64,000 nucleotides of DNA. It comes from Aestuariirhabdus litorea (lineage in GTDB: Bacteria > Pseudomonadota > Gammaproteobacteria > Pseudomonadales > Aestuariirhabdaceae). The stretch is taken from positions 558,001 through 622,000 of the forward strand of contig NZ_QWEZ01000002.1 in assembly GCF_003864255.1 (NCBI RefSeq). The letters are read 5' to 3'. The translations under genes and the position numbers were made by a program. Below are positions 1 to 64,000 of this stretch, piece after piece; the first letter of the stretch is position 1; each line of letters opens with the position of its first letter. The notes beneath the pieces were generated by a model. The model searched no databases and was not told the DNA's origin. It worked only from the letters and a program-made list of their open reading frames with translations.

Positions 1-1
1 G

Positions 2-613
2 ATGCCGATCGGCTTGCTGGTGGGGCGCTACCTGGCCACTACCAAAATGCGCGGCAAGCATTGGCTGGAGGCGGCCCTGACTTTGCCGTTGGTACTGCCG
101 CCGACGGTCTTGGGTTACTACCTGCTGGTCTCCATGGGGGGGCAATCCTGGTTGGGCGGGGCCTGGCAGTGGCTGTTTTCGCGCCCACTGGCCTTCAGCT
201 TCGAAGCCATATTGCTGGCCTCCCTACTGGTCAACCTTCCCTTTGCGATCCAGCCGGTGCAGCGCGCTTTCGAGCGTCTCGATCCTGCGTTGCTGGATGC
301 CGCGGCCTGCTGCGGCCTGAGTCGCTGGCGCATGTTCTGGCGTATCGAGTTACCGCTGGTATGGCCCGGACTGGTCACTGCCGCGGTAATGACCTTCGCC
401 CACACCCTGGGCGAATTTGGGGTAGTTCTGATGGTGGGCGGTAGTATTCCGGGCCAGACCCAGACCTTGTCGATAGCGATCTACGACCGTATGCAAACCT
501 TTGACGCCGAGGGGGCGGGGGTAATGTCAGCGACCCTGGTGGGGGTTGCCCTGGTCGCCGTGACCATCAGCCTGTTCAGTATGCACCGACGACGAGGTGG
601 CCATGGACGATAG
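2..613 (+). CDS. modB: Molybdate ABC transporter permease ModB (5' partial)
   Basis: Inner-membrane permease of the molybdate importer, which passes MoO4 from periplasmic ModA through the membrane using ModC ATPase. The visible 203 residues are almost entirely hydrophobic helices. They contain the cytoplasmic permease loop (DAAACCGLSRWRMF followed by IELPLVWPG, about residues 99-124) that docks on the ATPase. The family is usually about 225 residues, so the true start probably lies left of the window and the Met at base 2 may be internal. The stop codon overlaps the start of modC, which indicates translational coupling in one operon. Confidence 0.93.
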   Translation: MPIGLLVGRYLATTKMRGKHWLEAALTLPLVLPPTVLGYYLLVSMGGQSWLGGAWQWLFSRPLAFSFEAILLASLLVNLPFAIQPVQRAFERLDPALLDAAACCGLSRWRMFWRIELPLVWPGLVTAAVMTFAHTLGEFGVVLMVGGSIPGQTQTLSIAIYDRMQTFDAEGAGVMSATLVGVALVAVTISLFSMHRRRGGHGR

Positions 614-1763
614 GGCATTAAGGCTCTCGATCCAGCAGCAACGGCCGGTGTTGCTGGAGGCCGATCTGAGTTGTGAGGCTGGCGAGATGCTGGCCATCGT
701 GGGACCCTCGGGTAGCGGCAAGTCGACCCTGCTGCGAGCGATTGCGGGACTGGGAGCGCCGGTGCGGGGGGTGATTCGCTGCGGCGGTCAGCTGTGGCGC
801 GATTCCTCTGCGGGGGTTCGCCTGCCCACGCGTGAGCGGGGGGTGGGCATGGTGTTCCAGCAGTACGCCCTTTTTCCTCACCTCAGTGCATTGGAAAACG
901 TGATGGAGGCGGTAACCAGCCTGCCGAGGGCCGAGCGAGCCGAGCAGGCCCAGCGCTGGCTGGCGCGGGTGAATATGTCCGGCCTTGAGCAACGCCGGCC
1001 GGAACAGCTGTCCGGCGGACAGCAGCAGCGGGTGGCCCTGGCCCGAGCGCTGGCGGGCAACCCCCGGCTGTTGCTGCTGGATGAGCCCTTCGCCGCAGTG
1101 GATCGGGTGACCCGGGAGAAGCTCTACCGTGAGTTGGCAACTTTGCGCCGTAGTCTGTCGGTACCGGCGTTGCTGGTGACCCACGATGTGGAGGAGGCGC
1201 TGATGCTGGCTGACCGCCTCTGTATCTTCGCCCAGGGGCGGGTGCTGCAAAGTGCGAGTGCGGCGGAGCTGATTGCACGGCCGGCGGACGGGCAGGTGGC
1301 TAGGTTGGTGGGACATCGCAATATATTCCGGGCCGATGTGATTCGACATGACCACTCCAGTCAGCAAACGGTGATCGAGTGGCGCGGGATCCGCCTGGTG
1401 GCAGGGTTGCAGGAGCGATTCCCGGTTGGCAGCCGGGTGAGCTGGGTGATCCCCCGTTCCCGGGTGCTGCTCTATACCCCGCGCGATGGGCTGGAGCAGC
1501 GTGAAAATACAGTGGTTGGCCAGGTTCATGAGTTAGTGCCCCTGGGCGATATGGTGGCGGTCACCGCTGCGGTGGCTGAGGGGGGGCGACCGCCGATTCA
1601 CCTGATGTTGCCCGCACATGTGGTTAGCCGCCGCCGTATTGAGGTTGGCAAGGCGCTGCACATGACGCTGGAGGCGGAGGGGATCTGGCTGATGCCAGGG
1701 GATCGCTATCACATTGAGGACGATGCGCAGCCGGTAACCTCTCAGGTCGGTGCGCCACGGTAA
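603..1763 (+). CDS. modC: Molybdenum ABC transporter ATP-binding protein ModC
   Basis: ATPase of the molybdate importer. In order it carries a Walker A motif (GPSGSGKST, near residue 35), the Q-loop (VFQQYALFPH), the ABC signature LSGGQQQRVALARAL, Walker B LLLLDEPFAAVD and the H-loop TH. A C-terminal TOBE/Mop-type region begins around residue 290, as is typical of ModC and absent from many other ATPases. A GTG at 597 is also possible, but GAGG lies just before ATG 603, so I prefer 603. The start overlaps modB, and the last 22 bases overlap the convergent glycosylase gene on the other strand. Confidence 0.95.
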   Translation: MDDRALRLSIQQQRPVLLEADLSCEAGEMLAIVGPSGSGKSTLLRAIAGLGAPVRGVIRCGGQLWRDSSAGVRLPTRERGVGMVFQQYALFPHLSALENVMEAVTSLPRAERAEQAQRWLARVNMSGLEQRRPEQLSGGQQQRVALARALAGNPRLLLLDEPFAAVDRVTREKLYRELATLRRSLSVPALLVTHDVEEALMLADRLCIFAQGRVLQSASAAELIARPADGQVARLVGHRNIFRADVIRHDHSSQQTVIEWRGIRLVAGLQERFPVGSRVSWVIPRSRVLLYTPRDGLEQRENTVVGQVHELVPLGDMVAVTAAVAEGGRPPIHLMLPAHVVSRRRIEVGKALHMTLEAEGIWLMPGDRYHIEDDAQPVTSQVGAPR

Positions 1764-2353
1764 TAGTGCCAGAGGAAAAGAGAAGCGGTGCTGCGCCAGG
1801 GGCTCCAGGCAGCGGTCATCTCCCGCGCCTGCCTGGGGGTGGGTTTTTGCGGCAGCCCCTTGAGTCGACCCAGGGCCACCAGCAGGGCGAGGTCATCGGC
1901 GGGAAAGATATCGGGGCGCTGGAGGGAAAACATCAGGTAGATCTCCGCGCTCCAGCGACCAAAACCGCGCAGGGATGAGATCACCTCAATTGCCGCCTGG
2001 TCTTCCAGCCGGGCCAGCCCGTCGATATCGAGGCGCCCGCTGGTCACCGCCTCGGCCAACCCCCTGGCGTACTCAATCTTGCGGAAGGAGAGCCCGGCGG
2101 CTCTAAGCGTTGCGGCTTCCAGCTCCAAAAGGGCGCTGGCCGTGACACGAGGCATCAGTGCCTTGACCCGTCCCATGATCGCCTGAGACGCCTGGGTGGA
2201 GATCTGTTGGCTGACGATCGTGGCGAGCAGGGTCTCAAAGCCGGGCGGCCGCATACGGGGAGGCGGCGGCCCTATCCGGGCGAGTGCCTGGGCCAGTTGG
2301 GGGTCGCTTGCGGCCAGAGACTGCATCGCCCTGGTAATCTGTGCGCTATCCAT
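1742..2353 (-). CDS. AlkA-type DNA-3-methyladenine glycosylase
   Basis: Base-excision repair glycosylase of the HhH-GPD superfamily, 203 residues, which removes alkylated bases from DNA. The helix-hairpin-helix LRGFGRWSAEIYLMF is followed by FPADDLAL, where the second Asp matches the catalytic Asp of AlkA. It lacks the N-terminal AlkA_N domain of E. coli AlkA and so resembles the short form common in Pseudomonas. The start at 2353 is chosen because GGAGG sits 9 bases upstream; an in-frame upstream extension to 2446 has no ribosome site and unlike composition. It converges with modC and overlaps its 3' end. Confidence 0.9.
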   Translation of the reverse strand: MDSAQITRAMQSLAASDPQLAQALARIGPPPPRMRPPGFETLLATIVSQQISTQASQAIMGRVKALMPRVTASALLELEAATLRAAGLSFRKIEYARGLAEAVTSGRLDIDGLARLEDQAAIEVISSLRGFGRWSAEIYLMFSLQRPDIFPADDLALLVALGRLKGLPQKPTPRQAREMTAAWSPWRSTASLFLWHYYRGAPT

Positions 2354-2666
2354 CGGTGGGTGCCTCCAAACCACTCCATCCAGTTTAGTGTTCGAGCTGC
2401 CTTGGGGTAAGCCCTCCTGAATCTTTGGCGCGGAGATCGGTGACAAAGGGCGTTTGCCGATAAAATGCCACCAATCATCAAAAAAGGGTTTTAGAAATTG
2501 GCGCTTGCTGGTATTTTGATCAGCCTAAATGGCCGTTTAATACGTACGATGGTGCCATTTATCGGCGTGATCGGGGCAAAGGGTGGACCTGTCCCAGCAG
2601 AAAACAATAATCAAACCGGCGGAGCAGCAACCCCTCGCTGCCAAAAGCCGGATGCGGAGAGCTTGT
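2354..2666. other. Intergenic region between divergent glycosylase and DUF1329 genes
   Basis: This 313-base stretch holds the promoters of two divergent genes; I see no convincing ORF. Bases 2440-2660 are more AT-rich than the surroundings. An imperfect 16-17 bp inverted repeat (2456-2472 and 2551-2566) brackets 78 bases, and a shorter perfect 8-bp inverted repeat is nested on its right side. A weak sigma-70-like pair TTGATC (2516) and TAATAC (2538) with a 16-base spacer could drive the rightward gene, but the match is poor. Confidence 0.5.
2456..2566. repeat. Imperfect terminal inverted repeat pair, 111 bp
   Basis: GCCGATAAAATGCCACC at 2456-2472 is matched in reverse complement at 2551-2566 (GCCGATAAATGGCACC), with one indel and one mismatch. 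TAAATGGC (2526-2533) and GCCATTTA (2554-2561) form a second inverted repeat inside it. This could be a regulatory stem, a two-site operator or a decayed miniature element; the sequence alone does not decide. Confidence 0.5.
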
Positions 2667-4013
2667 ATGAATCGGTATGTAGTGGCACTGGGCAGTTGCC
2701 TGGTAATGGGCGTCGCTGTGGCGGCAGTACCTGAGGATCAGGCGCAGCGCCTGGGAAAGGACCTGACGCCCCTGGGGGCTGAAAAAGGGGGCAACTCAGC
2801 GGGCACCATCCCCCCCTGGGCGGGTGGCATCCTGCAACCGCCTGCCAGTTATGTCGAGGGTAAGCAGCACACGGACCCCTTTGCCCAAGAACAGCCCCTG
2901 TATGAGATCAGTGCCGAAAACCTGGACACCTACAGCGAATTGTTAAGCCAGGGGCATCAGTACCTGCTGGCCAACTACCCGGGCTATAAGATAAAAGTGT
3001 TTCCGAGTCACCGAACCGCCTCGTCGCCCGACTATATCTATCAACGAACCCGTGAAAATGCGACCCGGGCCGAACTGATCTCTCGCGGCAACGGCGTCAC
3101 TGGCGCAGCCGCCGGAGTCCCCTTCCCGATACCGGGAGATGGCCTGGAAGTGATCTGGAATCATATTCTGCGCTATCGAGGTAACAGCATCCGGTTTACG
3201 ACTAATCAGGCGGCTGTTCATCGTGGTGGCAACTATACCCTTGTGCGCCAGGCCAAGGAGATTCTGTTTGAGTACGGGCAGCCGGAGATGACGCCGGAAG
3301 AGCTGGGCAACAAGATCTTTTATTACAAATATGATGTAACCTCACCTGCCAAGCTGGCGGGAAATGCACTGCTGGTGCACGAAACCCTTGACCAGATTCT
3401 CTCGCTTCGTAGTGCCTGGCGCTATACCGCCGGACAGCGTAGGGTCCGCCGACTGCCGGTGCTGGCCTATGATGACATCAGCCCCGACACCGACGGTATG
3501 CTAACAACCGATAGTGTGGATATGTACAACGGTGCGCCTAACCTCTACGAGTGGAACCTCCTGGGCAAGAGAGAAATGCTGGTTCCCTACAACAGCTACG
3601 CGCTGCACAGTGACCAGCTGGAGTATGAGCAGATACTGCAGCCCAAAATGGTCAATCCTGAATATGGTCGTTACGAGCTGCACCGGGTATGGGTGGTGGA
3701 AGGTAGTCTGCGAGACGGGCTAAGTCATCGTTACACCAAGCGTCGCTTCTATGTGGACGAGGACAGCTGGCAGATCCTGATGGTCGACCTCTACAACGAG
3801 GAGGGTGAGCTGCAGTATTTCCAGGAGGGGCACCCCATCAACTACTACGAAGTACCGGTCGTGGCATCGACACTGGAGGTGCTCTACAACTTCGACAGTG
3901 AGCGCTATTTTGTCGATGGCCTGGATAATCAGGAGTCGCCCTACGATTTCAGCTTTAAGACCCGCTCGCGCAACTTCTCATCCAGCGCTATGCGCCGCAA
4001 GGGCACCAAATAG
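2667..4013 (+). CDS. Exported DUF1329 family protein
   Basis: Secreted protein of 448 residues with a clear Sec signal peptide (MNRYVVALGSCLVMGVAVAA) followed by the DUF1329 hallmark N-terminus: EDQAQRLGKDLTPLGAEKGGN, then TIPPWAGG. DUF1329 proteins are periplasmic or outer-membrane associated, of unknown biochemical function, and often sit beside DUF1302 and RND-type exporter genes; no such partner is visible here. An upstream in-frame ATG (2583) would put 28 hydrophilic residues before the signal peptide. I therefore chose 2667, which has GGAGA 7-11 bases upstream. It is probably a single-gene transcript. Confidence 0.9.
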   Translation: MNRYVVALGSCLVMGVAVAAVPEDQAQRLGKDLTPLGAEKGGNSAGTIPPWAGGILQPPASYVEGKQHTDPFAQEQPLYEISAENLDTYSELLSQGHQYLLANYPGYKIKVFPSHRTASSPDYIYQRTRENATRAELISRGNGVTGAAAGVPFPIPGDGLEVIWNHILRYRGNSIRFTTNQAAVHRGGNYTLVRQAKEILFEYGQPEMTPEELGNKIFYYKYDVTSPAKLAGNALLVHETLDQILSLRSAWRYTAGQRRVRRLPVLAYDDISPDTDGMLTTDSVDMYNGAPNLYEWNLLGKREMLVPYNSYALHSDQLEYEQILQPKMVNPEYGRYELHRVWVVEGSLRDGLSHRYTKRRFYVDEDSWQILMVDLYNEEGELQYFQEGHPINYYEVPVVASTLEVLYNFDSERYFVDGLDNQESPYDFSFKTRSRNFSSSAMRRKGTK

Positions 4014-4028
4014 AGACCGTTTGAGCTG

Positions 4029-4048
4029 GCCCCGGTGTGAACCGGGGC
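4029..4048. terminator. Hairpin between convergent genes
   Basis: GCCCCGGT (4029-4036) pairs with ACCGGGGC (4041-4048) across the loop GTGA. It lies between the stop codons of the DUF1329 gene (+) and the DUF3392 gene (-) and touches the latter stop. There is no strong T-run on either side, so termination here is an inference. Confidence 0.5.
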
Positions 4049-4374
4049 TAGTTGTTTCGGTCCGCGGCAAATCCGATCAGGATAAAGACCAGCAGTAGCA
4101 CCGGTGAAAGCATCTCGTTATTGAGCTGGCCCAGTGCCCTCGCCAGAAGCGGGCTTAGTAGAACCAGTGAGGCACCGTAGCCGATGGCGCAGACCAGGAT
4201 AAAGATCGCGGTGCGCAGCAGGAAGTTGAGCTGGCTGATGTTGCGTTTGATGGCGCGGTTGAGGCTGGAGCCATAGATCACCATCAGTGTAGCGATGATG
4301 GCGAGGGCTATCTCGGACAGGTAGCCGCGCAGCCAGTGGGAGAGGTTAATAAAGAGATCGGCAATCGGTTCCAT
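4048..4374 (-). CDS. DUF3392 family small inner-membrane protein
   Basis: Predicted inner-membrane protein of 108 residues with three hydrophobic segments (about residues 19-36, 51-76 and 87-103) and the basic loop RAIKRNISQLNF. Length and pattern fit the DUF3392 family of gammaproteobacteria, which has no known function. It sits just downstream of hemW on the same strand with only 5 bases between, so it is probably the last gene of the metX-metW-DUF4426-rdgB-hemW transcript. Confidence 0.8.
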   Translation of the reverse strand: MEPIADLFINLSHWLRGYLSEIALAIIATLMVIYGSSLNRAIKRNISQLNFLLRTAIFILVCAIGYGASLVLLSPLLARALGQLNNEMLSPVLLLVFILIGFAADRNN

Positions 4375-4379
4375 AGCGG

Positions 4380-5513
4380 TCAGGGTAAAAAGAGTTCCAA
4401 TAGGTTGTTGAGAAACAGGCGCCCCTGCGCGGTCGGTTGCAGGCGCTCGCCAGCGTGGATCAGCCCCTTTTCAATCGCCTGTTGCAGCGGGCGATGGATG
4501 AGATCGAGGGGCAACCCTGTGCGTTCGCTGAACAGGTTGAGTTCTACCCCGTCGTTGAGACGCAGGGCATTCATCATAAACTCGAGCGGTAACTCGCCGG
4601 CCTCAAGCACCCGCTGGCCGGCGTTAAAGTCCTTGTCGCGTGCGAGGTATTGGCTCGGCATCCGGGTTTTCCAGTTGCGGGTGATTACCCCCTCAGGGGA
4701 GCTGAACTTGCCATGGGCACCGGCGCCTATGCCGATGAAGTCACCGAAGCGCCAATAATTGAGGTTGTGCCGGCTGGGTTGGTCGGGACGGGCGTAGGCA
4801 GAGGTTTCGTACTGTTGGAGACCGGCCTCGGCCAGCAACGCTTGACCCTGTTGTTGCATCGCCCACAGAGGCTCCTCCGCCGGTAGTTGAGGAGGGCGTG
4901 AATAAAACTCTGTATTGGGCTCGATGGTGAGCTGGTACCAGGAGAGGTGGTCGGGGTTGAGGGCGATGGCCTGCTTGAGATCGGCGAGGGCCTCTGCAGG
5001 GCTTTGCCCAGGCAGGCCAAACATCAGGTCCAGGTTGATGCGCTCGAAGCCTGCAGCGCGAGCCTCTGCAAAAGCCTGCTGGGCCTGGTGGGCACTGTGG
5101 ATACGCCCGAGCAGTTGCAGCTTGAGGTCGTCGAAGCTCTGAACCCCGATCGAAAGCCGATTGATGCCGATCTCCCGATAGGCACTGAAACGGCCGTGTT
5201 CGGTGGTGCCGGGGTTGGCCTCCAGGGTGATCTCGATGTCGTCACTGAAGCGAGACTGTTGCTGCAGCCCCTGAAGAAGCCTCCCCAGTGCAGCCGGGCT
5301 GAACAGGCTGGGGGTGCCTCCGCCAATAAAGAGGCTGCTGATGGGGCGATCGCGCAGGTGGGACGACTCGCTGGCAAAATCCCGTAGCAGGGCCTCGACA
5401 TAGGCCTCCTCGGGTAGATGGTCACCGGCGGCGTGGGAGTTGAAGTCGCAGTAGGGACACTTGCGCACGCACCAAGGGATATGGACATAGAGTCCGAGAG
5501 GAGGTAATTGCAT
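4380..5513 (-). CDS. hemW: Radical SAM heme chaperone HemW
   Basis: Radical SAM protein of 377 residues related to coproporphyrinogen dehydrogenase HemN but acting as a heme-binding chaperone. The [4Fe-4S] motif is CVRKCPYC near residue 16, followed by the SAM-binding GGGTPS. The HemW-specific heme motif HNxxYW is present as RHNLNYWRFGD. A HemN C-terminal winged domain completes it (LNDGVELNLFSERTG onward). The first ATG is 5513; a TTG at 5522 directly abuts the rdgB stop. Pairing of hemW directly after rdgB is common in gammaproteobacteria. Confidence 0.95.
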   Translation of the reverse strand: MQLPPLGLYVHIPWCVRKCPYCDFNSHAAGDHLPEEAYVEALLRDFASESSHLRDRPISSLFIGGGTPSLFSPAALGRLLQGLQQQSRFSDDIEITLEANPGTTEHGRFSAYREIGINRLSIGVQSFDDLKLQLLGRIHSAHQAQQAFAEARAAGFERINLDLMFGLPGQSPAEALADLKQAIALNPDHLSWYQLTIEPNTEFYSRPPQLPAEEPLWAMQQQGQALLAEAGLQQYETSAYARPDQPSRHNLNYWRFGDFIGIGAGAHGKFSSPEGVITRNWKTRMPSQYLARDKDFNAGQRVLEAGELPLEFMMNALRLNDGVELNLFSERTGLPLDLIHRPLQQAIEKGLIHAGERLQPTAQGRLFLNNLLELFLP

Positions 5514-5522
5514 CGGCGACAA

Positions 5523-6128
5523 TCAGGCGAGCCGAAGCTGCTCGACCAGCGCCTGCATCGCCTGACCGCGATGGCTAAGCCGGTTTTTGATCTCCGGTGG
5601 GAGCTCGGCACTGGCGCAGTGCTCGCTGGGCACAAAGAATAGCGGGTCGTAACCGAACCCCTGGTCGCCGCGAGGGGCTTCCAGTATGAAACCTTCCCAG
5701 GTTCCCTGGCAGATCAGCGGGGTGGGATCCTTGGCGTGACGCATATAGACCAGCAGGCAGCGGAATCGAGCGGTGCGTTGCTCCGTCGGTAGGCCGAGCA
5801 GCTCGTCCAGCAGCTTCTGGTTGTTGTCGGCATCGGTCGCTTCAAACCCGGCGAAGCGAGCCGAATAGATACCCGGAGCGCCATTGAGCGCGTCCACTTC
5901 GAGCCCGGAGTCGTCGGCAATGGCGGGTAACCCGGAAACCAGGCAGGCGTGGCGAGCTTTGAGAATGGCGTTCTCGACAAAGCTGAGGCCGTTTTCCTCT
6001 ACCGATTCGATGGAGAACTGGCTTTGGGGCAACAGCTTGATGCCAAGGCCGCCCAGGCGATGCTGCAGCTCATTCAATTTGCCTCGATTATTGCTGGCCA
6101 GGACCACTTGCTGGATCTCGGTCGACAT
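5523..6128 (-). CDS. rdgB: XTP/dITP pyrophosphatase RdgB
   Basis: House-cleaning nucleotide pyrophosphatase of 201 residues that hydrolyses dITP, XTP and ITP to monophosphates and so prevents deaminated purines entering DNA. Family signatures are the N-terminal phosphate loop VLASNNRGKLNEL, the metal/catalytic ADDSGLEVDALNGAPGIYSARFAG, the substrate-specificity segment GDQGFGYDPLF and the C-terminal KNRLSHRGQAM. It sits 8 bases after the DUF4426 gene and abuts hemW. Confidence 0.97.
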   Translation of the reverse strand: MSTEIQQVVLASNNRGKLNELQHRLGGLGIKLLPQSQFSIESVEENGLSFVENAILKARHACLVSGLPAIADDSGLEVDALNGAPGIYSARFAGFEATDADNNQKLLDELLGLPTEQRTARFRCLLVYMRHAKDPTPLICQGTWEGFILEAPRGDQGFGYDPLFFVPSEHCASAELPPEIKNRLSHRGQAMQALVEQLRLA

Positions 6129-6136
6129 GGTGCCGG

Positions 6137-6583
6137 TTACTCCTGGTAGAGTGTGTGGGTGAATTTAAGGGTCAGCCGGGTGCCGTCGGCGGTCTCAATA
6201 TCAACGTTGTAGTGCAGCACCTCTTCGTTGATGAAACGAAAGCTGGCTAGGTAGTAGATCGCGCTGCCCTCCTCAATGGGGAGAAACTCGAGGCTCTCCT
6301 GCTGCTGGATCAGGTTGGCGGTTTTTCCGACCAGCTGGGCCTTGACTGCCTTGTTGCCGGAGGCGGTTTTCTGGTGCACCGCGATGTTGAGGATGCCGAT
6401 GTCCTGCCCCCGCTTGAGACCATAACTGCGGGCTACATCGGGTTTCAGGAAGGTGCTGTTAAAGACGCTGTAGTGGACGCTGTAGCCATCGAACTCCTTG
6501 ACGCTTTGCAGCTCGTTGGCGGCCGCTGCAAGGGGCAGGGCGACCAGCAGCAGGGTGAACAGGCGAGAAAGTTGGCGAATCAT
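6137..6583 (-). CDS. DUF4426 family exported protein
   Basis: Small exported protein of 148 residues: signal peptide LFTLLLVALPLAAAANE, then a compact beta-rich domain containing FDGYSVHYSVFNSTFL and GILNIAVHQK, characteristic of DUF4426. Function is unknown. The gene has a good ribosome site (GGGAGG, 8 bases before the ATG) and sits between metW and rdgB, a position I recall as conserved in Pseudomonas-type genomes. Confidence 0.87.
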   Translation of the reverse strand: MIRQLSRLFTLLLVALPLAAAANELQSVKEFDGYSVHYSVFNSTFLKPDVARSYGLKRGQDIGILNIAVHQKTASGNKAVKAQLVGKTANLIQQQESLEFLPIEEGSAIYYLASFRFINEEVLHYNVDIETADGTRLTLKFTHTLYQE

Positions 6584-6614
6584 GGTAAGTGCCTCCCGGT
6601 CGGGTAAGGGTGGA

Positions 6615-7205
6615 TTAGCGCGTCAGGTGGTAGATGGCAATCTCACCAAAGAGATTGGGGGATAGCTTGCTGAGCCAATGACCCTGATGGGTTTGGTCCA
6701 CCACTAATCGATCCAGAATGTGCAGGTTTTTCTGGAAGCAGAGCGCTTCAAAATCCTTGAAGGTACAAAAATGGATGTTGGGGGTGTTGTACCAAGTATA
6801 GGGCATAAATTTTGAGACCGGCATGCGCCCGCGCCAGCCCAGATAGGCCCTGCAACGCCAGTGGCCGAAGTTGGGGAAGGTGACGATACACTCGCGCCCG
6901 ACCCTTAGCATCTCGTCCAGAATGAGGTCCGGGTAGTGGACCGCTTGCAGGGCCTGGGTCATGACCACAGTGTCGAAACTGCGGTCGCTGAAATTGTTCA
7001 ATCCCTTGTCAAGATCCTGCTCAACCACGTTAACACCGCGCTCGACGCATTGGGCGATGTTATGGGGGTTGATCTCCAGCCCATAGCCCTGAACCGAACG
7101 GGTCTGGCTGAGGTATTCCAGCAGGGTGCCATCGCCACAGCCAAGATCCAGTACCCGGGAGTTGGGCTTGATCCAGCGTTGTATGCATTCAAAATCACTG
7201 CGCAT
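6615..7205 (-). CDS. metW: Methionine biosynthesis protein MetW
   Basis: Class I SAM-methyltransferase-fold protein of 196 residues that partners MetX in methionine synthesis. Motif I is [15 protein letters not shown], and [17 protein letters not shown] is a family signature. The start is set at [11 protein letters not shown] (7205), which gives an 11-base overlap with the end of metX; an upstream start at 7226 would lengthen the overlap without a better ribosome site. Linked metXW is known from many proteobacteria; MetW is reported to support MetX activity rather than to methylate a known substrate. Confidence 0.95.
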
Positions 7206-8352
7206 CCGTGGACACCTCATTAGCAACGCGCGACAAATAGGCCGCCAGGGCTTCCATATAGCGGGGAATGGGCATCAGGAAGGCATCGTGGCCCTGGGGG
7301 GCGTCCACCTCGAGATAGCTGACATCTTTACGGGCCTCCAGCAATGCGGTCACGATCTCCCGCGAGCGCTCCGGTGCGAAGCGCCAGTCGGTGGTAAAGG
7401 AGATGAGCAGGAATTTGCAGAGCGCGGGCTTGAGTGCAGCCGCCAGGTCGTCGCCCTGTTCGCGGGCAGGATCAAAGTAATCCAGCGCCTTGGTCATCAG
7501 CAGGTAACTGTTGGCGTCGAAGGCTTCCGAAAAAGTCTGCCCCTGGTAACGTAGGTAACTCTCAACTTCAAAGTCGACCTCGTAGCCGAATTTAAGCTTG
7601 CCACTGCGCAGCTCGCGGCCAAACTTTTCACGCATGGAGTCATCGGACAGATAGGTAATATGGCCAATCATCCGAGCCAGCTTAAGCCCTCGTCGAGGCA
7701 GCGTATTGTGCTTCTGGTAACGCCCCTGATGGAACTCCTCGTCGCTCATGATCGCCTGGCGAGCCACTTCATTGAAGGCGATGTTCTGGGCTGAAAGTCG
7801 GGGGGCAGAGGCGATCACCAGCGCATAGCGAAGCCGCTCAGGGTAGGCGATTGACCACTGCAAGGCTTGCATCCCTCCCAGGCTTCCCCCCACCACGGCG
7901 GCCCACTGGCTGATGTTGAGGTGGTCTGCGAGCAGGGCCTGGCTATTCACCCAGTCGTGCACCGTTACCATGGGGAAATCGGGTCCGTAGTGGTGGCCGC
8001 TGGCGGGGTCAATAGAAGTGGGACCACTGGAGCCGTGACAGCCGCCCAGGTTGTTGAGGGACACTACAAAAAAGCGGTTGGTGTCGATCGGTTTTCCCGG
8101 GCCGATGGCGCTGTCCCACCAGCCCGGTTTCTTGTCCTCTATGCTGTGGTAGCCAGCAGCATGGTGATGACCGCTGAGGGCATGACAGATCAGGATTGCG
8201 TTACTGCGCGCGGCATTGAGCTCACCGTAGGTTTCATAGACCAGGGTAAACTCCGGCAGGGAGCGTCCGCTGAGTAATTTGAGGGGTTGCTGGAAGTGAG
8301 CAACCTGAGGCTCTACAAGGCCGACGGAGTCTGCGGGAATCGATACGGGCAT
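7195..8352 (-). CDS. metX: Homoserine O-acyltransferase MetX
   Basis: Alpha/beta-hydrolase acyltransferase of 385 residues that activates homoserine for methionine synthesis. The nucleophile elbow is [13 protein letters not shown], a His is in APQGHDAFL, and the oxyanion/acyl region reads [12 protein letters not shown]. Many gammaproteobacterial MetX proteins linked to metW, including the Pseudomonas type, use succinyl-CoA rather than acetyl-CoA. The GSSGP form here makes succinyl-CoA plausible, but that is inference. No Shine-Dalgarno is obvious before ATG 8352. A perfect 15-bp stem lies 57-98 bases upstream of the start. Confidence 0.95.
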
Positions 8353-8408
8353 AGGGCTGCGTGGGTCCGGAAGAGGAGTCAGGCAAGTCTAATGAGAGTG
8401 TCGCTGCG

Positions 8409-8450
8409 GCGCAACAAGGGGGGCGCTTTTGGACACCCCCCTTGTTGCGC
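8409..8450 (-). promoter_or_regulatory. Perfect 15-bp hairpin in the metX leader
   Basis: GCGCAACAAGGGGGG (8409-8423) and its exact complement (8436-8450) flank a 12-base loop. It lies after the stop of the dynamin-like gene and before metX, both leftward. No T-run follows on the minus strand, so it is not a standard intrinsic terminator. It could be a rho-assisted terminator, a processing or mRNA-stability stem, or a metX leader control element. Confidence 0.6.
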
Positions 8451-8469
8451 AATCCCGGGTGCTTTGGGT

Positions 8470-10440
8470 TCAGGCCACCGATTGGCCGTGCAGATTAACT
8501 ACCTTGCGACTGCGCAGGAAAGGAGGGGGCTTGCGGAACTCCTTAAGGACAGTCTCCAGTACCTGCAGCTGCATCTCCTGGGTGTGGATCATCGTGGTGA
8601 GCCGATCCATCTGCTGTTGGTGGTTCCGGTTCTCCTGGGTAAGGGACTTGAGGCGAATCATCTGTTGTTCAAGCAGTTGTTTCTGTTCGAGCATATTTTG
8701 CATTAGAGGGAGTAGGACGTCGCTTGCCCAGTGTTCCACCTGCCCGTGTAGCCGCTCAAACAGCTTGTTGATCTCGCTCACCAGGGTGGCGAAATAGCGG
8801 CTGACGACAACGCTCTGTTCAGTAAGCAGGGTTTTGAGCTGTGAACGAAAGCGGTCCGATTTGCGCTGTATAACACGAAGTTCTCTCGTGTATTGGTCCA
8901 CATCCAGGGAAGGGGGCTCCATAAATGTGCCGGGATGCTCGCGACAGTAGCGACTGTAGATGGAATCGACCATCTTGTCGGCCAGTTTGGACTCTATCTG
9001 CAGGTTGTTGAGGTCGAGATAGAGGTTACGAAACAGCAGCTCCACAGATTGGTTCATCCCCAGGGTGGTCCAGCTACCGCTCATCTCGCGATGCAACGCA
9101 CTGATGTGGTCATTGAACTGGTTGCTGTTACAGGCGGATTTAAGCATCTGCTGTTGGCGCATCAGCAAGCGGCGGTTGGCCCGCATGGCGATCAGGCGCT
9201 TCTGGTGCTGGTCGTATTTTTGATGGGCCTCCTCTTGCAACTCATAGATCATATGGTTGTTGTCGGACTTATTCCCCTGCAACTGCTGCTGGCGCTCGCG
9301 GGTCTGTATCAGCTGTTGGCTAAGGGCGTTGCGGCTGTTCTGGATCAGCTGCAGCATCTGCTTGACCACAGTGGTCTCCACCAACTGCTCTTTTTTCAGG
9401 ATCAGGCGTTCGCAAAGCAGGGTCTCAAGCTGTTGAATCTGGCTGCGCGCCAGCAGTTTGTCATCATTTTTCACTTTCGCCAGCAGCGCCTGCTTGGCGG
9501 ACAGGGTCATTACATCCTGGCTGTCGATGCGAAGCTGTCGTGCGCTGGCTTCCCTGACCTGGTCAATGGAGCGCTGGGTAAACTCCGGTCCCTGCAGGTC
9601 ATCCCAAAGGATATCGATCTTGTTGAGGACTGCGTAGAGTGATCCCTGGGTATCTTCATCGAGCTGGCGAACATGGTGCTCCCACACCTGCATATCACTG
9701 GCGGTAACGCCGGTGTCCGCACTGAGCAGATAGATGATCGCCTGGGCATTGGGCAGCATACTGAGGGTGAGCTCAGGTTCGCTACCCAGAGCGTTGAGGC
9801 CGGGGGTATCCAGTATACGGATGCCCTGGCTGAGCAGCGGGTGGTCGTAGTTGATCATGGCGTGACGCCAGGCAGGAATCACCACCTGGCTGCGGTCTTT
9901 GTCACAGTGATCCAGGGAGGCGGGATCGAAGCCGAGCTGCCGAGCCTTCTCTACCGTGACCGTTTTGGTGCGTGCAACCTCGGTAAACGCCTGGGTCATC
10001 GCCTGGGGGTCACGGCTGTCGAAAAAGATGGTAACCCAGTGTTCGGGGATGCGTTTGAAACCCGTGATACTGGTGCTCGCCATGCGGGTTTCGATCGGCA
10101 GCAAACGGATGAAGCAGCGCTCGCTCTTGCGGTCGTAAAACATCTCCGTCGGGCACATGGTGGTGCGCCCGGCCTGGGAGGGCAGCATTCGCTGGCCGTA
10201 CTGGGAGAAAAAAAGTGCATTGATCAGCTCGGTCTTGCCGCGGGAAAACTCCCCTACAAACGCGAGCGTAATCTCATCCTGCCGCAATACCTTGGCGGCG
10301 CGTTCCAGTTTTCCCTCAATCTCGGGGTTACTGACTTTGTTACTGCGCATCCAGGCGCGGTAGATGGACAGCTGCTTGATCAGGTGGTGCTTCCACTTGA
10401 TGTAGGCATCAACCTGCTGGGTCAGCTTACCTGTACTCAT
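8470..10440 (-). CDS. Dynamin-like GTPase family protein
   Basis: Large GTPase of 656 residues, predicted cytoplasmic or membrane-associated. The G1 P-loop is GEFSRGKTE (residues 63-71), G3 is DTPGLNALG (about 209) and G4 is NKID (about 272). The GTPase domain is followed by a long helical region rich in Gln and Leu (about 330-640) with coiled-coil character, as in bacterial dynamin-like proteins, which remodel membranes or protect them from stress. The C-terminus has basic residues (FLRSRKVVNLHG). No paired second dynamin gene is present, unlike the tandem LeoA or DynA arrangements. It lies between yggT and metX, which are normally close neighbours. Confidence 0.85.
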   Translation of the reverse strand: MSTGKLTQQVDAYIKWKHHLIKQLSIYRAWMRSNKVSNPEIEGKLERAAKVLRQDEITLAFVGEFSRGKTELINALFFSQYGQRMLPSQAGRTTMCPTEMFYDRKSERCFIRLLPIETRMASTSITGFKRIPEHWVTIFFDSRDPQAMTQAFTEVARTKTVTVEKARQLGFDPASLDHCDKDRSQVVIPAWRHAMINYDHPLLSQGIRILDTPGLNALGSEPELTLSMLPNAQAIIYLLSADTGVTASDMQVWEHHVRQLDEDTQGSLYAVLNKIDILWDDLQGPEFTQRSIDQVREASARQLRIDSQDVMTLSAKQALLAKVKNDDKLLARSQIQQLETLLCERLILKKEQLVETTVVKQMLQLIQNSRNALSQQLIQTRERQQQLQGNKSDNNHMIYELQEEAHQKYDQHQKRLIAMRANRRLLMRQQQMLKSACNSNQFNDHISALHREMSGSWTTLGMNQSVELLFRNLYLDLNNLQIESKLADKMVDSIYSRYCREHPGTFMEPPSLDVDQYTRELRVIQRKSDRFRSQLKTLLTEQSVVVSRYFATLVSEINKLFERLHGQVEHWASDVLLPLMQNMLEQKQLLEQQMIRLKSLTQENRNHQQQMDRLTTMIHTQEMQLQVLETVLKEFRKPPPFLRSRKVVNLHGQSVA

Positions 10441-10601
10441 AATCTCTGTCCTATGTCCCGCCGCTGTCCAGCCACTCAGTCAGGGCCAGTGGGCAGGCCA
10501 TTGAGTTGATCCCGCGGATAGGTGCGGGGACAGCGTGAAACAGTATCGGTGTTGGTCTGGGTTTTACCTTAGTAAACAGGCATATAAATACAATAATTAA
10601 T

Positions 10602-10624
10602 TCACTTTATACTTGATAAAGTGA
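10602..10624. promoter_or_regulatory. Perfect 9-bp inverted repeat upstream of the dynamin-like gene
   Basis: TCACTTTAT (10602-10610), spacer ACTTG, ATAAAGTGA (10616-10624). It sits in an AT-rich pocket about 160 bases before the dynamin-like start and 23 bases beyond the yggT stop. The size and spacing suit a dimeric repressor operator; a weak terminator for yggT is the alternative. Confidence 0.5.
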
Positions 10625-10646
10625 CACTGTTAGCGATTTCTGCCGA

Positions 10647-11210
10647 TTATCCGAGCAGAGCCTGGAAGACGGCGGGCAAGATCTTCTGCAAGGAGATGAT
10701 GATCAGCACGATGGCCATCAGCGACAGGTCCAGGCCACCTATCGGTGGAATCACCCGCCGTACCCGGCTACTCAGTGGCTCGGTAATCTGGTGCAGTAGC
10801 ATGAGCGCCGGATGGTAGCTACCCGGAGCAACCCAGCTGGCAATGGCGATGATGATCAGGCTCCAGAGATAGAGGTTAAGGACGGTATTGATCAGCTCAT
10901 AAAGACTGTTGACCAGGGCAAATCCCAAAGGGGGCGTCATGCCCTTAAGGGCAAACAGCAGATACACCAGGGCCAGCTGTAGCAGCAGCGCCAAAGCCAG
11001 AGAGGCGATATCCACCCCCCCTACACCCGGAATGAGCCTGCGCAGGGGAATCAGCAGCGGGTTCGTCGCCTTGACCACAAACTGCGACAGGGGGTTATAG
11101 AAGTCGGCGCGAACCAGCTGCAGGATAAAACGAATCAGGACCACCATGATGTAGAGGCCGCCAATGGTATGGATCAGGAAGCTGAGCGTGTCTTGCAGGG
11201 CTGCTGACAT
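10647..11210 (-). CDS. yggT: YggT family membrane protein
   Basis: Integral membrane protein of 187 residues with two YGGT repeats, each of two hydrophobic helices. The repeat signature appears as FYNPLSQFVVKATNPLLIPLRRLIPG near residue 37 and as PGSYHPALMLLHQITEPLSSRVRRVIPP near residue 130, both ending in Arg-rich turns and a Gly/Leu-Asp stretch. The family is linked to osmotic tolerance or cell-envelope and division functions, but its mechanism is not established. It follows proC in the usual yggS-proC-yggT order. Confidence 0.93.
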   Translation of the reverse strand: MSAALQDTLSFLIHTIGGLYIMVVLIRFILQLVRADFYNPLSQFVVKATNPLLIPLRRLIPGVGGVDIASLALALLLQLALVYLLFALKGMTPPLGFALVNSLYELINTVLNLYLWSLIIIAIASWVAPGSYHPALMLLHQITEPLSSRVRRVIPPIGGLDLSLMAIVLIIISLQKILPAVFQALLG

Positions 11211-11277
11211 AAGCAGGGGTTCTCCGGTTGTTTATCGTCAGACTACTATGATTGGGTCCACTTCTTAAGTAAGCAAG

Positions 11278-12102
11278 TTATTTGGTGAGCTCGGCGGCCA
11301 TCTCGGCGGCACGGGCGTGACAGCGACCCATCGCGGATTCCACCAACTGGGGCAGGCCTCCCTGTTCAAACGTTCGAATGGCCTGCTCGGTGGTTCCTCC
11401 CGGGGACATCACCCGGCGCTTGAGCTCGCCGGCATCCACATCGCTTTCCTGGGCCATTCGGGCGGCCCCGAGTGCGGTTTGCAGGGTCAGCTCGGTGGCG
11501 CTTTCGCGGCTCAGGCCAAGCTTTTCACCGGCGGCGATCATCGCTTCCATCATCATGAAGTAGTAAGCCGGGCCACTGCCCGAGACGGCGATGACCGCAT
11601 CGATCAGCGCCTCACGGTCGACCCAGCTGAGAATGCCGACGGCTGCGAACAGGCTGCTGGCAATCTCCCGTTGCTCAGCGGTGACCACCGCATTGGCAAA
11701 CAGGCCGCAGGCGCCGGTGCCGACCAGAGAGGGGGTGTTGGGCATGCTGCGAATGATGGGCAGCCCACCGCCACTCCAGCGGTCCAGTGCCTCCACGGTG
11801 ATCCCGGCGGCCACCGAGATGATGAGTGGGCGGCGTTGCTGCAGCGTCTCCGAGAGCTCCTTCAGCAGGGCCTGCATGCCCTGGGGCTTGACGCCGAGGA
11901 TGACCACGTCGGCCTGGCGCACCAGCTCGGTATTGTCGGTGCTGGTTTGGATGCCGTAGCGGGCCTTCAGTTGCTCCAGCTTTTCCGGTGTACGCGTACT
12001 TCCCCAGATGCGAGCGGCATCGTAGCCCTGTTGAATGAGTCCGCCAAAGATCGCCTGGCTCATGTTGCCGGCACCAATAAAGGCAAGGGTGGGTTGGGTC
12101 AT
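11278..12102 (-). CDS. proC: Pyrroline-5-carboxylate reductase ProC
   Basis: NAD(P)H-dependent enzyme of 274 residues for the last step of proline synthesis. The Rossmann motif is FIGAGNMSQAIFGGL at the N-terminus, and VVILGVKPQ is the second nucleotide-binding strand. The family signature near residue 220 reads MSPGGTTEQAIRTFEQGG. The gene overlaps the end of yggS by 4 bases, so the pair is translationally coupled. Confidence 0.97.
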   Translation of the reverse strand: MTQPTLAFIGAGNMSQAIFGGLIQQGYDAARIWGSTRTPEKLEQLKARYGIQTSTDNTELVRQADVVILGVKPQGMQALLKELSETLQQRRPLIISVAAGITVEALDRWSGGGLPIIRSMPNTPSLVGTGACGLFANAVVTAEQREIASSLFAAVGILSWVDREALIDAVIAVSGSGPAYYFMMMEAMIAAGEKLGLSRESATELTLQTALGAARMAQESDVDAGELKRRVMSPGGTTEQAIRTFEQGGLPQLVESAMGRCHARAAEMAAELTK

Positions 12103-12806
12103 GGGGAGGTCCTTGAGGTGGTGTTGCGGCTGCCGAACAGGGCGGTGCCGATGCGTACAAAAGTGGCGCCCTGGGCAATGGCCGCTTCCAGGTCATTGCT
12201 CATGCCCATGGAGAGGGTATCCAGGGGTTGGTCGGGCAGCTGCTCGCGCAGTTGAGCCAGCGCCTGACTGAGGCGGGCAAAGGGTTGTTGCTGGGCGTCA
12301 AAGTCATCACTGGCGGCGGGTATGGCCATGAGGCCCCGCAGGGCGAGGTTGGGGCAGCTGGCCACCTCCGCGGCCAGCGCCGGCAGCGCCTCGAGAGGAA
12401 CCCCGGCCTTGCTCGGTTCATTGCTGATATTCACCTGCAGGCAGACATTAAGGGGCGGGCGCTCCGCTCCACGGGCTTCGCTCAGGCGCCGGGCAATTTT
12501 GGCGCGCTCGACGCAGTGGATCCAGTCGAACTGTTGGGCCATTAGAGTGGTCTTGTTGGACTGGATGGCGCCAATAAAGTGCCAGACGATATCCCGCCCC
12601 TTAAGCGCCTCGATCTTGTCGAGGGCCTCCTGCAGGTAGTTCTCCCCGAAGTGGCGCTGGCCGGAGAGCCAGGCGGCCTCGATATCGGCCACTGGCTTGG
12701 TCTTGCTGACGGCCAGCAGCTCAACCGGGTCGGTGCGCTGGAAGCGGTTGCAGGCGGCATCAATGCGCTGGCGCACGAGCTCAAGGTTGGCGGCGATTTG
12801 TGACAT
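12099..12806 (-). CDS. yggS: YggS-family PLP homeostasis protein (PLPBP)
   Basis: Pyridoxal-5'-phosphate binding protein of 235 residues with the alanine-racemase-like TIM barrel but no catalytic partner domain; it buffers PLP and affects amino-acid homeostasis. The PLP lysine is in LLAVSKTKP (near residue 35), HFGENYLQE is the hallmark strand, WHFIGAIQSNK follows it, and the phosphate-binding end SMGMSNDLEAAIAQGATFVRIG is intact. It is the first gene of the yggS-proC(-yggT) operon and diverges from pilT. Confidence 0.97.
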   Translation of the reverse strand: MSQIAANLELVRQRIDAACNRFQRTDPVELLAVSKTKPVADIEAAWLSGQRHFGENYLQEALDKIEALKGRDIVWHFIGAIQSNKTTLMAQQFDWIHCVERAKIARRLSEARGAERPPLNVCLQVNISNEPSKAGVPLEALPALAAEVASCPNLALRGLMAIPAASDDFDAQQQPFARLSQALAQLREQLPDQPLDTLSMGMSNDLEAAIAQGATFVRIGTALFGSRNTTSRTSP

Positions 12807-12948
12807 AGGTAGACTGGTTAACCTGTTAACGCTTTAACGCTCAGGGATACTAAACTATATCCCTTAAAATCAAAATGTTAAGCTGGGCTGACGATAGGGG
12901 TGCGGGCACAGGCCGCGACCGTTAAGACTGGTATCACTGGGGATCTTT

Positions 12949-13983
12949 ATGGACATTACGGAACTGCTGGCGTTCTCTTCCAAGCAGGGAGCATCGGATC
13001 TGCACCTGTCGGCGGGTTTGCCACCGATGATTCGTGTGGATGGTGATGTGCGGCGTATCAACCTGCCTGCGCTGGAGCACAAGCAGGTTCATGCGCTGAT
13101 CTACGACATCATGAACGACAAGCAGCGCAAGGATTTTGAGGAGTTCTGGGAAACCGACTTCTCCTTCGAGGTGCCCGGGGTGGCGCGTTTCCGGGTCAAT
13201 GCGTTTAACCAGAACCGGGGTGCCGGTGCAGTGTTCCGGACCATCCCCTCCAAGGTGCTGACCATGGAGGACCTGGGAATGGGGCAGGTGTTCAAGGATG
13301 TCTCCATGGTTCCCCGGGGGCTGGTGCTGGTGACCGGGCCCACGGGTTCCGGAAAGAGTACCACCCTTGCGGCAATGATCGATTACATCAATGACAACAA
13401 GTACGAGCACGTACTCACCATTGAGGATCCCATCGAGTTTGTGCACGAGTCCAAGAAGTGCCTGGTGAACCAGCGGGAAGTGCACCGGGATACCCTCGGT
13501 TTCAACGAGGCGCTGCGCTCCGCCCTGCGGGAAGACCCTGATATTATCCTGGTGGGTGAGCTGCGGGACCTGGAAACCATTCGTCTGGCGCTTACAGCGG
13601 CCGAAACCGGTCACCTGGTGTTCGGCACCCTGCACACCACCTCCGCGGCCAAGACCATTGACCGGGTGATCGACGTATTCCCTGCCGAGGAGAAGTCGAT
13701 GGTGCGCTCGATGTTGTCGGAGTCGCTGCAGGCGGTTATCTCCCAGACGCTGTTGAAACGCATTGGCGGCGGCCGGGTAGCGGCCCACGAGATCATGATC
13801 GGTACCCCTGCGATTCGTAACCTGATTCGGGAGGACAAGGTGGCGCAGATGTACTCAGCCATCCAGACTGGCGGCTCGCTGGGCATGGTGACCCTCGACC
13901 AGTGTCTTAAGGACCTCTTGTCGAAAGGACTCATTAGCCGTGAAGGCGCCCGCGAGAAGGCAAAGATTCCGGATAATTTTTAA
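12949..13983 (+). CDS. pilT: Type IV pilus retraction ATPase PilT
   Basis: Hexameric cytoplasmic motor of 344 residues that depolymerises the pilus and powers twitching. Walker A is GPTGSGKSTT (residues 130-139), the Asp box lies around IEDPIEFVH, Walker B is DPDIILVGELRD and the His box is TGHLVFGTLHTTSA. The PilT-specific C-terminal motif AIRNLIRE is present. Its 142-base upstream region is shared with divergent yggS; a short inverted repeat GGGATA/TATCCC (12844-12863) lies there. pilU follows 131 bases downstream. Confidence 0.98.
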   Translation: MDITELLAFSSKQGASDLHLSAGLPPMIRVDGDVRRINLPALEHKQVHALIYDIMNDKQRKDFEEFWETDFSFEVPGVARFRVNAFNQNRGAGAVFRTIPSKVLTMEDLGMGQVFKDVSMVPRGLVLVTGPTGSGKSTTLAAMIDYINDNKYEHVLTIEDPIEFVHESKKCLVNQREVHRDTLGFNEALRSALREDPDIILVGELRDLETIRLALTAAETGHLVFGTLHTTSAAKTIDRVIDVFPAEEKSMVRSMLSESLQAVISQTLLKRIGGGRVAAHEIMIGTPAIRNLIREDKVAQMYSAIQTGGSLGMVTLDQCLKDLLSKGLISREGAREKAKIPDNF

Positions 13984-14014
13984 GCCGATAGTTTAAGCTA
14001 GCCAGAGTAGTTAA

Positions 14015-14056
14015 TCTCCGCTGTGCGCTACTGCGAGCGGAGAGCCGGGCTCTCCG
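14015..14056 (+). promoter_or_regulatory. Two mutually exclusive hairpins between pilT and pilU
   Basis: TCTCCGCT (14015-14022) can pair with AGCGGAGA (14036-14043). Alternatively CGGAGAGC (14038-14045) can pair with GCTCTCCG (14049-14056). The stems share bases 14038-14043, so only one can form at a time. No T-run follows. This could tune pilT/pilU ratio by mRNA processing or conformational switching; it is a sequence observation only. Confidence 0.4.
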
Positions 14057-14114
14057 GTGATACGCTCGGAAAGCAACATAACCCCAAGACCGAAGGGAAG
14101 GATGGAGTTCACCG

Positions 14115-15263
14115 ATGGACTTTAACAAGCTGCTCAAACTGATGGTGGAGAAGGGCGCCTCGGACCTGTTTATTACCGCGGGCGTCGCCCCCAGCATGAA
14201 GGTGAATGGGCGGGTGGTTCCCGTCACCAAGACCGCCATGAGCCCGGAGGTGACCCGCGAAACGGTGCTGGGGGTAATGAACGAAAACCAGCGTCGTGAG
14301 TTTGCCGAAACCCACGAATGCCAGTTTGCCCTGAGCGCGCGAGGCATCGGTCGATTCCGGGTGAGCGCCTTTTACCAGCGCAACCTGGTGGGTATGGTGT
14401 TGCGACGTATTGAAACCTCGATTCCCAAGATTGATGGCCTGGGACTACCTCCCATTATCCGCGACCTGGCGATGACCAAGCGTGGGCTGATCATCTTCGT
14501 GGGGGGGACCGGTACCGGTAAGTCGACCTCGCTGGCGTCCATGATCGGCCACCGTAACGCCAACTCCACCGGTCATATCATCAGTATCGAGGACCCCATC
14601 GAGTACATTCACCAACACAATGGGTGCATCATCACCCAGCGTGAGGTGGGTATCGATACCGACAGTTTCGAGGTGGCCCTCAAGAACACCCTGCGTCAGG
14701 CGCCGGATGTGATCATGATTGGTGAGGTACGGACCCGGGAGACCATGGAGTACGCCGTGGCATTCGCCGAAACGGGTCACCTCTGCCTGGCCACCCTTCA
14801 CGCCAATAACGCCAACCAGGCTTTGGACCGGATCATTCACTTCTTCCCCCCCGATCGCCACGGCCAGACCTGGATGGATCTGTCGCTGAACCTCAAGGCG
14901 ATTGTCGCCCAGCAGTTGATTCCGACACCGGATGGCAAGGGCCGGCGCGCGGTTATCGAGGTACTGCTCAATACCCCCCTGGCGTCCGATATTATTCGTA
15001 AAGGGGCGGTACACGAGCTCAAGCCGTTGATGATCAAGTCCACCGAGCAGGGGATGCAGACCTTCGACCAGGCGCTCTTCCAGCTCTACAACCGGGGGGA
15101 GATCACCTACGAAGACGCCCTGGCTTACGCAGACTCGCCGAACGATTTGCGTTTGATGATCAAGCTGGGTTCGGAGTCCGATGCGGAGCACCTGACCGGT
15201 ATTGCCGGCTCGTTGTCGTTGCAGGATACCGACGACGACAAAGGGGGCAGAAGCTTCCGTTAG
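14115..15263 (+). CDS. pilU: Type IV pilus retraction ATPase paralogue PilU
   Basis: PilT-like ATPase of 382 residues that assists PilT-dependent retraction. Walker A is GGTGTGKSTS (near residue 132), with SIEDPIEYIHQHNGCIITQREVG-type Asp-box spacing, Walker B around APDVIMIGEVRTRE and the His box TGHLCLATLHANNA. The C-terminal tail is longer than in PilT and acidic (ESDAEHL and onward), as expected of PilU. The stop overlaps the convergent ruvX stop by 4 bases. Confidence 0.97.
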   Translation: MDFNKLLKLMVEKGASDLFITAGVAPSMKVNGRVVPVTKTAMSPEVTRETVLGVMNENQRREFAETHECQFALSARGIGRFRVSAFYQRNLVGMVLRRIETSIPKIDGLGLPPIIRDLAMTKRGLIIFVGGTGTGKSTSLASMIGHRNANSTGHIISIEDPIEYIHQHNGCIITQREVGIDTDSFEVALKNTLRQAPDVIMIGEVRTRETMEYAVAFAETGHLCLATLHANNANQALDRIIHFFPPDRHGQTWMDLSLNLKAIVAQQLIPTPDGKGRRAVIEVLLNTPLASDIIRKGAVHELKPLMIKSTEQGMQTFDQALFQLYNRGEITYEDALAYADSPNDLRLMIKLGSESDAEHLTGIAGSLSLQDTDDDKGGRSFR

Positions 15264-15703
15264 GTGGTGCTATCGCCCTGGTGGGTCTCCAGCCAGCTGG
15301 TCAGGATCAGTTGCGCTGCGAGACCGTCCACCGGGCGCTCATTGTAATCCCCGCGGTGGCCCAGCTCGCGGGCACGCTCCTTGGCCTCGCGGCTACTAAG
15401 GCGCTCGTCCACGGCGATCCAGGGTTTCTGGAAGCGGCCGTTCAGGCGGTTGCCAAATTTTCTGGCGCGGACACTCATCTCGCTATCGCTGCCATCCATA
15501 TTCAGGGGAATGCCTACGATCAGCGCATCGGGCTCCCACTCGCGGATCAGCTTTGCCACCTCGTCCCAGTTGGGCACGCCATCACGGGCCCTGAGGGGAG
15601 GCAGTGGTGAACTGGTGCCGGTCAGGGTCTGTCCTACGGCGACTCCGATGTTCCGTAGGCCGTAATCAAACGCCATGACCTGGCGTGGTGGGCGGGCCAT
15701 CAA
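15260..15703 (-). CDS. ruvX: Holliday junction resolvase-like RuvX/YqgF
   Basis: RNase H-fold nuclease of 147 residues of the YqgF family, implicated in 16S rRNA 5'-end maturation and in Holliday junction processing. Acidic active-site residues lie in MAFDYGLRNIGVA (first Asp), LIVGIPLNMDGS (middle strand) and VDERLSSREA (Glu). Its start overlaps the yqgE stop by 4 bases (coupled translation). The yqgE-ruvX order is standard in gammaproteobacteria. Confidence 0.95.
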   Translation of the reverse strand: MMARPPRQVMAFDYGLRNIGVAVGQTLTGTSSPLPPLRARDGVPNWDEVAKLIREWEPDALIVGIPLNMDGSDSEMSVRARKFGNRLNGRFQKPWIAVDERLSSREAKERARELGHRGDYNERPVDGLAAQLILTSWLETHQGDSTT

Positions 15704-16272
15704 GCGTGACCGCTGTCGGGTGCGAGGCGCTGAAGGTCAACGCCGATGGACGCGGCCGCCGCCTGACGCCGAAGGTGGATGGGGGTATTGAACAGGAGTT
15801 CGGGGGACGCCTCACAGGTCAGCCAGGCGTTTTCCTTGATTTCGGCTTCCAGTTGCCCGGCGCCCCAGCCGGCATAACCCAAGGCAATAATGATCTGCTG
15901 GGGGCCTCGCCCCTCAGCGACCGCCTGCAGAATATCCCGTGAGGTGGTCAGGTTGATGCCGGGTGCCACCTGCAGGGTGGATTCCCAGACCTGCTGGGAG
16001 TCGTGCAGTACGAAGCCTCGCTCCAGTTGCACGGGGCCGCCGGCACAGATCACCTCCTCCTGGTGGGCGGCCTGCTCGAGATCCTCAATGCCAATCTGCC
16101 GATAGATCTCGCCGAGGGTGAGGTTGGTCGGGCGATTAATGACGATGCCCATGGCACCCTGGTCGTTGTGCTCGCAGATATAGGTAACGGAATCCGCGAA
16201 ATTGGGATCCGCCATATGGGGCATGGCAATCAGGAACTGATTGCGCAGGCTGTTCGCTGTTTCGCTGCTCAT
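15700..16272 (-). CDS. yqgE: YqgE/AlgH family protein
   Basis: Protein of 190 residues of the UPF0301 family. Family features are NQFLIAMPHMADPNFADSV near the N-terminus, the central GAMGIVINRP and the GGPV segment, and ALGYAGWGAGQLEAEI in the C-terminal half. In Pseudomonas a member was called AlgH for a proposed role in alginate control, but the biochemical function is not settled. It is coupled to ruvX downstream and lies 39 bases after the tonB gene. Confidence 0.95.
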   Translation of the reverse strand: MSSETANSLRNQFLIAMPHMADPNFADSVTYICEHNDQGAMGIVINRPTNLTLGEIYRQIGIEDLEQAAHQEEVICAGGPVQLERGFVLHDSQQVWESTLQVAPGINLTTSRDILQAVAEGRGPQQIIIALGYAGWGAGQLEAEIKENAWLTCEASPELLFNTPIHLRRQAAAASIGVDLQRLAPDSGHA

Positions 16273-16311
16273 AAACCTAGTATTGGGGCGCCCCTGTGCT
16301 TAGGCAAGGGG

Positions 16312-17190
16312 TTAGTTGCTTGAGAGTATATTGCTCTTCTCGAATTTCCAGGTGCGGATGATCTCGAGGATATCAACATCTTTGAGGTCGGGGGTGAAGG
16401 GGGCAAAAGGGGCGGCTAGCTTGACGATGCGAATGGCGGCATCATCCAGCACTGCTTGACCGGAGCTTTTGAGGATTTTGACCTCATGCAGTCGGCCGTC
16501 GGGCCGCAGGGCGACAAGCACCGTCAGCTGGCCATAAATTTTTTGCCGCCGAGCCTCCTCCGGATAGTTCAGGTTACCCACGCGCTCGATCTTTCGACGC
16601 CAGGTCTCCTTGTAGTAGGCCCCCTTGTCCTGCATGGTGGAGGCGGCCGTGATGCGATGGATGCGAGGGCGCTTGGCGTACTGCTGGCGCTTCTGCAGGA
16701 ATTGCGCCTCAAGGCTGGCGATTTCGGCGCTCAGGTCGATCTTCTGGCGCGCTTTTTGTGCCTGCTCCACGGCGGGGTCTGTCTTGTTCTGGCGCAGTTG
16801 AGGCGCCTGCTCTGGCGATTTATTCAGGGTCGCCAGCGGCTTCTTCTGGGCCTTTTCAACCTGCCGTGGTTCAGCGGCCGTCTGCGGTGGAGGGGCGATG
16901 GATTTGATCTGGTTTTCCTGGATAGGGGATACCTGGTCGGTGCTGGGAAGCGCCTTCTCCTCCAGACTGCCGCTGCCCTTCTGGTTCGCCTGTGCGAGGT
17001 AGTCGGCCTCTTTAACCTCCTCCAGGGTTTTGAAGCTGGCCAGGGTGATTTCCAGCGTCTTCGAGAGGTTGGGGGGGTCGAACAGGTCGAAGCTGATTCC
17101 CAGCACGATGGCAGCATGCAGAGCGGTTGCCAGGAACAGCATAAAGGCGAGACGGTCGTTGGCACTCGCTGTGGATTGAGGGTTGGCCAT
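16312..17190 (-). CDS. TonB-family energy transducer
   Basis: Inner-membrane anchored periplasmic protein of 292 residues. One N-terminal membrane helix (about residues 14-36, LAFMLFLATALHAAIVLG) is followed by a Gln/Lys/Pro-rich spacer with coiled-coil-like segments and a TonB C-terminal domain (YPEEARRQKIYGQLTVLVAL, then ending FAPFTPDLKDVDILEI and WKFEK). There is no exbBD nearby. The position between gshB and yqgE matches Pseudomonas tonB3, whose loss affects twitching and pilus assembly, so a role with the type IV pilus is plausible. The start at 17190 removes 13 low-quality residues of a longer reading. Confidence 0.9.
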   Translation of the reverse strand: MANPQSTASANDRLAFMLFLATALHAAIVLGISFDLFDPPNLSKTLEITLASFKTLEEVKEADYLAQANQKGSGSLEEKALPSTDQVSPIQENQIKSIAPPPQTAAEPRQVEKAQKKPLATLNKSPEQAPQLRQNKTDPAVEQAQKARQKIDLSAEIASLEAQFLQKRQQYAKRPRIHRITAASTMQDKGAYYKETWRRKIERVGNLNYPEEARRQKIYGQLTVLVALRPDGRLHEVKILKSSGQAVLDDAAIRIVKLAAPFAPFTPDLKDVDILEIIRTWKFEKSNILSSN

Positions 17191-17236
17191 AGTCAGCGAA
17201 GGGCTTCCTGCCTGAGTTGAAGTGCCCAACTGTTTA

Positions 17237-18199
17237 TCATGTGCGACGACCCTTGGGAATCAGGGTGGCGATGGTGTCCATCAGTTGCCCGCCAATGTCG
17301 AGGCCAAACTGATCGTCCAGCTCGCGGATACAGGTGGGGCTGGTGACGTTGATTTCGGTAAGGTAATCGCCGATCACATCAATGCCGACAAACAGCAGCC
17401 CTTTCTCTCGCAGGGTGGGGCCGACCCTGCGGGCAATCTCCCAGTCCCGTTCGCTGAGGGGGCGGCCCACGCCGCGGCCGCCTGCGGCTAGGTTGCCGCG
17501 GGTCTCACCGCTGGCAGGAATACGGGCCAGGCAGTAGGGGATGGGCTCACCGTTGATCAGCAGGATGCGCTTGTCACCATCGAGGATTTCGGGAATATAG
17601 CGCTGCGCCATGATCTGGCTGCGACCGTGTTGGGTGAGGGTCTCGAGAATCACACTGAGGTTCGGGTCACCCTTGGTGACCCGAAAGACCGAGCTGCCGC
17701 CCATGCCATCGAGCGGCTTGTAGATCACATCCTCGTGGGTGGCGGCGAAGGCTTTCAAAAGGTCCGCTCGACGAGCCACCAGGGTCGGTGGTGTGCAGTC
17801 AGGGAACAGGGTGGCGAACAGCTTTTCGTTGCAGTCACGCAGGCTTTGGGGGCGGTTGACCACCAGGGTTCCCTGCTGCTCCGCCTGTTCCAGCAGGTAG
17901 GTGCTGTAGATGAACTCGTTATCGAAAGGGGGGTCTTTACGCATCAGGATCACATCCAGCTCTGCCAGGGGGCGAGGCTGGGCGTCACCGAGGCTGAACC
18001 AGTTGTGGGGATCGGCGGCAACCGATAGCGGGCGCATCATGCCACAGGCCTCGCCGGCCTGCTGGAAAAGATCCTTCTGTTCCATGTAGTGCAGGGTCCA
18101 GCCACGCTGCTGGGCGGCGAGTAGCATGGCGAGAGAGCTGTCTTTTTTGAAATGGATCTGATCGATCGGGTCCATCACAATGCCCAGTTGCACACTCAT
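17237..18199 (-). CDS. gshB: Glutathione synthetase GshB
   Basis: ATP-grasp ligase of 320 residues that joins glycine to gamma-glutamylcysteine. It begins MSVQLGIVMDPI with a matching AGGA upstream, and has the small loop KPLDGMGGSSVFR, the ATP/Mg segments RILLINGEP and NLAAGGRGVGR, and the C-terminal INVTSPTCIRELD. An in-frame start at 18244 would add 15 residues not seen in the family, so 18199 is preferred. Its neighbours (tonB-yqgE-ruvX) follow on the same strand and probably share a transcript. Confidence 0.97.
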   Translation of the reverse strand: MSVQLGIVMDPIDQIHFKKDSSLAMLLAAQQRGWTLHYMEQKDLFQQAGEACGMMRPLSVAADPHNWFSLGDAQPRPLAELDVILMRKDPPFDNEFIYSTYLLEQAEQQGTLVVNRPQSLRDCNEKLFATLFPDCTPPTLVARRADLLKAFAATHEDVIYKPLDGMGGSSVFRVTKGDPNLSVILETLTQHGRSQIMAQRYIPEILDGDKRILLINGEPIPYCLARIPASGETRGNLAAGGRGVGRPLSERDWEIARRVGPTLREKGLLFVGIDVIGDYLTEINVTSPTCIRELDDQFGLDIGGQLMDTIATLIPKGRRT

Positions 18200-18511
18200 G
18201 GCGGAGATTCCTGTTGCTGAATTTAAGGCCCGAAGTGTAACCAATCAGCCCGCTAAAGGGGAGCGATTGCCGCGCCCATCGTCAACCTTCAAGAGGGGAA
18301 GTTGACAGAAAAGTTATCGATCTCTCACAACGTGATAAAAACCCCTAGGAATTGGCCGTAACTACCTGTGGTTTTATAGATTGCATGTGCGATGTATGTT
18401 AAAACAAGTCGTTGGAAAGGATATGAATTACACTCCTTGAGGTTGGGTGCGGCGCGGCATCCAGACGCCAACGTGGATTTCACGACCGAATGATGACGGG
18501 GTCAGAAGAGA
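18200..18511. other. Intergenic promoter region between gshB and pilG
   Basis: This 312-base region between divergent genes has no credible coding sequence. It is AT-rich at 18295-18420. A perfect TTGACA box lies at 18302-18307, but the best -10 positions around it are poor. The 13-mer AACGTGATAAAAA (18329-18341) recurs exactly before pilJ. The pilG ATG is preceded by a weak purine stretch (GGGGTCAGAAGAG). The promoter of the whole pilG-chpC operon must lie here. Confidence 0.5.
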
Positions 18512-18898
18512 ATGGAAGATAATTTCGAGAGCTTGAAGGTGATGGTGATCGATGACAGTAAAACCATCCGCCGCACAGCTGAAACTCTGCTCAAAAAGGT
18601 TGGTTGCACGGTTATTACGGCGATCGATGGTTTTGATGCCTTGGCCAAGATAGCGGACACCCGCCCGAATATCATTTTTGTTGACATCATGATGCCGCGG
18701 CTCGATGGCTACCAGACCTGTGCCCTGATCAAGAACAACAGTGCTTTTAAATCCACTCCGGTGATCATGCTCTCCAGTAAGGATGGCCTGTTTGACAAGG
18801 CCAAGGGGCGAATTGTGGGGTCGGACCAGTACCTGACCAAACCGTTTAGCAAGGAAGAGCTGCTCGGGGCTATTCGCGCACACGTGCCGGCTGAATAG
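18512..18898 (+). CDS. pilG: Twitching motility response regulator PilG
   Basis: Stand-alone receiver of 128 residues, one of two CheY-like outputs of the Pil-Chp pathway; in Pseudomonas PilG promotes pilus extension and cAMP synthesis. Acidic pocket DD is in VMVIDDSKTIRR, the phosphoacceptor Asp58 is in FVDIMMPRLDG, the conserved Ser/Thr is in MLSSKDG and the Lys is in YLTKPF. First gene of an unbroken pilG-H-I-J-K-chpA-B-C run. Confidence 0.97.
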   Translation: MEDNFESLKVMVIDDSKTIRRTAETLLKKVGCTVITAIDGFDALAKIADTRPNIIFVDIMMPRLDGYQTCALIKNNSAFKSTPVIMLSSKDGLFDKAKGRIVGSDQYLTKPFSKEELLGAIRAHVPAE

Positions 18899-18959
18899 CA
18901 CTAACTAATCGAAAACGGCCGTACCGGCCGCTATTGAACGCGAAGTAGATGGGGGAGCA

Positions 18960-19322
18960 ATGGCTCGAGTATTGATCGTTGACGATTCGCCAACGGAAAC
19001 GTTGAAGCTGCAAGGTATGCTGGAAAAGAATGGCCATGAGGTACTCAAGGCTGATAACGGTGCGGACGGTGTTGCGCTCGCCAAGGACCAGAAGCCGGAT
19101 GCGGTGTTGATGGATATTGTGATGCCGGGCCTGAACGGCTTCCAGGCAACTCGCCAGCTCAGTAAGGATCCGGCGACCTCCCATATCCCTGTGATCATCG
19201 TCACCACCAAGGATCAGGAAACTGACAAGGTGTGGGGGCGTCGCCAGGGAGCCAAGGATTACCTCACCAAGCCGATCGACGAATCCGTGCTAATGAAGAC
19301 GTTGCAAAGCGTTCTCTCCTGA
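18960..19322 (+). CDS. pilH: Twitching motility response regulator PilH
   Basis: Second CheY-like receiver of the Pil-Chp system, 120 residues. VLIVDDSPTET carries the acidic pair, Asp52 in LMDIVMPGLNG is the phosphoacceptor, IVTTKDQETD holds the switch Thr and YLTKPID the conserved Lys. The extra WGRRQGAKDY loop is typical of PilH. In Pseudomonas PilH opposes PilG and has been proposed to act as a phosphate sink or to favour retraction. Confidence 0.97.
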   Translation: MARVLIVDDSPTETLKLQGMLEKNGHEVLKADNGADGVALAKDQKPDAVLMDIVMPGLNGFQATRQLSKDPATSHIPVIIVTTKDQETDKVWGRRQGAKDYLTKPIDESVLMKTLQSVLS

Positions 19323-19342
19323 CCGGAGCTACGGGTAGCGGC

Positions 19343-19894
19343 ATGACATATACGCAAGGGGAAGACCCGACTCCGTTTGAACGACTCAAGGAGATGGCGG
19401 CTCTAAGCCACCGGCATGCCCGTGGTTTGCCTCTTCAGGTTGAGTTGAAAACCTACTGGAGCGGTATCGGCTTTCGCTTGGGGGGGCAGCGCTACGTGGC
19501 TCCTCTGGGGGAGGTGGCTGAAATTCTGACGGTGCCCGGTTATACCCGCCTTCCTGGCGTAAAAAACTGGGTAAAGGGTATTGCCAATGTCCGAGGCCGA
19601 CTGTTGCCGGTGATGGATCTGGGGGACTTTCTGGGGCAGCCCCTCAGTGCCCGGCGAACCCACCGGCGTATCTTGGTGGTGGACCACGAAGAGGTGTTCA
19701 GTGGGCTGGTGGTGGACGAAGTGATGGGGATGCAGCACTTCGTTTCAGACAGCTTCGACCCCGATCTGCCCGAAGACCTCTCGCCTGCGATCAAGCCCTT
19801 TATCAACGGTGTCTACGAGCGCGAGTATCAATGGCAGGTGTTCAGTTTATTTGCCCTGGCACAGCACCCTGATTTTATGCAGGTGGCTGTCTAG
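19343..19894 (+). CDS. pilI: CheW-like adaptor PilI
   Basis: CheW-domain adaptor of 183 residues linking the receptor PilJ with the kinase ChpA. After about 40 residues the CheW fold starts at GIGFRLGGQRYVAPLGEVAEIL; VKGIANVRGRLLPVMDLGDFLG is the hallmark loop. Start ATG 19343 lies 20 bases after the pilH stop; a longer reading frame into pilH has no support. Confidence 0.95.
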   Translation: MTYTQGEDPTPFERLKEMAALSHRHARGLPLQVELKTYWSGIGFRLGGQRYVAPLGEVAEILTVPGYTRLPGVKNWVKGIANVRGRLLPVMDLGDFLGQPLSARRTHRRILVVDHEEVFSGLVVDEVMGMQHFVSDSFDPDLPEDLSPAIKPFINGVYEREYQWQVFSLFALAQHPDFMQVAV

Positions 19895-19918
19895 GTAGTT
19901 TTTTTCAGCCCTTAGGGC

Positions 19919-19931
19919 AACGTGATAAAAA
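19919..19931 (+). promoter_or_regulatory. 13-mer AACGTGATAAAAA before pilJ, repeated from the pilG upstream region
   Basis: The same 13 bases occur at 18329-18341 upstream of pilG and here, 25 bases before the pilJ ATG, directly after a small hairpin GCCC-TTA-GGGC. An exact repeat in two leaders of one operon suggests a common binding site or an AU-rich RNA target (Hfq or CsrA-like); chance cannot be excluded. Confidence 0.35.
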
Positions 19932-19955
19932 GGCCATAGTGGAGGCCCGATAACA

Positions 19956-22100
19956 ATGAAGGCGACTAATTCAGGTGTTCAAACCAACCGGCTCTCAGCG
20001 ATCATGTTCGTTGTCCTGGTCCTCTCCCTGGTGGGGATGATTGGCAACTTCTGGTACGTCAACCAGCAGGCGGACTACGACAAGGAGTTTATCGCGCACG
20101 CGGGGGAGATGCGGGTACTTTCCCAGCAGATCGCCAAAAACGCCCTGGAGGCGGCCGGTGGTAACAAGGAAGCGTTTGAGCTGCTGCATGAAGCGCGGGA
20201 CAAGTTTCAAACCCACTATGACATGATGCAAATGGGCGCCACCAGCATGCACGAGGCTGATGAACACGGGGGCGAGGGCGACCAACACGGCAGCACGGAG
20301 AACATGGCGAAGGTCGCCAAGGCGGCCAGCCATCTGATGGCCGAGATGAACCACCCCATGCTGGCCGAGATGGGCTCTGCCCGTGCCGATGAGCAGCTGG
20401 CTGAGCTGACCAAAACCTGGAATCGCACCAAGAAGGGGGCCGATGCCATTCTCGCCAGTGAGGAGACGGTGCTCTCTCTCCATGAGGTAGCGGCCGCGCT
20501 GGCGGAAACCATCCCCCAACTGCAGGTGGAATACGATGAGGTGGTGGAGATCCTGCTGGAAAACGGTGCCCCGGCTGACCAGGTCGCCATTGCCCAACGC
20601 CAGTCCTGGCTGGCGGAGCGGATTGTGGGGAGTGTCAACCGAGTGCTCGAGGGTACCGAGGACTCGGTAATGGCCGCGGACAGCTTTGGGCGTGATGCCG
20701 GTCTGTTTGGGCGAGTGCTGAACGGTATGATCGAGGGTAACCTGGCCATGCGTATCAGCCAGGTCAGCGATAGCGAGGCGCTCGACCGCCTGAACGAGAT
20801 CGCCGAGCTGTTTGAGTTTGTAAACGGAAGCGTGGATGAGATCCTGGAGACCTCTCCCGAGCTGTTCCAGGTGCGTGAAGCCTCAGACCAGATCTTCGAG
20901 TTGACTCAGCAGTTGCTGCTGGAGACCTCCACCCTGGCCGAAATTTTTGAAACCATGGAGGATGAGCGCTTCTGGTCCTCCGAGACCGCGGTACTCTTCG
21001 GTTTGATCGCGGTGGCGGCCATTGTCCTGATCGGTGTCAGCATGGTGGGCAATACGCGTAAGCGTCTGGAAGAGACAGCCAGCCAGAACGAGTCCAACCA
21101 GGCGGCGATCATGCGACTGCTTGACGAGCTGGCCGACCTGGCGGATGGTGACCTGACCGTGTCGGCGACCGTAACCGAGGACTTCACCGGTGCGATTGCA
21201 GACTCCATCAACTACTCCATCGAGCAGCTGCGTGCACTGGTAACCACCATCAACGAAACGGCGGTACAGGTGGCCTCGGCTGCCCAGGAGACCCAGGCAA
21301 CTGCGATGCACCTGGCGGAAGCCTCCGAGCACCAGGCGCAGGAAATTGCCGGTGCTTCTGCCGCAGTAAACGAGATGGCGGTCTCCATCGACCAGGTATC
21401 GGCAAACGCCTCCGAGTCCGCATCGGTAGCGGAGCGGTCGGTATCCATTGCAAACAAGGGCAACGAGGTGGTGCAAAACACCATCCTCGGTATGGACACC
21501 ATCCGTGAGCAGATCCAGGACACCTCCAAGCGGATCAAGCGACTGGGTGAGTCTTCCCAGGAGATCGGGGATATCGTATCGCTGATCAACGACATCGCCG
21601 ACCAGACCAACATTCTGGCATTGAACGCCGCGATTCAGGCGTCCATGGCCGGTGACGCGGGTCGAGGCTTCGCGGTAGTAGCGGACGAGGTACAGCGATT
21701 GGCGGAGCGTTCCTCTGCGGCAACCAAGCAGATCGAGGCGCTGGTTAAGACGATCCAGGCGGATACCAACGAGGCGGTTATCTCCATGGAGCACACCACC
21801 TCTGAGGTGGTCAAGGGTGCGCACCTTGCACAGGATGCGGGTGTGGCCCTGGAGGAGATCGAGAAGGTATCCCAGAACCTTGCGGAACTGATCCAGAACA
21901 TCTCCAACGCTGCACGCCAGCAGGCCTCCTCCGCCGGCCATATCTCCAACACCATGAACGTTATCCAGGAGATTACCTCCCAGACCTCTGCCGGTACCAC
22001 CGCGACTGCGAACTCGATCGGTAACCTGGCTGAGATGGCGTCTGAAATGCACCAGTCCGTCGCAGGCTTTAAGCTCCCAGAAACCGAGTCGATAGGATAA
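19956..22100 (+). CDS. pilJ: Type IV pilus chemoreceptor PilJ
   Basis: Membrane chemoreceptor of 714 residues for surface or pilus sensing. A first membrane helix lies at about residues 14-34, a periplasmic region of about 300 residues contains two PilJ-type helical modules, and a second helix lies at about 345-365. A HAMP-like segment ([17 protein letters not shown]) and the signalling hairpin follow, whose tip is [20 protein letters not shown] then [15 protein letters not shown] His/Asp/Glu-rich insertion ([14 protein letters not shown], about residue 95) in the first periplasmic module could bind metal and is unusual. Few C-terminal residues follow the coiled coil, so no CheR-tether peptide is obvious. 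Confidence 0.95.
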
Positions 22101-22111
22101 GTCGCTGAGCG

Positions 22112-23002
22112 ATGACGTTGGCGGCAGGCCAGGACGCAGGTCCCAGGACGATGATGACGAACAAGTGGTCGATGCAACCACTGCCGGAGATGGACGAGAG
22201 CCAGTTCGAGCAGTGGCAAGCTCTGCTCGAAAGCCGCACTGGCATGCGGGTTACCGAGCAGCGTAAAACGTTTCTGCAGACCAGTGTGGGTATGCGGATG
22301 CGTGAGCTGGGGTTGAGTGACTACCAGAACTATTACAACCGGGTGAGCCAGCATCCCCCGGGAGGCATGGAGTGGACCCTGCTGGTGGATCGCCTGACGG
22401 TGCAGGAAACCAGCTTTTTCCGCCACCAGGCTTCCTTCGACCGGGTACAGCGCTTTCTGGCAGAGCGTTCAGACAAGGGCGGTACCATCGAGATCTGGTC
22501 GGTGGGTTGCTCCACTGGAGAGGAGCCCTACTCCCTCGCGATGCTGGCCCAGGAGACTCTGCAGGACAGTGGTTGCTATTTTGGGATCAGTGCCACCGAC
22601 ATCAGTGCCCCCGCGCTGGCCAAGGCCCGGCAAGGGATCTATTCAGACCGTAAGGTTGAGGCGCTGCCGAGGGAGCGGGCAGAACAATTTTTTACTCCGC
22701 TTGAGAAGGGACGTTATCAGGTGGTGAGCCAGTTGCGGGATCGCGTCTGCTTCTCGCAGGTGAATGTCCTCGAACTGAGCAAAACCCCGATGCATGGCAT
22801 GGACCTGATCTACTGCCAGAATCTGCTGATCTACTTCCGTCGCTGGCGACGCAAGGAGATTCTGAACCGGCTTGCTGAACGCCTGGCACCGGGGGGGCTT
22901 CTGGTGGTAGGGCTGGGCGAGGTGGTGGATTGGAGCCATCCCGACCTGGAGCGTGATCGAGACCCGGCAACGTTGGCGTTTCGCAAACGTGTCAGTGGGT
23001 AA
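22112..23002 (+). CDS. pilK: CheR-type chemoreceptor methyltransferase PilK
   Basis: SAM-dependent glutamate methyltransferase of 296 residues predicted to methylate PilJ. It has the CheR N-terminal helical domain (FEQWQALLESRTGMRV), the substrate-loop sequence VQETSFFRHQASF, the SAM-binding motif IEIWSVGCSTGEEPYSLAM and the second motif DLIYCQNLLIYFRRW. ATG 22112 or 22151 could be the start; both have only modest ribosome sites. It is 11 bases after pilJ and 22 before chpA. Confidence 0.95.
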   Translation: MTLAAGQDAGPRTMMTNKWSMQPLPEMDESQFEQWQALLESRTGMRVTEQRKTFLQTSVGMRMRELGLSDYQNYYNRVSQHPPGGMEWTLLVDRLTVQETSFFRHQASFDRVQRFLAERSDKGGTIEIWSVGCSTGEEPYSLAMLAQETLQDSGCYFGISATDISAPALAKARQGIYSDRKVEALPRERAEQFFTPLEKGRYQVVSQLRDRVCFSQVNVLELSKTPMHGMDLIYCQNLLIYFRRWRRKEILNRLAERLAPGGLLVVGLGEVVDWSHPDLERDRDPATLAFRKRVSG

Positions 23003-23024
23003 GTGAGAGGACTCAGGAGTAACT

Positions 23025-26000
23025 ATGGCTGATCACCACGACTACGTAGCCCTCGACTGGGTTAAGGGTGAGATTCAGGAGACCCTGACGCAGGCGCGTC
23101 AGGCACTCGAGTCCTATGTTGAGAACCCCGAGGACAGCACCCGGATCCGCTTCTGCCTTAACTACATCCATCAGGTGCATGGCACCCTGCAGATGGTTGA
23201 GTTTTATGGCGCCGCCCTGCTGGCGGAGGAGATGGAGGTCCTGGCCCAGGCCATCATGAATGGCCAGGTCAGTAATCCCGACGAAGCCTACCAGGTACTG
23301 ATGCAGGCGATACTGCAGCTGCCCGCCTATCTGGAGCGGGTGCAGGCCGGGCGCCGTGACCTGCCGGTCATCCTCATGCCGGTATTGAATGACATGCGCG
23401 CGGCCCGCGGTGGAAGCCTGCTGTCGGAAACCTCACTGTTCAAACCCAACCTGAGCCACCGGAACCCAAAACTTCCAATTGGTGCCCTTAAGCGTTTCAG
23501 CGGCGACAATTTCACCGCCTTCATCGGCAAGCTACGCCAGATGTACCAGTTTGCCCTGGTGGGGTTGCTACGGGACCAGAACACAGCCGAGCACCTCGGC
23601 TACATGACCAAGGTCTTTGGCCGTCTCGAGCAGCTGTTGCTGAAAACGCCGGTAGGCCAGCTGTGGTGGGTCTGTGTGGGCATTATTGATGGACTCGCCA
23701 GCGGCGCGATCCCCATGAGCACCAGTATCCGTCACCTGCTGCGCCAGGTCGACGGGGAGCTGCGCCGCATCATGAAGGGGGGCGCGGAGGCGCTTAACCA
23801 GCCGGCCCCCGATGAACTGCTGAAAAACCTCCTCTACTATGTCGCCAAGGCAGAGGATGAGAGCCTGCGCATTCGCGAGATCAAGGACAAGTTTGACCTC
23901 GACGACGCCCTCCCCGACGAGGCCACCGTGGATGAGCAGCGCCAGTTGATGGCAGGCCCCGATAAGGAGGCGATCGGCTCGGTCGTAGCAGCGCTCACCG
24001 AAGAGCTGGTGTCGGTGAAAGACGCACTCGACCTCTTTGTCCGTACTGAAAATCGTGACCTGGGAGAGCTCTCCCAGCAATTACCATTGTTGAAACAGAT
24101 CTCCGACACCATGGCGGTCATGGGGCTGGGGGCGCCGCGCAAGGTGTTGCAGGAGCAGCTGGAAAGCCTGCAAGAGATCGTGGAAGGCGATCGTCATCTG
24201 GATGATGCGGTGCTGATGGATATCGCCGGATCATTGCTCTTTGTTGAAGCCACCCTGTCGGGAATGGCCGGGGATAGTGCTAATGCCCAAGGGGGAAGTA
24301 GCGGGGATATGCCCCCTACCGAGCTCAGCGATGTACACCGGGTGGTGGTGCGTGAGGCGCGTAATGGGCTGGAGCAGGCCAAGGACTCCATCGTCCAGTT
24401 CATCGGCTCGAAGTGGGACCACAGTGAGCTGGAGGATGTCCCGCAGATTCTGGATACCGTCCGCGGCGGACTGGCAATGATTCCGCTGGAGCGTGCGGCG
24501 AAGCAGCTGGGCGCCTGTGCCGGATTTATTCGGGACTCGCTGATCGCGACCAAAGAGGTTCCCGAGTGGCGAGTGCTGGATACGCTGGCCGATGTGATTG
24601 CCAGTATCGAATACTACCTTGAGCGCTTGTCCGAAGATCAGGCCGAGCAGGCGGATCTGCTGCTTGATGTGGCTGACGAGAGCCTGGCAATACTGGGCTG
24701 CGAGGTGGCGCGCCCGCCGCTTGATGAGACGGCTATCGCCGATCAGGCGTTGGAGGTAACTTCGCCGCCCCTGGAGGCAGTTGAAGAGGATTCAGAACCT
24801 GTCGAAGATACGCTGGCGCCGGAGCCAGCCGGCGTAACTGAAGCCCCTTCGGCAGGGCACGAGGTGACACCGGTTGAAGCCGACCAGGCCGAGCAGCCTG
24901 ATCCGGCAGCGGCGGAAACAGTGGCAGCTGACCGGGATACGCCCGATGCCACCGAAGAGCCGACTCCTCCGCTGGCCAGCGTCGATGAAGAGGAGGACAT
25001 GATCGATGACGAGGTCATCGAGATCTTCATTGAGGAGGCCGAAGAGGTTCACGAAACCATTTCAGAATTCTTCCCCAAGTGGCGTAGCAATCCGGCTGAC
25101 TCCGGATCACTGACGGAGGTAAGGCGAGCCTTCCATACCCTGAAGGGCAGTGGGCGCATGGTGGGGGCCAATGTGGTAGGTGAGCTGGCCTGGTCGATTG
25201 AAAACATGTTGAACCGGGTGATCGACCATACGATCACCACCAGCGAGCCGCTGTTTGAGCTGATTGAGGGCGTGCGCCAGCTGATTCCCCAGCTGATGAA
25301 GGATTTTGAGCAAAAGTCGCAGCAGGAGACCGACCAGGTACGCCGGCTTATGGCGCAGGCCGAGGCCTACTCCAAAGGCCAGCCCTGGGAGCCGGCGCCA
25401 CAGCAGGCAGAGCATGAAGAGGTGTTCGAGGTGGTTACCGATGAGGTGATCAAGCCTTTGGACCTGGAAGGTAGCGAAGCCGAAGAGGCCGAGGTGGTCG
25501 AGGTAGAGCCCGCTACCAGCCTTGAGGATGACGATTCCGATGCCGCCTTGTTGGAGATCTTTAGCGGGGAAGCCAACGCTCACCTGCAGGAGGCCGATGC
25601 CTTTGTTGCCTTGTACAACAGCAAACAACACCCCCTGACCATCAGTGAGGAGCTGCAGCGGGCACTGCATACCCTCAAGGGGAGCGCCCATATGGCGGGT
25701 ATCACCCCGGTGGCGGAGGTAGTAACCCCCCTTGAGAAATTGATCAAGGAGTTGCGTGGAAACCTGATCAAGGCGGACCGCGAGGTGGTCGATCTGTTGG
25801 CCAGGGGCTCGGCCATTGTCCATGAAGCACTGACTCGCCTGCGGGTAGATGAAACCCTGGAGATTCCCCAGGCGGAGGAGTATTGCGCGGCCTTGCTGGA
25901 ACTGCATGATCGCTATCTCGCGGCCAAGCGGGAAGCCGATGCAGCGAGCGGGCGCGATACCCAGATGTTGACCGTCTTCCTGGCCGAAGGGATGCAACTG

Positions 26001-29000
26001 CTGCTCGATGTAGAGGCCTGGCTGCCGGGGTGGATGGAGCATTGCCGGCCCGACAATCAGTACGAAGCCCTGTGCAAGGAGTTGGATACCCTGGCTCGCG
26101 GCTCATTGATGGCGGACCTGGCCCCTATATCGGATCTGGCTGAGGGGCTCAAGGCCACCTACAGCGGACTGGTGGGGCGGCACTTGATGGCGGGTGAGGA
26201 AGCCCGTACGTTGCTGGTGGAGGCTCACGAAGCCCTGCTCTTCATGCTCGACAGCATGGCTGCCCAGCAGGAGGTCGCACCACGCCAGGACCTGATTCAG
26301 CGGTTACGCGCTTTGCCAGAGACGTTATTGCTGGAGACAGAGGCGCCAACTTCCGTCGTTGAAGTCGATGACGAAGCGCTTGAGGGGCTGGATCAGGAGG
26401 AGACGGAAGAGATCCTGCTGGACAGTATTGCGCCGCTCGAAGCCCTCCAGCAACAGTATGTCGGTGAGCTGCCGGAAGCCGCGGCGGAGGAAGCGGCGGA
26501 GCTGCCACTAGCGGAAATCGACGAGGAGGCACTTGACAGCCCCCTGCCGGAGATTACGCTGGAAGCCGAAGCCGAAGCCGAAGCCGAAGCCGAAGCCGAA
26601 GCCGAAGCCGAAGCCGAAGCCGAAGCCGAAGCCGAAGCCGAAGCCGAAGCCGAAGCCGAAGCCGAAGCCGAAGCCGAAGCCGAAGCCGAAGCCGAGCAGT
26701 GGCAGGCGGTGGACGTCGATCCTGAAATGGTCGAAATCTTCCTCGAAGAAGCGGTCGACATCATGGATCGAGCGGCGGGCTCACTGCAGAACTGGCTGGA
26801 AGGCAGCACCCGCAAGGATGAGCTGGACCAGCTGCAACGGGACCTCCATACCCTCAAAGGGGGCGCCCGGATGGCAGGCATAGCCGCCATCGGAGATCTT
26901 AGCCATGAGCTGGAGTTCCTTTACGAAGGCTTGGGCAACGGTCGTTATGAACCCTCCACGGAGCTGGGTGAGCTGATCCAGGCGTGCCATGATCGCCTTG
27001 CGGTGCAGATTGAGGACGTTGGCAGTAGTGGCGGCTGTGTGCCGGCCCAGGCCTTGATCGGAGCGATCAGCCGCTACCGGGCCAACCCCGATGCGGGGGT
27101 GCAGATGGAGGCAGTGGGCAAGCCAGCGTCCCCCGGCACCCCCGCACCAACCGAACCGGAGCCCAGTCAGGTGGCTGCCGTTCCGGCCGTCGAGGAAGCC
27201 GAAGAGCTGGAATTCGATCGGCTGGACCTGAGCGAGATCGATCCCGATATTCTGGAGATTTTCCTTGAAGAGGCGGGTGACCTGCAGGAGGGGATTGAAC
27301 AGAGCTGCGAAGCCTGGAGCAAGGCCCCCCAGGACGCCGAAGCCGCTGCCGAGTTGATGCGCCAGCTGCACACCCTCAAGGGGGGCGCGCGCATGGCCTC
27401 CATTACCCACCTGGGTAACTATACCCACGATTTTGAGATGCTGGTGACCCGTGCCCAGCAGGACCTCGCCAACCTGCCAGCGGATCTCTTTGATGAAGTG
27501 GAGGTGCGCCAGGATAAGCTATTCAAACACCTCGAAAATATCCGTCGCCAGGTGCAGGGCGGTGCAGCTGAGCCCGCTCCCGGCCCAGCAGCACCCGAAA
27601 GCGGCGGCGCGTCGGACAGCACCGAGAAGAGCGCAGAAGTTGTCCCTTTTGCGCCGCGCGAAACCGACAGTAGCAGTGAAGTGGCCCCCGCTGTGGTGGG
27701 GGCTGCCGAGGCGCTAAAACAGCCACGACGGATGCCGCAGGAGATGGTGAAAATCTCTGCGGATGTGCTGGAGGAGCTGGTCAACCTGGCGGGTGAAACC
27801 AGTATCTCCCGGGGCCGTGTTGAGCAGCAGGTTAATGATTTCATCTACTCGCTTGATGACATGCACGCCACCATCAACCGGGTCCGCGAGCAGCTACGCC
27901 GTCTCGATATCGAAACCCAGACCCAGATTATCTCCCGCCACGAGGCAGAGTCGGGGGTGCGAGAGCTGGAGTTTGACCCGCTGGAGATGGACCAGTACTC
28001 CGAGCTGGCCCAGCTGTCGCGCTCGCTGGTGGAGTCGGCCACTGACTTGATGGACCTCAAGGATGGCCTGACCGACAAGGCTCGGGATGCGGAAACCCTG
28101 CTGTTGCAGCAGGCACGGATCAACACCGAGCTGCAAGAGGGGCTCATGCACACCCGCATGGTGCCCTTTAACCGCATGATGCCTCGACTGCGCCGGATTG
28201 TACGCCAGGTATCGGGTGAGTTGGGCAAGCGCGTCGACTTGCAGGTGGTCAACGCAGACGGCGAGATGGACCGTACCGTGATGGAGCGGATGGTGGCACC
28301 GCTGGAACATATGCTGCGCAACGCCATCGATCACGGCATAGAAGCCGACCCCGCTGACCGAAAGGCGGCGGGAAAGGATGTAAAAGGGACCATCAAGATC
28401 GCCTTCTCCCGCGAAGGGGGCGATGTCGTCTTGCGAGTCAGCGACGACGGTCGGGGGGTCAACCTGGAGGCGGTGCGTAACAAGGCCATCGAACGCGGCC
28501 TGATGGACCGCAACTCCAGCCTGACCGACCACGAAGTGATGCAGTTTATCCTGCAGGCAGGCTTCTCCACGGCCAAGCAGGTAACCCAGATCTCCGGAAG
28601 GGGCGTGGGCATGGATGTGGTGCACTCCGAGATCAAGCAGCTCGGCGGCAATGTCACCATCCATTCGGCCCAGGGTAAAGGCTCCACCTTTGTGGTGCGC
28701 TTGCCCTTTACCGTATCGGTCAACCGCGCCCTGATGGTGTACATGGGGGATGATCTCTACGCCATCCCGCTCAATACCATTGAGGGGGTGTTGCGAATCA
28801 GCCCTTACGAGTTGGAAGCCTATTACCAGGATCCCAGTCTCGAGTTTGAATACGCGGGCCAGGGCTATCAGGTGAAGTATCTGGGTGAGGTGATGCAGCA
28901 GCGTCCCCAGCCCTCCATGGAGGGGGTCACGACTCCGCTGCCGGTGTTGCTGACCCGCGGAGCGGAGCACTCGGTGGCGCTGCAGGTGGACTCCCTCGCC

Positions 29001-29606
29001 GGTAGCCGTGAAATCGTGGTTAAGTCGATTGGTCCCCAGTTTGCCGGCGTTGACGGCGTGTCGGGGGCCACCATCCTGGGGGATGGCCGGGTAGTGATCA
29101 TCCTCGATCTGGTAGCGATGATCCGTTCCAGCTTTGCCCACGACGCATTGCCGGTGGGAGTGACCATCGACATCGAGGCGGACAGCGAAGCCGAACAGGC
29201 CGCGGCCGAAGAGGAGGCTCGACAGCCACAGGTGATGGTGGTCGATGACTCCGTGACCGTGCGTAAGGTTACCTCTCGCCTGCTGGAGCGACAGGGCTTT
29301 GATGTGATCCTGGCCAAGGATGGGGTGGACGCCGTCTCCCAGCTGCAGGACAAGAAGCCTGACATCATACTGCTGGATATCGAGATGCCGCGGATGGACG
29401 GCTTCGAAGTGGCCAGTACCATTAAAAATGACAGCCGCTTGAAGAGTATTCCCATCATAATGATCACCTCCCGTACCGGTGAGAAGCACCGCGAGCGCGC
29501 CTTCGCCATCGGTGTCGAGGAGTATCTGGGTAAGCCCTTCCAGGAGGCCTTGCTGCTGGAAACCATTAATCAACTGTTGAATGCGGATGAGCGACAGCAA
29601 CACTAA
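23025..29606 (+). CDS. chpA: Pil-Chp hybrid histidine kinase ChpA with multiple Hpt domains
   Basis: CheA-like kinase of 2193 residues at the core of the Pil-Chp system. Canonical Hpt sites (HTLKGS/G) are at His704, His882, His1275 and His1449. A divergent Hpt-like site (QVHGTL) is at His52, and at least two further Hpt-like helical modules lack the His (about 330-420 and 960-1080). The dimerisation helix starts near 1570, and the HATPase has its N-box HMLRNAIDHG near 1765 and SGRGVGMD near 1858. A CheW domain spans about 1900-2040, and a C-terminal receiver has phosphoacceptor Asp2118. A run of 22 Ala-Glu dipeptides (residues 1181-1224) separates the second and third canonical Hpt. Pseudomonas ChpA is of similar design and somewhat longer. 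Confidence 0.96.
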   Translation: MADHHDYVALDWVKGEIQETLTQARQALESYVENPEDSTRIRFCLNYIHQVHGTLQMVEFYGAALLAEEMEVLAQAIMNGQVSNPDEAYQVLMQAILQLPAYLERVQAGRRDLPVILMPVLNDMRAARGGSLLSETSLFKPNLSHRNPKLPIGALKRFSGDNFTAFIGKLRQMYQFALVGLLRDQNTAEHLGYMTKVFGRLEQLLLKTPVGQLWWVCVGIIDGLASGAIPMSTSIRHLLRQVDGELRRIMKGGAEALNQPAPDELLKNLLYYVAKAEDESLRIREIKDKFDLDDALPDEATVDEQRQLMAGPDKEAIGSVVAALTEELVSVKDALDLFVRTENRDLGELSQQLPLLKQISDTMAVMGLGAPRKVLQEQLESLQEIVEGDRHLDDAVLMDIAGSLLFVEATLSGMAGDSANAQGGSSGDMPPTELSDVHRVVVREARNGLEQAKDSIVQFIGSKWDHSELEDVPQILDTVRGGLAMIPLERAAKQLGACAGFIRDSLIATKEVPEWRVLDTLADVIASIEYYLERLSEDQAEQADLLLDVADESLAILGCEVARPPLDETAIADQALEVTSPPLEAVEEDSEPVEDTLAPEPAGVTEAPSAGHEVTPVEADQAEQPDPAAAETVAADRDTPDATEEPTPPLASVDEEEDMIDDEVIEIFIEEAEEVHETISEFFPKWRSNPADSGSLTEVRRAFHTLKGSGRMVGANVVGELAWSIENMLNRVIDHTITTSEPLFELIEGVRQLIPQLMKDFEQKSQQETDQVRRLMAQAEAYSKGQPWEPAPQQAEHEEVFEVVTDEVIKPLDLEGSEAEEAEVVEVEPATSLEDDDSDAALLEIFSGEANAHLQEADAFVALYNSKQHPLTISEELQRALHTLKGSAHMAGITPVAEVVTPLEKLIKELRGNLIKADREVVDLLARGSAIVHEALTRLRVDETLEIPQAEEYCAALLELHDRYLAAKREADAASGRDTQMLTVFLAEGMQLLLDVEAWLPGWMEHCRPDNQYEALCKELDTLARGSLMADLAPISDLAEGLKATYSGLVGRHLMAGEEARTLLVEAHEALLFMLDSMAAQQEVAPRQDLIQRLRALPETLLLETEAPTSVVEVDDEALEGLDQEETEEILLDSIAPLEALQQQYVGELPEAAAEEAAELPLAEIDEEALDSPLPEITLEAEAEAEAEAEAEAEAEAEAEAEAEAEAEAEAEAEAEAEAEAEAEQWQAVDVDPEMVEIFLEEAVDIMDRAAGSLQNWLEGSTRKDELDQLQRDLHTLKGGARMAGIAAIGDLSHELEFLYEGLGNGRYEPSTELGELIQACHDRLAVQIEDVGSSGGCVPAQALIGAISRYRANPDAGVQMEAVGKPASPGTPAPTEPEPSQVAAVPAVEEAEELEFDRLDLSEIDPDILEIFLEEAGDLQEGIEQSCEAWSKAPQDAEAAAELMRQLHTLKGGARMASITHLGNYTHDFEMLVTRAQQDLANLPADLFDEVEVRQDKLFKHLENIRRQVQGGAAEPAPGPAAPESGGASDSTEKSAEVVPFAPRETDSSSEVAPAVVGAAEALKQPRRMPQEMVKISADVLEELVNLAGETSISRGRVEQQVNDFIYSLDDMHATINRVREQLRRLDIETQTQIISRHEAESGVRELEFDPLEMDQYSELAQLSRSLVESATDLMDLKDGLTDKARDAETLLLQQARINTELQEGLMHTRMVPFNRMMPRLRRIVRQVSGELGKRVDLQVVNADGEMDRTVMERMVAPLEHMLRNAIDHGIEADPADRKAAGKDVKGTIKIAFSREGGDVVLRVSDDGRGVNLEAVRNKAIERGLMDRNSSLTDHEVMQFILQAGFSTAKQVTQISGRGVGMDVVHSEIKQLGGNVTIHSAQGKGSTFVVRLPFTVSVNRALMVYMGDDLYAIPLNTIEGVLRISPYELEAYYQDPSLEFEYAGQGYQVKYLGEVMQQRPQPSMEGVTTPLPVLLTRGAEHSVALQVDSLAGSREIVVKSIGPQFAGVDGVSGATILGDGRVVIILDLVAMIRSSFAHDALPVGVTIDIEADSEAEQAAAEEEARQPQVMVVDDSVTVRKVTSRLLERQGFDVILAKDGVDAVSQLQDKKPDIILLDIEMPRMDGFEVASTIKNDSRLKSIPIIMITSRTGEKHRERAFAIGVEEYLGKPFQEALLLETINQLLNADERQQH
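26565..26696 (+). repeat. Hexanucleotide tandem repeat (GCCGAA)22 inside chpA
   Basis: Twenty-one perfect copies of GCCGAA (26565-26690) plus a last copy GCCGAG. In the chpA frame it encodes (Ala-Glu)22, a likely rigid, highly acidic helical linker between two Hpt domains. The unit is six bases, so copy-number change by slippage would alter linker length without breaking the frame. Near-perfect DNA identity, despite synonymous Ala and Glu codons being available, implies recent expansion. Confidence 0.97.
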
Positions 29607-30612
29607 AGCGGTCGTAGGCATCATTGCAGACACGGTCCTTCAGCAACACCTGGTGGGTACCCTGCTGGCGGATGAGGAGATACTGGTGCCGGTGAACACC
29701 TCCCCGGCCCAGTTCACTACTGAAGCCTTCAACACCCCGGTTGATCTTTGGTACGTGGACCTGACCCTGGATGAAGGCTTTGATGACTTCCTTGACCTCA
29801 TTCTGGAAGCGGTCGACGTACCGGTCCTGATCGGTGATGGCCAGGCACCTACCCGTAACAGCGATGAGTATCCTCGCTGGCGCCGCAGCTTTCTCGGTAA
29901 GCTAAACCAGCAGCTTGCCCTGGCTCGGGCATCGACAGCGGGTGAAGCACCCCTGTCGGTGGGACGACCCAAACTGCCACCCTTGCCGTTACCGGCGGTG
30001 CTCTCCCAGCTGGAGAATACCCCCGTACCTCAATCCGTCTGGGTGATTGGTGCCTCTTTGGGGGGACCCGGGGTGGTAAAGGAGTTCCTGGATGCCCTGC
30101 CACGGGGGCTACCGGTTGCCTTTGTATACGCCCAGCATATTGATGCGAGCTTCCAACAGGTTCTTGCCGATACCCTGGGGCGGCACAGTGCCTTTGATGT
30201 GGTCACCGCCGCTGAGGGTGCCCCGCTCGGTTATGGCAAGGTGATTCTGGCGCCGGTTGAGCAGGAGGTTCGTATCAGTGCACAGGGGCGAATCGAAGCC
30301 ACCGGCAAACACTGGAGTGGGCCCTACCAGCCCAATATCGGCGAGGTGATGATGGGGGTGCTGCGACGCTTCAAGGAGCATTGTGGCGCCATCATATTTA
30401 GCGGCATGGGCGAGGATGGGGTGCAGGCCAGCCTGGAATACCAGCGCTGTGGTGCCCAGGTGTGGGCGCAGGACGCTGCCAGCTGCGCAAGCAGTACCAT
30501 GCCCGATGCCATCGCCCACGACGGGTACTGCAGCTACCGGGGCACTCCCCGTGAGCTGGCCCAGCGATTGGTGGAACGATTAGCACAGGAGGTCAGCCCC
30601 AAGCTTGGCTGA
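29581..30612 (+). CDS. chpB: Receptor methylesterase ChpB
   Basis: CheB-type glutamate methylesterase of 343 residues (ATG 29587 is a close alternative) that would demethylate PilJ. The catalytic triad is recognisable: Ser in WVIGASLGGPG (near 158), His in YAQHID and Asp in FSGMGEDGV. The N-terminal 120 residues look like a degenerate receiver: WYVDLTLDEG stands where the phosphoacceptor strand would be, but there is no clear acidic DD pair. The gene overlaps the 3' end of chpA by 26 bases, so translation is probably coupled. Confidence 0.93.
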   Translation: MRMSDSNTKAVVGIIADTVLQQHLVGTLLADEEILVPVNTSPAQFTTEAFNTPVDLWYVDLTLDEGFDDFLDLILEAVDVPVLIGDGQAPTRNSDEYPRWRRSFLGKLNQQLALARASTAGEAPLSVGRPKLPPLPLPAVLSQLENTPVPQSVWVIGASLGGPGVVKEFLDALPRGLPVAFVYAQHIDASFQQVLADTLGRHSAFDVVTAAEGAPLGYGKVILAPVEQEVRISAQGRIEATGKHWSGPYQPNIGEVMMGVLRRFKEHCGAIIFSGMGEDGVQASLEYQRCGAQVWAQDAASCASSTMPDAIAHDGYCSYRGTPRELAQRLVERLAQEVSPKLG

Positions 30613-30634
30613 CCCGGCAGGGGAGCAGAAAGAG

Positions 30635-31096
30635 ATGAGTGAAAAAACGGAAGAGGCGATCTCCGGACTGATGATTCCGTTGCGTGAGGCCCAGCTGCTG
30701 GTGCCGAACGTGACGGTGGCGGAGCTGGTGGGCTATGAGCCGCCCCAGCAGGTGGAAGATAGGCCCGAATGGTATCTGGGGCATATCATCTGGCGGGATC
30801 AGAATATTCCCCTCGTCAGCTTTGAAGGGGCCAATGGCGACCCCTTCGACCCCAGCCAGCCCTCCCAGAGGACGGTGGTCCTGAACGGTGTCAGCGGTCA
30901 GGAGGCGCTGCCTTTTTATGCGGTCGTGGTGGAGGGGATTCCCCACGCGGTGCGGGTAGGGCCCGAGGAGGCGGTACCCCAGGATCGTGAGCTGGGCGCC
31001 TGTGGCGCAGTGATGGTGCACCTCAGTGGTGAAGAGGCGCTGATTCCCGATCTCGTCAAGTTGGAAACCATGATTCTGGCTGCCCGTCAGGGCTAG
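30635..31096 (+). CDS. chpC: CheW-like protein ChpC
   Basis: Second CheW-type adaptor of the Pil-Chp cluster, 153 residues: MIPLREAQLLVPNVTVAELVGY opens the fold and WYLGHIIWRDQNIPLVSFE is the CheW hallmark loop. The start is ATG 30635, with GGGGAGCAG 9 bases upstream; a TTG at 30605 is less likely. It ends the pil-chp run: chpD and chpE, which follow chpC in Pseudomonas aeruginosa, are absent and the convergent rsmE comes next. Confidence 0.92.
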   Translation: MSEKTEEAISGLMIPLREAQLLVPNVTVAELVGYEPPQQVEDRPEWYLGHIIWRDQNIPLVSFEGANGDPFDPSQPSQRTVVLNGVSGQEALPFYAVVVEGIPHAVRVGPEEAVPQDRELGACGAVMVHLSGEEALIPDLVKLETMILAARQG

Positions 31097-31107
31097 GCCG
31101 GACGCTA

Positions 31108-31836
31108 TCAGCCGATATCGCCCCACAGGTACTGGGCCAGTGCCAGGGCGGCCACCGGGGCGGTCTCTGTTCGCAGGACACGAGGGCCGAGGGCGGTAGG
31201 CCGGAAGCCAAGTTTCAGCGACTGCTCGATCTCAAGGGGGCTAAGCCCTCCCTCGGGACCGATCAGCAGTGACAGGGTGCGGGGGGCCGATAAGCTGGAG
31301 AGGGACTGCTCGGTGCGATGATGCAGCACCAGCTTGAGGTCGCTGTTTTGCTCGCTCGCCCATTGGGTGAGTGGTCGCGGTGGGTGCACCCTGGGGACCC
31401 GGTTGCGCCCACACTGCTCGCAGGCGCTGATCGCCACCTGCTGCCAGTGCTGCTGGCGCTTATCCGCTCGGTCCGAACTGAGTTTGACTTCGCAGCGCTC
31501 GCTCAGTAGCGGGGTGATTTCAGTCACCCCCATCTCGGTCGCTTTCTGGATCGCCCAATCCATGCGATCCCCCCGCGACATCACCTGCCCCAGATGAATA
31601 CTCAACGGGGACTCGGTGGCCGACTCCAGAACGCTTTCGATCACCACCTGTACCCGGCGTTTCTCGACCTGGTCCACTCGCGCCTGAAAGCCATTACCCT
31701 CCCCGTCAAACAGCACCAGTGGGTCGCCCGCCTTCATGCGCAGGACGCGGGCAACGTGATTGGCTGCGGTTTCATTGAGCTCGACCCGAGCGTCGGCTTG
31801 CATCGGCTGGGGGAGGTGAATACGGGGATTTCGCAT
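31108..31836 (-). CDS. rsmE: 16S rRNA (uracil-1498-N3)-methyltransferase RsmE
   Basis: SPOUT-class rRNA methyltransferase of 242 residues. The PUA-like N-terminal part reads RIHLPQP and HVARVLRMKAGD. The trefoil-knot signatures are LLIGPEGGLSPLEIEQS and LGPRVLRTETAPVAAL. The start is taken at 31836 (MRNPRIHLPQ); an upstream start at 31869 would add 11 residues not typical of the family. It converges with chpC with an 11-base gap and no obvious terminator. Confidence 0.95.
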   Translation of the reverse strand: MRNPRIHLPQPMQADARVELNETAANHVARVLRMKAGDPLVLFDGEGNGFQARVDQVEKRRVQVVIESVLESATESPLSIHLGQVMSRGDRMDWAIQKATEMGVTEITPLLSERCEVKLSSDRADKRQQHWQQVAISACEQCGRNRVPRVHPPRPLTQWASEQNSDLKLVLHHRTEQSLSSLSAPRTLSLLIGPEGGLSPLEIEQSLKLGFRPTALGPRVLRTETAPVAALALAQYLWGDIG

Positions 31837-32143
31837 GGTGTGGCCCTGGCTCACAAAGGCTGTGAGCATAGCATGGAGGAGAGGGGCTCAGGGAGTCGTG
31901 AATACAAGGTTAAGGCTAGCTGGCAGGGCAGCCAGGCTGCTTCTGGACACGCTGGGTTGAAGCCGGGTTATTGGCCATGTGTTGTGGGGGATGAATCGGC
32001 CGCGTAACCAGGTTTCCACTGCAGTTGGAGCGCAGTTCCAGCGTTCTTGATCTCCATAATGGGGTCTCCGGTTGCTAGCGTATCCAGACGAGCCGGATGG
32101 CTAGCAACCTGAAACGCTGTCACCTAATCGAACTCCGGCTGGC
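31837..32143. other. Intergenic region upstream of rsmE, downstream of the cytochrome b gene
   Basis: This 307-base region has no credible gene on either strand. It contains a 10-bp perfect inverted repeat with an inner 4-bp stem (32070-32109). The rest looks like unique non-coding DNA. The rsmE promoter should be at its left end. Confidence 0.4.
32070..32109. promoter_or_regulatory. Nested inverted repeat near the cytochrome b 3' end
   Basis: GGTTGCTAGC (32070-32079) is exactly complementary to GCTAGCAACC (32100-32109). Inside, ATCC (32082-32085) can pair with GGAT (32095-32098). It lies about 35 bases after the stop of the leftward cytochrome b gene, so it may be its transcription terminator, though no T-run follows on that strand. 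An operator role is also possible. Confidence 0.45.
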
Positions 32144-32827
32144 TTAGGGCAGCAACGACCAGATATTGATGCCGAGCCAGACCAGGCCAGCGGCCAGCAG
32201 CAGGGTCACAGCGGCCAGCCACAGCGGGGCGGTGACGGCTGCCTCGCCATCAGGCACCTGTGAGGGCTCCTTGACCCCGGTGATCATCGGCCGAACAAGG
32301 TTGTCTTTGGCCAACCACAGGTGGGCCAAAACCGCTGCGACGTGCAGCCCTGCGACCCCCAGGATGATGTAAAAACCGCGCTGGTGCCAGCCACCCAGCC
32401 ACCCCTGCCAATCGGAACTGACCTGGGAGGCCAGAGGGCCCTCCACCAGAATCTCATCGGTGGTAAAGAGGCCGAAGCAGCCCTGCAGGCCCACCAGTGC
32501 CAGTAGCAGGATTACCCCCAGGGCGCCCGCGGGGTTATGGCCAAGGTAATGGGGGGGGGAGCCCCGGCGAATGGCGCTGAGGTAACGAAACAGAGTGCGT
32601 GGGCCGCGGACAAACTGGGTAAAGCGGGCGGTGCTGCTGCCCCAGATCCCCCACAGCAGTCGAAACAGCACCAGGGTGAGCAGGGTATAGCCGTTCCACA
32701 TATGCCACTGCATCTCGATATCGGCGAACTTCCAGGAGAGCCAGGCATTGGCAATCAGTAGTACCAGCAGCCAGTGAAAGAGTCGGGTGGGTAGGTCCCA
32801 GGTGGGGATGGGTCGAGGCATAGTCAC
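32144..32827 (-). CDS. Cytochrome b561/hydrogenase-type cytochrome b
   Basis: Membrane di-heme cytochrome b of 227 residues, similar to the Ni,Fe-hydrogenase-I cytochrome b family (COG3658). It has four main hydrophobic helices, candidate heme-ligand histidines in DLPTRLFHWLL, WHMWNGY and GLHVAAVLAHLWL, and the conserved YLGHNPAGALGV. A fifth hydrophobic segment is at the extreme C-terminus. Downstream of and co-oriented with the cytochrome c' gene (50 bases apart), so the pair probably forms a small electron-transfer unit. Confidence 0.9.
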   Translation of the reverse strand: MTMPRPIPTWDLPTRLFHWLLVLLIANAWLSWKFADIEMQWHMWNGYTLLTLVLFRLLWGIWGSSTARFTQFVRGPRTLFRYLSAIRRGSPPHYLGHNPAGALGVILLLALVGLQGCFGLFTTDEILVEGPLASQVSSDWQGWLGGWHQRGFYIILGVAGLHVAAVLAHLWLAKDNLVRPMITGVKEPSQVPDGEAAVTAPLWLAAVTLLLAAGLVWLGINIWSLLP

Positions 32828-32877
32828 TTATGAATCCGCCCGCGGCAGTGCTGCAGGCGGATGAAAGTTAAAGAAGG

Positions 32878-33324
32878 TTAATCTTTCTTACGGAAATCGT
32901 CGTGGCAGGATTTGCAGGCTTTACCCACTTTTTTAAAGGCATCCAGTGCTGCGCCTTTGTCGTTGGCGGAGGCGTTTAGCGCTTCGAGGGCCATACGCAG
33001 ATCCTTGCCGCGCTGTTTAAAGGTATCCATATCTTCCCAGATCTCTTTACGCGCTTTGGTTTCGCCTTTATCGGAGCCCGGGGGGAAGGAGTTTCCCATA
33101 TGGGAAAGGGCATCCATCATCCCCTGGGCGTGGTAGCTGACATCCTGCGGGGCATCGAAGCCCAGCACCAGAATCGACTTAAGCGCGCCCATGTGACCGC
33201 CTACGATCTTCATAATGCCCTGACGGTGGACGATGTTGGGGTTATTTTCAGCGGCCTGCAGGGCAACGGGGCTCATCAGCAGGGTGGAGGCACAGAGGCC
33301 AAGGACCAGTGGGCGTAGTTTCAT
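32878..33324 (-). CDS. Cytochrome c' family protein
   Basis: Periplasmic four-helix-bundle cytochrome of 148 residues with a signal peptide (LVLGLCASTLLMSPVALQAAE) and the C-terminal heme site CKSCHDDFRKKD, as in cytochromes c' and c556. This family binds NO or transfers electrons; which applies cannot be told. It is paired with the membrane cytochrome b gene. A TGTGA-N5-TCACA inverted repeat lies about 100 bases upstream. Confidence 0.93.
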   Translation of the reverse strand: MKLRPLVLGLCASTLLMSPVALQAAENNPNIVHRQGIMKIVGGHMGALKSILVLGFDAPQDVSYHAQGMMDALSHMGNSFPPGSDKGETKARKEIWEDMDTFKQRGKDLRMALEALNASANDKGAALDAFKKVGKACKSCHDDFRKKD

Positions 33325-33420
33325 AAGCGTTCACTCCAGATGGGTCGTGGATAGGGGCATAGTCTGCTCAAGGGCGCAGGGCCCGACCTGAAAAGTATAG
33401 CGCTTTACTGGGAGATACAA

Positions 33421-33435
33421 TGTGACAAAATCACA
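33421..33435. promoter_or_regulatory. TGTGA-N5-TCACA inverted repeat upstream of the cytochrome c' gene
   Basis: TGTGACAAAATCACA is a perfect 5-bp dyad with a 5-base spacer, about 97 bases before the cytochrome c' ATG. It resembles a CRP/FNR-superfamily half-site pair, but the spacer is one base short of the CRP/Vfr consensus. Assignment to a particular regulator is not justified. Confidence 0.4.
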
Positions 33436-33472
33436 TCATTTACATCTGCGCGATGGATGTGAAGGGGTAGGG

Positions 33473-33497
33473 CACCGGCTCCCGGGAGGAGCCGGTG
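33473..33497 (-). terminator. Stem-loop at the end of metF
   Basis: CACCGGCTCC (33473-33482) pairs perfectly with GGAGCCGGTG (33488-33497) around a 5-base loop, 7 bases after the metF stop codon on the minus strand. There is no T-run, so this may be a rho-dependent end or a 3' mRNA-protecting stem for the SAM-cycle operon. Confidence 0.5.
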
Positions 33498-33503
33498 GGG
33501 AGC

Positions 33504-34367
33504 TTAACGACGCTCGCTGAGTTTGAGGTTGTCCCAGATTTTAAGGCTGGGCGCGGCCTGGTTCAGGGTGTAGAAGTGCAATCCCGGCGCACCGCCCTCC
33601 AGCAGGCGTTCGCACATTTGGGTCACCACCTCTTCGCCAAAGCGCTGGATGGAGACGATATCATCGCCATAGGCTTCAAGCTGCTTGCGGATCCAACGGG
33701 GAATTTCGGCGCCGCAGGCATCGGAAAAACGCGCCAGCTTGGAGTAGTTGGTGATCGGCATGATGCCGGGCATGATCGGGATGTCGATGCCAACGGACTC
33801 GCAACGATCCACAAAGTGGAAGTAGCTGTCGGCGTTGAAAAAATACTGGGTGATGGCCGCATCGGCGCCCGCTTCTACCTTGCGCTTGAAGTTGAGCAGA
33901 TCCCGTTCGGCGTTGGGCGCCTGGGGATGGACCTCCGGGTAGGCCGCCACCTCGATCTCAAAATGGTCTCCGCTGTGTTCGCGAATCAGGCTCACCAGCT
34001 CGTTGGCGTAACGCACCTCGCTGCTGGCCAATCCCATCCCTGAGGGCAGGTCACCCCGCAGGGCGACGATACGCTGGATATCGTTAGCGCGGTAGTGGTC
34101 CAGCAGGTCGAGGATCTCCTGCTTGCTGTCGCCAACGCAGGAAAGGTGGGGTGCGGTAGGGACACCGGTGCTCTGCTGGGCGCCCAGTACGGTACTGACG
34201 GTGCGGTCGCGGGTGGAGCCGCCGGCACCATAAGTGACCGAGAAAAAATCGGGTTGGTAACTGGCCAGCTGTTGGGCGGTAGCCAACAGGTTGGCAGCGC
34301 CAGCGTCGGTCTTGGTGGGGAAAAACTCGAAGCTGTAGCGCTTAAGGAATCGGTTTTGTGTGTTCAT
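33504..34367 (-). CDS. metF: 5,10-methylenetetrahydrofolate reductase MetF
   Basis: FAD-dependent TIM-barrel enzyme of 287 residues producing 5-methyl-THF for methionine synthase. SFEFFPTKTD at the N-terminus contains the catalytic Glu, DFFSVTYGAGGSTRD and ALRGDLPSG are family signatures, AAYPEVHPQAP binds FAD/folate and AITQYFFNADSYF is conserved. It is the last gene of the sahR-metK-ahcY-metF operon, 63 bases after ahcY, where a G6C/GC6 stem (34387-34412) occurs. Confidence 0.97.
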   Translation of the reverse strand: MNTQNRFLKRYSFEFFPTKTDAGAANLLATAQQLASYQPDFFSVTYGAGGSTRDRTVSTVLGAQQSTGVPTAPHLSCVGDSKQEILDLLDHYRANDIQRIVALRGDLPSGMGLASSEVRYANELVSLIREHSGDHFEIEVAAYPEVHPQAPNAERDLLNFKRKVEAGADAAITQYFFNADSYFHFVDRCESVGIDIPIMPGIMPITNYSKLARFSDACGAEIPRWIRKQLEAYGDDIVSIQRFGEEVVTQMCERLLEGGAPGLHFYTLNQAAPSLKIWDNLKLSERR

Positions 34368-34430
34368 GGCCTTGTCTTTATGGTGAGGGGGGCAACCACC
34401 CTGTCGCCCCCCGGTGGACCTGTACGGCTA

Positions 34431-35804
34431 TCAGTACTTGTAGTCGTCGCTTTTGTAGGGGCCTTCCACATCGACCTTGATGTAGTTTGCCTGGGCATCG
34501 GTGAGACGGGTGATCACCCCTCCAAAACCTTCGACCATATGGCGGGCCACCTCTTCATCGAGCTTCTTGGGCAGTACCTTGACGTAGACGTTGGCAGCGC
34601 GTTCGGCTTCGGGCAGGTCGGCAAATTTCTTCTCCCACAGGTAGATCTGGGCCAGCACCTGATCGGCAAAGGAGCCGTCCATCACCCGGGAGGGATGACC
34701 GGTGGCGTTGCCCAGGTTGACCAGGCGCCCCTCGGACAGCAGGATCAGGTAGTCCTTGGCGGCGCGATCCCGGTAGACCTTGTGGACCTGCGGCTTGACC
34801 TCGTCCCACTCCCAGTGCTCGCGCATAAAGGCGGTGTCGATCTCGTTGTCAAAGTGGCCGATGTTGCACACCACCGCTCCGGTCTTCAGTGCTTGCAGCA
34901 TATTTTTGTCGCACACATTGGTGTTACCGGTGGTGGTGACGATCAGGTCAGTGTTGCTGAGCAGTGCGCGGTTAACACAGTCAAGCTCGCCGGTATTGAT
35001 GCCGTCGATGTAGGGGGACACCACCTCGAAGCCATCCATGCAGGCCTGCATGGCACAGATCGGGTCAATCTCGGTGACCCGCACGATCATACCCTCCTGG
35101 CGCAGGGAGGCAGCGGAGCCCTTACCGACGTCGCCGTAACCCACTACCAGCGCCTTTTTGCCGGACAGCAGGTGATCGGTACCGCGCTTGATGGCGTCAT
35201 TGAGGCTGTGGCGGCAGCCGTACTTGTTGTCGTTCTTGCTCTTGGTGATGGAGTCATTGACGTTGATGGCCGGTACCTTGAGGCTGCCTTCGTCCAGCAT
35301 CTCCAGCAGGCGGTGAACGCCAGTGGTGGTCTCCTCGGAGATGCCGTGGCAGTTGGCCAGCACGGCCGGGTATTTTTCGTGCAGAATCTGGGTCAGGTCG
35401 CCGCCGTCATCGAGGATCATGTTGGCACCCCAATCAGCGCCTGCCTTCTGGATGGTCTGCTCGATGCACCACCAGAACTCCTCCTCGGTCTCACCCTTCC
35501 AGGCGAACACGGGGATACCGGCGGCGGCGATGGCGGCAGCGGCATGATCCTGTGTCGAGAAGATGTTGCAGGAGGACCAGCGCACCTCGGCACCGAGGGC
35601 GATCAGGGTTTCGATCAGCACTGCGGTCTGGATGGTCATGTGGATACAACCCATGATGCGGGCACCCGCCAGGGGCTTGCTGTCGGCGTACTTGGCGCGC
35701 AGCGCCATCAGGGCCGGCATCTCGGTTTCTGCAATGTCAATCTCTTTGCGTCCCCAGCTGGCCAGGGAGAGGTCGGCGACCTTGTAATCGGTAAACGTGC
35801 TCAT
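34431..35804 (-). CDS. ahcY: Adenosylhomocysteinase AhcY
   Basis: NAD-dependent S-adenosylhomocysteine hydrolase of 457 residues that clears the inhibitor SAH formed by methyltransferases. [16 protein letters not shown] and [15 protein letters not shown] are substrate-binding signatures, NAD binding is at [15 protein letters not shown], and the C-terminus ends YKSDDYKY, which reaches the neighbouring subunit's cofactor. There is no SAH riboswitch in the short metK-ahcY gap; control is more likely through SahR at the head of the operon. Confidence 0.98.
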
Positions 35805-35826
35805 TGGAAAACTCCTGTGTCGAGCG

Positions 35827-35851
35827 GGCGACCGCCGCCAGTGCGGTCGCC
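35827..35851 (-). promoter_or_regulatory. Stem-loop between metK and ahcY
   Basis: GGCGACCGC (35827-35835) pairs with GCGGTCGCC (35843-35851) over a 7-base loop. Located between metK stop and ahcY start, without a U-run. It may be an intercistronic stability or processing element; it does not resemble the SAH riboswitch. Confidence 0.45.
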
Positions 35852-35867
35852 GGGATAAGGGGGGGGG

Positions 35868-37022
35868 TTAGAGCGCCTTGGCCAGCTCGGCAGCCTTGTC
35901 GGTCTTTTCCCAGGTAAAGTTGTCGCCTTCGCGGCCGAAGTGGCCGTAGGCCGCGGTGGGACGGTAGATCGGGCGACGCAGGTCAAGCATGTCGATCAGT
36001 CCCTGGGGGCGCAGGTCGAAGTGCTCGCGCACCAGGGTACTGATCGCCTCGTCGCTGAGCTTGCCGGTGCCGAAAGTGTTGACGGCGATAGAGGTGGGCT
36101 CCGCTACGCCGATGGCGTAGGAGACCTGGATTTCGCAGCGGTCCGCGAGGCCCGCGGCCACGATGTTTTTGGCAACGTAGCGTCCGGCGTAGGCGGCTGA
36201 GCGGTCAACCTTGGAGGGGTCCTTGCCGGAGAAAGCTCCACCTCCGTGGCGTGCGGCACCGCCGTAGGTGTCGACGATGATCTTGCGCCCGGTCAGGCCG
36301 CAGTCACCCACGGGTCCGCCGATGATGAACTGGCCGGTGGGGTTGATGTGGAAGCGGGTGCCCGCGTGCAGCCACTCGGCGGGCAGGACAGGCTTGATGA
36401 TCTCCTCCAGTACGGCTTCACGCAGGTCGGCCTGCTTGATGTTGGCATCGTGCTGGGTGGAAAGTACCACCGCCTCGATGGCCACCGGCTGGCCGTTTTC
36501 GTAGCGCAGGGTAACCTGGCTCTTGGCGTCGGGGCGCAACCAGGGCAATACATTTTTCTTGCGTAGCTGGGCCTGGCGTTCCACCAGCCGGTGCGAGTAG
36601 AAGATCGGGGCGGGCATCAGCACCTCGGTCTCATTGGTGGCGTAGCCGAACATCAGCCCCTGGTCGCCGGCGCCCAGGTCCTTGTTGTCACCCTCGTCAA
36701 CACCCATGGCAATGTCGTGGGACTGCTTGCCGATGGCGTTCAGTACGGCGCAGGAAGCGCCGTCAAAACCCACCTCGGAGCTGTTGTAGCCGATGTCGAG
36801 AATCACGTCCCGGACCACATCCTCCAGATCGACGTAGGTGGAGGTGCGGACCTCGCCGGCGATTACCGCCATACCGGTCTTGACCAGGGTCTCAACGGCG
36901 ACGCGCGCGTGGGGGTCGTCAGAGATGATGGCGTCGAGGATGGCATCGGAGATCTGGTCCGCCATCTTGTCGGGATGTCCCTCGGACACCGACTCGGAGG
37001 TAAAAATCGCATATTCGCTCAT
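35868..37022 (-). CDS. metK: S-adenosylmethionine synthetase MetK
   Basis: Methionine adenosyltransferase of 384 residues. [21 protein letters not shown] holds the ATP/Mg-binding His and Asp, [16 protein letters not shown] is the signature hexapeptide region, and [19 protein letters not shown] is the phosphate-binding loop. It is 15 bases after sahR and upstream of ahcY on the same strand, making a compact SAM synthesis-recycling operon. Confidence 0.98.
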
Positions 37023-37037
37023 GGCGTCTTCCTGTAG

Positions 37038-38057
37038 CTAAGCAGAGTGCTGTTCATGAAAAGGGAGTGCCGGTTTGTCGAAGCGACGCACCTGCACCTG
37101 GAAACCGTTACGTTGCCCCAGAAAGAGGCTGTTTCCCGCGACCAACCCGGCGCGCTGCGCCCAGTCGGAAAATTCGTCGGGCTCGAAGCCCAGCCAGAGA
37201 TCCCCGCAGGCATCGCGAACCCAGCTCTGGTCGTGGGAGCAGAGGTCGGTGATCACCAGTCGACCGCCGGGATTCAGCAGGCTGGCGGCCTGCTCAATCA
37301 TCTCTTCCGGCGAGGGCACATGGTGCAGCACCATGTTGATGACGATGGCATCAGCCCTGAGTTCGCGGGCCAGGCCGTCGGCAGTGGTGCCCTGGATAAA
37401 ATGGACATTGTCGAGCTGCTGCTGCCGGGCAAAGGCGCGGGACTTCTCCAGCATGGGGTGGGCGTTGTCGATGGCGTAGACCGCGTCAAAGTGGGGTGCC
37501 AGCTCCGCCAGGAAGGCCCCCTCACCGGGACCAATCTCAATGGCCAGCTGGTGGCGGTCCAGGTTGCCGCCCAGCAGCAGCTCCCGGGCCCCCTCGGCGT
37601 ACTGGCCGTAATCGGCAATCAGTTCCTGTTGCTGGCGAAACTTGTCGGCATGGCGGGCAAAAAACTCGCGGGAGCTTTGGGCGCGCTGCTGCTGGATGGC
37701 GTCCACCCGTGCCTGAATGCTGGGCGCCAGCTCGGTGCGGTCCAGGCTGTTGAAGAGGCTGGACTGCAGTTCGGCGCCAAGGTCGCAAGGCTCGGCCAGG
37801 GCGCGGCGGTAGAAGATGGAGTTGCCTTCGCGACGGGTGTCGACCAGGCCGGCGGTGGACAGCACCTTGAGGTGGTGACTCATGCCCGATTGCTTCACAT
37901 CAAAGATGGTGCACAGCTCCAGGACCCCGAAGGAGTTGCTCTTGAGTACCCGCAGCACTTGCAGGCGCAGAGGGTCCGCACTGGCCTTGCAAAGGCGGGT
38001 GAGCAGGTCAAAGGCATCCGGGGAGGCCTGGGGGGGGCAGGGGTTGGAGGCTAACAT
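37038..38057 (-). CDS. sahR: SahR-type ArsR repressor fused to a SAM-dependent methyltransferase domain
   Basis: Fusion protein of 339 residues. The N-terminal winged helix (residues about 10-90) has the ArsR recognition region VKQSGMSHHLKVLSTAGLVDTRREGNS-type layout, with no Cys metal site. The C-terminal class I methyltransferase domain (about 150-320) has motif I AIEIGPGEGAFLAEL and NMVLHHVPSPEEM. This is the architecture described for SahR, a repressor that senses S-adenosylhomocysteine and controls ahcY, metK and metF. Here it heads exactly that operon. Start 38057 leaves a palindromic operator (38097-38120) in the promoter; an upstream ATG at 38093 would abut it. Confidence 0.88.
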   Translation of the reverse strand: MLASNPCPPQASPDAFDLLTRLCKASADPLRLQVLRVLKSNSFGVLELCTIFDVKQSGMSHHLKVLSTAGLVDTRREGNSIFYRRALAEPCDLGAELQSSLFNSLDRTELAPSIQARVDAIQQQRAQSSREFFARHADKFRQQQELIADYGQYAEGARELLLGGNLDRHQLAIEIGPGEGAFLAELAPHFDAVYAIDNAHPMLEKSRAFARQQQLDNVHFIQGTTADGLARELRADAIVINMVLHHVPSPEEMIEQAASLLNPGGRLVITDLCSHDQSWVRDACGDLWLGFEPDEFSDWAQRAGLVAGNSLFLGQRNGFQVQVRRFDKPALPFHEQHSA

Positions 38058-38096
38058 GGAGCGAAGTCTAGCAGCGGGGTGTGGGGTCCGCAAGAT

Positions 38097-38120
38097 CTAT
38101 ATTGAAATATTTTGATATAG
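38097..38120. promoter_or_regulatory. Candidate SahR operator palindrome
   Basis: A 24-bp near-perfect palindrome: CTATAT at the left, ATATAG at the right and a central AAATATTT, with 20 of 24 positions symmetric. It lies 40-63 bases before the sahR start codon and between sahR and the divergent tkt. Its AT-rich dyad and location suit autoregulation of the sahR-metK-ahcY-metF operon. A similar ATCAA/TTGAT-like core is reported for SahR sites, but I am working from memory. Confidence 0.7.
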
Positions 38121-38280
38121 GTTCTGTGGTGGTGTAAATCGGGGGCGGGCAGCAGAAAGCCGGGTAAAAACTGTGATTTTTTTGAGCAATTCATTGCCGC
38201 TGGCAGCAATAAAGGAGAAAATACCGCCCCAATTTTTACCCTACGGTGCTACCGTAATCCCCCCTACAGGAGCCTCCCCT

Positions 38281-40275
38281 ATGTCTTCCCGTCGCCTGCG
38301 AGCCAATGCCATCCGCGCCCTGAGTATGGATGCCGTGCAAAAAGCCAAAAGTGGACACCCCGGAGCCCCGATGGGCATGGCCGATATCGCGGAGGTGCTC
38401 TGGCGCGATTACCTGCAGCACAACCCGGCTAACCCCAACTGGGCCAACCGTGACCGTTTTGTGCTCTCCAACGGTCATGGCTCCATGCTGATCTACTCCC
38501 TGTTGCACCTGACCGGTTATGACCTCGGTATCGAGGATCTGAAAAACTTCCGCCAGTTGCACTCCAGGACCGCAGGCCACCCCGAGTATGGCTACGCGCC
38601 CGGAGTGGAAACCACCACTGGCCCCCTGGGGCAGGGAATCGCCAACGCGGTGGGTATGGCGGTGGCTGAGAAAGCGCTGGCGGCGCAGTTCAATCGCGAT
38701 GGCCACTCGATCGTCGACCACAACACCTATGTATTCCTGGGCGACGGCTGCCTGATGGAGGGGATCTCCCACGAGGTGTGCTCGCTGGCCGGTACCCTGG
38801 GCCTCGGCAAACTGATCGCTTTCTATGACGATAACGGCATCTCCATCGATGGTGAGGTCGAGGGCTGGTTTACCGATGACACCCCCAAGCGCTTTGAGGC
38901 CTATGGCTGGCAGGTGATTCCCGCAGTTGACGGCCACGACCCCGAGGCGATCACCGCCGCGGTGGAGCAGGCCCGCGCTAACACTGAGCAGCCCACCCTG
39001 ATCTGCTGCAAGACCATTATCGGATTCGGCTCCCCCAACAAAGAGGGGAAAGAGGATTGTCACGGTGCTCCCCTGGGTGACGATGAGATCGCGCTCACCC
39101 GCCAGCGCCTGGGTTGGGAGTATGGCCCCTTCGAAGTGCCCGCCGAGCTCTATGCCGAGTGGGACGCCAAAGCCGCAGGGGAGGCCCGCGAAGCCAGCTG
39201 GAATGAGGCCTTCGCCGCTTACCAAAAGGCCTACCCGGAGCTGGCCGCCGAGTTCCTGCGCCGTAGCCGTGGTGAACTGCCCGCCGACTTCTCTGCCAAG
39301 GCCCAGGCCTATATCGAGCAGTGCCAGCAGGAGGGTGCCACCATCGCCAGCCGTAAGGCATCGCAGAACACCCTTAACGCCTTCGGCCCCCTGCTGCCCG
39401 AGCTGCTGGGCGGCTCCGCCGACCTGGCCGGTTCCAACCTGACCCTGTGGAGCGGGTGCAAGGGGATCAGCAAGCAGGATGCCAGTGGCAACTACCTCTA
39501 CTATGGGGTCCGCGAGTTTGGCATGAGCGCCATCATGAACGGTATCGCCCTGCACGGTGGCTTTGTTCCCTACGGCGCCACCTTCCTGATCTTCATGGAG
39601 TACGCCCGCAACGCCGTACGTATGGCGGCGCTGATGAAGCAACGCAGTATCTTTGTCTTCACCCATGACTCCATTGGCCTGGGTGAGGATGGACCGACCC
39701 ACCAGCCGGTCGAGCAGCTCACCAGCCTGCGCACCACCCCCAACATGAACACCTGGCGCCCCTGTGACACCGTCGAGTCGGCGGTGGCCTGGAAGAGTGC
39801 CCTTGAGCGGACCGATGGCCCCTCTGCACTGATCTTCTCGCGCCAGAACCTGCCCCACCAGCCCCGGGACGCCGAGCAGTTGGCTAACGTGGCCCGCGGT
39901 GGCTACATCCTTAGCGATTGCGAGGGCACCCCCGAGCTGATCCTGATCGCCACCGGCTCCGAGATTGAATTGGCGCTGGCCGGCGCCGAGCAGCTGCGCG
40001 CCAAAGGAGCCCGCGTGCGGGTGGTCTCCATGCCGTGCACCGAGCGCTTTGAGGAGCAGGAGGTAGAGTACAAGTTGTCGGTTCTGCCGCTGGAGGTTTC
40101 TGCCCGGGTAGCGATCGAAGCCAGCCACGCCGACTATTGGTACAAGTACGTCGGCTTTGACGGCCGGGTACTGGGTATGACCAGCTTTGGCGAGTCCGCC
40201 CCCGCCGCAGACCTGTTCCGGGAGTTCGGATTTACCGTCGAGAACCTGGTCAGTATCGCCGAGGAGCTGCTGTAG
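38281..40275 (+). CDS. tkt: Transketolase
   Basis: Thiamine-diphosphate enzyme of 664 residues moving two-carbon units in the pentose phosphate pathway. [17 protein letters not shown] near the N-terminus, the ThDP-binding [23 protein letters not shown] and the C-terminal [20 protein letters not shown] are classical. The start is ATG 38281, with AGGAG 8 bases upstream; a longer frame from 38173 has unrelated N-terminal residues. It is followed at 7 bases by epd, linking erythrose-4-phosphate production to its use. Confidence 0.98.
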
Positions 40276-40282
40276 TCGACCG

Positions 40283-41323
40283 ATGAGCTACCGTATCGCG
40301 ATCAACGGTTACGGCCGCATCGGCCAGTGCATCCTGCGTGCACTGTACGAGTGCGGCTACCGCGACCGTTTGCAGCCGGTGGCGATCAACGAACTCTCGG
40401 ATCTGGCGACCATCGCCTACCTGACCCGCTACGACACCACCCACGGACGTTTTCCATTGCCGGTGGAGCAGAGTGATGATGGCCTGTTGATCGGCAGCGA
40501 CCTGATTCGGGTGTTCAACGAAGAGAACCCTGCGCGCTTGCCCTGGCGAGAGCTGGGGGTGGATCTTGTGCTGGAGTGTACCGGCACCTGCCCGGATCGT
40601 CTCCACGGCCAGCGCCACCTTGACAGTGGTGCCGGCCGTCTTTTGATCTCACGGCCGACCGCCGGAGCGGTGGATGCCACCGTGGTGTTTGGCTTTAACG
40701 AAGCGGTACTGGGCGCCGAGCAGCGGGTGGTCTCCAACGCCTCCTGCACCACCAACGGTATCGTGCCGGTACTGCGCCTGTTGCACGAGCAGTTGGGTAT
40801 TGAACAGGGCATGATCACCACCATCCACTCGGCGATGAATGACCAGCCCGTAATCGACTCGCGCCACCACAGCGACCTGCGCCTGGCGCGCAGTGCAATG
40901 CAGTCCATCGTCCCCGTCGATACCGGCCTGGCCCTCGGAATCGGGCGTCTGTTGCCGGAGCTGGCGGATCGCTTCCAGGCCCTGCACATGCGGGTGCCCA
41001 CCAGCAACGTATCGCTGATGGATGTGACCCTTAACCTGTCGCGCGCTATCGATACCACCGCACTGAACCGACTGCTGCAGGATGCCAGCCGGGGCTCCCT
41101 CCGGGGTCTGCTCGGCTTCAGCGACGAACCGCTGGCGTCGGTAGATTTCAACCACGATCGCCACTCGGCCACCATCGACGCCACCCAGACCCGGGTGTGT
41201 GGCGATCGCATGGTCAAGCTGGTGGCCTGGTTTGATAATGAGTGGGGCTACAGCAACCGTATGCTGGACGTGACAGCCCATTGGCTGACCGCGGCCCTAG
41301 GCGAAATACCTCCCACCTCTTGA
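40283..41323 (+). CDS. epd: D-erythrose-4-phosphate dehydrogenase (Epd/GapB)
   Basis: GAPDH-family enzyme of 346 residues. The NAD fold begins MSYRIAINGYGRIGQ, the catalytic Cys is in SNASCTTNGIVPVL, the His lies after SLMDVTLNL-type strand and the C-terminus has WFDNEWGYSNRM. Placement between tkt and pgk is the arrangement of epd, which supplies 4-phosphoerythronate for PLP synthesis; a GAPDH role cannot be excluded from sequence. The second Cys usual in the CTTNC motif is Gly here, which is not required for catalysis. Confidence 0.9.
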   Translation: MSYRIAINGYGRIGQCILRALYECGYRDRLQPVAINELSDLATIAYLTRYDTTHGRFPLPVEQSDDGLLIGSDLIRVFNEENPARLPWRELGVDLVLECTGTCPDRLHGQRHLDSGAGRLLISRPTAGAVDATVVFGFNEAVLGAEQRVVSNASCTTNGIVPVLRLLHEQLGIEQGMITTIHSAMNDQPVIDSRHHSDLRLARSAMQSIVPVDTGLALGIGRLLPELADRFQALHMRVPTSNVSLMDVTLNLSRAIDTTALNRLLQDASRGSLRGLLGFSDEPLASVDFNHDRHSATIDATQTRVCGDRMVKLVAWFDNEWGYSNRMLDVTAHWLTAALGEIPPTS

Positions 41324-41360
41324 ATGGCCCCAGGGGCCCGACCAATAAAGGAACTGAGTG

Positions 41361-42524
41361 ATGTCCGTAATTAAGATGAGTGAACTGGATCTGGCGGGTA
41401 AGCGAGTACTGATCCGTGAAGATCTCAACGTTCCGGTAAAAGATGGCAAGGTCACTTCGGACGCCCGTATTCGCGCCGCCCTGCCGACCATCCGCCACGC
41501 CCTTGATGCAGGGGCCCGCGTGATGCTGATGTCCCATCTGGGCCGGCCGGTCGAGGGCGAGCCCGCTGCTGAGTTCTCCCTTACGCCGGTCGCGGACCAC
41601 CTGTCCACCCTGCTGGGCTGCCCTGTTCGCCTGGAGAGTAACTATCTATCGGGTGTCGAGATCGCCGACGGCGAGCTGGTACTGCTGGAAAACGTGCGCT
41701 TTAACAACGGTGAAAAGAGCGATGACGAGACTCTCTCCCGCGCCTATGCCGCCCTCTGCGACATCTTTGTGATGGATGCCTTCGGCACCGCTCACCGTGC
41801 CCAGGCCTCTACCCACGGGGTGGCAAAATTTGCGCCGGTGGCCTGCGCCGGACCGCTGTTGTCCGCTGAACTCGAGGCTCTGGGCAAGGCACTGGATAAC
41901 CCCCAACGTCCACTGGTAGCGATAGTCGGCGGTTCCAAGGTCTCTACCAAGCTGACGGTGCTGGAAAGTCTCTCCACCGTGGTGGATCAGCTGATCGTGG
42001 GCGGCGGCATCGCCAATACCTTCCTGGCGGCGGCGGGTAAGCCGGTGGGTAAGTCCCTGTGCGAACAGGATTTGATTCCCCAGGCCAAATCGTTACTGGA
42101 GAAGGTCGATGTACCCATGCCGGTGGATGTGGTGACCGGTAAGGCGTTTTCCGAAACCGCGGCCGCTGAGCAGAAGTCCGTAGAGGCGGTGGCCGAAGAT
42201 GATATGATCTTTGATGTCGGCCCAGCGACCGCCGAGCTCTTCGCCGAGGCGCTCAAAAAAGCGCGCACCATCATCTGGAATGGCCCGGTCGGGGTGTTTG
42301 AATTTGATCAGTTTGGTGAGGGAACCCGGGCGATGTCGATGGCGATTGCTGATAGCAGCGCCTTCTCGATCGCTGGCGGCGGAGACACCCTGGCCGCGGT
42401 CGACAAGTACGGGATCGCCGACAAGGTCTCCTACATCTCCACCGGAGGTGGCGCCTTCCTCGAGTTCGTCGAGGGCAAAACCCTGCCGGCTGTGGCTATA
42501 CTTGAGGAGCGTGCGCGGGGTTAA
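41361..42524 (+). CDS. pgk: Phosphoglycerate kinase
   Basis: Glycolytic kinase of 387 residues. [22 protein letters not shown] carries the substrate-binding Arg and Asp, HLGRP the second phosphate site, [13 protein letters not shown] the hinge region and [17 protein letters not shown] then GGGDTLAAV the nucleotide site. ATG 41361 has AAAGGAACTG upstream (a GTG directly before is unlikely). An intrinsic terminator follows, before fba. Confidence 0.98.
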
Positions 42525-42547
42525 CGCGCCTTCCGTTCTGGATTATC

Positions 42548-42580
42548 GCCGCAGGCAGAGCGCCTGCGGCTCTCTTTTTT
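42548..42580 (+). terminator. Intrinsic terminator or attenuator between pgk and fba
   Basis: GCCGCAGGC (42548-42556) and GCCTGCGGC (42562-42570) form a perfect 9-bp stem with a 5-base loop, followed directly by TCTCTTTTTT. It should end much of the pgk transcript; fba, 20 bases further, then needs readthrough or its own promoter. Confidence 0.88.
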
Positions 42581-42600
42581 CGACAGTTTGAGGAATCATC

Positions 42601-43665
42601 ATGGCTTTAGTAAGCATGCGCCAATTGCTGGACCACGCCGCCGAGTACGGTTACGGCGTACCGGCGTTCAACGTCAATAACCTGGAACAGATGCGCGCGA
42701 TCATGGAAGCGGCCGACCGTACCGACAGCCCGGTGATTGTGCAGGCCTCCGCCGGCGCGCGTAAATACGCAGGCGCCCCCTTCCTGCGCCACCTGATCCT
42801 GGCTGCGATTGAGGAGTTTCCCCATATCCCGGTTTGCATGCACCAGGACCACGGCACCTCACCCACCGTCTGCCAGCGCTCGATCCAGCTGGGCTTCTCT
42901 TCGGTGATGATGGATGGTTCGTTGATGGACGACGGTAAGACACCCTCCAGCTACGAGTACAACGTCGACGTAACCCGCCGTACCGTGGAGATGGCCCACG
43001 CCTGTGGGGTCTCTGTCGAGGGTGAGCTGGGTTGCCTAGGCTCGCTGGAAACCGGGCAGGCCGGAGAAGAGGATGGGGTCGGTGCCGTGGGTACCCTCAG
43101 CCACGACCAGCTCCTGACCGATCCCGATGAGGCGGCAGATTTCGTCAAGCAGACCGGCGTCGATGCCCTGGCCATCGCCTGTGGTACCAGCCACGGCGCC
43201 TACAAGTTCACCCGCCCGCCCACCGGCGATATCCTGGCGATCGATCGCATCAAGGCGATCCATGAGCGTATTCCTGGCACCCACCTGGTGATGCATGGCT
43301 CCAGCTCTGTGCCCCAGGAGTGGCTCAAGGTGATCAATGAGTTTGGTGGAGAGATCCCGGAGACTTACGGGGTGCCGGTTGAGCAGATCTGCGAAGGGAT
43401 CAAGCACGGGGTTCGCAAGGTGAATATCGATACCGACCTGCGCCTGGCCTCTACCGGGGCGGTGCGTCGCTTCCTGGCCCAGAACACCTCTGAATTTGAC
43501 CCCCGCAAGTACCTCAAAGAGACCACCAAGGCGATGACCGAGATCTGCCTGGCGCGCTATGAGGCCTTTGGCACCGCCGGTAACGCTTCCAAAATCAAGG
43601 TCGATAGCCTTGATCGCATGTTTGAGCGTTACCAGAGCGGCGAGCTGGATCCGCGTATCGCCTGA
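42601..43665 (+). CDS. fba: Class II fructose-1,6-bisphosphate aldolase
   Basis: Zn-dependent aldolase of 354 residues (class IIA/Calvin-type form). [13 protein letters not shown] is at the N-terminus, the metal-site segment CMHQDHG provides Zn His and Asp, [10 protein letters not shown] is conserved, the second His region is [10 protein letters not shown] and the third [12 protein letters not shown], with NIDTDLRLA at the phosphate site. It is in the usual pgk-fba order. A strong terminator follows. Confidence 0.98.
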
Positions 43666-43686
43666 CGGCGGTCGGGAAACAGCAGT

Positions 43687-43712
43687 AAAAGGCGGCCCTG
43701 GCCGCCTTTTTT
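43687..43712 (+). terminator. Intrinsic terminator after fba
   Basis: GGCGGC (43691-43696) and GCCGCC (43701-43706) around a 4-base loop, preceded by AAAA and followed by TTTTTT, so the stem can extend by A-T pairs. Confidence 0.9.
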
Positions 43713-43856
43713 GTGGGCGCCTGTTTTTGGGGCGACGCTCTGTTGGCTTTGTGTATCTGAGAGCAAGGGTCGGTTGATGCGAATTCTCAATAGGGGTACA
43801 ACAACCTGATAACAATCAAAAGATCACGTGATATCAACAGGGATAGTGGGGGAATC

Positions 43857-44612
43857 ATGAAGCGTTTGGCTTGGGCTCTTTGGGGGACGCTCTGGGTAGC
43901 GGTAACGGCGGTTGCTGAGGTTCCGCCGAATTACACGCTTTCACTCCAGACCGAAAACTTCCCGCCTTACAATTTTGCTGTCAACGGCAGTAACTACGCC
44001 AAAGAGAGTGACATCGATGGCATTTCGGTGCGTATCGTGCAGGAGTTATTCAAACGCGCCAATGTGGGCCATAAGATGACCCTGCGCTTTCCCTGGGAGC
44101 GGATCTACAAGAAGGCATTGGAAAATGAAGGCTTTGGGGTCTTCTCCATGGTGCGCAGCGATGAGCGAAGTCCGCTGTTCAAATGGGTCGGCCCGCTGGC
44201 CCCCGATGAATGGGTATTCTTTGCTCGGGATGGCAGCGACATCCAACTCAACTCCTTTGAAGATGCCAAAGGCTACAAGGTGGGGGGGTACAAGGGGGAT
44301 GCGCTGACCGACTATCTGCTGGAGCAGGGGTTCAAGGTGGAACAGGCGGTGGCCGACCACCTCAATGCCAATAAGCTGGCCAGCGGCAAAATTGATCTCT
44401 GGGCGGCCAACAGCTATTCCGGGCGCTATCTTGCCCGTCAGGAGAAGGTCATCGGGATCAAGCCACTACTGACTTTCGACCAGGTGGATCTCTACCTGGG
44501 GTTGAATCGGGAGACGCCGGATGGGGTGGTTGAGGCACTCCAGTCAGCGCTGGACTCGATGCGCCAGGATGGCACCCTCGATAGCATCATCAACGACTAT
44601 CTGGAGAAATAG
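43857..44612 (+). CDS. Family-3 extracellular solute-binding protein, stand-alone
   Basis: Periplasmic protein of 251 residues: signal peptide ending at about VAVTAVAE, then a SBP_bac_3 fold (YTLSLQTENFPPYNFAVNG, then IDGISVRIVQELFKRANVG, KLASGKIDLWAA and the C-terminal SALDSMRQDGTLDSIINDYL). No permease or ATPase gene is adjacent, as for many such proteins in marine gammaproteobacteria, whose ligands are unknown. The promoter region has a palindrome ATCACGTGAT (43823-43832). The last 23 bases overlap the convergent permease gene. Confidence 0.9.
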   Translation: MKRLAWALWGTLWVAVTAVAEVPPNYTLSLQTENFPPYNFAVNGSNYAKESDIDGISVRIVQELFKRANVGHKMTLRFPWERIYKKALENEGFGVFSMVRSDERSPLFKWVGPLAPDEWVFFARDGSDIQLNSFEDAKGYKVGGYKGDALTDYLLEQGFKVEQAVADHLNANKLASGKIDLWAANSYSGRYLARQEKVIGIKPLLTFDQVDLYLGLNRETPDGVVEALQSALDSMRQDGTLDSIINDYLEK

Positions 44613-45639
44613 CCGCTCCGGCCCAGGGCTTTCGCCACAGGCTCCACAGCGCACGCCCAAAGACCAGGGCGAGCAGGGCGGAAGCGACCAGATTGATAGC
44701 GACCGGTACCGGGGGGGCGGCCTCAAACGCTGTGGTGACCGTTAGCAGGCGGTGATCCAGCAGGGCATCCAACCCCAGGCCGCACAGCACGGCCGTTCCT
44801 ATGACGCCCCCCAGGTAGGCCGCCAGCGCACGCCCCCCCAGTTCCCTGCGAACCAGGGCAATGGTTGAAATGTTGGTGGCTGGGCCGGCCAGCATAAAGA
44901 CCAGCACGGTGCCGGGCGAAATCCCCGCCACCATCAGCCCCGCCGCGATGGGCGTGGAGGCGGTAGCGCAGACGTACATGGGAATGCTGATCAGGATCAT
45001 CAAGGCCATCGCCGGCAGGCCGCTGCCCCACTGGCTCATGGTGTCGGGTGGGACCCAGGTGACCACTGCCGCGGCGAACACCAGTCCCGCCAGCATCCAG
45101 CCCGCAATCTCCTCGGCTATCTCGACAAAGCCGAAGTGCAGCCCCTGCAGCAGTCGCCGACCCAGCGGCGCATCCGTTGCGGGACCCTGGCAATCGCCCT
45201 TGCTGCAACAGCTGGAGCTGGCAACGGGGGCAGAGCTGGGCTCTTCAGGGCCGGCCAGGAGGCCGGCGGTGATGGCGCTGGCCAGGGCGGCAATGGGGCG
45301 CACGACGGCCATCAGGGGCCCCAGCAGGGCGTAGGTGACCGCAATGGAATCGACGCCGGTTTCGGGAGTCGAGATCAGGAAAGAGACGGTCGCTCCCCGC
45401 GATGCGCCTGCTCGTCGTATGCCCATGGCAGCAGGCACAACACCGCAGGAGCACAGTGGCAGCGGTGCCCCTAACAGGGCCGCCTTGACCACCGAGCGGC
45501 CACCCTCCCGGGCCAGGTGCCGCTGCAGCCAGTGGGCTGGCATCCACACCTTGAGGGCACCGGCAAACAGGAGCCCCAGCAGCAACCAGAGCGCCGCGTC
45601 GGCAAACAGGGTGGAAAAATTCTCGGCAAACAGCATCAT
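44590..45639 (-). CDS. SO_0444 family Cu/Zn efflux permease
   Basis: Polytopic membrane protein of 349 residues of the ArsP-like permease superfamily (PF03773), with about eight hydrophobic helices. It has the signature PLPLCSCGVVPAAMGIRRAGAS near residue 60 and a cytosolic Cys cluster SSCCSKGDC near residue 145. The second half has MYVCATASTPIAAGLM and GPATNISTI. Members named SO_0444 are annotated as copper/zinc exporters; arsenical transport is the alternative. It is on its own strand between two solute-binding proteins, with no metalloregulator gene adjacent. Confidence 0.85.
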   Translation of the reverse strand: MMLFAENFSTLFADAALWLLLGLLFAGALKVWMPAHWLQRHLAREGGRSVVKAALLGAPLPLCSCGVVPAAMGIRRAGASRGATVSFLISTPETGVDSIAVTYALLGPLMAVVRPIAALASAITAGLLAGPEEPSSAPVASSSCCSKGDCQGPATDAPLGRRLLQGLHFGFVEIAEEIAGWMLAGLVFAAAVVTWVPPDTMSQWGSGLPAMALMILISIPMYVCATASTPIAAGLMVAGISPGTVLVFMLAGPATNISTIALVRRELGGRALAAYLGGVIGTAVLCGLGLDALLDHRLLTVTTAFEAAPPVPVAINLVASALLALVFGRALWSLWRKPWAGAAISPDSR

Positions 45640-45889
45640 GAAGTGGGCTCCCTCCGGGGTTGGCGAACTGGCAGCCAGATCCTGATTATGAGTTTACACC
45701 GGCGGCGAGCCATTCAGGTAGAGAGAGGCGCCCTTGCGGGCTGCTGCCAGGGGCGAAGCGGGGTGCCTGTAGCCCATATGAGACCGCTTGACGCGGGTCA
45801 TGGTGGTGGGTAGTGCCGGGAGGTTATGATGGCGCCATGTTCGTCGGACTAGGAAGGCCGAAGGCTGGGAGTGTTGAAGGAGGATGTCC

Positions 45890-46657
45890 ATGCCTGGAAA
45901 GAGGGTGCAAGGGGGTAAACAAGCGAGGGGGCGCGCAGGGTTGTGTCAGGCGTTGCTTTCTCTGTTGCTGTTCACCCTGTTGCTGCTCTGTGTGCCGGTG
46001 CGGGCTGAGCCGGTTCTGACCATGGGCTATGTGGAGTTTCCCCCCTTTTTTTTCACAGATGCCCGGGGGCAGGCCCAGGGCACCATCATAGAGATGGCAC
46101 GGAAGGTCACCCAACGCGCCGGCTATCAGCTGAACCCTGTCTATTTTCCGCCCAGGCGAATGGAGAAAAGCCTGGCCGAAGGGCGCATCGACCTCTGGAT
46201 CGGGCTGGATACCTTCGAACTCATGGCACACAACACCCTCTCCAGCAAAACGGTGGTCTCCACGATTGAGCTGCGCGCCTACCATAAGCCCGGTAAACCC
46301 CCAATCAGTCACCTGGACCAGTTAGCCGGCTCGCAGGTCGGGGTCTATTTCGGCTACAGCTATGGCGGCTGGATGAAGAGGATTCAGGATCCGGCCAGTG
46401 GCATCGAACCGGTTTTTGTTCGCATTCGCTCCCAGGCAGCCAGGATGTTAACCAGTGATCGTATCGACTACCTGCTCGATTACCGGGGCCCCTTTGAAAG
46501 CCAGGTTGACTCGAACATAACGGGCTACCTGGAGTATGAGACGCTGGCCACCTACAACCTTTATTTTGTGTTATCGAGGAAGCGCCCCGACACCTACCAG
46601 CTGATGAGCCAGCTGGAGAATGCCTGGCGTCAATTGAAACGTGAAGGGGAGATTTGA
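45890..46657 (+). CDS. Second stand-alone family-3 solute-binding protein
   Basis: Periplasmic protein of 255 residues: a basic N-terminus and hydrophobic signal segment (ALLSLLLFTLLLLCVPVRAE), then a SBP_bac_3-like domain (LTMGYVEFPPFFFTDARG, IIEMARKVTQRAGYQ, LAEGRIDLWIGLD). The start is chosen at 45890 because AAGGAGG ends 6 bases upstream; an ATG at 45884 would directly touch that ribosome site. It is divergent in sequence from the SBP gene 1.3 kb to the left, so not a recent duplicate. No transporter partners. Confidence 0.85.
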   Translation: MPGKRVQGGKQARGRAGLCQALLSLLLFTLLLLCVPVRAEPVLTMGYVEFPPFFFTDARGQAQGTIIEMARKVTQRAGYQLNPVYFPPRRMEKSLAEGRIDLWIGLDTFELMAHNTLSSKTVVSTIELRAYHKPGKPPISHLDQLAGSQVGVYFGYSYGGWMKRIQDPASGIEPVFVRIRSQAARMLTSDRIDYLLDYRGPFESQVDSNITGYLEYETLATYNLYFVLSRKRPDTYQLMSQLENAWRQLKREGEI

Positions 46658-46772
46658 AACGGCCCCGTCCGTTGCCTGTTCGTTTGAACTATTCATCCGA
46701 GTGATAGTGGTTGTCTGCTGTAGTCGGCCGTAGCAGCATGCGGGGGATCAACCATTTACGAGGAGACTAGGC

Positions 46773-47243
46773 ATGCTACAACAGGTGTCGGCGGCACAGC
46801 TGCCAGAATACATTGGAAAGGCGTTGGGAAGCTCCGACTGGTTTTGTATCGACCAGGCCCGAATCAACGCCTTTGCCGAGGCGACCCTGGATCATCAGTT
46901 TATCCATGTGGATGAGGCACGGGCGGCGACTACCCCCTTCGGAAGCACCATTGCCCATGGCTTTCTGACCCTCTCGTTGATTCCGCACCTGAGCGAATCG
47001 GTGGGGATCGTGCCGGAGAATCTCGTCATGGGGATCAACTATGGTTGTGACAAGCTGCGTTTCCTGCAGCCGGTCACGGTCGGCAGCGAGGTCAGGCTGC
47101 ACTCCCGCTTGCTGGAGGTAACCGAGAAGAACCCCGGCCAGTTCCTGTTTAAAAACGAGATCACAATCGAGATCAAGGGGCAATCCAAGCCCGCCTTGAT
47201 CGCCGAGTGGCTCACCATGATGATCACCTCAAACGACAACTAA
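46773..47243 (+). CDS. MaoC family (R)-specific enoyl-CoA hydratase-like protein
   Basis: Hot-dog fold hydratase of 156 residues. The hydratase-2 motif is complete: DHQFIHVDEARA, then FGSTIAHGFLTLSL, giving the catalytic Asp and His. The remaining segment VMGINYGCDKLRFLQPVTVGSEV matches MaoC proteins that hydrate trans-2-enoyl-CoA to (R)-3-hydroxyacyl-CoA. The SDR dehydrogenase 19 bases downstream is of the type that would oxidise that product, so the two genes likely work in sequence. Confidence 0.92.
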   Translation: MLQQVSAAQLPEYIGKALGSSDWFCIDQARINAFAEATLDHQFIHVDEARAATTPFGSTIAHGFLTLSLIPHLSESVGIVPENLVMGINYGCDKLRFLQPVTVGSEVRLHSRLLEVTEKNPGQFLFKNEITIEIKGQSKPALIAEWLTMMITSNDN

Positions 47244-47262
47244 TTGCGGGGAGAACAACAAG

Positions 47263-48186
47263 ATGAGTATTCGATTTGATGGCCGGGTGGCTATTGTAAC
47301 CGGTGCCGGTAATGGCCTGGGACGTACCCATGCGCTGGCCTTGGCAGGGCGTGGAGCCAAGGTGGTCGTGAACGATTTGGGTGGGGCGCGCGATGGCAGT
47401 GGCCGCTCATCGGCGGCCGCCGAAGAGGTGGTGGCACTGATCCGGGAGCAGGGGGGAGAAGCGATCGCCAATGGCGCGAATGTGGCCTCCCCGGAGGAGG
47501 TTAGCGCCATGGTAGCCGAGGCGATGGATGCCTGGGGGCGCGTGGATATTCTGGTCAACAATGCCGGTATCCTGCGCGACAAGAGCTTTGCCAAGATGGA
47601 GCTGGAGGACTTCAGGGCCGTGATGGAGGTCCATGTGATGGGGGCGGTTCACTGCTGTAAGGCAGTGTGGGAGATTATGCGCCAGCAGCAATATGGCCGG
47701 ATCGTGATGACCTCCTCCTCCAGTGGACTCTACGGTAACTTTGGCCAGGCGAACTACGGAGCTGCCAAGATGGCTCTGGTCGGTTTGATGAACACCCTGC
47801 ATCTGGAGGGGGCCAAGTATGGCATTCATACCAATACCCTGGCACCGACGGCCGCCACCCGGATGACCGAGGATATCATCCCTGATCCGCGTGTGCTGGA
47901 CCTGATGACGCCGGAGTCGGTGACCGCGGGCTTACTGGTGCTCTGTTGCGAGCAGGCGCGCTCCCGTCAAATTCTCTGCGCCGGGGCTGGGGGCTATGCC
48001 CAGGCTCGTATCTACGAGACCGACGGAATCTACCTGGCGCCAGAGCAGCAGACACCGGAAAACGTCCTGGCCGGCTGGGAAGAACTCTCCAGCAGCCAGG
48101 GTCAGAAGGAGTTGCTGGTCGGGGGAGAGCAGACCATGAAGTTTGTGGCCAAGGCCGCCGCCGCCCTCGGTATCTCCCTGGGCTAG
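47263..48186 (+). CDS. SDR dehydrogenase resembling the (3R)-hydroxyacyl-CoA dehydrogenase domain of MFE-2
   Basis: Short-chain dehydrogenase of 307 residues. The cofactor motif is TGAGNGLGR (residues about 12-20), VVVNDLGG follows, NNAGILRD is the NAG motif, and the active site is SSSSGLYGNFGQANYGAAK with Tyr and Lys of YxxxK. The length of about 305 and the NDLGG strand fit the dehydrogenase module of peroxisomal multifunctional enzyme type 2 and its bacterial homologues. Paired with the MaoC gene, this suggests an (R)-route for fatty acyl or branched substrates; the actual substrate is not known. Confidence 0.9.
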   Translation: MSIRFDGRVAIVTGAGNGLGRTHALALAGRGAKVVVNDLGGARDGSGRSSAAAEEVVALIREQGGEAIANGANVASPEEVSAMVAEAMDAWGRVDILVNNAGILRDKSFAKMELEDFRAVMEVHVMGAVHCCKAVWEIMRQQQYGRIVMTSSSSGLYGNFGQANYGAAKMALVGLMNTLHLEGAKYGIHTNTLAPTAATRMTEDIIPDPRVLDLMTPESVTAGLLVLCCEQARSRQILCAGAGGYAQARIYETDGIYLAPEQQTPENVLAGWEELSSSQGQKELLVGGEQTMKFVAKAAAALGISLG

Positions 48187-48200
48187 CCGCGGATCTCGCC

Positions 48201-48222
48201 GGCGGCCCGTTCCGGGGCCGCC
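48201..48222 (+). terminator. GC-rich hairpin after the SDR gene
   Basis: GGCGGCCC (48201-48208) pairs with GGGCCGCC (48215-48222), 15 bases after the SDR stop. No T-run follows, so efficient intrinsic termination is doubtful. Confidence 0.5.
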
Positions 48223-48281
48223 AACCCCCTTCAAGACCCGGTTCACTGGGCGGATACCCACCTCTATTGCGTTGGCGCACA

Positions 48282-48308
48282 TTAAGTTTTGGCCGGCGCG
48301 GCCGATAG
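48282..48308 (+). promoter_or_regulatory. Sigma-28 (FliA) promoter for the CZB chemoreceptor
   Basis: TTAAGTTT (48282-48289), an 11-base spacer, then GCCGATAG (48301-48308): seven of eight matches at each element to the flagellar FliA consensus TAAAGTTT-N11-GCCGATAA, with exact spacing. It lies 109 bases before the chemoreceptor start codon on the same strand. Confidence 0.82.
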
Positions 48309-48416
48309 ACTCATTTCAATAGCCTGGCTGAGCGGTTGGGTTATGATAGGAGTATGAATGAATCATGAGCCCGGGACATCGGGCAGTGCCCTGGCCCACC
48401 CCTGAAGGAGACAGCA

Positions 48417-49520
48417 ATGCCATTTGTATCGAAACGCCGTTTGGAAGAGGCGTCGAGCACCATCGAGCAGCAGCGTCGCGAGATTGATCAGCTGCGTGAG
48501 CAATTGACGGCTGCCCAGGCGACGCAGATGGAGGTCGAGCAGTCGATGGTCTCGTCGGAGTCCACCATCTCGGAGCAGCGGGAGATGAACCAGCTCTGGC
48601 TAAGCTCCTCCGACCTGGTTAACGAGGTGCGAATGGAGGTGGCGGACTCGGCAACGGACCTGAGAACACACCGGGATCAGTTCCAGCAGTCGGTACAGCT
48701 GTTCGATAAGGTGATGGAGTCTTTGGTGATCACCGATGAGTCGATGGCGGTGATCCACAAGAACGCACTGTCTACGATTGAGTCAACTAACAAACTCAAG
48801 CAGGCGGCATCGGGCATCAATAGCTTCCTGGCAATGATCCGAGGTATTTCGGAACAGACAAACCTGTTGGCACTGAACGCCGCCATTGAAGCGGCGCGGG
48901 CGGGAGAACAGGGTAGAGGTTTTGCGGTGGTGGCCGATGAGGTGCGCACCCTGGCTCAACGTTCAGCCGAGGCAACCAATGAGATCTCGGCGCTGGTGGA
49001 GCAGGTCAACCAGGAGATGGATGAAGTGGCCTCGGGCATAAGCCACATCGGTGAACAGAGTCAGGCGGTGAGTGAGCGCACCACTGAAACCCATCAGATC
49101 AGTAGCCAGATTGTCGATCTGTCCCAGCAGATGTACCGGGTCATTACCCAGCATACCGACACCTCATTCCTGCTGACGGTAAAACTGGACCATATTGTCT
49201 GGAAACTGGAGGTTTACCAGGTGATGCTGGGGATGTCCAACAAGAGCATCGACCAGTTTGCGGACCACACCCTGTGCCGGCTCGGCAAATGGTATTACGA
49301 GGGGGAAGGAAGCACTAAATTCCGCCACCTGAACGCATTCCGCGCCCTCGAGAAGCCTCACGCCGCCGTCCACCAGAATGGACTTTCGGCGCTCGATGCC
49401 CACCAGACCGGCACGGGTCAGGACTGCATCGGATATTTGTCTAAAATGGAGCAGGCCAGCCGCGATGTGCTGCGCCTGCTGACCGATCTCGAACGCGAGG
49501 TCGAGCGGGCCAGTGCCTGA
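48417..49520 (+). CDS. Soluble methyl-accepting chemotaxis protein with C-terminal CZB domain
   Basis: Cytoplasmic chemoreceptor of 367 residues with no membrane helix. The N-terminal coiled coil (residues about 5-45) is followed by the signalling hairpin tip [20 protein letters not shown], then [25 protein letters not shown]. The C-terminal chemoreceptor zinc-binding domain (about 245-340) has its ligands: His in [12 protein letters not shown], Cys in [13 protein letters not shown] and His in [14 protein letters not shown] domains sense zinc state or hypochlorite oxidation through the zinc-bound Cys. A FliA-type promoter upstream ties it to the flagellar regulon. Confidence 0.95.
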
Positions 49521-49557
49521 GGTGGCGTTCAGGAAAGGGTAACCAGAGGAGAGCATG

Positions 49558-50157
49558 ATGAAGATGGGAATAAAAGGCTGGGCAGTGCTGGGGATGGCCA
49601 TCTCCCTGTTGACCGCTCCTGCGATCGCTAAAGAGGAGAAAAAGTCGAAAGGCTATCAGCAGGGCTATGAGGAGCGTGATCGTCAAGAGGCCGAGGAACG
49701 CTATCGCAAGAAGGGTGAGAAAGATCGTACGCGTAAGGATTATGACGATGATGACCGCGACGATAAAAAAGACAAGCGCAAACGTTACGACGATGATGAG
49801 GATCGCGACGATAAAAAGGACAAGCGCAAACGTTACGACGACGATGATGATCGCGACGATAAAAAGGACAAACGCAAGCGTTACGACGACGATGAGTCAA
49901 GTAGCCGGGGTAAGAGCAGCCACAGCCAGCTGCCTCCCGGATTACAGAAAAAAGTGGCTCGGGGCGAGCCGTTGCCTCCTGGCTGGCAAAAGAAACTCAA
50001 TGTGGGGGGAACCCTGCCGGCGGATCTTTACGAGCGAGGAACCGTGATCAAGCGTGATGAGGACAAGGGGGTTTCGTCGGTCGAGATCGAAAACACCGTG
50101 GTGGACGTCCTCGACACAACCCGAGAGATTATCGGTATCCTTAATCCCCAGAAATAG
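49558..50157 (+). CDS. Exported hypothetical protein with Asp/Lys/Arg tandem repeats
   Basis: Protein of 199 residues with a signal peptide (GWAVLGMAISLLTAPAIAKE). A highly charged region (residues about 30-115) contains three 16-residue repeats of the form DRDDKKDKRKRYDDDE, and a C-terminal segment has LPPGLQKKVARGEPLPPGWQKKL, a Pro-Pro-Gly-x-x-Lys-Lys pattern seen in some RcnB-like or uncharacterised periplasmic proteins. No function can be assigned; polyanion or metal binding is conceivable. The start at 49558 is chosen over 49555 for its 6-base spacing from AGGAG. Confidence 0.8.
   Translation: MKMGIKGWAVLGMAISLLTAPAIAKEEKKSKGYQQGYEERDRQEAEERYRKKGEKDRTRKDYDDDDRDDKKDKRKRYDDDEDRDDKKDKRKRYDDDDDRDDKKDKRKRYDDDESSSRGKSSHSQLPPGLQKKVARGEPLPPGWQKKLNVGGTLPADLYERGTVIKRDEDKGVSSVEIENTVVDVLDTTREIIGILNPQK
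49753..49896 (+). repeat. Three tandem 48-bp repeats in the charged-repeat gene
   Basis: Units 49753-49800, 49801-49848 and 49849-49896 differ at only a few third positions. Each encodes 16 residues with the core DDKKDKRKRYDDD. The near-identity at DNA level indicates recent duplication and possible copy-number variation; frame is preserved. Confidence 0.93.
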
Positions 50158-50226
50158 ACCCGGTAGCAGGCACCGGCCCTCCTTCCGGTGGGGCGGTGCT
50201 ACCGGTCTGGTGTGGATGAGGTTGAC

Positions 50227-50517
50227 TTAATCCCTGGGCTGGTTGCTGGCAAACTCGGCCAGCTGCTCAGCACTGGCTTCGCGTTGGTGCTTCTCTTTCC
50301 ACTGCGCGTAGGGTTCGCCATAGATCCGTTCGCGTGCCTGTTCATAATCGAGCGCTACCCCGCGCTCCTGGGCGGCGGCTACCATCCACTTTGAGAGGCA
50401 GTTGCGGCAAAAGCCAGCGAGATTCATCAGGTCGATATTCTGGACATCCTTGCGTTCGTCCAGGTGTTGGATAAGTCGGCGCAAGACCGCCGCTTCGATT
50501 TCGGTTTGTTGGTCCAT
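50227..50517 (-). CDS. DUF1244 family protein
   Basis: Small cytoplasmic protein of 96 residues, helical, with the family core HLDERKDVQNIDLMNLAGFCRNCLSKW and a conserved CxxC (CRNC) that might bind metal. DUF1244 has solved structures but no established function. It is a single gene on the minus strand between the charged-repeat gene and the pentapeptide gene. Confidence 0.9.
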   Translation of the reverse strand: MDQQTEIEAAVLRRLIQHLDERKDVQNIDLMNLAGFCRNCLSKWMVAAAQERGVALDYEQARERIYGEPYAQWKEKHQREASAEQLAEFASNQPRD

Positions 50518-50584
50518 GGGTCAGGTTTCTCCAGCGTGTTAAAGCTTCCTGTGTAACAGCATTGACCCCGATGATGCAACCTTA

Positions 50585-50654
50585 GGGGGTACCCCCGTCC
50601 CCGGGATAGGCTGAAATCACGGAGGCAACCGTCAAACCGACTTTACAGTTGCCT
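50585..50654. other. Palindrome and stem in the pentapeptide gene upstream region
   Basis: GGGGGTACCCCC (50585-50596) is a perfect 12-bp palindrome. AGGCAAC (50623-50629) pairs with GTTGCCT (50648-50654) around an 18-base loop. Both lie in the 186 bases between the divergent DUF1244 and pentapeptide genes. I compared this with the c-di-GMP class I riboswitch and found no match to its core. Confidence 0.35.
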
Positions 50655-50703
50655 GAAAAAGGTCTGTAGTAAGGAAGCCGAAACGATCAAACGGGAGTGT
50701 GTA

Positions 50704-51054
50704 ATGGCCAGCGGAACCCCTCAAATAAAGGATGACCCCCTCTACCAGCTTCTGCGCGATGAGAAGATCGAGGCGTTTAACCAGCAACGCAGCCAGGGCG
50801 TCAGTGGTGACTTGAGCGGTGCCGACCTGCGGGGGCTGGACCTGCGAGGCATGGTAGCGGCAGGGCTGGATATGTCGGGATGCTATTTTCGCAACAGCGA
50901 CCTTAGGGGAATCGACTTCACCAGTACCAACCTCAACGGGGCCAGTTTCAAAGGGGCCAAAGTATCAGGCTGCTTTTTTCCTTTGGAGATACACGTCGAG
51001 GAGATACTGGCTTCCATGGAGCACGGCCTTCGCGTGCGTTACCAGCGCCCCTGA
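50704..51054 (+). CDS. Short pentapeptide-repeat protein
   Basis: Protein of 116 residues. The central part (about 34-90) follows the A(D/N)Lxx pentapeptide pattern (DLSGADLRGLDLRG and later DLRGIDFTSTNLNGASFKGAKVSG), giving roughly ten short beta-helix rungs. The ends are non-repetitive: a charged N-terminus and EILASMEHGLRVRYQRP at the C-terminus. It has no signal peptide. Similar small proteins are common in Pseudomonas-type genomes with no known role; it is too short to mimic DNA like Qnr proteins. Confidence 0.87.
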   Translation: MASGTPQIKDDPLYQLLRDEKIEAFNQQRSQGVSGDLSGADLRGLDLRGMVAAGLDMSGCYFRNSDLRGIDFTSTNLNGASFKGAKVSGCFFPLEIHVEEILASMEHGLRVRYQRP

Positions 51055-51200
51055 CCGGTGCCGAAGAGACCCTGGCACGCAGTGCCCCTGAGAGGGGAGC
51101 GGACGCCGGGTTTGCGCTGGACTAATGGGGACAAAAACCGGTTCTGTCTAGGGCAGTCTCTTACTATAGTGGGCCCCTGATTGTTCCGCCGGAGACGTTG

Positions 51201-52082
51201 ATGCCCCCTCAGAATAAGTTGGTACTGGCCATCGTACTGTTGGTCGTGGGTAATTTTGTGGCGGCTTTTTCGGATGCGGCCATCAAGGTTCTGGATGCCG
51301 ATGTTCCCGCTTTTCAGTTTATGCTGCTGCGCCAGGTGATCGGTGTACTGCTGTTGCTGCCCCTGATGCTCGTCCTCACTCCATCACACAGGTGTACCCT
51401 GGCCATGCCACTGCACTTCTGGCGTGGTCTCTCCATGGCGCTGGGAGGAGGCTGTATGGTCTATGCGCTGGTCAACCTTCCCCTGGCGACGGCGGCCTCC
51501 CTGTTTTACACCGCCCCCCTGATGGTGCTGCCATTGGCGGCGATCTGGCTGGGAGAGCGGTTGACCGGTTTGCGGGTCGGAGCCGCCCTGTTGGGCATTG
51601 TGGGCGTGCTGGTGTTGCTACGCCCTACCCAGATTAACTGGGCCGCGCTTGCGGGGCTGGGCTGTGCCCTGAGTATTGCCTTTGGCCTGGTCACGCTCAA
51701 GCGACTGCCGGCACAGGAGACGGTGGTCACCGCACTCTTCTGGACCACAGTGTGGTCGATAGTTCCCCTGTTGCTGCTGGCCAGCCTGGAGTGGCAGCCG
51801 GTAAGCCTCCAGCTGTTGTGGGTTGCACTGCTGAGTAACCTGCTGATCATGGCTTACAATGGCTTGGCGTTACTGGCATTTCGTCTGGCCGATGCCAGCG
51901 CCATTTCACCGGTGGAGTACAGCGGCTTGCTGTTTGCTGCATTGATCGGGGTGCTGGGGTTTGGTGAGGTGCCTGACCTATACAGCCTGCTGGGCATGCT
52001 GATCATCATGGCACCCCTTTGGCTACTGGGACTGGATGGGAAACGAGCCCGCCGGCTGGCTCTGTCGCAAGAGAGCGCCTGA
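51201..52082 (+). CDS. EamA/DMT superfamily exporter
   Basis: Inner-membrane protein of 293 residues with about ten hydrophobic helices in two EamA repeats (first ending near GIVGVLVLLRPTQ, second near LLGMLIIMAPLWLLG). The segment FQFMLLRQVIGVLLLLPLML and the PVEYSGLLFAALIGVLGFGEVPD helix pair are typical. Substrate cannot be predicted; relatives export amino acids or metabolites. The start ATG 51201 has GGAG 9 bases upstream. The following hydrolase is 46 bases away on the same strand. Confidence 0.9.
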   Translation: MPPQNKLVLAIVLLVVGNFVAAFSDAAIKVLDADVPAFQFMLLRQVIGVLLLLPLMLVLTPSHRCTLAMPLHFWRGLSMALGGGCMVYALVNLPLATAASLFYTAPLMVLPLAAIWLGERLTGLRVGAALLGIVGVLVLLRPTQINWAALAGLGCALSIAFGLVTLKRLPAQETVVTALFWTTVWSIVPLLLLASLEWQPVSLQLLWVALLSNLLIMAYNGLALLAFRLADASAISPVEYSGLLFAALIGVLGFGEVPDLYSLLGMLIIMAPLWLLGLDGKRARRLALSQESA

Positions 52083-52128
52083 GCCTGGCCAATAAGAGGC
52101 GGGTTAATAGAGAGGCGAAGGAGGTCGC

Positions 52129-53145
52129 ATGGAAGCAAACCGGGACTATCAGGAACGAGCCAGGCAGCTGCAGCAAATGCGAGAGCAGCTGCGCCCCCTC
52201 GACCTGCAAACCTGGTTGGTGCCCTCGCCGTTGGAGCAGGCCTGCCTGCAGTTCTACGGCATCCTGTTTACAGATGAGCGGGTCCAGCAGTCGGTCGGCT
52301 ATCTTGACCACCAGGGCCAGAGGATCGCCCTCTACCGCTTTCGCCCCCAGCGAGTGAGCGCCAGCTGCTTTCTTCTCCACGGTTACTACGATCACGTTGG
52401 ACTCTATGGCCACCTGATTCGCTTTCTGCTGGAAAATGGGGTCGAGGTGGTGGCTTTTGACCTGCCGGGTCACGGCCTGTCCGATGGTGAGCGTGCCTCC
52501 ATTGACGAGTTTGGGCACTACCGGTCGGTACTGAAAACCTTGATCAGCAGCGCCGAGCGCGCCGCCCTGCCAAAGCCCTGGCTGGGTATGGGGCAGAGCA
52601 CCGGCGGAGCCATCCTGGCCGATTGGGCGCTGGGGGAGGGCCGCGATTGCTTTGACCAGCTGTTGCTGCTGGCTCCACTGCTGAGGCCCCACCGCTGGCC
52701 GCTGGCGCGGGTGGCCCATTACCTGCTTCGCCCCTTTGTCAAAGCGATACCCCGCAGTTATTCAGACAACAGCAGTGACCATGCTTTCCTGCAGTTTGTC
52801 CGTCACCAGGACCCACTGCAGCCCCGCACCCTGCCGGTGGCCTGGGTGGGGGCTTTGGCCAGATGGATTCCCCATATGCTGGCGGCTAGCCCTTCACCGC
52901 TAGCGGTGCTGGTCGTGCAGGGGGACGAGGACCACACGGTCGATTGGCGCTTTAACCTCAGTGCCTACCAGCGCCTGTTTCCAGCGGCCCGGGTGTTGAC
53001 GCTTGCCGGAGCGGGACACCACCTGGCCAACGAATCAATTCCCTTGCGAAAGCGTTACCTGCAATGGCTATCACAAAACCTGATCCTGGAGAGGGGTGGT
53101 GGAGTCGAGGTCAACGGTTATACTAGGGGCAGTATTGCAGAGTGA
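52129..53145 (+). CDS. Lysophospholipase-like alpha/beta hydrolase
   Basis: Alpha/beta hydrolase of 338 residues of the Hydrolase_4/serine aminopeptidase S33 family. The oxyanion region is FLLHGYYDHVGLYGHL, the lid-proximal strand FDLPGHGLSDGERASID, the nucleophile Ser is in GMGQSTGGAIL, the acid in VVQGDEDHTVDW and the His in LAGAGHHLANES. It has no signal peptide. It resembles monoglyceride lipase and PldB-like enzymes; substrate is unknown. It is followed 18 bases later by cheV. Confidence 0.9.
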   Translation: MEANRDYQERARQLQQMREQLRPLDLQTWLVPSPLEQACLQFYGILFTDERVQQSVGYLDHQGQRIALYRFRPQRVSASCFLLHGYYDHVGLYGHLIRFLLENGVEVVAFDLPGHGLSDGERASIDEFGHYRSVLKTLISSAERAALPKPWLGMGQSTGGAILADWALGEGRDCFDQLLLLAPLLRPHRWPLARVAHYLLRPFVKAIPRSYSDNSSDHAFLQFVRHQDPLQPRTLPVAWVGALARWIPHMLAASPSPLAVLVVQGDEDHTVDWRFNLSAYQRLFPAARVLTLAGAGHHLANESIPLRKRYLQWLSQNLILERGGGVEVNGYTRGSIAE

Positions 53146-53163
53146 ACACAGTGGAGTCGTTTG

Positions 53164-54069
53164 ATGCAGAATGATCGTACACGGGCTGAGGGTAGCCGTC
53201 AGGAGCTGTTGCTGTTCCAACTCAATGGACGCCAGCCGTTCGGCATCAACGTGCTGAAAATTCGCGAAATCATCCCCTATGAGCCGCTTAACCAGATCCC
53301 CTACTCCCACCACGCGGTGATCGGGATCGCCAAACTCAGGGGGGTGCCGCTGACGGTCATCGACCTCTCGGCGGCGGTGGGTAAGGCACCGCTCAAGGAT
53401 GCGGTCGAGGAGTCTGCATCGATCGTGATCACCGAGTTCAACCGCTCGATACAGGGTTTTTTGGTGCGCAAGGTCGATCGCATTGCCAGCTGCGACTGGA
53501 AAGATATCCTGCCGCCACCCGCTGCCAGTGGTCGCAGCAGCTACATCACAGGGGTAACCCGAATCGGTGAAGAGCTGGTGGAGATCATCGATGTTGAACG
53601 GGTGCTCAATGAGGTGACGCCTCCGGAGGATATTGCCGGAGGCTATGTCCGCCAGCTGGATGAGGCGCACCTTAAGGCCTTGCAGCAGAAGTGTATTCTG
53701 GTGGTGGATGACTCGGCCATGGCCCGTAAGCAGATATCCCGTACCCTGGATACCATCGGCGTACCCTATTACCTGGCCCGTGACGGCAAGGAGGCGCTGG
53801 AGAAATTGCGTAGCCTGAGCCAAACCGAGGGTAAGCATGTGGATATGATTATCTCCGATATTGAAATGCCGGAGATGGACGGCTACACCCTGACCAAGGA
53901 GATTCGTAAGGACGCGGACCTCTCGTCCAGCTACATTCTCCTCCACACCTCGTTGGCGGGTGAGATCAGCTCACAGAATGCAAGCCGCAGTGGCGCTGAC
54001 GCCTCCCTCACCAAGTTTGTGACCGACGAGTTGACCGAGGCGGTGATCGAAGGGCTCAGCGTTTCCTGA
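53164..54069 (+). CDS. cheV: CheV-type chemotaxis protein
   Basis: Adaptor of 301 residues with an N-terminal CheW domain (LLLFQLNGRQPFGINVLKIREI and IGIAKLRGVPLTVIDLS) and a C-terminal receiver (about 175-295). The receiver has the acidic pair in ILVVDDSAMARKQ, phosphoacceptor Asp in MIISDIEMPEMDG, switch Thr in LLHTSL and conserved Lys in LTKFV. CheV proteins couple receptors to CheA and adapt through phosphorylation. It is distinct from the Pil-Chp genes and may serve the flagellar system with the CZB receptor. Confidence 0.95.
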   Translation: MQNDRTRAEGSRQELLLFQLNGRQPFGINVLKIREIIPYEPLNQIPYSHHAVIGIAKLRGVPLTVIDLSAAVGKAPLKDAVEESASIVITEFNRSIQGFLVRKVDRIASCDWKDILPPPAASGRSSYITGVTRIGEELVEIIDVERVLNEVTPPEDIAGGYVRQLDEAHLKALQQKCILVVDDSAMARKQISRTLDTIGVPYYLARDGKEALEKLRSLSQTEGKHVDMIISDIEMPEMDGYTLTKEIRKDADLSSSYILLHTSLAGEISSQNASRSGADASLTKFVTDELTEAVIEGLSVS

Positions 54070-54084
54070 TACCCGCCGCTAACG

Positions 54085-54120
54085 CACAAAAAAGCCGGCA
54101 TGCGAGCCGGCTTTTTTGTG
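54085..54120. terminator. Bidirectional intrinsic terminator between cheV and serA
   Basis: A perfect 15-bp inverted repeat (54085-54099 with 54106-54120), core AAAAAAGCCGGC and GCCGGCTTTTTT around a 6-base loop. The A-run and T-run make it functional for both cheV (+) and serA (-). Confidence 0.93.
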
Positions 54121-54134
54121 GTTGCGCGGAGCGC

Positions 54135-55364
54135 TTAGTAAAGCACCCGGCAGCGGATGGTGCCTTCGATCTGCTGAAGTTTTTCCTGCGCGATCTGGCT
54201 CTGGTCCGCATCAACGTCGATTACCACGTAGCCCACCTTCTCGTTGGTTTGCAGGTACTGGCTACAGATGTTGATGTTGTTGTCCGAAAAAACCCGGTTG
54301 ATGGAGGCCATGACGCCGGGAATATTGCGGTGAATGTGCAGGATACGGTGCTGGCCGGCATGGGTCGGCAGCGCCACCTCGGGGAAGTTGACCGATGAGG
54401 TGGAGGTACCGTTGTCACTGTATTTGGCCAGCTTCTCCGCTACCTCGACACCGATGTTGGCCTGGGCTTCCATGGTGCTGCCGCCCACGTGGGGTGTCAG
54501 GATCACGTTGTTGAGGCCGCGCAGCGGGGAGACAAACTCCTCGTCGTTGGAGCGGGGCTCCACCGGGAATACGTCGATCGCGGCGCCCAGCAGCTTGCCC
54601 TCTTTAAGGGCTGCAGCCAGCGCGTCGATATCCACCACGGTACCGCGGGAGGCGTTGATAAGAATGCCGCCATCCTTCATCGCTGCGATCTGTTCGGCGC
54701 CGATCATGTCCTGGGTGGCAGGGGTTTCGGGAACGTGCAGGGTAACGATATCGCTGGTCGCCAGCAGCTCATTGAGGCTGTTGATCTGGCTGGCGTTGCC
54801 CAACGGAAGCTTGGTGATGACGTCGTAAAAGCAGACCTCCATCCCCAGCCCCTCGGCGAGCACGCTGAGCTGACTACCGATGCTGCCGTAGCCGATGATG
54901 CCCAGTCGCTTGCCGCGAATCTCGTAGGAGTTCTTGGCGCTCTTGAGCCACACCCCCTGGTGGGCCAGCGCGCTCTTCTCGGGCACGCCGCGCAGCAGCA
55001 GGATCGCCTGGGCCAGCACCAGCTCAGCAACGGAGCGGGTGTTGGAATAGGGGGCATTGAAGACGGCGATACCGCGCTCGCGTGCCGCGTTCAGGTCGAC
55101 CTGGTTGGTACCGATGCAGAAGCAGCCCACAGCGACCAGCTTCTTCGCAGCGTCGAAGATCTCTTCGGTGAGCTGGGTGCGCGAGCGGATGCCGATAAAG
55201 TGGGCATCGGCGATGCGCGCCTTGAGCTCCTCATCGGGGAGCGAGGTGGTGAGGTAATCGATATTGGTGTAACCGGCTGCCTTGAGATTATCTACGGCGC
55301 TCTGGTGCACCCCCTCAAGCAGCAGGAATTTGATCTTGCTTTTTTCTAGAGACGTAGTGGCCAT
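54135..55364 (-). CDS. serA: D-3-phosphoglycerate dehydrogenase
   Basis: First enzyme of serine synthesis, 409 residues, close in length to E. coli SerA. The N-terminal substrate half is SKIKFLLLEGVHQSAVDNL. The NAD fold is in RLGIIGYGSIGSQLS, catalytic residues lie in ASRGTVVDIDAL and LTPHVGGSTMEAQANIG, and a C-terminal ACT domain (about 338-409, HRNIPGVMASINRVFSD) senses serine. It is transcribed alone. Confidence 0.97.
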   Translation of the reverse strand: MATTSLEKSKIKFLLLEGVHQSAVDNLKAAGYTNIDYLTTSLPDEELKARIADAHFIGIRSRTQLTEEIFDAAKKLVAVGCFCIGTNQVDLNAARERGIAVFNAPYSNTRSVAELVLAQAILLLRGVPEKSALAHQGVWLKSAKNSYEIRGKRLGIIGYGSIGSQLSVLAEGLGMEVCFYDVITKLPLGNASQINSLNELLATSDIVTLHVPETPATQDMIGAEQIAAMKDGGILINASRGTVVDIDALAAALKEGKLLGAAIDVFPVEPRSNDEEFVSPLRGLNNVILTPHVGGSTMEAQANIGVEVAEKLAKYSDNGTSTSSVNFPEVALPTHAGQHRILHIHRNIPGVMASINRVFSDNNINICSQYLQTNEKVGYVVIDVDADQSQIAQEKLQQIEGTIRCRVLY

Positions 55365-55682
55365 GTTGGCTCGATCCTCGTGCGTTCCGGCAGGCTCAAT
55401 CCGGCCGACGCTTGTTGACTGCGAAGTGATGAACAGCGGGGTGTTCCCTTTCCTTGAAGCCGGGGAAGCCGCTCTTGGAAGCGACCGGTTTAGGTGCCCG
55501 GGTCCGAGGGGCGCCTATCATAGCACAGCCTTTGCGGATTGCTGACTGGCGGCGGTTGAATTCTATTCAGGCTCTTATGAGCAAAGTGCAGCTACTGCCC
55601 CGAGGAAGAAAAATGCCCCGCTGCAGGAGGGATCGAGACGCTGGAACAGCGGCGGAACGTTTTGCTACACTCAGCCTCCAGT
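55365..55682. other. Intergenic region between serA and tRNA-Thr
   Basis: This 318-base region contains the leftward serA promoter and the rightward tRNA promoter. A TACACT (55666-55671) with TGGAAC (55642-55647) at 18-base spacing is a weak sigma-70 candidate for the tRNA. A leftward TATGAT-like box (around 55515) is a candidate for serA. AGGTGCCC (55490-55497) can pair with GGGGCGCCT with one mismatch. No gene is evident. Confidence 0.4.
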
Positions 55683-55758
<76 letters not shown>

Positions 55759-55768
55759 TCTTCTCTCT

Positions 55769-56389
55769 ATGACTCCCTTTTACGTGATGCTCCGCCTACT
55801 CCTTTTGCTGTTTGTCTCCATGTGGTTGGCTGGCTGTGGTGGCCCGGACAACCCGCCGCTGGCTGCCGATGCGGTGGTGCTGGCCTTCGGTGATAGCCTG
55901 ACCGAGGGGGTAGGGGCCGGTGGCGAGCGCCAGGCCTATCCTGCCCAGCTGCAACGCCTGACCGGTCGCCGGGTGGTCAATGGCGGGGTTTCCGGGGAAG
56001 AGACCTCGCAGGGGCGGGAGCGACTCGTTGCGCTGCTCGACGAGGTGCAGCCGGAGTTGTTGATTCTGTTGCAGGGGGGCAACGATATCCTGCGCAGCCG
56101 TCCGGTGTCGCAGATCCGCGACAACCTGGCGGCCATGATCGAAGCGGCCCAGGCCCGGGGTATCTCAGTACTGCTGGTGGGGGTACCACAAAAGAGCCTG
56201 TTCTCTGACAGCGCCCCCCTCTACGCGGAGCTGGCGCAGCAGTACGGAGTGCTCTTCGAGGAGGAGCTGGTGGCGGATCTGCTGCGCACCCCCTCCCTCA
56301 AGTCTGACCCGATTCACCTCAACGCCGAGGGCTACCGGCGCCTCGCCGAGGGGATCAGGGAGCGGTTGCACGACTCGGGGCTGCTTTAG
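55769..56389 (+). CDS. SGNH-fold arylesterase/lysophospholipase (TesA-like) lipoprotein
   Basis: GDSL-type esterase of 206 residues. The signal peptide ends in the lipobox LAGC (Cys near residue 23), so it is probably a lipoprotein rather than soluble like TesA. Block I is AFGDSLTEGVGAG, block II NGGVSGEETSQG, block III QGGNDIL, and block V SDPIHLNAEGY with catalytic Asp and His. The start may be ATG 55787 instead. It overlaps the photolyase stop by 4 bases on the opposite strand. Confidence 0.92.
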   Translation: MTPFYVMLRLLLLLFVSMWLAGCGGPDNPPLAADAVVLAFGDSLTEGVGAGGERQAYPAQLQRLTGRRVVNGGVSGEETSQGRERLVALLDEVQPELLILLQGGNDILRSRPVSQIRDNLAAMIEAAQARGISVLLVGVPQKSLFSDSAPLYAELAQQYGVLFEEELVADLLRTPSLKSDPIHLNAEGYRRLAEGIRERLHDSGLL

Positions 56390-57783
56390 TCCTGCCTGGT
56401 CGCGCTTCGGAACCGTTCCAGCGCCCGCTCCCGGGACTGGCGGTAATCGATGATGGGTGCCGGGTAGCCGAGTTGCTGCCGAACGGGCGCCGGGGGGTTG
56501 TGGATCTGGCGCCCATCCAGGCTGGCCAGTTCGGGCACCAGCTTACGAATAAAGTGCCCCTCGGGGTCAAAGCGCTCCGACTGGCGGGTGGGGTTGAAGA
56601 TCCGGAACCAGGGCGAGGCATCGCAGCCGGTGGAGGCGCTCCACTGCCAGCCGCCGTTATTGGAGGGGAAATCGCCGTCCAGCAGCTGCTCCATAAAGAA
56701 ACGCTCCCCAACCCGCCAATCGACCAGCAGCAGTTTGCAGAGGAAGCTGGCGGTCAACATCCGCAGTCGATTGTGCATCCAACCGGTCTGCTTCAGTTGG
56801 CGCATCCCTGCGTCCACCAGCGGGAAGCCGGTTTGTCCCTGCTGCCAGGCGAGCACCCCGGTCTCGTCCTCCTCCCACTGCAGCTTTCCGGTAGCGAGCA
56901 GGAAGGGCTGGTTACGGCTGAGGCGGGGAAAACCGATCATCAGGTAACGATAAAACTCGCGCCAGGCCAGCTCGCGCAGCCAGGGGTCTTCGCGCCACTC
57001 ACCGCCATCGACCGCTGAGTGCTGCTGGATCAGCTGCAGGCAACGGCGCGGGCTCAGCAATCCACTGGCGAGATAGGGGGAGAGGCGACTGGTGCCGTTG
57101 ACCGAGGGGATGTCCCGCATTTCACCGTAGCGGCCGCGTCGGTCCTGCAGGAAATGATGCAGTTCGGCCAGCGCCTGTGTCTCGCTGGCTGGCCAGAGAT
57201 CACTGCGGTAGGGGCCAGTGCCGGGTAACCTGAGGGGGGAAGGCACCGGTAGCGGCGGGGCAACCGGAGGGGGCTCAGGCAGGGTGCACTGGCCCAGGGT
57301 TTCGACTCCCCTGAGCCAGGTTCGGTACCAGGGGGTGAACACTTTGAAGAAGTTGCCCTGCTGGTTCAGTACCGGCTTCGGCAAGATCAGGTCCGCGGGC
57401 TGTTCATGGCAAGCGATACCGAGTGCGCGCAGGGCGGCGGTCACCTGTTGGTCCCGCAGGCGCTCGTCGACAGGAACCTCGCCGTTGAACCAGAGGGCGG
57501 TAACCCCCTGCGCCTGGCAGTAGTCGGCGATGCGATGGGGCAGCGCGTCGAAGCGGTCAGCCTCAAGGCTGTCCAGCGCGATTCCCCGTTCGGCGAGCCG
57601 CTCCCCCAGGTGGTTGAGCGCGTCCTGACGAAAGGCCAGCTTGGCCGCTGATTCTTGGTGCTCCTGCCACTGCTTTGGCGTGATGCAGTAGAGGACCCGC
57701 ACCGGCCCTCCCTGTTGGCAGGCATGGTAGAGGGCTGGGTGATCGTCGAGCCGCAGGTCGTTGCGAATCCAGACCAGGTTCAT
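56386..57783 (-). CDS. phrB: Deoxyribodipyrimidine photolyase (class I CPD)
   Basis: Light-driven repair enzyme of 465 residues splitting cyclobutane pyrimidine dimers. The N-terminal antenna domain is LVWIRNDLRLDDHPAL. The FAD-binding helical domain has ELAWREFYRYLMI, VDAGMRQLKQTGWMHNR, the electron-transfer Trp segment and NNGGWQWSASTGCDASPWFR, and ends with LASLDGRQIHNP. It lies last in an operon with the DUF523-DUF1722 gene (4-base overlap) and an FAD oxidoreductase. Confidence 0.97.
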   Translation of the reverse strand: MNLVWIRNDLRLDDHPALYHACQQGGPVRVLYCITPKQWQEHQESAAKLAFRQDALNHLGERLAERGIALDSLEADRFDALPHRIADYCQAQGVTALWFNGEVPVDERLRDQQVTAALRALGIACHEQPADLILPKPVLNQQGNFFKVFTPWYRTWLRGVETLGQCTLPEPPPVAPPLPVPSPLRLPGTGPYRSDLWPASETQALAELHHFLQDRRGRYGEMRDIPSVNGTSRLSPYLASGLLSPRRCLQLIQQHSAVDGGEWREDPWLRELAWREFYRYLMIGFPRLSRNQPFLLATGKLQWEEDETGVLAWQQGQTGFPLVDAGMRQLKQTGWMHNRLRMLTASFLCKLLLVDWRVGERFFMEQLLDGDFPSNNGGWQWSASTGCDASPWFRIFNPTRQSERFDPEGHFIRKLVPELASLDGRQIHNPPAPVRQQLGYPAPIIDYRQSRERALERFRSATRQD

Positions 57784-58763
57784 AAACGGTTGCTGAGACC
57801 CAGGTCTTCCGGATAGGGCTCGAGGTAGCGCTGGGCGCGCAGGTACTCGTTGCTCTCGCGGTCGATGTAGTGGCGCAGCAGGGTCAAGGGGGTGATCAGC
57901 GGGATCTTGCCCTCGCGATAACGGTCAATCACCTCCGCAATCTGCTGGCGTGCCTCGCCCTCAACGCTGCGCTTGAGGTAGCCCAGCAGGTGTTGCAGCA
58001 CGTTGGTGTGCCCCTTGCGGCGTGCGGGGGTGGAGAGGGCTTCCATCAGCTGGCTGAAATAGCGTTCCAGTACCTCATCCAGTGGCTCCCGGTGGGCTTC
58101 GGCCAGCTCCCGTCCGAGCTGTTTGTAGAACACCTGGGAGTGGGCCATGAGCACATACTTGTAGCTGCTGTGGAACTGCAGCAGCCGGTGGTAACTGGGG
58201 TTGGCCAGCACCTCATGGCGGTAGTGGTAGTGGGCATAGACCCGCAGGATGAAGTTTTCCCGCAGGTGGGGGTCGTTCAGGCGACCCTCCTCCTCGACCG
58301 GTAGCCGCGGGTAGCGGTCGATCAGCGCCGCCGCGAACAGGCCGCGCCCGCGGTTGATATGGGGGTGGCCGTTGGGCTGGTACACCTTGATGCGCTCAAG
58401 CCCACAGCTGGGGGAGTTCTTCATCAGGATATAGCCATCCAGTTGGTGGTACTGATCGAGCTGGTTGGCATACCCCTGCTGCAGTTGTTGGGTGAGGTCC
58501 TGCTCGGGATGGTCGGTGTAGACCAGCTTCGGCTGGTCGGGGTCGCCGACCAGGCGTAACACCGGTCTCGGGGTTCCCAGCCCGGCGGCCATTTCGGGGC
58601 AGAAGGGGGTGAAACTGAAGTAGTGGCTGAGGGTGTTGAGGCACAGCCGTGACTGGCTGTGGCCACCGTTGTAGCGTACCTCGTGCCCCAGCAGGCAGGA
58701 GCTGATACCCACCCTGATGGGGGGCGCGGGAGGGGATGGTTGAGTCTCGGTCATGCGGCGCAT
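57780..58763 (-). CDS. DUF523-DUF1722 fusion protein (YbgA-like)
   Basis: Fusion of 327 residues (ATG 58754 is an alternative start). The N-terminal DUF523 part (about 15-150) reads VGISSCLLGHEVRYNGGHSQS, with Cys residues (SSCLLG and NSPSCGLERIKVY) that may bind a cofactor or iron-sulfur site. The C-terminal DUF1722 part (about 190-315, as in E. coli YbgA) has LLQFHSSYKYVLMAHS and PLTLLRHYIDR. Genes of this type are persistent neighbours of phr, suggesting a role with photolyase chromophores or UV response. No function is proven. Confidence 0.92.
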   Translation of the reverse strand: MRRMTETQPSPPAPPIRVGISSCLLGHEVRYNGGHSQSRLCLNTLSHYFSFTPFCPEMAAGLGTPRPVLRLVGDPDQPKLVYTDHPEQDLTQQLQQGYANQLDQYHQLDGYILMKNSPSCGLERIKVYQPNGHPHINRGRGLFAAALIDRYPRLPVEEEGRLNDPHLRENFILRVYAHYHYRHEVLANPSYHRLLQFHSSYKYVLMAHSQVFYKQLGRELAEAHREPLDEVLERYFSQLMEALSTPARRKGHTNVLQHLLGYLKRSVEGEARQQIAEVIDRYREGKIPLITPLTLLRHYIDRESNEYLRAQRYLEPYPEDLGLSNRL

Positions 58764-59770
58764 CCAGAGTGAGATGGGTTCAGTATAGAGCGTGTCAGCG
58801 ACTGTGCACTCAGCAGGGCGGCTTCGACACCGTCGATATGTGGGTCATCCACCAGCCAGTCACCACACAGGGCCAGCTGTAGCTGGTGGTTAAACAGGTG
58901 GCCTGCTGCCACGCCCGGCCCCCGGTGCCTTGCCAGCAGCCAGCGATGGCTGCTCAGGAGCTGGAGGTTACCGCGGGGGGAGAGGAGCTGTTGGAACCGC
59001 TCCAGCAGCTGTTGGCCGGCCTCCTCCGGCTGCAGTTGCAGGTGAGACGCACTCCATCCACTCTGGCCATGCAGCATCCACAGCTCGGAATCCTTGCTGT
59101 CCCGGCCCGGCTTGCTGCTGTCGCGAATCGCCTCAGCCAATAGGGGGTCCGATCCTGAATATCGGTCTGCCAGTTGGGGGTTGGTGCGGTCGGTAAGCAG
59201 GGCACATACCCACTGTGAGAGGGTCCGCTCACTGGCCATACGGATCAGGGCCAACCACTCATTATCCCAGGGGTAGAGCGAAAGCGCCTGGCGGGCCGGT
59301 GTGGTGACCACCACAGAGGAGGCCTGAACCGGGGCGCAGCCCTCCGCATCCAGCAATAGCCAGTGCCCCTCCCGGCGCGCCAGCTTCTCGACCTTAACCC
59401 CGGTGATCACCCGAGCCTGGGTGCACAGCTTACGGTGCCAGCTGTTCATGGAAGGGACTCCACACCACTGGGTGTCGCGCCTGAGCGCCTCGGGTGACTC
59501 AAGGGTCGCTGCGCTGTGGTGCCAGGGGCGTAATACTCCCTGCTGTTGCCAGCGCTGCAGGTCAGGGGTCAGTAGACCGGAGTTGTGCCTGAAGCTGAAT
59601 GCCCCAAGGTCCACGCTCTGCTCGTCTGGCAGCCCGCGACGGCTACAGCGGCCGCCCACTCCTCGGCTCTTCTCAACCAGCGCAACCCGGTAGCCCTGCT
59701 GGCTGAGCTGCTCGGCCAGGAAACAGCCGGCGGTGCCCGCCCCCACAATAGCCAGATCACAGTAAATCAT
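58751..59770 (-). CDS. FAD-dependent oxidoreductase in the photolyase operon
   Basis: Flavoprotein of 339 residues of the renalase-like/FAD-NAD(P) superfamily. The N-terminal FAD motif is LAIVGAGTAGCFLAEQL and the second basic glycine stretch VEKSRGVGGRCSRR. The C-terminal FAD contact is ALCGDWLVDDPHIDGVEAALLS. It is first in a three-gene operon, overlapping the DUF523 gene by 13 bases. Phased direct repeats lie 40-72 bases upstream. Substrate unknown; the context suggests a link with light, UV or flavin chemistry. Confidence 0.9.
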   Translation of the reverse strand: MIYCDLAIVGAGTAGCFLAEQLSQQGYRVALVEKSRGVGGRCSRRGLPDEQSVDLGAFSFRHNSGLLTPDLQRWQQQGVLRPWHHSAATLESPEALRRDTQWCGVPSMNSWHRKLCTQARVITGVKVEKLARREGHWLLLDAEGCAPVQASSVVVTTPARQALSLYPWDNEWLALIRMASERTLSQWVCALLTDRTNPQLADRYSGSDPLLAEAIRDSSKPGRDSKDSELWMLHGQSGWSASHLQLQPEEAGQQLLERFQQLLSPRGNLQLLSSHRWLLARHRGPGVAAGHLFNHQLQLALCGDWLVDDPHIDGVEAALLSAQSLTRSILNPSHSGCAA

Positions 59771-59809
59771 TCGGTGTTACTCCAATGGACAATGGTATGA
59801 AAGAGACTC

Positions 59810-59842
59810 TGGTTTCACTGTTACAGAGGTTGGTTTCATTGT
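59810..59842. promoter_or_regulatory. Two phased direct repeats upstream of the photolyase operon
   Basis: TGGTTTCACTGT (59810-59821) and TGGTTTCATTGT (59831-59842) match at 11 of 12 positions and start 21 bases apart, two DNA turns. They sit 40-72 bases before the FAD oxidoreductase start, where a regulator of the minus-strand operon would bind. Confidence 0.55.
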
Positions 59843-60030
59843 GATGACTTCCCGGATTAAACCGGTCGGGTCTTTAACCGTTTTACGTGGCAGGATAACA
59901 ATAGGATCACCCCGTTAATGGGGCCGTACTTTGTGTTGGATGAGTCGGCTGCAGGGAGTGCTATAGTTGGGGGGCTGGCGAGGGACTACGGTGGTCGCCT
60001 GGAGCCCGATTGTTAGTACTGGAGAGAGGC

Positions 60031-60990
60031 TTGAAAGCAGCGAATATTCCTAAGGATGAGCCACAGCGCATAGCGGCACTTAACCGCTTGGGCGTGCTGG
60101 ATACCCCCCCGGAGCAGCGCTTTGACCGCATCACCCGGATGGCGAAGCGGATCTTTGGTGTACCGGTCGCGTTGGTCAGCCTGGTGGACAGCGAACGCCA
60201 GTGGTTCAAGTCAAAGGTGGGGCTGGAGGTGGACGAAACGCCTCGGAATGTCTCCTTCTGTGCGCACGCCATCCTCAGTAATGAGCTGTTTATGGTACCC
60301 GATGCCACCCACGACCAGCGTTTCATTGATAACCCGCTGGTGGTGGGGGAGCCCCATATTCGTTTTTACGCGGCCTGTCCATTGAAGGCCATCGACGGTA
60401 GCCGGGTGGGTACTCTCTGCCTGATCGACAAGGAGCCCCGCAACCTGGATGCGGAGCAGCAGGAGACTCTGGCGGACCTGGCCGCGATGGTCGAGCGGGA
60501 GCTGGCGGCGGTGGAGTTGGCCACCATGGATGAACTGACCGGTATCTCCAACCGGCGGGGGTTTATGCAGCTGGGGCAGCATACCCTTAATCTGTGTTTG
60601 CGCCAGCAGGTCCCGGCGACCCTGGTTTTCCTCGACATCGACCACTTCAAGCCGATTAATGACCGCTTTGGTCATGCGGAGGGGGATCGGGTACTCAGTG
60701 AATTTGCCGAACAGCTCCGGCGCAGCTTCCGGGTGACGGATCTGTTTGCCCGCCTGGGCGGGGATGAGTTTGTGGTGTTGTTGATCAACGCCGATGAGGC
60801 GCTGGCCCATGGGGTGGTGGCTAAACTGAGGACCGCTGTGAGCGAGAGGTTTGATGACGCAGGGCGTGGTTATAAGGTGACCTTTTCCCATGGCGTTGTG
60901 GGGTTCGATGTGGCCCGGCATGAGGGGATAGCTGAGCTGATGAATGACGCCGACCAGCTGATGTACCAGTGCAAGCAGCAGAGACGATAA
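60031..60990 (+). CDS. GAF-GGDEF diguanylate cyclase
   Basis: Soluble c-di-GMP synthase of 319 residues. The GAF domain (about 20-155) includes SLVDSERQWFKSKVG and CAHAILSNELFMVPDA. The GGDEF domain (about 165-315) has LTGISNRRGF, DIDHFKPINDRFGHAEGD and an intact active site ARLGGDEFVVLL. An inhibitory I-site RVTD stands five residues before GGDEF. The best start is TTG 60031, with GGAGAG a few bases upstream; TTG 60010 is the alternative and no ATG occurs until Met43-44. With type IV pili in the same window, c-di-GMP control of surface behaviour is plausible. Confidence 0.93.
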   Translation: MKAANIPKDEPQRIAALNRLGVLDTPPEQRFDRITRMAKRIFGVPVALVSLVDSERQWFKSKVGLEVDETPRNVSFCAHAILSNELFMVPDATHDQRFIDNPLVVGEPHIRFYAACPLKAIDGSRVGTLCLIDKEPRNLDAEQQETLADLAAMVERELAAVELATMDELTGISNRRGFMQLGQHTLNLCLRQQVPATLVFLDIDHFKPINDRFGHAEGDRVLSEFAEQLRRSFRVTDLFARLGGDEFVVLLINADEALAHGVVAKLRTAVSERFDDAGRGYKVTFSHGVVGFDVARHEGIAELMNDADQLMYQCKQQRR

Positions 60991-61092
60991 TACGGCTCCA
61001 GGCGTTTTCTGATCCATCCATCCAGGTCACATGAATAAGCCCCGGGATGTGGCATAATCGCTGTTTGTTGCCGCCCACCTGGAGCCCTGACC

Positions 61093-62685
61093 GTGCCAAC
61101 TCACTCCCAACACTCGCGCTGGTTTATCGCCTTCCTGCTGTTCACCGCCATCCTCTGTGGTGCACTGATCATGGTGGTCGAGGTGTTGGGGTCACGGGTC
61201 ATAGGTCCTTTCTTTGGGGTCAGCCTGTTTATCTGGACCTCCCTGATCGCGGTGACCATGATTTCGCTGGCCCTCGGTTATGCCGTGGGGGGCTGGCTCT
61301 CGGACCGCTATGGCGAGGCCCATAATCTGTACGCCATCATCCTGTTGGCGGGGCTCGCAGTACTCTGGATCCCGATTTTAAAAGCCCCGGTATTGCAGTT
61401 TTGCGTCCCCCTCGGGTTGCGGCTGGGCTCCTTTGTCAGCACCACCCTGCTGTTTGGCCCTTCCCTGTTTTTGCTGGGGTTTGTCTCCCCCTACCTGGTC
61501 CGCATCGCCGCCCGTGAGCTCAACAGCCTTGGGCGCACGGTGGGGAGCTTTTACGCCATCTCCACCCTGGGATCGGTGGCGGGCACGGCTCTGACCGGCT
61601 TTGTGCTGATTGCCTGGATGGGGGTTGATCGCATCTTTCAGGTGGTGGGGTTGTTGCTGGTGTTGCTGGGGGCCGGCTACCTGCTGGCGACGCGTCACTA
61701 TCGCGGGTTGTGGCCCCTGCTGCTGCTGCCTCTGCTGCTGTGGATGCAGCCCAGGCAGGAGTTGCCTCGGGTGACCATGGCCAACGGCACTCAGGCTGAA
61801 CTGGTGGCCAGCGTCGATAGCCACTACGGCAGTGTCAAAGTGGTGGACTACAGCTTTGGTGCCAAGCGTGTGCGGGAGCTGTTGATTGATGGCCTTGTGC
61901 AGGGCGGAGTGGACGCCAGCAATGGCGAGTCGGTTTATGAGTACCCCTATTTTTTACAGCTGTTGCCCTGGGCGATGAACCCGAAGATGGAGACTGCGCT
62001 GGTGATCGGCATGGGAGCGGGTGTGATTCCCCGCTGGTTCGATCAGCAAGGGGTGGTGACCGATGTGGTGGATATCGATCCGGTCATCTACCGTATGGCC
62101 CGGGAGTATTTTGGTGCCACGCCGCGGGGTGAATGGTATGTGGAGGACGCCCGCTACTTCCTGACCCAAAGCCCTAAACAGTACGACCTGGTGGTCATGG
62201 ATGTGTTCACCGGTGATACCACCCCGGCCCACCTGCTCAGTGTCGAGGCATTGGGGTTGATCGAGAAGCGTCTGGGCGAGCGGGGCATGCTGGCGATCAA
62301 CCTGGCCGGAGAGCTCCACCGGGATACCTATATGAGCGCGTCGGTGATCAAGACCCTGCGTCAGGTGTTCGAGCAGGTGGAGATCTACCCTACCTTCTCA
62401 CCCGGTCCCGAATTAAGCTTTGGGAATCTCGCCGTGATCGCCTACCAGGGACCGCCCCGCCCCCTTGATAAGGAACGGCTGAACCGTTTTTCCGTCCATC
62501 CCATGGCCCGTGAGGGGGTGCAGGCCAATCTGGGCCGGCGCTTCGAATTCCCATCGGGCACCCCGGCCATTGTGCTGACGGACGACTACAACCCGATCGA
62601 CTTTTTCGACTCTGAAACGCGCGAGGGGGTGCGTGAGATCATCATCAATTCTACCCCCTGGGAGATCCTTATCTACTCGGGTTGA
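61093..62685 (+). CDS. Membrane-fused spermidine synthase-like protein
   Basis: Protein of 530 residues. The N-terminal half has about seven membrane helices (first AFLLFTAILCGALIMVVEVLGSR, then GVSLFIWTSLIAVTMISLALGY), followed from about residue 230 by a SpeE-type Rossmann domain with ALVIGMGAGVIPRWF, VVDIDPVIYRMAREYFG, the acidic EDARYFL and LVVMDVFTGDTTP. Such membrane aminopropyltransferase-like proteins are widespread, but their substrate is usually unknown. The start is GTG 61093, with GGAG 8 bases upstream. Confidence 0.88.
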   Translation: MPTHSQHSRWFIAFLLFTAILCGALIMVVEVLGSRVIGPFFGVSLFIWTSLIAVTMISLALGYAVGGWLSDRYGEAHNLYAIILLAGLAVLWIPILKAPVLQFCVPLGLRLGSFVSTTLLFGPSLFLLGFVSPYLVRIAARELNSLGRTVGSFYAISTLGSVAGTALTGFVLIAWMGVDRIFQVVGLLLVLLGAGYLLATRHYRGLWPLLLLPLLLWMQPRQELPRVTMANGTQAELVASVDSHYGSVKVVDYSFGAKRVRELLIDGLVQGGVDASNGESVYEYPYFLQLLPWAMNPKMETALVIGMGAGVIPRWFDQQGVVTDVVDIDPVIYRMAREYFGATPRGEWYVEDARYFLTQSPKQYDLVVMDVFTGDTTPAHLLSVEALGLIEKRLGERGMLAINLAGELHRDTYMSASVIKTLRQVFEQVEIYPTFSPGPELSFGNLAVIAYQGPPRPLDKERLNRFSVHPMAREGVQANLGRRFEFPSGTPAIVLTDDYNPIDFFDSETREGVREIIINSTPWEILIYSG

Positions 62686-62811
62686 TCCTGGGCACGGCAG
62701 ACAGCCCGGCGGGAATAGGATAGCCTGTACCCCGCCCGGGGAGGCGTGCGTTTAAAAATTACAGAACAGCAAAACAACAGAATAACAAATAACTAAAGAA
62801 GGAGCGGAACC

Positions 62812-63198
62812 ATGATAGAGCAGACCCTGAAACAGTGGCACGAACTGTTGGTGAGCAAAGACCCTGCCGGTTTGCAGCAGCTGTTGGCCGAGGAGGTGGT
62901 GTTCCATTCGCCGGTCGTGCACAGCCCCCAGCAGGGAAAGCCGATCACCAGCCTCTACCTCGGTGCGGCGATGCAAGTACTCGCCAACCCCAGTTTTCGC
63001 TATCTGCGGGAGGTGGCCAGTGGAGATAACGCCGTTCTGGAATTCGAGACCGAGATCAACGGCATTCACATCAATGGGGTGGACATGATCCGCTGTAATG
63101 AAGCGGGCCAGATCGTCGACTTCAAGGTGATGCTGCGACCGCTGCAGGCGGTTAACCTGGTGCACCAGATGATGGGCCAGCGGTTGTCTAAGGCCTAA
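62812..63198 (+). CDS. NTF2-like (SnoaL-type) protein
   Basis: Small alpha+beta protein of 128 residues with the cone-shaped NTF2-like pattern: helix LKQWHELLVSKDPAGLQQLLAEEVVFHSPVV, then FRYLREVASGDNAVLEFETEINGIHINGVDMIRCNEAGQI-type strands and FKVMLRPLQAVN. Function not assignable. The leader (62755-62800) is unusually A-rich and contains almost no G, followed by a strong AAGGAG, consistent with an unstructured, well-translated 5' region. Confidence 0.83.
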   Translation: MIEQTLKQWHELLVSKDPAGLQQLLAEEVVFHSPVVHSPQQGKPITSLYLGAAMQVLANPSFRYLREVASGDNAVLEFETEINGIHINGVDMIRCNEAGQIVDFKVMLRPLQAVNLVHQMMGQRLSKA

Positions 63199-63272
63199 CC
63201 CCAGTCAAGGGTGTGGCGCTGTAGCCTTTCCGCGAGAGAGTACGCGAACGAGGTCAGACCAAGGAGTATGTG

Positions 63273-63650
63273 ATGGAGATGGATCAATCCCTCAATGTCT
63301 ATGGTGAGGCGCTGCAGCCCTGCAGTGAACGCCCCAGGACCGGTTTTTTCCGTGATGGCTGCTGCAACACGGGCGCCCAGGATGTAGGCTCCCACACGGT
63401 GTGTGTCGAGGTCACCGATGATTTCCTGGCCTTCTCGAAGGCGCGTGGGAACGACCTGACTACCCCGGTTCCCGAGTTCGGTTTTCCGGGCCTCAAGGCG
63501 GGCGATCGCTGGTGTTTGTGCGCGGCCCGGTGGCTGGAGTCCCAGCAGGCCGACCAGGCCCCCAGGGTGCATATGACCCGAACCCACCTGCGCGCCCTCG
63601 AGGTGATCCCGCTGGAGTTATTGCGGCGTTACGCCGCTGACCTGAATTGA
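63273..63650 (+). CDS. DUF2237 family protein
   Basis: Protein of 125 residues with the DUF2237 signature SERPRTGFFRDGCCNTGAQD, then GSHTVCVEVTDDFLAF, PEFGFPGLKAGDRWCLCAARW and the C-terminal RTHLRALEVIPLELL. Four Cys (GCCN and WCLC) suggest a metal or redox site, but no function is established. The start ATG 63273 lies 6 bases after AAGGAG; a GTG immediately before is less likely. Confidence 0.93.
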   Translation: MEMDQSLNVYGEALQPCSERPRTGFFRDGCCNTGAQDVGSHTVCVEVTDDFLAFSKARGNDLTTPVPEFGFPGLKAGDRWCLCAARWLESQQADQAPRVHMTRTHLRALEVIPLELLRRYAADLN

Positions 63651-63820
63651 CCCAAAGCCCACCGCCGGCGAGGGCTGACCGGGTACAGCCGGGGCCGCCC
63701 CAGGTGGCGTTTTGATCAAGAAGTGTTAGCGTGAAAGCGGCAAACTGGGTACTATCCAATGCGGCGCCCAAGACACGGAGAAGGGTGCCACAGTGCTCCA
63801 TCTCCTGAACCGGGACCGCC

Positions 63821-64000
63821 ATGTTAGAAACACTCCTACAACTACCAGATGATCCGATTTTGGGGCTTATGGCCGCCTATCGGAAAGACCCCAACCCCCT
63901 CAAAATCGACCTGGGCGTCGGTGTCTACAAAGATGAGACCGGTAATACACCCGTCCTCGAGGCCGTAAAACAGGCCCAGCTGCACCATATCCAGACGGAA
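63821..64000 (+). CDS. Aromatic/aspartate aminotransferase (3' end outside the window)
   Basis: The first 60 residues of a class I PLP aminotransferase: MLETLLQLPDDPILGLMAAY followed by DLGVGVYKDETGNTPVLEAVKQA, the classic N-terminus of the TyrB/AspC subgroup where the arm contacts substrate. The gene runs out at the right edge. Aromatic versus aspartate specificity cannot be decided from this part. Confidence 0.92.
   Translation, partial: MLETLLQLPDDPILGLMAAYRKDPNPLKIDLGVGVYKDETGNTPVLEAVKQAQLHHIQTE

Follow-up and report, generated by a model that had tools for sequence, protein, structure and literature searches.

A six-base coding repeat in an inter-Hpt linker of ChpA, with its recurrence and length variation in related genes

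ChpA is the kinase that steers pilus-driven surface movement. In Aestuariirhabdus litorea, the chpA reading frame contains a long array of one six-base unit, which raises the question of whether such an array adjusts the kinase or accumulates where the protein can bear it. The window analysed here is a stretch of 64,000 nucleotides (contig NZ_QWEZ01000002.1, positions 558,001 to 622,000), and positions below count from its first letter.

The array and its host linker

The array, read directly from the sequence, is composed of 21 GCCGAA units followed by one GCCGAG at 26565..26696 (+). A preliminary description of this DNA had called it a perfect (GCCGAA)22; the repeat is real and in frame, with its last unit a variant. 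TRF delimits a perfect period-6 tract over 26562-26695 (134 bp, 22.3 copies, 100% match, score 268), and because the DNA repeat is perfect, the array is probably young. In a 400-kb sample of the genome, arrays with units of up to 12 bp score 78 at most, and the 3.66-Mb genome contains no other GCCGAA array of at least four units. The array reads as (AE)22, corresponding to ChpA residues 1181-1224, and is directly preceded by Glu1180. Its 6-bp unit is a multiple of three inside the coding frame, as expected of an in-frame intragenic VNTR, and the earlier statement that six-base units preserve the frame holds within the 2193-aa ORF. Two extra ORFs over the array, encoding KPKP (+) and SASA (-), are mechanical by-products of the GCCGAA repeat.

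Two further tandem arrays were noticed. The same genome carries a second six-base array of ~8 GCAGAA units (L255 ~1497-1550; G000:C1 ~1740595-1740645), which has no long ORF in the AE frame and is apparently non-coding. The second tandem array of the window lies at 49744-49896 (period 48, 3.2 copies, 91% match), in frame in the ORF 49555-50157 (+). The ORF product is a small protein whose N-terminus is signal-like, and the array contributes charged repeats of the DDDDRDDKKDKRKRYD type to it.

The host gene (23025..29606, +) encodes a multi-Hpt CheA-type kinase of 2193 residues, in which Pfam recognizes five Hpt stretches, HATPase_c, CheW, and receiver domains. Multiple N-terminal Hpt domains, as in ChpA and the Tfp-class CheA proteins whose architecture is described in a passage of PMC10542144, are combined with HATPase and CheW-like domains and a C-terminal receiver. 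The neighbouring genes, all on the plus strand, are of the Pil-Chp type. The pilG-, pilH-, and pilI-like genes occupy 18512..19894 (18512-18898, 18960-19322, and a CheW-type ORF ending at 19894), assigned by eye from ORFs and motifs alone. They are followed by a pilJ-like receptor (19956-22100; Pfam PilJ and MCPsignal) and CheR/PilK (22112-23002; Pfam CheR), while CheB/ChpB (29581-30612; Pfam CheB_methylest) and CheW/ChpC (30605-31096; Pfam CheW) lie downstream of the kinase gene. Since both domains and neighbour genes match, the protein is ChpA of a Pil-Chp cluster, in agreement with the identity first proposed for it. It resembles P. aeruginosa ChpA in its multi-Hpt N-terminus, the presence of some His-less Hpts, the HATPase, CheW, and C-terminal receiver domains, and a pilGHIJK-chpABC-type neighbourhood, but has four His-bearing Hpts instead of six.

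A custom HMM made of ChpA Hpts, which defines the Hpt bounds used here, gives seven Hpt-like matches, four of them with the HTLKG motif. The distal group contains the Hpts with His704 (24987..25289, +) and His882 (25521..25823, +), both supported by the HMM match and the HTLKG motif, and a degenerate, His-less Hpt-like domain (residues ~972-1072; 25938..26240, +), found by the HMM, in which ELDTLA replaces HTLKG. Directly after it comes the host linker (residues ~1073-1226; 26241..26702, +), delimited by the Hpt HMM bounds and composition, with 154 residues, 34% D+E, and 2% K+R. The linker is directly followed by the first kinase-proximal Hpt, with His1275 (26703..27002, +; Pfam, HTLKG motif, and HMM), and then by the second, with His1449 (27225..27524, +; HTLKG motif and HMM). 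The array therefore has the His-less domain on its N-terminal side and the two kinase-proximal Hpts on its C-terminal side. Its earlier placing between Hpt modules 882 and 1275 correctly named an inter-Hpt linker; these numbers are the His residues of HTLKG motifs, and the His-less domain also lies between them.

According to a review (PMC5812489), autophosphorylation in P. aeruginosa takes place on Hpt4-6, and PilG and PilH receive their phosphoryl groups mainly from Hpt2 and Hpt3. Mapped by domain order, the host linker may correspond to the boundary between the PilG/PilH donor Hpts and the kinase-phosphorylated Hpts. The reason for the many Hpt domains of ChpA is referred to as an open question in surface sensing in a passage of PMC12632253.

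Repeat arrays in other ChpA genes

Within the genus of the window, one species has the AE array and two others lack it. The array site is free of repeats in one congener (G001), whose next Hpt is 81% identical, and another (G002) carries (EVA)7, encoded by a different 9-bp unit, in the same ChpA linker. The preliminary description had named one pattern as speaking against its reading, the same copy number with diverged codons in all relatives; the congeners depart from that pattern.

Across the order, about a dozen of 59 ChpA genes contain pure or near-pure coding repeats detected by TRF, namely (EA), (PE), (VAE), (VE), (TSE), and (AG), and most ChpA sampled carry no array. The high-copy arrays have unit lengths that are multiples of three, and most repeats of the ChpA linkers contain Glu. 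Many arrays sit just ahead of the last one or two Hpts; strict conservation of the position is rejected, with arrays found in at least three ChpA linkers. In a kinase-core tree of 55 rows, composed of most of the 59 order ChpA and added array-bearing genomes after removal of three badly anchored rows, 11 changes are needed to explain the label 'repeat array', nine or more of them forced by well-supported branches, and its clustering is no greater than in shuffled labels. The arrays have therefore been gained or lost many times in ChpA. A single ancestral origin is unsupported by this tree.

One ChpA linker of the order has an unusual reading frame. In L103 (G049:C1:3205500-3218500), the reading frame of the last inter-Hpt linker (ChpA ~1380-1635, ~250 aa) is shifted and gives a sequence rich in Ser/Thr/Asn/Pro, with 2% D+E; another frame gives an acidic PE/ELD-rich sequence, and the domains downstream are in the expected frame. 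The shift likely reflects two compensating indels, or sequencing errors.

Searches for the array unit itself point to ChpA as well. Arrays of at least six GCCGAA units are found in 14 of 195 order genomes, and in six of these (G000, G004, G021, G040, G058, and G181, the last with 56 units) the array lies in ChpA. A degenerate AE pattern adds one more ChpA, with GCAGAA units (G010). Outside ChpA, the order arrays fall in ScpB-like proteins of three species from a single genus, in the tails of a TetR-like and an MFS protein, and in unrelated proteins, all named by sequence. Over ~85,000 species, arrays of at least 12 units were found at 58 loci, of which 22 match ChpA by BLAST; the search pattern, (GAAGCC)12 with a left boundary and counted once per array, catches one boundary phase only, so that this proportion may be biased, whereas the order-level count is unbiased. 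The 22 loci come from Pseudomonas, Stutzerimonas, Marinobacter, Marinobacterium, Simiduia, Marinicella, Stenotrophomonas, Deefgea, and others. In Pseudomonadaceae, such arrays are present in 75 of 298 genomes, and ChpA accounts for 25 of the 30 loci read. ChpA is matched more often than any other recognised gene in these array sets.

A large part of this hot spot is expected, because ChpA is a very large acidic-linker target. With its array set aside, ChpA accounts for ~9.5% of the coding windows in the genome that are acidic and of low complexity, by a rough window count extrapolated from 400 kb of one genome. Against this share, six or more of 14 has P = 0.001 and 22 of 58 has P = 6e-9, with array loci that are not all independent; against the ChpA share of genome length, six of 14 has P = 7e-14. 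The several-fold excess beyond target size may have a further cause, either selection for the linker or mutability.

In one rival reading the array is a selected rheostat, a contingency locus in which slippage would adjust how far the donor Hpts lie from the kinase side, or the effective concentration of one for the other, and so yield heritable variation in surface sensing. The recurrence of arrays above the ChpA share of acidic linker agrees with such a role, as does the placing of many arrays directly ahead of the final one or two Hpts, which by P. aeruginosa analogy is the boundary between donor (Hpt2/3) and kinase-phosphorylated (4-6) domains (a passage of PMC5812489). The lack of an array in most order ChpA sampled and the occupation of other ChpA linkers argue against it.

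Array length among near-identical relatives

In one genus of Pseudomonadaceae, the loci of 29 of 30 genomes are ChpA. Five genomes (L280, L281, L282, L272, and L285) carry 6.7, 8.5, 12.5, 20.0, and 20.7 units between 300-bp flanks that are 97-99% identical, as counted from assemblies, in which some other arrays lie at contig ends or beside Ns and long counts are uncertain. The instability of length first suspected for this array is thus seen in relatives, with 6.7 and 20.7 units at 99.0% identical flanks. Pairs from a second genus, whose flanks are 89-96% identical, have 8.8 vs 15.0 and 9.7 vs 11.7 units. Copy number of ChpA arrays hence varies between close relatives in Pseudomonadaceae. At the level of assembled sequence, these comparisons show that ChpA array length outruns point substitution, as a hypervariable in-frame VNTR would. 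Such rapid change is also what a tunable locus would display. The ChpA linker is a natural length-variation experiment, since array lengths in near-identical relatives lie as much as 14 units (28 residues) apart, and the allele series is ready-made for asking whether the spacing of Hpt groups matters. The most extreme ChpA arrays, in L165 (G181) and L246 (G265), have 56.5 and 58 GAAGCC units and add ~113-116 residues to the linker.

The copy number in the window could also be an assembly artefact, with the array collapsed or inflated. The arrays of relatives often coincide with contig ends or adjoin runs of N, and assemblies of several relatives break or carry Ns at such arrays; the length of ChpA and the surrounding assembly can accordingly be unreliable in short-read genomes. 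The array described here lies inside a 1.43-Mb contig, its flanks and reading frame are intact, and its type recurs in many independent assemblies, which renders an artefact extremely improbable.

We consider it probable that the array is an in-frame coding VNTR that grew by slippage from GCC-GAA codons in a tolerant, acidic, and probably disordered ChpA spacer, and that it drifts in length. GCC-GAA codon seeds in the acidic low-complexity spacer, which connects the distal Hpts (His704, His882, and the His-less copy) with the kinase-proximal ones (His1275 and His1449), would expand by replication slippage. Each step would add or remove two residues (Ala-Glu) with frame and linker character unchanged, for which reason the arrays would be tolerated in the spacer, arise repeatedly in ChpA, and drift fast in length. 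Directly observed are where the array lies and in which frame, its recurrence, its turnover between congeners, and the length change among near-identical relatives. To these we add by inference slippage as the mutational route, disorder of the linker, an almost neutral effect, and the reading from domain order of which Hpts donate and which accept. A DNA hairpin was considered as a promoter of slippage and rejected, with both strands folding worse than all 200 shuffles.

Linker geometry and known repeat systems

The preliminary description had proposed the array as a possible rheostat for phosphotransfer geometry. In a polymer estimate of the tether (R = 0.55 nm x N^0.6), the linker measures 9.2 nm without the array and 11.3 nm with it, about the same for coil or helix. 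The estimated effective concentration with the array is ~0.56 of the array-free value, and 56 units would lower it to 0.28. A mild tuning effect of array length is thus physically possible in this model. The linker of the array-free congener is longer (215 vs 154 aa) and equally acidic (D+E 0.33 vs 0.34), and the estimate for 22 units is ~2-fold, so fine tuning becomes speculative. Despite the precedent of E. coli tolA, whose copy number tunes a phenotype (PMC3477136), a selected rheostat appears unlikely to us. The same doubt applies to the broader view of ChpA inter-Hpt linkers as a widespread contingency locus, in which slippage of AE- or PE-coding microsatellites would continually retune the coupling between kinase-side and output-side Hpts; if true, populations would carry heritable variation in surface-sensing gain.

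Alternatively, the AE tract could have a specific structural role, in which a rigid helix or an acidic patch for docking would set the position of the two Hpt groups. AlphaFold2, given the sequence alone, predicts one helix spanning residues 1179-1224 (mean pLDDT per block mostly 81-86), preceded by a low-confidence linker. This prediction matches the straight helix envisaged earlier in its outline, and the 23 Glu have no Lys/Arg to pair with. The tract, composed of Ala and Glu only, lacks the i,i+4 Glu-Lys/Arg pairs of a charged single alpha-helix (SAH). In addition, AlphaFold2 in our judgement over-calls helices in Ala/Glu-rich tracts. For both reasons the modelled helix is weak support for an AE rod. 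Glu does occur in most repeats of these linkers, as a structural role might require; the AE tract is absent in congeners, the PE, VAE, or VE repeats elsewhere would form a different structure, and the L103/G049 linker, in its shifted frame, has just 2% D+E. A dedicated structural role is therefore quite improbable, and slippage in a tolerant spacer remains the favoured reading.

Coding repeats that vary in number within the frame and thereby tune a protein have precedents, the best being E. coli tolA, in which contraction of the in-frame repeats was measured and is RecA-dependent, and stress tolerance was shown to follow copy number (PMC3477136). ChpA shares with tolA coding repeats that stay in frame and shift fast in copy number without breaking the gene; RecA-dependent contraction and phenotype tuning, in contrast, are known for tolA and not for chpA. 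For a pure 6-bp microsatellite such as that of chpA, slippage would be more likely than a tolA-type route. A literature search for chpA repeats within open-access sources returned nothing, and no repeat array came up in the passages found of the ChpA papers searched. ChpA as a recurrent array hot spot across families appears unreported.

The GAAGCC unit is likewise found in acidic, probably disordered segments of other proteins named by sequence, including the C-terminus of ScpB, the N-terminus of FtsY, the FtsK linker, and FimV; ChpA is matched more often than each of them. ScpB-like arrays recur at or near the C-terminus (L122, L123, L124; L179, L202, L221, L260), and those of two congeners have 14.5 vs 9.3 units with flanks 90-95% identical. 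In several Cupriavidus species, linkers of FtsK-like proteins, so named by sequence, carry GAAGCC arrays of 19-31 units (L169, L193, L198, L205).
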